Shown here one piece after another: positions 1 through 24,340 of a stretch of 24,340 nt of DNA. Position numbers and translations under genes: made by a program. Under the pieces are notes generated by a model. That model was given only the letters and a program-made list of their open reading frames with translations, searched no databases and was not told the origin of the DNA. The DNA lies in the IMG/VR virus record IMGVR_UViG_3300037088_000580, positions 1-24,340 of that record; one strand, 5' to 3'. The stretch is from a virus. Within the stretch, counting starts at the first letter, position 1. Each line of letters starts with the position of its first letter.

Positions 1-1095
1 TCGAAACGCGTACGCCGCCAGTGAGATGTTCCATACGACCGTGCCCGGGTTTCCAGCTCCCTGGGGGGCCCCGGTGTAGCTGATGAACCCACCCCCCGCC
101 GCGTTGCCCCCACCTCCGGCCATTCCCGCCGGCGCAATGAAGTACACAGTCCCACCGGGTTGACCGGCCGCCCCTTGATTCACCGACTCAAACGTCAGGG
201 AACCACCCGGGTTGTACCACCGCACCGATGCCGTATCGATCTTCCACGCGCTCGGTTGTGGTGAATGCGTCGCCGTCGTGAACATGTGCAACCCACCACT
301 CGCGCACTCCAACGCGATCGTGGAGTCGTACGGCGCTGACCCAAGCCGTAACACACGCTGACCCGGGTACGCGGTATCGGCGAGCGTCATCTTCAACGCC
401 ACCGCACTGAACGCTCCACCCGCGACCTTGCCCCGGATCTCGTACGTCTCGGGCAATCGCACATCACCGACCGCCGACAGCGTGCCCGGCCCCAGTCCCA
501 CGTACGTGGTTCCGTCCGTGCGTAGCGCCGCTGAGTACTGGATCTTCCCCGTCATCGCGTACGCTGCATACGTGTCCTGGCCGGGCGAAACCGGTGAGGT
601 CACCACGTAGCTCAGCCGCGAGATGTTCGCGAACCAACGCCGCCACTCCCGCGCCCACCCCTCCGGGTTGCCTCCCACGTCGAGCACGTCCGGAGCGTTG
701 TGCTCGATGGTCTCCCGAAACGCGATGACCCGCCGCGGTACTTGGTCGGCCGCCGCTGCCAACGCCGTCCCCGCGTAGAACGTGATTCGCGCGATGTCGT
801 CGATGGTGGCGCCCAGTCCCGATCCGGAGTCGACCAACACCTGCACGTAGTACGTGCCCGCCAGGTCCACCGGGTTCACGTTGGTGCTCGCCATCGCCGG
901 CGCCGTGAGCACCGCCGCGCTCTTGACCGGCACGCTCATGTCGATCGGCTTGTCGATGATGCTCCACTGGTAGGCCAGATACGGCCCACCGATGGCCTGA
1001 AGCGTCACCACTCCGAGGTTGAGGTCCTCACGCGCGACCCCGGGCACCCCCGGCGGAAGCGCCACCTGGTTGATCTGAATTTGTACAGCGGCCAC
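1..1095 (-). CDS. Large virion/baseplate or fibre protein, N-terminal part (runs off left edge)
   Basis: I translated this frame by hand: 365 codons are open without a stop and continue past position 1. It starts with GTG at 1095, four sense codons after the TGA of the preceding gene and in the same frame. Residues of about 20-115 look like an Ig/PKD-type beta-sandwich, with a W-S-I-I-D strand, then D-L-A-G-T-Y-Y-V-Q-V-L-V-D-S-G, a pattern common in phage tail and fibre proteins. The middle contains a W-R-R-W-F motif. The C-terminal visible part (about residues 280-365) is Gly-rich and could be a lectin-like or fibre segment. It lies directly downstream of the spike and Pro/Phe-rich genes, so a baseplate-peripheral or fibre role is inferred. 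There is no clear Shine-Dalgarno; translation is probably coupled to the upstream gene. The exact function is not recognised. Confidence 0.75.
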   Translation of the reverse strand, partial: MAAVQIQINQVALPPGVPGVAREDLNLGVVTLQAIGGPYLAYQWSIIDKPIDMSVPVKSAAVLTAPAMASTNVNPVDLAGTYYVQVLVDSGSGLGATIDDIARITFYAGTALAAAADQVPRRVIAFRETIEHNAPDVLDVGGNPEGWAREWRRWFANISRLSYVVTSPVSPGQDTYAAYAMTGKIQYSAALRTDGTTYVGLGPGTLSAVGDVRLPETYEIRGKVAGGAFSAVALKMTLADTAYPGQRVLRLGSAPYDSTIALECASGGLHMFTTATHSPQPSAWKIDTASVRWYNPGGSLTFESVNQGAAGQPGGTVYFIAPAGMAGGGGNAAGGGFISYTGAPQGAGNPGTVVWNISLAAYAFR

Positions 1096-1099
1096 CCCC

Positions 1100-1110
1100 G
1101 GAGGGTATCA
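1100..1110 (-). promoter_or_regulatory. Junction motif TGATACCCTCC, copy 1
   Basis: TGA is the stop of the Pro/Phe-rich gene. The motif continues CCGGGG as at 20120-20130 and is followed directly by the GTG of the next gene. No Shine-Dalgarno is present at this start. Confidence 0.45.
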
Positions 1111-1446
1111 CGCCCCGAACTCGGAATCCGCTTCGGGGTCTGCGTTGACCACTCGGCCACCACCAAAGCCGAAATCTGCGCTGAACGGGTCGCTCAGGTC
1201 GCAGCGCAGTCGCAGCAGGAAGTTGAACGAAGGCGGGATCGGGAACGGCGGGAACGGCGGGATGCGCAGGCTGAACGCCAAGCCAAACGGCAACGGAAAG
1301 CCAAACCCGCAGATCAAGAACCCGGCCGGCGCCGCGGGCATCGATGGAGTCGCTACCCCGATGGTTGCCCCACCCGCCGGCAGCGCGCTCGGAGCTCCCG
1401 GCACCTGCGGGGTGTTCGGTCCGTCTGGAGGAGGAGGGAATCCCAT
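1108..1446 (-). CDS. Small Pro/Phe-rich hypothetical protein next to the spike
   Basis: A 112-aa protein that starts with ATG four bases after the TAA of the spike gene. It is extreme in composition. The first 40 residues are Pro/Ala/Gly-rich. A central segment of about residues 42-80 alternates Phe and Pro (for example G-F-G-F-P-L-P-F-G and P-P-F-P-P-F-P). The C-terminal part, about residues 80-112, contains L-R-L-R-C-D-L-S and a G-F-G-G-G-R stretch followed by an acidic tail. There is no PAAR repeat signature, so it is not a recognisable spike tip, although the position after a gp5/gpV-type spike would suit an accessory of the spike or baseplate. The family is not recognised. It stops with TGA at 1108-1110, in frame with the following GTG-started gene. 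Confidence 0.7.
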   Translation of the reverse strand: MGFPPPPDGPNTPQVPGAPSALPAGGATIGVATPSMPAAPAGFLICGFGFPLPFGLAFSLRIPPFPPFPIPPSFNFLLRLRCDLSDPFSADFGFGGGRVVNADPEADSEFGA

Positions 1447-1450
1447 GGCG

Positions 1451-2473
1451 TTACCCTGCGGTCAGACCCACGCACCCAATGCCCGGCACCATCTGCACCA
1501 GGGCGCCTGGTACCAGAGGCTTCACCAGCTGCGTGCCCGGGGTCACCGGGGTGCCGAACGCCGCCACCAATGCCGTAGCGACCGCTGGATTCAACGGCGC
1601 GACCGACGCCGCCGCCAACGCCGCTGCCACGTTGACCGGCGTCCAGGGTACCCCCACGATGGTGCCCAACGCGCACAGGATGTTCGCCACCGCTTCCGTG
1701 GTCGTCACGTGCTCCAGTGGCGCGTTCCCGCTGGTCCCGATCGCCAGCGGTCCCGGCACGCTGATGAGGTTCACCTCCGTACTCGCACTCGAGCTGGATA
1801 GCTGGAAGTAGGCATCATCCACCTGCACGATGAACTGCCCCTGCGTCTCGAGCAGCTGCAGCATGAACTTGGGGGGGCTCGTGCTCGAGCTCTCCCCTTG
1901 ATACGCCAATCCGTCCGTTCCCAGCTGCAGCACCGAGTTGGTGCCGCTCTTGAACATCACCACCCCCGCCTTGTCGATGCTGAAGAACGCCCCCGTGATC
2001 GCACTGCGGAACGTTACCGGCCCCGCGTACTCGTGGATCATCGGCGTGCGCCGCCGGCTGAACGCGAAGTTGTTCCCGGTCGGATCCTGCCCCGCGATGC
2101 TGTCCATCGGGAACGCATCGAGCGAATTGTTCAGCCGGCAGATGATGGTCGCGCCGGCATCTTCCCGCCCCGCCGGCAACGCCACCAGCACCTCGTCCCC
2201 CGGCACGAACGGCGTGTAATCCGCCTCGCCGTTGCCCGCCACCTGCGACCCAACCCGGCACATCGCCGGCCGTAGCGACGGGTGCAGCGTCACTCGGACG
2301 TACACCTGCCCATCCGTCTCGTGGAAGATCACCGCGTCCCCGCCGTCGATGTCCGTCGCGACCGTTCCGAAACTGATCCACTCCCGCGTGTCGTTGCCCG
2401 GTCGCTCGTAGGCCACCCCCACCGTTGCCGCATCCAACGGGGGAACCCTTCGGAACAGGTTTCCCTTCCTCAT
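1451..2473 (-). CDS. Baseplate central spike protein (gp5/gpV OB-fold type)
   Basis: A 340-aa protein whose ATG overlaps the TGA of the hub gene by four bases (ATGA), implying coupled translation. Residues of about 80-120 have the OB-fold signature of phage spikes and VgrG-like proteins: T-P-F-V-P-G-D-E-V-L-V-A-L-P, then I-I-C-R-L-N-N. A region of short beta strands follows (about residues 145-245: V-T-F-R-S, F-F-S-I-D, V-V-M-F-K-S, V-L-Q-L-G-T-D-G), consistent with the trimeric beta-prism or helix of the needle. The last 90 residues are unusual: Ala/Val/Pro-rich and hydrophobic, beginning near P-L-E-H-V-T-T-T-E. In the family, the spike caps the hub and punctures the envelope. The gene order hub then spike supports the call. 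I see no lysozyme domain. Confidence 0.82.
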   Translation of the reverse strand: MRKGNLFRRVPPLDAATVGVAYERPGNDTREWISFGTVATDIDGGDAVIFHETDGQVYVRVTLHPSLRPAMCRVGSQVAGNGEADYTPFVPGDEVLVALPAGREDAGATIICRLNNSLDAFPMDSIAGQDPTGNNFAFSRRRTPMIHEYAGPVTFRSAITGAFFSIDKAGVVMFKSGTNSVLQLGTDGLAYQGESSSTSPPKFMLQLLETQGQFIVQVDDAYFQLSSSSASTEVNLISVPGPLAIGTSGNAPLEHVTTTEAVANILCALGTIVGVPWTPVNVAAALAAASVAPLNPAVATALVAAFGTPVTPGTQLVKPLVPGALVQMVPGIGCVGLTAG

Positions 2474-4257
2474 GTCGCAACCGAGTCCTCGACGATGACG
2501 TCCACCGGCTGCTGCGTGTTCGTGGCGTCTGCCAGATCGTTCGACGTGGTGTCGTCCGTGCTGGGCTTGTCCACCCGCACCTCCACGTAGTTGCAGAGGT
2601 CCAGCGTCAGCCCGAGCTGGCTGTCCCCCGACCCATCCCAGGCGTGCTGCAGCGTCTTCACCCGAAACGTGCTCTGCAACCCGATGCCGCTCACCGCGGC
2701 CTGGTACGCATCCGCCAACGCTGCGCCGAACCCGAGCGATCGCAAGTAGTCCGCTGCGCCCTGGTCCAACGATCGCGTCACTTCGCCCGCAGTGGTGCTG
2801 ATGCCCTCCTCGCTCGGGTCCCGCATCAGCTCAACGTCCACCGCGTCCCCGGGCCGCAAGTCGAGCGCGTCCGGGTCCAGGTTGCCACCCCCGTAGCTTC
2901 CCAAGTTGCTGGTCTGCACCCGCACCGATAGCTCGTTGCGCCCCATCGTCTCGTAGTAGCTCTGCGCCACCAGCTTCAGCGTCTTCTGGTCACCGATACC
3001 CTCAACCGTGAACACCGACCACTTCTGCTCGGTCGCGTCACCCGGCGCCGGATGCGCCAACCGGTCCTCCTTCGTCTCCGGGAATCGCGCCACCAACGTG
3101 GTCTTCCGGTCGGTTTGGTAACATCTCACTTCCACGTTTTTCGGCTGGTACGTGCCGAACCGTCGCTTGCTCCCCATCTCCCAGATGTTCCGCCCGTACA
3201 GGTACAGCCGCCGCGTCAGTACGCGGCCCCCGGGTAACCGCCGTCCCGAAAAGGGGTCTTCCGCACGCGCCGGCAGACGGTTGTCGTACAGCGACCGAGG
3301 CGTCTGCACGATGATGCTGTTGCCGTCCACGCGCACCGAATGCCCGATGGCCCGGCACACGTCCGTCAGGTAGTCCCACACCTTCAGTTTACCTGACCCA
3401 CCCGTGCTCGGAGAAGGCCCGAGCTTCGGCTGGAACTTGGTCGCGAGCAGAACCGCCTTCAGCACCGGTACCTTGTCCCGCGTCACCCGCGGCAAGTACG
3501 TCACGCTCATCCCGCGCATCTGCGGAAAGTTTGCCAGGTACGTGGCAATGGCCTTGTCGATCGGCAGCGCCGGATCGAGCACGAGCTTCTGCGGCGCGTC
3601 TTGGTTGATCAGTAGGAACGTGTTGTCCACGCACTCGAACCGCACCGTGGGCGCGTCCTCCGATGGCCACTCGTCGTCCCACTCATCCACCCACCCGCTG
3701 AACCGTAGGTTGGTTCGCCGCCGGCCGTACGGGTCCACGTACTCGTCCGGGACCACGTGGTAGGGCAACCCGCCCGCCGGCGTGGCGTCCGCCCGGATCT
3801 CCCCGTTGATGCCCCGCTGGTAGTCCTCCGGCGTGATGCACCCCTCGAAGTACTCCACCGCACACGCCCGGATCGCCCGCGGGTCGAAGGGGAAGTCCCG
3901 GTAGGCCACCTCGAGCGACAGCGTGTCCGCGGTCCGGATGCCGTTGAACTTCGGGTCAGCCGTCAGCGGGATAATCCCGTCCACCACCCACGTCTTGCTG
4001 TCGCTCGAGCTGCGCTGCTCCTGTGGGCTCCCCATCGAGTTCGGGTCCCCCCCGGGCTGCCCCAACTGAAAGCTCCCGTCCGGCTGCTCCACGACCTGGA
4101 GCTGCACCGTGCTCACGTCACTCTTGCCCTTGCGCAGGTGCGGAGGCTTCACCGGCGCGCTTGCCGTGGTCACCCGCCCCCAGTCCTCGAACCGCAGAAT
4201 GAACCGCACCCGGGCACTCGGGTAGTAGCTCTGGATCGGTTCCTCGCGCCCGGGCAC
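2470..4257 (-). CDS. Baseplate hub protein (gp27/gpD-like)
   Basis: A 595-aa protein placed between a LysM tail protein and the OB-fold spike, the usual position of the trimeric hub (T4 gp27, P2 gpD). Visible support: an N-terminal beta-rich region (V-R-F-I-L-R-F-E-D-W near residue 20); a D-T-L-S-L-E-V-A-Y-R-D-F-P-F-D segment typical of the first tube-like domain; N-L-R-F-S-G-W-V-D-E-W (about 187); and L-K-V-W-D-Y-L-T-D-V-C-R-A-I-G, a helix common in late-control D proteins. L-R-P-G-D-A-V-D-V-E-L near residue 470 fits a later hub strand. The start is GTG at 4257, overlapping the end of the LysM gene with a frame change; other in-frame starts are possible. The C-terminus is acidic and Thr/Asp-rich. 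Assignment rests on pattern and synteny, not a search. Confidence 0.72.
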   Translation of the reverse strand: MPGREEPIQSYYPSARVRFILRFEDWGRVTTASAPVKPPHLRKGKSDVSTVQLQVVEQPDGSFQLGQPGGDPNSMGSPQEQRSSSDSKTWVVDGIIPLTADPKFNGIRTADTLSLEVAYRDFPFDPRAIRACAVEYFEGCITPEDYQRGINGEIRADATPAGGLPYHVVPDEYVDPYGRRRTNLRFSGWVDEWDDEWPSEDAPTVRFECVDNTFLLINQDAPQKLVLDPALPIDKAIATYLANFPQMRGMSVTYLPRVTRDKVPVLKAVLLATKFQPKLGPSPSTGGSGKLKVWDYLTDVCRAIGHSVRVDGNSIIVQTPRSLYDNRLPARAEDPFSGRRLPGGRVLTRRLYLYGRNIWEMGSKRRFGTYQPKNVEVRCYQTDRKTTLVARFPETKEDRLAHPAPGDATEQKWSVFTVEGIGDQKTLKLVAQSYYETMGRNELSVRVQTSNLGSYGGGNLDPDALDLRPGDAVDVELMRDPSEEGISTTAGEVTRSLDQGAADYLRSLGFGAALADAYQAAVSGIGLQSTFRVKTLQHAWDGSGDSQLGLTLDLCNYVEVRVDKPSTDDTTSNDLADATNTQQPVDVIVEDSVAT

Positions 4258-4258
4258 G

Positions 4259-5464
4259 CTACACGCTCCCCAACCGGTCGAGCACCGCGCGAACCGGCAC
4301 GATGACCGGTACCCGGTCGGGCGGGCTGATGGTGTACGCCGGCAGCCCGTTGGCCCGCGCCAGCTCCCCAGCCAGGTCAGCGTTGTAGTACCGCTGCGAG
4401 ATGCTCAGGAACGTGTCCCCGTCCCGCGGCATGTACACCGCCAGCAGGTCGCTCCCGGTCGCGCTCGCCCCCGTGGTCTGCGCCGCCCCCGCGATCCGAG
4501 CCCGCCGTAGCCGAATCGCCAGCTCAGCGTTCACCTGCGCCATGTACTGCGCCTGCGTCTGCGCGTTCGAGTAGTACGCCGCCGCCCGAGTGAGGGAGCT
4601 CACCTTGTTCGATGAGCAGATGGCCTCCGGCCCCTTGCGACTCACCTGGTCCACAAACTGATTGGCCACGCTCACCGCGTTGGTCGCTACGTCGAGCGCG
4701 CGGTTCAGCAGCGCCGCTGGCATGTCCTTCACCTTGTTCACGAGGTCGCCCACCTCCTTCATCGAGTGGGTGATGACCTCCGCGTCCTGCGCAAACCCGT
4801 TCATCAGCGCCATCGGTGCGTCCGTGAGCGTCTCCAGGGTGCCGAGCAGGGACTGCCCGGTGAAATTCACCGTGGGGGGCCGGGTGATCGCAGCCGATGC
4901 ATTCCCCTGCGCGATCATCGCCTGCCGCAGCAACGCGATGGCGTTCTGCCCCTGCGTGTCCGTCGTCTTCGGACCCACCGAATCTCGACTCACCCAGACG
5001 AACTTCAGCTTCCACGTCAGGTCGTCCGTGCGCAGGAACTTCGGCACGTACGACTCGATTCGACCCAGCCGCGTGATCTTCAGCTCCCGGATCGGTACCC
5101 GGCTGCTCGCCGACCCTGCGCTGCTCGCCCACGTCACCCGCAACAGCTGCCCACCCCGCGCGATGTCGTCCACGATTTCGTGCAGCGTCTTCGCGTACAC
5201 CACCAACGTGTTCCCCGTCGCGTCGCCGTACTTGCTCGGGCACGCGATGAGCATGCTCGTCCGCCACACCCCCTCCCACTCGCTCGGTGGGTCCGTCGGG
5301 CCTACTACGTGCTGCGTCGCCTCCGGGTTGCCCGGGTTCCACCGCGTCGGGATGCGGTTCTCCACGGGCCACTCGGCCCCTTGGAACGGGAGCCCCGGAC
5401 CGCGAAGCTCCAGACGCCGCTTCTTGCCGGTCAGCTCCTCGATTACGAGAGAGCTGGTCGCCAT
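4259..5464 (-). CDS. LysM-domain tail/baseplate protein
   Basis: A 401-aa protein. Residues of about 344-391 form a LysM-like domain: Y-M-P-R-D-G-D-T-F-L-S-I-S-Q-R-Y-Y, then L-A-G-E-L-A-R-A-N-G-L, ending in a P-D-R-V-P-V-I-V-P strand. The N-terminal third is beta-rich and contains G-K-K-R-R-L-E-L-R-G-P-G-L-P-F. The middle (about 185-310) is helical. This layout matches phage proteins with a C-terminal LysM that sit between tape measure and hub and connect tube to baseplate (T4 gp53-like or Mu gpN-like in position). In that setting the LysM may bind a virion partner rather than cell wall. It starts with ATG four bases after the previous stop and the Shine-Dalgarno is weak, so coupling is likely. 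It ends at 4259, overlapping the hub start region. Confidence 0.78.
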   Translation of the reverse strand: MATSSLVIEELTGKKRRLELRGPGLPFQGAEWPVENRIPTRWNPGNPEATQHVVGPTDPPSEWEGVWRTSMLIACPSKYGDATGNTLVVYAKTLHEIVDDIARGGQLLRVTWASSAGSASSRVPIRELKITRLGRIESYVPKFLRTDDLTWKLKFVWVSRDSVGPKTTDTQGQNAIALLRQAMIAQGNASAAITRPPTVNFTGQSLLGTLETLTDAPMALMNGFAQDAEVITHSMKEVGDLVNKVKDMPAALLNRALDVATNAVSVANQFVDQVSRKGPEAICSSNKVSSLTRAAAYYSNAQTQAQYMAQVNAELAIRLRRARIAGAAQTTGASATGSDLLAVYMPRDGDTFLSISQRYYNADLAGELARANGLPAYTISPPDRVPVIVPVRAVLDRLGSV

Positions 5465-5468
5465 CGCA

Positions 5469-6212
5469 TCACCGAACCGAAGACTTGTACTTGTTCACCC
5501 ACAGCGTCAGCGACGGAATCGGCTCCTGCTCGGTCACCGCTTCGTCCGGGGCCTTGTGCGGCGCCGCGTGCCCAGACGCCTGCGTCACCAGCCCCTGCAA
5601 CTGCTGGCACAGCTTGCCGAGCTTCAGCGCCGCCTGACTCGCCTTCTCCGCGTCCTCGTCGTCGATGGCGTCCTGCGCGTCCTGCTGCAGCTCCCCCACC
5701 GCTTCCATCAGCTTGTCGGCCTGCTCGGTCAGCTTGGCCACCTTGTCCGGGTCGCCCCCGTCCTCCTCCGCCGCGGTGGCTTCCTCCGCTGCCTTGTCGA
5801 GCTCGTCCCGGTAGCCCTGGGCTTCCTCCGCCGCGGAGTCGACGTGCTCCTTGATGGCCGCGAAGTCCTCGGACCCAGCCTGGTGCGGCGGAACTTCCTC
5901 CCCCTCACCCGCCTCGTCCCCGTCCAGTTCCCCACTCGCCACGCCTTCGTCCGCGGCGCCGTCTGGGCCGTCCTGCCCTGCACCCGCGGGGGTGTCCCCG
6001 GGGGTCGGCCCGTCCGCAGCGCCGGGCTCACCAGCGGGCTCCTGGGCGCCCCCAGCGGCCATGTCCTCGAGCTGCGCAATCTCCTCAGGCATCAGCATGT
6101 CCAGCAGGTCCGTCAACGCACCCCCGGCCGGCGGCTGCGCCGTTCCCGCGGGCGCCTGCGCCGCACCAGCACCGCCACCAACCAAGCCCGCTACGATCGG
6201 CATCTGAGCCAT
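5469..6212 (-). CDS. Acidic Ala/Glu-rich coiled-coil protein of the tail module
   Basis: A 247-aa protein preceded by AAGAGGTGAG about 6-15 bases before the ATG, a good ribosome-binding site. The first 110 residues are low complexity, rich in Gly, Ala, Pro, Asp and Glu. Residues of about 115-215 are a long acidic helical or coiled-coil segment with repeated A-E-E and D-K-L motifs. The last 20 residues are different in character, with a compact motif S-L-T-L-W-V-N-K-Y-K-S-S-V-R that could be a docking peptide. It lies between tape measure and LysM genes, a place where some phages carry baseplate assembly or tail-chaperone proteins. I do not recognise the family. The overall charge is strongly negative. 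Confidence 0.72.
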   Translation of the reverse strand: MAQMPIVAGLVGGGAGAAQAPAGTAQPPAGGALTDLLDMLMPEEIAQLEDMAAGGAQEPAGEPGAADGPTPGDTPAGAGQDGPDGAADEGVASGELDGDEAGEGEEVPPHQAGSEDFAAIKEHVDSAAEEAQGYRDELDKAAEEATAAEEDGGDPDKVAKLTEQADKLMEAVGELQQDAQDAIDDEDAEKASQAALKLGKLCQQLQGLVTQASGHAAPHKAPDEAVTEQEPIPSLTLWVNKYKSSVR

Positions 6213-6240
6213 GTGGTTCTCACCTCTTGGGTTCTGACGT

Positions 6241-6251
6241 GGAGGGTATCA
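6241..6251 (-). promoter_or_regulatory. Junction motif TGATACCCTCC, copy 2
   Basis: This copy lies just beyond the tape measure stop (6262-6264), in the gap before the acidic coiled-coil gene. Here the TGA of the motif is not a gene's stop, so the motif itself, rather than the stop codon, seems to be what recurs. Confidence 0.45.
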
Positions 6252-6261
6252 CGGGGCCGGC

Positions 6262-8259
6262 TCACGTACCAAAGGGGCTCGTCGTCGCCGCCTGTACCCG
6301 CTGCTCGGCCGACCGAAGCAGGCCCCGGTTGAACAGCACCGCGATGCGGTCCGGGTCCTGGTCGCGGAAGTCCTGCTGGATCTTGAACGTCTGCCCCCCG
6401 TTGAAGCTCACGTTGGTGCCCTTCCCCTTGCCCACGTCCCCACCCAGCTCGCCCCGAGCCTTGCGCTCGAGCTCACTCTTGAACTCCGCCGCACTCTCCG
6501 GCAGCAAGTCCGCCAGCGCCGAGTACCCCTCCGACGTCAGCTTCGCCGACTCGAGGAACGCCAGCTGCATGTCGCGACTCCCGCTCAGGATGGTCGCGAT
6601 GTGCGTCTGCATCCCCACGTTCGCCATCGTCGAAGCCTGTGTGAACGCCGCCCCCAACCCCTGCATCACGTCCACCACGTCGTTCACAGGGCCCGCGTCC
6701 ACCTGGCTGATGGCATCCTGCGTCGCCTTCAGGTTCTTGAAGTAGTCCTCCGCCGCATTCACCCCACCCACCAACTCCTGCTGCGCATCGACGGCGTGCA
6801 GCGACGCGTCCGTGAACCGACGCGCCTCCTCCGCACTGATGCCCAGGGACGTGTAGTTCTTGGCGTCCAGCTCGAACTTCCGCGCAATCTCCGCGTTGTA
6901 CTCCCGCTGCTGCACCGTCAGCTTCTCGAACCCACCCCCGGTGTCCGCCAGCTTCTGCAGGTAGTCCTTGCGAGCGTTGGCGTCCGCCAGCATGTGGGTG
7001 TCGCTCTCCTTGGAGTACTTCATGTACTGGTCAATCGCCGACGCCCACGCGAGCGTCGCCGCCGCCGCTATCGGGATGGAAATCGCCAAGCCCCCGACCC
7101 CACCAACAAACGCAGACGCGCTCCCGGCTCCGCTCGCCGCCACCATCGCACCCCCCGCGACCCGGGCCGCCCCGAACGCGGCCCCCGCCCCACTGGCCGC
7201 TGTGGGCCCGAACTCCTTCACCGCGAACATCGCGGCGAGCGTGCCCTTATGCGACAGAACCCACTCGAACACGGACTTGATCTTCGATACCGCTTCCTCG
7301 ATCGACTGCAGAATCTCCCGCCGGTGCACGCTCAGGTACGTGAGCCCGTCCTTCATCCACCCGGTCAGTTGCCGCATCACGTCTGCCACGTGACTCGCCA
7401 GCTCCGTCCCGAGCTGTACCAGTAGCGGGCGCATCTGCTTGATGACGTCCAGCATCGAGTGCATCGCCGGCGTGAGCGCCTTCAGAATCGGCATGCCCAC
7501 GTCTTCCTTCGTGAGCTCGATCACGTCCTTGATCGACTTCACGTAGTCCTGAAACCCGAGCGGGATGGTGCGGAACTTGTCCGCCAGCTTGCCCACCCCA
7601 TCGGTGAGCAGCCGCACCCGGTCCTCCTCCGCCATCTTGCCGAACGCGGCCGCCGCCGCCTTCGCCTCCCCCTGGAATACCCCGATGCCCTTGAGCAGCA
7701 GGAACAGCTGCGACCGCGGCCGCACTATGCCGGTCTCCGTCATCAGGCTGAACTGCGATGTGAGCCACCCGATGTCCTTGCCCAGCACCCGAGCCACCTG
7801 GCTCATGTCCCCCACCGCCTTCGCGTTCGCCTGCATCTCGTTCGCGCCGGCGCCCGTCAGTTCGTTCATCGCGCTGAACGCCTCCTTCACAGCGTCCACC
7901 GTCTGTCCGCTCTGCACCGCCACATCGTCGAGCTGCTTAGCGAACCCTTCCGCTTCTTCCATCCCCTTGCCGAAACTGAGCCCGTCCACCGCCGCCATCA
8001 TCGCCGCGTTCGACTTCAGGAACTTCGACTCCTCTTCCGCCAACCCCACGAACGATTCACCGAACTCCATCACCTTGTGGATACCTTCCATGAAGTTCAT
8101 CCCGATGATGGTCGAGAGCGTCTGCTGGAAGAACCCCGCCGCCTTGGTCGCCGCCGTCTCCTCGTGTTGGACCTCCTGGAACCCCGCCTGGATGTGCTTG
8201 AGCGCCGTGCTCGACTGGTCGTCGAGCGTCAGTCGAGTGAGGATTTCTACAACGCCCAT
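6262..8259 (-). CDS. Tail tape measure protein
   Basis: A 665-aa protein, the longest of the tail-core genes, directly downstream of the G/G-T chaperone frameshift pair, which is the diagnostic position. It is almost entirely helical. Residues 1-350 contain many amphipathic helices (for example L-D-D-Q-S-S-T-A-L-K-H-I and the segment around A-F-G-K-M-A-E-E-D). A hydrophobic Ala/Gly-rich stretch spans about residues 352-408 (G-A-A-F-G-A-A-R-V-A-G-G through L-A-I-S-I-P-I-A-A-A), as expected for tape measures that help open the membrane at DNA ejection. The C-terminus is polar. Using the usual 1.5 angstrom per residue, the length suggests a tail of roughly 100 nm (inference). No peptidase or muramidase domain is visible. 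It starts with ATG just after a small hairpin at 8266-8281. Confidence 0.9.
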   Translation of the reverse strand: MGVVEILTRLTLDDQSSTALKHIQAGFQEVQHEETAATKAAGFFQQTLSTIIGMNFMEGIHKVMEFGESFVGLAEEESKFLKSNAAMMAAVDGLSFGKGMEEAEGFAKQLDDVAVQSGQTVDAVKEAFSAMNELTGAGANEMQANAKAVGDMSQVARVLGKDIGWLTSQFSLMTETGIVRPRSQLFLLLKGIGVFQGEAKAAAAAFGKMAEEDRVRLLTDGVGKLADKFRTIPLGFQDYVKSIKDVIELTKEDVGMPILKALTPAMHSMLDVIKQMRPLLVQLGTELASHVADVMRQLTGWMKDGLTYLSVHRREILQSIEEAVSKIKSVFEWVLSHKGTLAAMFAVKEFGPTAASGAGAAFGAARVAGGAMVAASGAGSASAFVGGVGGLAISIPIAAAATLAWASAIDQYMKYSKESDTHMLADANARKDYLQKLADTGGGFEKLTVQQREYNAEIARKFELDAKNYTSLGISAEEARRFTDASLHAVDAQQELVGGVNAAEDYFKNLKATQDAISQVDAGPVNDVVDVMQGLGAAFTQASTMANVGMQTHIATILSGSRDMQLAFLESAKLTSEGYSALADLLPESAAEFKSELERKARGELGGDVGKGKGTNVSFNGGQTFKIQQDFRDQDPDRIAVLFNRGLLRSAEQRVQAATTSPFGT

Positions 8260-8265
8260 GGTGGC

Positions 8266-8281
8266 CTACCCGTCAGGGTAG
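8266..8281 (-). other. Small hairpin before the tape measure start
   Basis: The minus-strand RNA reads CTACCC, loop TGAC, GGGTAG: a perfect 6-bp stem with a tetraloop. It ends seven bases before the ATG of the tape measure gene. The 3' arm (GGGTAG) holds the Shine-Dalgarno-like G-rich segment, so the stem could lower initiation of this low-copy protein. This is inference from the sequence alone. Confidence 0.4.
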
Positions 8282-8299
8282 CGCGCCCTGCGCCCCCCG

Positions 8300-9222
8300 T
8301 CATTTTTCCTCGCCACCGTTGGCCCGGTACACCCGCTCGAGCAGCCGGTTTGTTGCCCGCATCATCCCCAACGCAGTCTGCGTCGTGAGCCGGTCAATCT
8401 CCGAATACGGCTGCTCCTGGTGGTAGGCCAAGAACGCGTACACGTCGAGCAGGTCTTCCAGCCGCGTCTCTGGATCGAACTCGTAGTGCAGCTCCAGGAA
8501 CCGCCGGATGTTCGCCCGCTCGCTTCGGGCACTGTACCCGGGCGCCAGCAACTCGAGTCGGTCGTCAACCACATCTGGGTCGCTGACGATGCCGCTCGCT
8601 TCCCGGGCTACCCCGCACTCCTGACAGCGATGCAGCTCTCGAAAAAATACGCCATCTGCTCCTTCGACAGCGTGTGCAGCTGCCCGAAGATGCGATGCAT
8701 CGAGCTGCGACACCGCGGCCCGATTTCTTCCCACCACACGTCGATGGAACCTGCACCTGGCATCCCCGACCAGTCCACTACCGCGCCGTCGATGGCTCGC
8801 ACCATCTGCTTGGCGAACTCGTCCACCTGCCGGTTCGGGTCGCCCACGCTGCGCTGCAGCCCGAGCTTCTGGTCGCCAATGCTCATGTCCCAGCAGATGG
8901 CCTGCCGCCACAGCCCCGGCTCACCCTCGATCTCGTACCCCTTCTTCGGCGTGCTGGTCCACTCCGCTCGGAACCGCACGAAGATGATCTGACGCCCCTT
9001 CGGGAAGCGCATCCCCTTCGGGATCTTCACCCACCCCGGAGCGCCCCCGTTGGTCGGCTCCGGCAAGGTCACCAGCCGCTTGATCTCCTGCTCGGCTTCC
9101 ACTTCCTTCTGCTCCGCCGCCGCCACCTCCTCGGGCGTGGGCTTGTCCGCCGCCGGATCGTCAAACTCCAACGGCTGCTCGGCCACGATGGCCACCTGAG
9201 GGTCTGCTTGCTGCTCGGTCAT
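8300..9222 (-). CDS. Tail assembly chaperone G-T fusion made by -1 frameshifting
   Basis: The upstream frame (9222 to 8608) and the frame behind it (ending at 8300) join at the heptamer TTTTTTC, positions 8647 to 8641, read T TTT TTC in the first frame. Slipping back one base continues as R-E-L-H-R-C-Q-E-C-G-V-A-R-E-A, giving 194 + 113 = 307 residues. The T part is helical (L-D-V-Y-A-F-L-A-Y-H-Q-E-Q) and carries a CxxC motif right after the slip point. It has no ribosome-binding site or plausible start of its own. The position immediately before the tape measure, and this geometry, match the G/G-T chaperones of lambda and many long-tailed phages, where the rare fusion recruits tail tube subunits to the tape measure. 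Confidence 0.82.
8608..9222 (-). CDS. Tail assembly chaperone G (unshifted product)
   Basis: A 204-aa protein that starts with ATG behind a good Shine-Dalgarno (GGGAGGATAGCCC, then ATG). The N-terminal 50 residues are acidic and likely flexible (P-T-P-E-E-V-A-A-A-E-Q-K-E-V-E-A-E-Q-E). The rest is folded, with R-Q-I-I-F-V-R-F-R-A-E-W-T, L-W-R-Q-A-I-C-W-D-M-S-I-G-D-Q and V-D-W-S-G-M-P-G-A. The terminal helix S-K-E-Q-M-A-Y-F-F-E ends at the slippery site, and the zero frame stops ten codons beyond it. In the lambda-type system G binds the tape measure in excess over G-T. Gene order tube, chaperone, tape measure supports the call; no sequence search was possible. Confidence 0.8.
   Translation of the reverse strand: MTEQQADPQVAIVAEQPLEFDDPAADKPTPEEVAAAEQKEVEAEQEIKRLVTLPEPTNGGAPGWVKIPKGMRFPKGRQIIFVRFRAEWTSTPKKGYEIEGEPGLWRQAICWDMSIGDQKLGLQRSVGDPNRQVDEFAKQMVRAIDGAVVDWSGMPGAGSIDVWWEEIGPRCRSSMHRIFGQLHTLSKEQMAYFFESCIAVRSAG
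8641..8647 (-). other. Slippery heptamer TTTTTTC for -1 frameshift
   Basis: On the minus strand the reading is GCG TAT TTT TTC GAG. The bases 8647-8641 fit the X XXY YYZ rule (T TTT TTC). After slipping, the next codon is CGA at 8641-8639, which enters the T frame. A six-T run in such GC-rich DNA stands out by itself. A short GC hairpin (CGGG-GTAG-CCCG) lies about 25 bases further on and includes the zero-frame stop. Confidence 0.82.
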
Positions 9223-9254
9223 GGGCTATCCTCCCGTTCGCTACAACCGACCCA

Positions 9255-9309
9255 CCGCCGCGGGCGAGGGAGGAGCTGGCTTCGTCAAGCTGGCTACCAC
9301 CCGCGGCGG
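9255..9309 (-). terminator. Long GC hairpin between tail tube and chaperone genes
   Basis: CCGCCGCGGG (9255-9264) and CCCGCGGCGG (9300-9309) are perfectly complementary, a 10-bp all-GC stem. The loop of 35 bases contains a smaller stem (GCTT-GACG-AAGC on the minus strand). It occupies the 105-base gap between the tube stop (9328) and the chaperone start (9222). There is no U-tract, so it is not a classical intrinsic terminator. An attenuator or an RNA-protecting 3' hairpin after the abundantly expressed tube gene is inferred. Confidence 0.45.
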
Positions 9310-9327
9310 CAGATCGTCTCGGTGCGC

Positions 9328-9777
9328 CTACACGACGCCGTTCTGCTGCCGCAGCCGTTCGGTGCAGGCTGCGCTGAACTTCTTCTTCACGTAGTCCCCG
9401 CGCGACGAGACGGTCGTGGGGATGCTCCCCCAGTGCATGTCCATGTACGTGTACACGTTGCTCGACCCGTCGCTGAACAGGTCCGTACGTACCATGTTGA
9501 ACACCACGTCCGGAGTCTCGCGCTTCGCCTTCGCCACAATCGCATCGTCCAGCTGCGAGGCGTCCGCCTTGGTCATCTGGATCTCGAAGTTTGCTCCGAA
9601 CCCATCGAAGCTCTCGTCGAACCGGTTGGCGGTCTCACCGAGGAAGCCCTGCTCGAGCAGGTTCAGCTTCACGTTGTCGTCCATCGAGCTCACCGAGTCG
9701 ATGCTCGCCTGGAGCACGCCCCCAGCCACGATCCGGATGCTCACCTCTTGGCCCTTGAGCCTCAGTCCTGCCGACAT
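9328..9777 (-). CDS. Tail tube protein
   Basis: A 149-aa protein directly downstream of the sheath gene, the standard place for the inner tube of a contractile tail. It begins R-L-K-G-Q-E-V-S-I-R-I-V-A-G-G and continues with acidic and Phe-rich strands (F-D-E-S-F-D-G-F-G-A-N-F-E-I-Q-M), typical of the two-sheet tube fold that builds hexameric rings. Its length fits the family (about 140-170 aa). A GAGGAAAGGA ribosome-binding site lies just before the ATG. The next features are a GC hairpin and then the chaperones that load tube subunits on the tape measure. It was assigned by synteny and fold-like pattern. Confidence 0.82.
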   Translation of the reverse strand: MSAGLRLKGQEVSIRIVAGGVLQASIDSVSSMDDNVKLNLLEQGFLGETANRFDESFDGFGANFEIQMTKADASQLDDAIVAKAKRETPDVVFNMVRTDLFSDGSSNVYTYMDMHWGSIPTTVSSRGDYVKKKFSAACTERLRQQNGVV

Positions 9778-9801
9778 GCGTGCGTTCCTTTCCTCTCGCC
9801 G

Positions 9802-12030
9802 CTACGCGGCATCCGAAACGGTCACCACGTTCTCGCCAATCTCGGCGTCGAAAACGATCACGTCCAGGCTCGGGAGCGTCTTCACCTTGCCCTTGACCCG
9901 GTACAGACCCAGCGCCAACGTGGCTACCGTGTTCGCCTGCGTACTCAGCAGGTAGCTATCGATGCGCTGGTTGTCCTTGTTCTCGCCGCCCTTGAGCCCC
10001 TCGAGGAACGCCCCGATGGTGCTGTACACCAACGTCCGGCGCTGGAGCGAAGCCATCTTCTTGCTGTACGGCATGCACAGCTGCGCCACGCTGTCCTCGA
10101 CGTAATCGGCCATCCGCCGGCGCGCGATGTTTTTCAGGTTCGGCGTGAGCGACGGGTCTACGCTGGTCACCCCGGACTGGATGATCGCGTTCCCGTCAGC
10201 CATCCGCAGCGCCGCGATGCCCGCCGCCCGGAACGCCTCGTAGTCGAGCATGCTCATGTTTTGCACGTCCGTGTTGCCCGCTTCGATGCCGAGCAGCAGC
10301 GCCATGAACGTGGTCTCCTGGCCCGGGTTCTCCTCGGGCGCGAGCTGCGTCATCAGCGCCACGTACCAGGGATCCACGTGCACATCGATCGCGCCCGTCA
10401 CCGTGAAGCCCGCCCCGCCCGCCAACCCCACCGTGGCGATCTGCGGGATGGTCGTCGACCCGCCCGGGTACCCGTAGATCGTCCGCTGGTCGCGGTACAC
10501 CCCGACTCCCGGTTGCGTGTTGCCCCGCGCCTGCGCCCGCGTGGTCGTCCCGAGCGGCGGACTGATGACGCACATGCGCCCGTAGCAGCCATTCGCGCTC
10601 GCATCGATCACGTTCTGCCGCAACCAGCTGCGCACCATGTTCGCGCTGCGCGCCGCGCAGATGAGGTTGGTCTGCTTGGTCACCGTGTTGATGTTCTTGG
10701 TCGCGTCGATGGCCGCCGTGTAGGCCGAGTCGATCGCGGCTTCGGCCAGCGCCGCCGCCACCGTGAGTGGGTTGGTCACCAACCACGACCCGCTCGGCAA
10801 CACCCGCACCAACGCGTTCACCGCGGCCGGCGCCGCGGACGTACTCGTGCCATCGTCCACGCTCGGCCGCACCCGCAAGCTGTACGGCCCGTGCGCGCCC
10901 ACCGGTACCACCTGCGTCTGCATGGTCACCCACCGCAGCACGCCGTTGGTCACCTCGGTTCCCGCCGGAATGGTCTCCTGCACCAGCGCGTTCTGCAGCG
11001 CGATCGTCGCCAACGCGAACCCAAGGATCGGCTGCAGCGCGCCCGCCGTCACCTCGATGCTGTTCGTGCCCACCATGCTGGTGGACGAGATGCGTAGGTT
11101 GCCGTTGTAGTCGAGGTCCACCTTGATCCCGGTGATGTCCGCTTCCAGGTTGCTCTTGATTTCCGCGAAGGTGACCGCGTTCGTGTTCGCGACGTCACCC
11201 GCCACCGTCGTGAGACTCACGCCGATGCCCGTCTTCGTGGTCACTACCGCATCGGCCGCAGTCACGTTCACCGTGCTCGCCGACCCGTACACCCGCGCCG
11301 TGATGCGGATCTTGCCCGTGTCGTTCGCGGCGCCCGTGTACCCGAGCGTGAGGTTGATGCGCGCGATGCAGTCCGCCTCGGTCTGGTCGGTTCCAAGGAA
11401 CGTCACCGTCACCGGGCCCACCTGCGTCGGCTGCCCCGCATCGATTACGATGGTGAACTGCTCGCCCCCGGAGAACCCCGTCGGGTACGACCCGGCGCCG
11501 GCCAGGTAGCTCGCCCGCGATGCCGACAGCGTGCTGGTCGCCGCGCCCGCTCCGTTGATCTTCACGCTGATGGCGTTGCCAGCCGTGATCGCCCAGGTCG
11601 CCAGCGTGTTGCCCAGCAGGGACGCCAGCCGTGTGAAGCTGACCGCGCCCACGCTCGTGTCCACCCGCGTCACAATGAGCCGCCGGAAGCGCTTGTTTGC
11701 CAGCGCAATGAACCCGTTCCCGTTCCAGTACTCGGGCACGAGCGCGCCGTCTGCGTACCGGGTCCGGGCACACGGGTTGTTGCTCACCACCCCCGCGTAC
11801 TGGAATCCGAAGCCCCCGTACTGCTGCAACAGGTCCGTGCCGCTCATCACCTCGAGCGGGGTGTTGAACGCCCCGTCCTCGAACTCCCCCACGATGTGCC
11901 CCACGCCGCTGCCCACCCCGATGATCTGCGCGGCCGGCTCGCCGTCGATGATGACCACCCCCTCGATCGCTAGCAACTCCTCGAGACCCGGGTCGCTCAA
12001 GTACCTACGAACGAAACCAGCACCAGACAT
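9802..12030 (-). CDS. Contractile tail sheath protein
   Basis: A 742-aa protein. The C-terminal region is characteristic: about residues 455-560 hold the conserved sheath core (N-L-I-C-A-A-R, Y-G-R-M-C-V-I-S-P-P, then V-D-P-W-Y-V-A-L) and about 600-735 the terminal subdomain (N-L-K-N-I-A-R-R-R-M-A-D-Y-V-E-D-S and A-L-G-L-Y-R-V-K-G-K-V-K-T-L). The N-terminal 145 residues include Y-G-G-F-G-F-Q-Y-A-G. Between about 150 and 340 there is a beta-rich insertion that looks internally duplicated and probably decorates the outside of the sheath. Sheath polymerises around the tube and contracts to drive it into the cell. It starts with ATG at 12030 behind GAGGAGATCC, which is part of the structured leader shared with the capsid gene. 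Confidence 0.93.
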   Translation of the reverse strand: MSGAGFVRRYLSDPGLEELLAIEGVVIIDGEPAAQIIGVGSGVGHIVGEFEDGAFNTPLEVMSGTDLLQQYGGFGFQYAGVVSNNPCARTRYADGALVPEYWNGNGFIALANKRFRRLIVTRVDTSVGAVSFTRLASLLGNTLATWAITAGNAISVKINGAGAATSTLSASRASYLAGAGSYPTGFSGGEQFTIVIDAGQPTQVGPVTVTFLGTDQTEADCIARINLTLGYTGAANDTGKIRITARVYGSASTVNVTAADAVVTTKTGIGVSLTTVAGDVANTNAVTFAEIKSNLEADITGIKVDLDYNGNLRISSTSMVGTNSIEVTAGALQPILGFALATIALQNALVQETIPAGTEVTNGVLRWVTMQTQVVPVGAHGPYSLRVRPSVDDGTSTSAAPAAVNALVRVLPSGSWLVTNPLTVAAALAEAAIDSAYTAAIDATKNINTVTKQTNLICAARSANMVRSWLRQNVIDASANGCYGRMCVISPPLGTTTRAQARGNTQPGVGVYRDQRTIYGYPGGSTTIPQIATVGLAGGAGFTVTGAIDVHVDPWYVALMTQLAPEENPGQETTFMALLLGIEAGNTDVQNMSMLDYEAFRAAGIAALRMADGNAIIQSGVTSVDPSLTPNLKNIARRRMADYVEDSVAQLCMPYSKKMASLQRRTLVYSTIGAFLEGLKGGENKDNQRIDSYLLSTQANTVATLALGLYRVKGKVKTLPSLDVIVFDAEIGENVVTVSDAA

Positions 12031-12165
12031 AGGGGGATCTCCTCAACCGAAACTTCGTCGCGGGGTGCGACCCGACACGTTCCAGGAGATCCGCCTGATT
12101 GGTCCGCCGGTGGCGCGGTTGGGGTGTGGGCCGTTGGGCTCTCTACAGCCCGATCAGTACCACGC
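12031..12165 (-). promoter_or_regulatory. Structured leader of the sheath gene, copy of a shared element
   Basis: The leader contains two blocks identical to the capsid leader (12084-12118, 35 nt; 12144-12165, 22 nt) with a 25-nt spacer. Possible RNA pairings on the minus strand are as follows. CTGATCGG (12157-12150) pairs with CCAATCAG (12102-12095) with one mismatch. GGGCT-GTAGAG-AGCCC (12151-12136) and CGCC-ACC-GGCG (12115-12105) form hairpins. GGATCTCCT (12092-12084) is perfectly complementary to the ribosome-binding segment AGGAGATCC (12043-12035). Between them GTCGC-ACCCC-GCGAC (12071-12057) forms another hairpin. Upstream bases could also hold a phage late promoter. Function is inferred; the repeat and complementarities are seen directly. 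Confidence 0.72.
12084..12165 (-). repeat. Long direct repeat, copy 1 (partner at 16459-16538)
   Basis: Two exact blocks, 35 nt (12084-12118) and 22 nt (12144-12165), match the capsid leader in the same order and orientation. The 25-nt spacer here and the 23-nt spacer there are only partly alike (a shared GGTG-GGGCCG core). Both copies end a similar distance from a start codon. Confidence 0.95.
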
Positions 12166-12193
12166 GAAGCCCACGACCTCCAAGCCCCGCCCG

Positions 12194-12916
12194 TCAGCTG
12201 CCCACCGTCACGTCCACTTCCGGCCCGATGTCCGTAGCCTCCACCCCACCAAAGTCCGTCTCCGGCCGTAGCTCCACGTAGTTGCGGAGGTACACCTGCG
12301 GCACTTGCATCCGGCAGATGAGCTGGTCGCGCCGGCGGTTACGGATGGTGTCCGGGTCCTCCCCGCGGTTGGACCCCTCCAGGTCGAAGCTCGCCACCTG
12401 GTCAAAGTAGAGCGGCAGCTTCAGCCGCAACGCACTCGACTGCTCCAGCATCCGGAACACCGCCTGGATGCCCGCTTTGATCGCATGCCCCAAGCTGTGC
12501 TTGGACGTGTACGCCTCGATGACGAAGGTCTCCACGTGGTCACAGGCCCGCATCAGCACCGTGCCCAACCCGTACACGTCCCGAGTATCTTCGAGTTCCG
12601 CCGCCGGCCCGAGCGCGTAGTAGTCGTCCTGCGCTTCCGCCGGGATGAACCCGATGCTCGGGTACTTCGCCTTGTGCACATCGTCCGGCTCGTACAGGTG
12701 GATGTCCTCCCGCTTGATGGCGAAGGTCTGCGCCACCACCCCCGCCCCCATCTCCCGCCGGAACTGGATGAGCGCGATGAAATCCGCCAGCGCCCCCAAC
12801 GCGTGCTCCCGCGCGTCTGTCGCCGGCAGCGCCGGCATCGGTCGGAACGGCAACACCGTCCCGTTCAGCGTCCCCGCCACCATCGCCCGCGACTTGTCTC
12901 GGCCCAGGTCCGTCAT
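12194..12916 (-). CDS. Neck/tail-completion candidate upstream of sheath
   Basis: A 240-aa protein if started at the ATG at 12916, which overlaps the TGA of the preceding gene (AAATGA); a longer in-frame start at 12937 would intrude 25 bases into that gene and is less likely. It has a helical segment (A-L-G-A-L-A-D-F-I-A-L-I-Q-F-R-R-E), a middle with V-E-T-F-V-I-E-A-Y-T-S-K-H-S, and a C-terminal beta region (Y-L-R-N-Y-V-E-L-R-P-E-T-D-F). In myovirus modules the gene just before the sheath is often the tail terminator or a tail completion protein, and the mixed helical and beta pattern would suit that. The family is not recognised. It is followed by the structured sheath leader, so the operon may be internally re-regulated here. 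Confidence 0.72.
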   Translation of the reverse strand: MTDLGRDKSRAMVAGTLNGTVLPFRPMPALPATDAREHALGALADFIALIQFRREMGAGVVAQTFAIKREDIHLYEPDDVHKAKYPSIGFIPAEAQDDYYALGPAAELEDTRDVYGLGTVLMRACDHVETFVIEAYTSKHSLGHAIKAGIQAVFRMLEQSSALRLKLPLYFDQVASFDLEGSNRGEDPDTIRNRRRDQLICRMQVPQVYLRNYVELRPETDFGGVEATDIGPEVDVTVGS

Positions 12917-13428
12917 TTCTTGAAACTCCCGCTCCAATCGTACCCCTTCATGGCCCGCGTTACCTCACGGTCCACCAGCTTCGGCAGCTCCTCGTTCAGC
13001 TCCCGCCAGATGTGCAGCCCGGGACGCCCCCACTCGGCCAGCGACATCGCCACCGCCCACGCCATGCTCTGCGCTTCCTCCGGCGAGTCCGCGATGCCTT
13101 TCCGAAGCAGCCACGCGAACAACGCCCCCAACATCTTGCGCCCGATCTTCTCCCGCCCGAACGGACGTATCCCGTACTCGATGATGGGCGCGATCGGGTT
13201 GTCGTTCAGCACCGCTGCGCCGTCCGGGATGACGATGGCCTTCCAGCCCGCCCGGTACGCCCCCGTGTCCACTGGCTCGTTCGGCGCGTGGCTCGGAATG
13301 ATCTTCCGGACCACCAGCTGCACCCCGGCCAGCGCCGCCATCCGGAGCCCACGCACCGCCACTTCCTTGTGCTGCCGCGCCAGGTGCGACCACCGGCCCG
13401 CCGCATCCGCCAACGTGATGGTCGCCAC
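12913..13428 (-). CDS. HK97 gp10-like neck/tail-completion protein
   Basis: A 171-aa protein that starts with GTG at 13428, three bases after the TGA of the previous gene. It shows the family pattern: an N-terminal helix (A-V-R-G-L-R-M-A-A-L-A-G-V-Q-L-V-V), then V-D-T-G-A-Y-R-A-G-W and L-N-D-N-P-I-A-P-I-I-E-Y-G, which correspond to the conserved "DTG..R..W" and "N...YA..IE.G" signatures of HK97 gp10-type proteins. These act at the head-tail joint. The following helix has a R-P-G-L-H-I-W-R-E segment, often seen as "R.G....." in this group. The ATGA overlap with the next gene implies coupling. Confidence 0.75.
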   Translation of the reverse strand: MATITLADAAGRWSHLARQHKEVAVRGLRMAALAGVQLVVRKIIPSHAPNEPVDTGAYRAGWKAIVIPDGAAVLNDNPIAPIIEYGIRPFGREKIGRKMLGALFAWLLRKGIADSPEEAQSMAWAVAMSLAEWGRPGLHIWRELNEELPKLVDREVTRAMKGYDWSGSFKK

Positions 13429-13431
13429 GGC

Positions 13432-14055
13432 TCACCCGAGCCCATCGGCATCGTCAGATGCGCTACTCCCGTTCCGATGCTCCTCCGGGTCCGCCCGTTC
13501 CAAGTCCAACACCCAGTGAAACCCATCCTCCTCCCGCCACGGCGTCCCGCTCAGCCGGTAGCGCTCCCGTTCCCCCAACCGGTCCCCGCGGCCGTCCTCT
13601 ACCACCTCGTAGAAGAAGTCGACCGGCTGCACGTTCACCGGGGCGCCTTCGTCCCACCCGAGAGGCATCCCTGGCACGGGCCGCGGCGCCTCCTCCGTGA
13701 CCGCAGGCGGCGGGATCACCACCCCCATGAGGTTGTCCTTCGTGTACGCGCCGGCGCTCACCTCGCTGACCCTGAGCGACCCCTCGGGCACCGCCCCCAC
13801 AGCACGGAAGTTCCACTTCACCGCGGTCGAGTCGCTCAGCTCCGGCGTGGGCAAAAGCTCCCGCCGCGCCACCGTCACCTCATGCCCCTCGCCCCGCTCC
13901 CGGCCCGACCACTTGGTCCAGACCATGAACACCCGGCGCGACCTCACTCCGAAGCGCGTGTACAACTGCCGGATGCGGTCCACCCGCCGCGTCAGCCGGT
14001 GCGCCAGCGTCGTGCGAGCACGGTCGAGTCCAGGCAGAGCCGCGGGCTTCGGCAT
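13432..14055 (-). CDS. Head-tail connector candidate
   Basis: A 207-aa protein preceded by AGGCGG a few bases from the ATG. The N-terminus is basic and helical (R-A-R-T-T-L-A-H-R-L-T-R-R-V-D-R-I-R-Q-L-Y). A beta-rich middle follows (R-V-F-M-V-W-T-K-W-S-G-R-E-R-G-E-G-H), with E-G-S-L-R-V-S-E-V-S-A-G-A-Y-T and V-D-F-F-Y-E-V-V-E-D-G-R-G-D near residue 155. The C-terminus is acidic and likely disordered. Its place between the gp6-like candidate and the gp10-like gene suggests a head completion or stopper role (inference). The family is not recognised. Confidence 0.72.
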   Translation of the reverse strand: MPKPAALPGLDRARTTLAHRLTRRVDRIRQLYTRFGVRSRRVFMVWTKWSGRERGEGHEVTVARRELLPTPELSDSTAVKWNFRAVGAVPEGSLRVSEVSAGAYTKDNLMGVVIPPPAVTEEAPRPVPGMPLGWDEGAPVNVQPVDFFYEVVEDGRGDRLGERERYRLSGTPWREEDGFHWVLDLERADPEEHRNGSSASDDADGLG

Positions 14056-14065
14056 CGCCTACCGC

Positions 14066-14464
14066 CTAGTTCTGCACCGCGACGTTCATCCCGCCCCCAG
14101 AACTCAGCCGCTTGTCGAACGGGTTACGCTGACACCCGAGCAACTGCATCAGCGAATTCACTGCGTAGTCGTACAGGCGCAGCCGTTTCTTGTGCAGATC
14201 CGGATCGATGCTGATGTTGCCGAGCTTGCTCACATCGAGCAGCTCACTCGTCCCCCACAGCTCGATCATCATCCGGTCCAGCTCCGCGAGGATGCTCCGC
14301 ACCAGCGGCAGCGCACTCTCGAGAATCCGGTCCATCGCCCCCTCGATCATGAACTGCGTCTCGACACTCGACGGCACGCCAAGGACGAACGTGTAGGCTT
14401 CCGCCACGTTGAGGTAGCCCCCATGCCAACGGATGCGTACGCGTTCGTCCACAGTGAGCGGCAT
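14066..14464 (-). CDS. Small helical head-tail connector candidate
   Basis: A 132-aa, mostly helical protein. Helices are seen around Y-L-N-V-A-E-A-Y-T-F-V-L, A-M-D-R-I-L-E-S-A-L-P-L-V-R-S-I-L-A-E-L and R-L-R-L-Y-D-Y-A-V-N-S-L-M-Q-L-L-G. The end is Q-R-N-P-F-D-K-R-L-S followed by a glycine run. Small helical proteins just after the capsid gene commonly form the adaptor ring under the portal (HK97 gp6 or SPP1 gp15 type), and this is the best candidate here. The ATG at 14464 lies just after the previous stop with AAGGAC as a modest ribosome-binding site. Confidence 0.7.
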   Translation of the reverse strand: MPLTVDERVRIRWHGGYLNVAEAYTFVLGVPSSVETQFMIEGAMDRILESALPLVRSILAELDRMMIELWGTSELLDVSKLGNISIDPDLHKKRLRLYDYAVNSLMQLLGCQRNPFDKRLSSGGGMNVAVQN

Positions 14465-14468
14465 GGGT

Positions 14469-14873
14469 TCAGTCCTTCAGCTCCTCCAGCTTGATGCCCT
14501 GCGCCAGGAGCTTCTCGATGTCGTAGTTCAGATTGTCGACGACCTTTCCCTCCCGCACCACCGTGCGGTAGCCCGTGCCGCCCGGCCCCGGCTGCGACAC
14601 GCTGCCGCCCCGGATCACCGTGAACCGTCGCGCCGTCGGTACCGGTCCGGCCGGGCGCGGGTTGCGCGCCGTCGCGTCCGCCACCACATCCGGCTCGGCC
14701 GAACACGTCGCCGGGTTGATGACCGGCATGCTCCCGGGGGACGCCACCCCACCCCCGTACTCGACGACTTCCCGGCTCCGGGGAACGTGCGTTTCTTCCA
14801 GGTCCACCTGGGGGTACTCCTCTACCTCAGGGTCATCGTCTCGCCGTCGCGCAGTCTGCGGTACTCGTGCCAT
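14469..14873 (-). CDS. Small hypothetical protein after the capsid gene
   Basis: A 134-aa protein if started at the ATG at 14873, which has a near-perfect AAGGAGG seven bases upstream; an earlier in-frame start at 14903 lacks such a site and would contain it. The N-terminal half is polar and Pro/Glu/Arg-rich (V-E-E-Y-P-Q-V-D-L-E-E-T), probably flexible. The second half has R-R-F-T-V-I-R-G-G, then T-V-V-R-E-G-K-V-V-D-N-L-N-Y-D-I-E-K-L-L-A-Q-G-I, a strand-then-helix pattern. It may be a head accessory or decoration-type protein; the family is not recognised. Confidence 0.72.
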   Translation of the reverse strand: MARVPQTARRRDDDPEVEEYPQVDLEETHVPRSREVVEYGGGVASPGSMPVINPATCSAEPDVVADATARNPRPAGPVPTARRFTVIRGGSVSQPGPGGTGYRTVVREGKVVDNLNYDIEKLLAQGIKLEELKD

Positions 14874-14930
14874 CGGTGCTCCTCCTTGTTGAAGCACCCC
14901 CACTCTACCACCGACCCCCGGACAAGCCGA

Positions 14931-14962
14931 GGCCCGGGACCAGCTCGCGCCAGACCCGGGCC
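14931..14962 (-). terminator. GC hairpin after the major capsid gene
   Basis: GGCCCGGG (14931-14938) and CCCGGGCC (14955-14962) form a perfect 8-bp GC stem with a 16-nt loop, starting 23 bases after the capsid stop. There is no U-tract. It may attenuate transcription or protect the 3' end of the capsid message, similar to the hairpin after the tube gene. Confidence 0.42.
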
Positions 14963-14984
14963 CACGGTCTCACCCGGAAGGAGG

Positions 14985-21169: not shown

Positions 21170-21451
21170 CTACCCTCCGGTCATGTTCTGGTAGACGTAC
21201 GCGACTACTGCCCACGGCTCGTCGTAGTTGCCCCAGTTCTTCTTGACCGCTTCCTTCGCACGCTCCCACGCCCCCTCGTCGTCCACCCAGCTCGGCGGGT
21301 TGCCCGGCACTGGCGGCCGCTGCTTGCCCCACCCCTTCAGCTGCGCCCGCGCCGCATCGTCCAACCCCTTCAGCTGCACCACTTTCACGTCGGCCGGCGA
21401 TGCACTCGCCGCCGGCTTGCCCATCATCTTCTTCGCCCACTGCTCGAACAT
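21170..21451 (-). CDS. Small conserved-looking head protein
   Basis: A 93-aa protein whose ribosome-binding site (AAGGAG) is inside the last portal codons, so the two are coupled. The C-terminal half has the compact motif P-P-S-W-V-D-D-E-G-A-W-E-R-A-K-E-A-V-K followed by N-Y-D-E-P-W-A-V-V-A-Y-V-Y. From memory, this Trp-rich pattern occurs in small proteins or terminal domains near phage portal and morphogenesis genes, but I cannot name its role. It ends at 21170 inside the ribosome-binding region of the morphogenesis gene. Confidence 0.75.
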   Translation of the reverse strand: MFEQWAKKMMGKPAASASPADVKVVQLKGLDDAARAQLKGWGKQRPPVPGNPPSWVDDEGAWERAKEAVKKNWGNYDEPWAVVAYVYQNMTGG

Positions 21452-21455
21452 CGCT

Positions 21456-23756
21456 CTACTCCTTCGGCTTGGTCGCAGGAGGTACCACCGCGCCCGCCGG
21501 AGGGGTCGGTGATGGCGAACCGAGATGGGGTGCAGGCGCAGCCGGCACCTCCTGCGTCTTGGGCTTCAGCGCCGCTTCGAGCTTGGCCTGCGCCGCATCG
21601 ATGCCCGCCGTGCCCTGCTTCTCCGCGACCTTCGCCTCGGCCCCCGCCATCGCCTCCCGCTTCGCCGTGAACTCCGCGATCGTCAGGTTGCCGTCCGGAT
21701 CGGGCCGGCCCGTCTCCGGGTTCATCAGCAACCCGAGGCCCATCCGCTCACGCGCTTCGTTCACCAGCACCACCTTGCCGATGTCCGTCGGTGCCAGTTC
21801 GAGGTCGGTCGTCTGCCCAGTCGCCTGCGGCGCCAGCACCCCGGCCGGCTGCGACCCCTCCGCGCCGGCGCTAGGCGCCCCGTCAGGGGCCGGCAGCGCC
21901 GTCTCGGGCGGTTCCCCGCCCGACGGCAGGCCCAGCGTGCCAGGGGCCGCCTCGCCGCCGCCCGGGGGCACTTCACCGCCGATGCCCACATACATCGCCT
22001 GCTGCTGCAACGCGTCCTGCCGCGCCTGCTGCCGCTGCTCCTCCTGCACCTTCTTCCACTCCTCCACGCCGTCCCGGTCGAGTAGGTTGGCCAATAGCTC
22101 CACGCACGTCTGCTGACTCAGCACCGGCTTGTTCCCGTTCGCCGTGGTCATGCCGTACGTGTACTCCTGCACGTCCTTCGCGGTCGGCTTGAAGTACGGC
22201 CCCCAATCGAGCCAGATGCGCCCTTCGCCCGGGGTCCGTTCGATCACCTCCTCGGTGAACTCCCCCGTCGGCTCGCCCCGCTCATCCAGCACCGGCTTCT
22301 GATCGATGCGCGGCGGCAGCGCCAGCGTGTACTCCACCGGCTCGGGCTCGGTTCCCTCGGGCGCCCCGTCCGGAACCAAGTGAAGGTACTTCTCGTTGTC
22401 GGTCTGCGCCTTCAGGTTTGGCATCTGCGCCTTCGCACTGCGATGCATCTGCCCCAACAGCCGCTCGACCGCTTGCCCGTACTGGTAGCGCTGCGTGTCG
22501 GTCTTCACGAGCATCGGCGCGTACAGCATCTTCATCGCAACGCTCGACAGCCCCGCCGCCGCCACCTGGTCCGGGTCCGGCACGACGCACTCGCACGTCT
22601 CGAGGATCTGCCCCTTCTTGTCCTTCACCAGCGCGCTGCCCGTCGTGATGCTGGTCCCCTCGAGCTCCAGGTAGTTCGCCTGAACATTCGCCCCGGTGAA
22701 CAGCGCGTTGTCCGACCCCTTCCGAAGCATCTTCCCGCTCATCACGTCGTTGTCGGTCTGAATGCACAGCGTCGGATCCAGGTTCAACGCGGCCCCACGA
22801 TCGATCACCGAGTTGATGGTGTCGAGCGTGTTCATCGCCTCGTACGTCTCGGAGTAGTCGGGCAGCCCATCCATGCCCCCCTCGGTCTCGTCATCGACCA
22901 AGTTCTCCACCCACACGAAGTGGCAGAACCCATCCCCATGCCGACACGTGCGCTCCTGGTCGATGGCCCACCAGGGGTCCTGCTTCAACTTGACCTCCAC
23001 CTCCTTGAACTCGACATCGGCTTCCCGGGTCCAGTCCCGCCGCTTCCAGAACAGCTTGCGCACCCGCTGCTTCTTGTCCGGGTCCCACACCTCACGCGCC
23101 ACCTGCGTGAGTTTGCTCACGTGCGCCGGCACGCGTTCCTCCTCGTCCTCCCACTCAAGCACGTGGATGCGCGACCCGGCATGCACCTGCACCCGCGGCT
23201 CCCCCTCGAAGAACGCCCACGACAACCCCACCGTACCGCATGCCCCGCCGATGTTGCGCGCCCGAATCATCTTCGCCTCGAGCGTGCATGCCTTCACCAG
23301 CGCTTCCACGAAGTCCTGGGTGTCCGGGTCGTCACTCCGGATCTGCGGCCACCGCCCGTGCCCAAACAGCATCCCCGTGAACGCAGCCACGATCTTCCGC
23401 GCCAACCGGTACGGCGTGCTCGGCCGGCGCTGATCCAACGGCACGTAGAAGCTCGGCATGCTCCCGCCGATGAGCGGTTGCGTCGCGTTGATCTTCCCCG
23501 GGCGCACCATCCGCCCCGCGAAGTCGAAAATCTTCCAATCGTGCTGCCGCGCATAGTAGAAGCTCGCTCGGTACTCGAGTTCCACCACACGTTCGCAGTG
23601 CAACATGCCAGCCGCGTCGTAGTCAGGCCCCACCGTCGTGTTCGCCAACCCGAAACTCGAGGCCGTCTGCGTCGCCCCGTCCGCCGTTGACGTTGGCGCA
23701 CTCGGCCCCGCGTCCTGCCGCCAAGGCTGCATGGTCATCGTCGGTTCGCCGGCCAT
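21456..23756 (-). CDS. Portal protein
   Basis: A 766-aa protein, the longest in the head module. The N-terminal region has Y-R-A-S-F-Y-Y-A-R-Q and P-Y-R-L-A-R-K-I-V-A-A-F-T-G-M-L-F-G, matching the early clip/wing helices of SPP1 gp6-type portals. The central part has F-V-W-V-E-N-L, D-Y-S-E-T-Y-E-A-M-N-T-L-D-T-I-N-S and R-Y-Q-Y-G-Q-A-V-E-R-L-L-G-Q-M, typical of the stem and crown. The portal forms the 12-subunit ring through which DNA enters and leaves. The last 165 residues are Pro/Gly/Ala-rich with V-L-V-N-E-A-R-E-R-M-G-L-G-L-L and D-G-N-L-T-I-A-E-F, a motif I associate with portal C-termini. The ATG has no obvious Shine-Dalgarno; coupling with the previous gene is likely. Confidence 0.86.
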   Translation of the reverse strand: MAGEPTMTMQPWRQDAGPSAPTSTADGATQTASSFGLANTTVGPDYDAAGMLHCERVVELEYRASFYYARQHDWKIFDFAGRMVRPGKINATQPLIGGSMPSFYVPLDQRRPSTPYRLARKIVAAFTGMLFGHGRWPQIRSDDPDTQDFVEALVKACTLEAKMIRARNIGGACGTVGLSWAFFEGEPRVQVHAGSRIHVLEWEDEEERVPAHVSKLTQVAREVWDPDKKQRVRKLFWKRRDWTREADVEFKEVEVKLKQDPWWAIDQERTCRHGDGFCHFVWVENLVDDETEGGMDGLPDYSETYEAMNTLDTINSVIDRGAALNLDPTLCIQTDNDVMSGKMLRKGSDNALFTGANVQANYLELEGTSITTGSALVKDKKGQILETCECVVPDPDQVAAAGLSSVAMKMLYAPMLVKTDTQRYQYGQAVERLLGQMHRSAKAQMPNLKAQTDNEKYLHLVPDGAPEGTEPEPVEYTLALPPRIDQKPVLDERGEPTGEFTEEVIERTPGEGRIWLDWGPYFKPTAKDVQEYTYGMTTANGNKPVLSQQTCVELLANLLDRDGVEEWKKVQEEQRQQARQDALQQQAMYVGIGGEVPPGGGEAAPGTLGLPSGGEPPETALPAPDGAPSAGAEGSQPAGVLAPQATGQTTDLELAPTDIGKVVLVNEARERMGLGLLMNPETGRPDPDGNLTIAEFTAKREAMAGAEAKVAEKQGTAGIDAAQAKLEAALKPKTQEVPAAPAPHLGSPSPTPPAGAVVPPATKPKE

Positions 23757-23769
23757 GGGCGCGAGTCTA

Positions 23770-24042
23770 TCAGCCGCCGCGGGCCGCTGCCATCCGGGCC
23801 GCCAGGCTGCCCTCCAACGGCGCCGGCGGCGGGATAGCTACCCGGGGCATCGGCGCGTCCGCCAGCATCGCCTGCGCCGCCGCATCCAGCTGCACCGCCC
23901 ACTCCCCGAAATCGTCCTGAACGTCCTCGGGCTCGAGCGGTGCCGCCGGTTCGGGTTCCGGCGGAGGTTCGACCAGCTCCGCCGCCCGTTCGAGCGCCAT
24001 CGCTCCAATGCGCAGTGCCCACCCACACGCCGCTCGCAACAC
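23770..24042 (-). CDS. Small hypothetical protein before the portal
   Basis: A 90-aa protein that starts with GTG at 24042 behind a G-rich segment (TAGGGGGTAG). The N-terminus is helical and hydrophobic (L-R-A-A-C-G-W-A-L-R-I-G-A-M-A-L). A Pro/Glu-rich linker (E-P-P-P-E-P-E-P) follows, then an acidic helix (F-G-E-W-A-V-Q-L-D-A-A-A-Q-A-M-L) and a Pro-rich end. The family is unknown. It stops with TGA at 23770-23772, 13 bases before the portal ATG. Other frames in this stretch are Arg/Gly-rich and look like shadows. Confidence 0.6.
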   Translation of the reverse strand: MLRAACGWALRIGAMALERAAELVEPPPEPEPAAPLEPEDVQDDFGEWAVQLDAAAQAMLADAPMPRVAIPPPAPLEGSLAARMAAARGG

Positions 24043-24055
24043 GCCGGTCTACCCC

Positions 24056-24340
24056 CTACACCAGCGCGTGCGCGTGGGTCGCGTAGTACCAGACGTCGAA
24101 GTACTTCGTGTTCGCCTTGACCGTGGTCGGGGTCACCGTGCGATTCGCACCGCTCTGAGCCGAAATGGCTTCCTGCACCCCATCGACCATCAGCTTGAAG
24201 GCCGTCGTCGATTGCGTCGCTGCGAGTCCCAGCATCGCGCCGGTCTGCACCGATGCGTTGTCCGCACCGACCGCGGCCGGCGCCACGTCCACGATGCCGT
24301 TGGGGTTGATCGAGATGAACGGCTTCACGCCCACCGTGGT
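24056..24340 (-). CDS. Partial small protein at the right edge
   Basis: The frame is open to the end of the window, so the start is uncertain; GTG at 24334 is the first possible start inside. The visible 92-94 residues are beta-rich with polar turns: F-I-S-I-N-P-N-G-I-V-D-V-A-P, L-M-V-D-G-V-Q-E-A-I-S-A and T-K-Y-F-D-V-W-Y-Y-A-T-H-A-H. This might be a small virion-surface or fibre-like protein, but no family is recognised. Confidence 0.6.
   Translation of the reverse strand, partial: TTVGVKPFISINPNGIVDVAPAAVGADNASVQTGAMLGLAATQSTTAFKLMVDGVQEAISAQSGANRTVTPTTVKANTKYFDVWYYATHAHALV

Follow-up and report, generated by a model that had tools for sequence, protein, structure and literature searches.

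Small pseudoknots lie near the ribosome-binding site (RBS) in the preQ1-I and SAM-II riboswitches and in the rpsO r-protein operator. In phages, the gene 32 leader of T4, T2, and RB69 forms an H-type pseudoknot 67 nt upstream of the start codon, with the RBS as the regulated site (PMC3014915); a review of 2010 considered the T4 gene 32 pseudoknot as perhaps the only viral one acting in translational autoregulation (PMC3014915). In T4 e, soc, 49, and I-TevI, the RBS is shut by a complementary arm upstream, and the active late transcript is without the 5′ arm (PMC3014915). In cluster K mycobacteriophages, start-associated and extended start-associated sequences, with a proposed role in translation, consist, at many non-structural genes, of 13-bp GGGATAGGAGCCC repeats accompanied by 17-bp inverted repeats (PMC3203893).

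The DNA considered here is a 24,340-base virus record of IMG/VR (the window, meaning the whole stretch analyzed), with the genes for the tail sheath and the major capsid protein on the minus strand (Table 1). Their two leaders have the same order: a 23-nt block, a block of ∼35 nt with GGATCTCCT at its end, a hairpin region, AGGAGATCC, and the start codon. A 34-nt core is identical in the sheath and capsid leaders and occurs in exactly two copies in the window (vs. 0 in shuffles). With the help of relatives, the block common to both leaders is resolved as a predicted H-type RNA pseudoknot, which the preliminary description of this locus had overlooked.

The T4 gene 32 leader is the closest precedent, with its H-type pseudoknot upstream of the RBS in a phage mRNA leader. 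The present leaders, however, are G+C-rich, of other sequence and able to pair, without the A+U-rich UUAA repeats between knot and RBS; the knot precedes capsid, sheath, or scaffold genes and not the gene of a self-repressing ssDNA-binding protein, and the family has in addition an RBS-closing helix and a wider distribution. Because the UUAA repeats and the ssDNA-binding gene, two defining features, are both lacking, the element does not belong to the T4 gene 32 family. With the T4 e, soc, 49, and I-TevI hairpins it shares an upstream arm predicted to close the RBS; the differences here are a pseudoknot attached to that arm and promoter-like sites that lie on its upstream side. Like the cluster K elements, it is conserved at translation starts of actinophage genes, but here a pseudoknot stands at one or two virion genes, in few copies per phage, and the 13-bp repeat of cluster K is not in the leaders read. 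The small knots of preQ1-I, SAM-II, and rpsO are alike in their place near the RBS; the present one differs in lacking an Rfam match and in being linked to neither metabolic nor ribosomal genes.

Table 1. Positions in the window of the two virion genes and of the elements of their leaders
Feature	Positions	Strand	Remarks
Tail sheath gene, 742 aa	9802-12030	-	PHROG 23 tail sheath, E 1.6e-8
RBS AGGAGATCC of sheath gene	12035-12043	-	Read from sequence
Inner hairpin GTCGC-ACCCC-GCGAC, sheath leader	12057-12071	-	Read from sequence; formed in MFE
Anti-RBS arm GGATCTCCT, sheath leader	12084-12092	-	9-bp complement of RBS
Pseudoknot, sheath leader	12091-12118	-	Identical to capsid copy; register fits L015, L003, L032, L036, L093
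Sheath knot S1, CCGC with GCGG	12118-12115 with 12107-12104	-	
Sheath knot S2, CCACC with GGCGG	12113-12109 with 12095-12091	-	Central A-C mismatch
Sheath knot loop 3, ACCAATCA	12103-12096	-	
Shared 23-nt block GCGTGGTACTGATCGGGCTGTAG, sheath leader	12143-12165	-	
Promoter-like site, sheath leader (TTGGAG, 17 nt, GTACTG)	12155-12183	-	Sequence only
Major capsid gene, 471 aa	14985-16400	-	PHROG 1357 major head protein, E 2.5e-18
RBS AGGAGATCC of capsid gene	16406-16414	-	Read from sequence
Inner hairpin TCGCC-ACC-GGCGA, capsid leader	16429-16441	-	Read from sequence; MFE structure
Anti-RBS arm GGATCTCCT, capsid leader	16459-16467	-	Two G common with S2
Pseudoknot, capsid leader	16466-16493	-	Aligned with covarying homologs
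Capsid knot S1, CCGC with GCGG	16493-16490 with 16482-16479	-	
Capsid knot S2, CCACC with GGCGG	16488-16484 with 16470-16466	-	Central A-C mismatch
Capsid knot loop 3, ACCAATCA	16478-16471	-	
Shared 23-nt block, capsid leader	16516-16538	-	
Promoter-like site, capsid leader (TTGTGT, 17 nt, GTACTG)	16528-16556	-	Sequence only
Inverted repeat ACAAGGCGGC ... GCCGCCTTGT, upstream of capsid leader	16553-16592	-	Read from sequence

With the capsid protein as query, three loci were obtained by single sequence, 79 from IMG/VR by alignment, and five from genomes. The 79 viral relatives have capsids of 36%-69% identity, and most capsid leaders (130 bases read upstream of each start) contain a conserved element, for example ACGCGGCACACCGGCGGTCAACAGGTGGAA. 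One of the five loci from genomes, L092 (PMZA01000011.1), is the same phage as that of the window (capsid 100% and sheath 99.7% identical). It is binned in an Armatimonadetes MAG, and the host of the window phage is for this reason uncertain.

The strands of the pseudoknot follow each other as S1-5′, loop 1 (0-6 nt), S2-5′, loop 2 (0-2 nt), S1-3′, loop 3, and S2-3′. Stem S1 is CGN...N′CG and S2 is CRCC...GGYG and variants; loop 3 is often GUCAACA, and the typical core reads ACGN...N′CGGUYAAC. Since the 3′ strand of S2 was misplaced when all leaders were aligned together with MAFFT, a subset with fixed loops was chosen as model seed. In these 16 leaders, 97.3% of the cells are paired, with 12 two-sided changes (vs. 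3.0 in shuffles) and a covariation of 0.364 (vs. 0.149 shuffled and at most 0.088 in slid registers). A covariance model with S2 as its only pairs (R1) gathered and aligned 35 matches. Aligned on S2 only, the 34 distinct matches are paired in 97.9% of cells, with 27 two-sided cells (7.1 shuffled) and a covariation of 0.339 (0.134 shuffled); S1, which is no guide for this alignment, is paired in 95% of cells. The third S1 pair is C-G, U-A, or G-C in the alignment and, with the A-U of L069 (from a parse), occurs in all four Watson–Crick types. On the capsid tree, the pair type changes nine times at this third S1 pair, and 17 and 12 times at two S2 pairs (G-U scored as a type of its own). A parse forms the knot in 55 of 56 leaders, whereas 72% of shuffled elements cannot form it; as that parse is fitted, the pseudoknot rests on both covariation tests and on the changes along the tree.

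The preliminary description had proposed a search for covariation in homologous leaders; once run, it finds both S1 and S2 covarying. The idea of a functional RNA whose pairing outlives base change and which can hide the RBS is thus backed by homologs, but the evidence is elsewhere than that description placed it: the covarying parts are the pseudoknot of the shared block and an arm–RBS helix of varying sequence, not the inner hairpin. The inner hairpin had been described as compensated. Compared base by base between the sheath and capsid leaders, the four TCGC/GCGA pairs have the same bases in both, with no two-sided change, and compensation is ruled out; the hairpins differ solely by one extra pair, at opposite ends (GTCGC/GCGAC in the sheath leader, TCGCC/GGCGA in the capsid leader). 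The suggested CTGAT/ATCAG stem is unsupported: CTGAT is inside the promoter-like −10 region and not conserved in relatives, whereas several retain the AATCAG part. A CGCC-ACC-GGCG hairpin is possible in the window, but in relatives the same bases make up two interleaved pseudoknot stems.

The window copies have the longer S1, a subtype seen also in L003, L015, L093, L032, and L036. Where their S2 has the central A-C mismatch, A-U, G-C, or G-U is found in relatives. The copies could also adopt another register, CCG/CGG with CGCC/GGCG. The copies are not matched by model R1, which was built from the other subtype; the stretch GGCGG[A/T]CCAATCAGG is common to the window and L044. We regard the window as a divergent member of the family, placed there by sequence, position, and gene and not by model score.

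Between arm and RBS, the complementarity reported earlier is correct in coordinates and sequence, with 9/9 bases in each leader. In folding, the unpaired probability of the RBS is 0.00 in both window leaders (vs. 0.41 and 0.48 in shuffled leaders), and the MFE structures place the RBS almost wholly inside the arm helix. For the relatives, the duplex energy of each leader's own arm and RBS was compared with that of arms swapped between leaders. In all 56 leaders z is −6.2; in the 50 without near-duplicates, own pairs give −12.55 and swapped pairs −10.29 kcal/mol (z = −6.0, 0/20000 permutations), and z is still −5.7 with the first four S2 bases left out. A cruder cut with a looser identity, with 29 leaders left, gave a weaker p = 1.5e-4; since that filter dropped too many leaders, it was replaced by the set of 50. 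On a grid of offsets, the signal is found chiefly on the antiparallel diagonal from knot to RBS (arm +4 with −20/−14, +12 with −26, +20 with −32), with little elsewhere in the leader. Examples of arm/RBS pairs are GGTGGACTCC/GGAGTCCACC (L036), GGTGGAAAC/GTTTCCACC (L039), and GGTCAAACC/GGTTTGACC (L035). The distance from arm to RBS and the sequence between them are widely variable. These comparisons argue for arm–RBS pairing as a real, family-wide statistical trend. When folded without pseudoknots, ∼16 of the 56 leaders, both window copies included, have the RBS closed by the arm with a probability >0.5, and closure is absent from many; predicted RBS closure is recurrent across the family, not universal.

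The two structures share bases. Of the 25 leaders with strong pairing, 19 have three or all of the first four S2 bases engaged in the RBS helix, which in the window borrows two G of S2, so that pseudoknot and closed RBS would be at least partly alternative. Pairing of the S2 strand itself with the RBS, own against swapped, is weakly favored (18 vs. 13.8 expected, p = 0.046), and the exclusion is for that reason to be read as geometry rather than as demonstrated selection. Past the knot, at ∼15-35 nt, (C)UGCGAAG recurs in many capsid leaders (e.g., L065, L044, and L062), possibly as a GNRA-type hairpin.

The sequence TTG-N20-GTACTG is in register in both window leaders. Among the relatives, promoter-like sites of the TTGAC/TTGCA type occur at the corresponding place in 17 of 52 leaders (1.3 expected) and end ∼60 nt ahead of the 3′ strand of S2; an exact search of IMG/VR for the promoter-like block of the window gave no match. 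The inverted repeat upstream of the capsid leader is a possible terminator of the preceding unit, and similar terminator-like hairpins stand before many homologous leaders. Together, the promoter-like sites and terminator-like hairpins suggest a separate mRNA with the whole element. Further upstream of the capsid gene, two neighboring minus-strand ORFs (17602-18327 and 18367-19311), with DNA ∼71%-75% alike over long stretches, are a tandem gene duplication.

In the 40 records searched whole, significant matches are mainly in the capsid leader, normally one per genome, and in whole records of ∼90 kb with significant matches the best one is in the leader of a head gene. In capsid leaders, the knot is 43-130 nt upstream of the start. 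Capsid and tail sheath are both preceded by it in three lineages: the window, L064 (second copy at 8956-8989, upstream of an ORF at 9045 with a sheath match), and L093 (copy before the sheath gene read by eye); most other sheath leaders examined are without it. Tandem knots precede the capsid gene in L047 (3777-3808 and 3895-3930) and L130 (2165-2199 and 2102-2135, minus strand), an arrangement that resembles some riboswitches or protein operators. In L085, L078, and L083, the knot precedes the gene ahead of the capsid, in L085 a scaffold gene (PHROG 194). Two pattern scans of IMG/VR found the knot directly upstream of scaffold-type genes in other phages (20/20 in the second scan). In GenBank, annotated scaffold genes with the knot are those of the Mycobacterium phages Yoshi, Avani, Jabbawokkie, Zapner, and Soul22, among others, the Gordonia phages ODay, Ecliptus, and Malisha, and Rhodococcus phage ReT1v. 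The S2 of these cultured phages is CGTCC/GGACG, CGCCC/GGGCG, or CATCC/GGGTG, with pairing kept. In scaffold leaders, the knot is operon-internal and abuts the RBS, ending ∼4 nt before the Shine-Dalgarno sequence. At every head or sheath gene read, the element is in sense orientation. Four matches only were found in 350 bacterial genomes, where the element is essentially absent; one is a known phage contig of a Methylocystis bin, and the remaining three appear to be due to chance. Streptomyces phage Kromp and Komagataeibacter phage phiKX1, with distant capsids, are without the element, and model R1 finds none in the Mycobacterium scaffold leaders of Pixie, Juice456, Nicholas, and DirkDirk.

Our reading, to which we give a probability of about 0.6, is that both leaders are structured 5′ untranslated RNAs that control translation of their virion genes, with the RBS of the window closed by default. 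The first part of the leader, established by comparison, is the compact H-type pseudoknot, of a family that stands before virion genes of many phages. From the 3′ strand of the knot onward, the sequence tends across the family, and is strongly predicted in the window, to pair with the RBS region and close it in a long helix. This helix would open on refolding or binding of the leader; the RBS would be freed once a protein, or the sequence in which the RNA folds as it is transcribed, stabilizes the knot. Control would thereby act on translation of the virion proteins produced in the largest amounts (capsid and sheath, and scaffold in other phages), and the leader probably sets the amount of virion protein made.

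Our first guess for the trigger is feedback by an assembly protein. Autoregulation of the scaffold is post-transcriptional in P22. A virion-assembly feedback operator would, as a tentative proposal, have the scaffold, the coat, or a complex of the two bind the knot and fix how much scaffold, coat, and sheath is made; the window and its relatives would have an extended form, an RBS switch with knot and closed RBS mutually exclusive. The ratio of coat to scaffold in dsDNA phages is an old question, and a defined RNA is now to hand, for example in Yoshi and Avani.

The knot might instead mainly shield the 5′ end of abundant virion mRNAs from decay, with the RBS helix tuning the rate and no switch. 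This is unlikely, although it would fit an element near the presumed 5′ end (judged from the promoter-like −10), only ahead of heavily expressed genes, and often far from the start codon with a knot–RBS interval free to vary; the operon-internal position so close to the Shine-Dalgarno sequence in scaffold leaders suits translation control, and the arm–RBS trend would be left unexplained. A small-molecule riboswitch, in which the knot, on binding a metabolite, gates the RBS, is improbable. The compact fold with conserved loop bases, the tandem copies in two phages, and the contact with the RBS in scaffold leaders are as one would expect of it, but the element is tied to virion genes only, a context that suggests no ligand; host metabolic or transport genes with it are lacking, given its near absence from the 350 bacterial genomes, and Rfam gives no match. 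Very improbable is a timing device as in T4 gene e, where read-through transcripts with the arm would be silent and a late promoter inside the leader would give an arm-less active mRNA: the RBS-closing helix with an upstream arm is common to T4 e, soc, 49, and I-TevI (PMC3014915), but here promoter-like sites precede the knot, and the leader's own transcript would therefore hold both arms, many leaders come after a terminator-like hairpin, and the knot covariation requires the element as RNA. That a DNA element (promoter or protein-binding site) was copied to two genes, with incidental RNA pairing, is hardly credible, for while two identical blocks in one phage, the first promoter-like, would agree with it, a DNA site is not expected to show two interleaved stems whose pairs change in a compensated way again and again along the tree; the sense orientation at every head or sheath gene read also speaks against it.

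Phage pseudoknot leaders are a known kind; the present family, its genes, and its union with an RBS helix seem new. The element is not described in the open-access literature searched, which is no proof of absence. Rfam 15 (4227 families) gives no match at the element, in the window at gathering score and in the loci of 13 relatives at E up to 1-2. Matches at relatives' loci to miRNA models, HCV_5BSL1, and proV, none at the element, were dismissed as chance. In L046, a stretch ∼100 nt upstream of the capsid-leader knot (3701-3772) matches BjrC68, a Bradyrhizobium sRNA, just below gathering score (E 1.4e-6). Unrelated to the gene 32 knot, the family at capsid, scaffold, and sheath genes spans uncultured phages of ∼90 kb and cultured phages of Mycobacterium smegmatis, Gordonia, and Rhodococcus.

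In the scaffold leaders L131, L133, L137, L139, L140, L141, and L145-L164, a CCCGCC-loop-GGCGGG hairpin is usual immediately 5′ of the knot; it often follows a CUUCCC, and this CUUCCC could itself pair with the Shine-Dalgarno sequence. In two other scaffold leaders of different sequence, those of Gordonia phage Kenna (L168, 102-185; AGCGC/GCGCT with CGGC/GCCG) and Arthrobacter phage BaileyBlu (L171, 169-239; CGCCG/CGGCG), analogous knots can form, and the class is therefore perhaps wider than the model.
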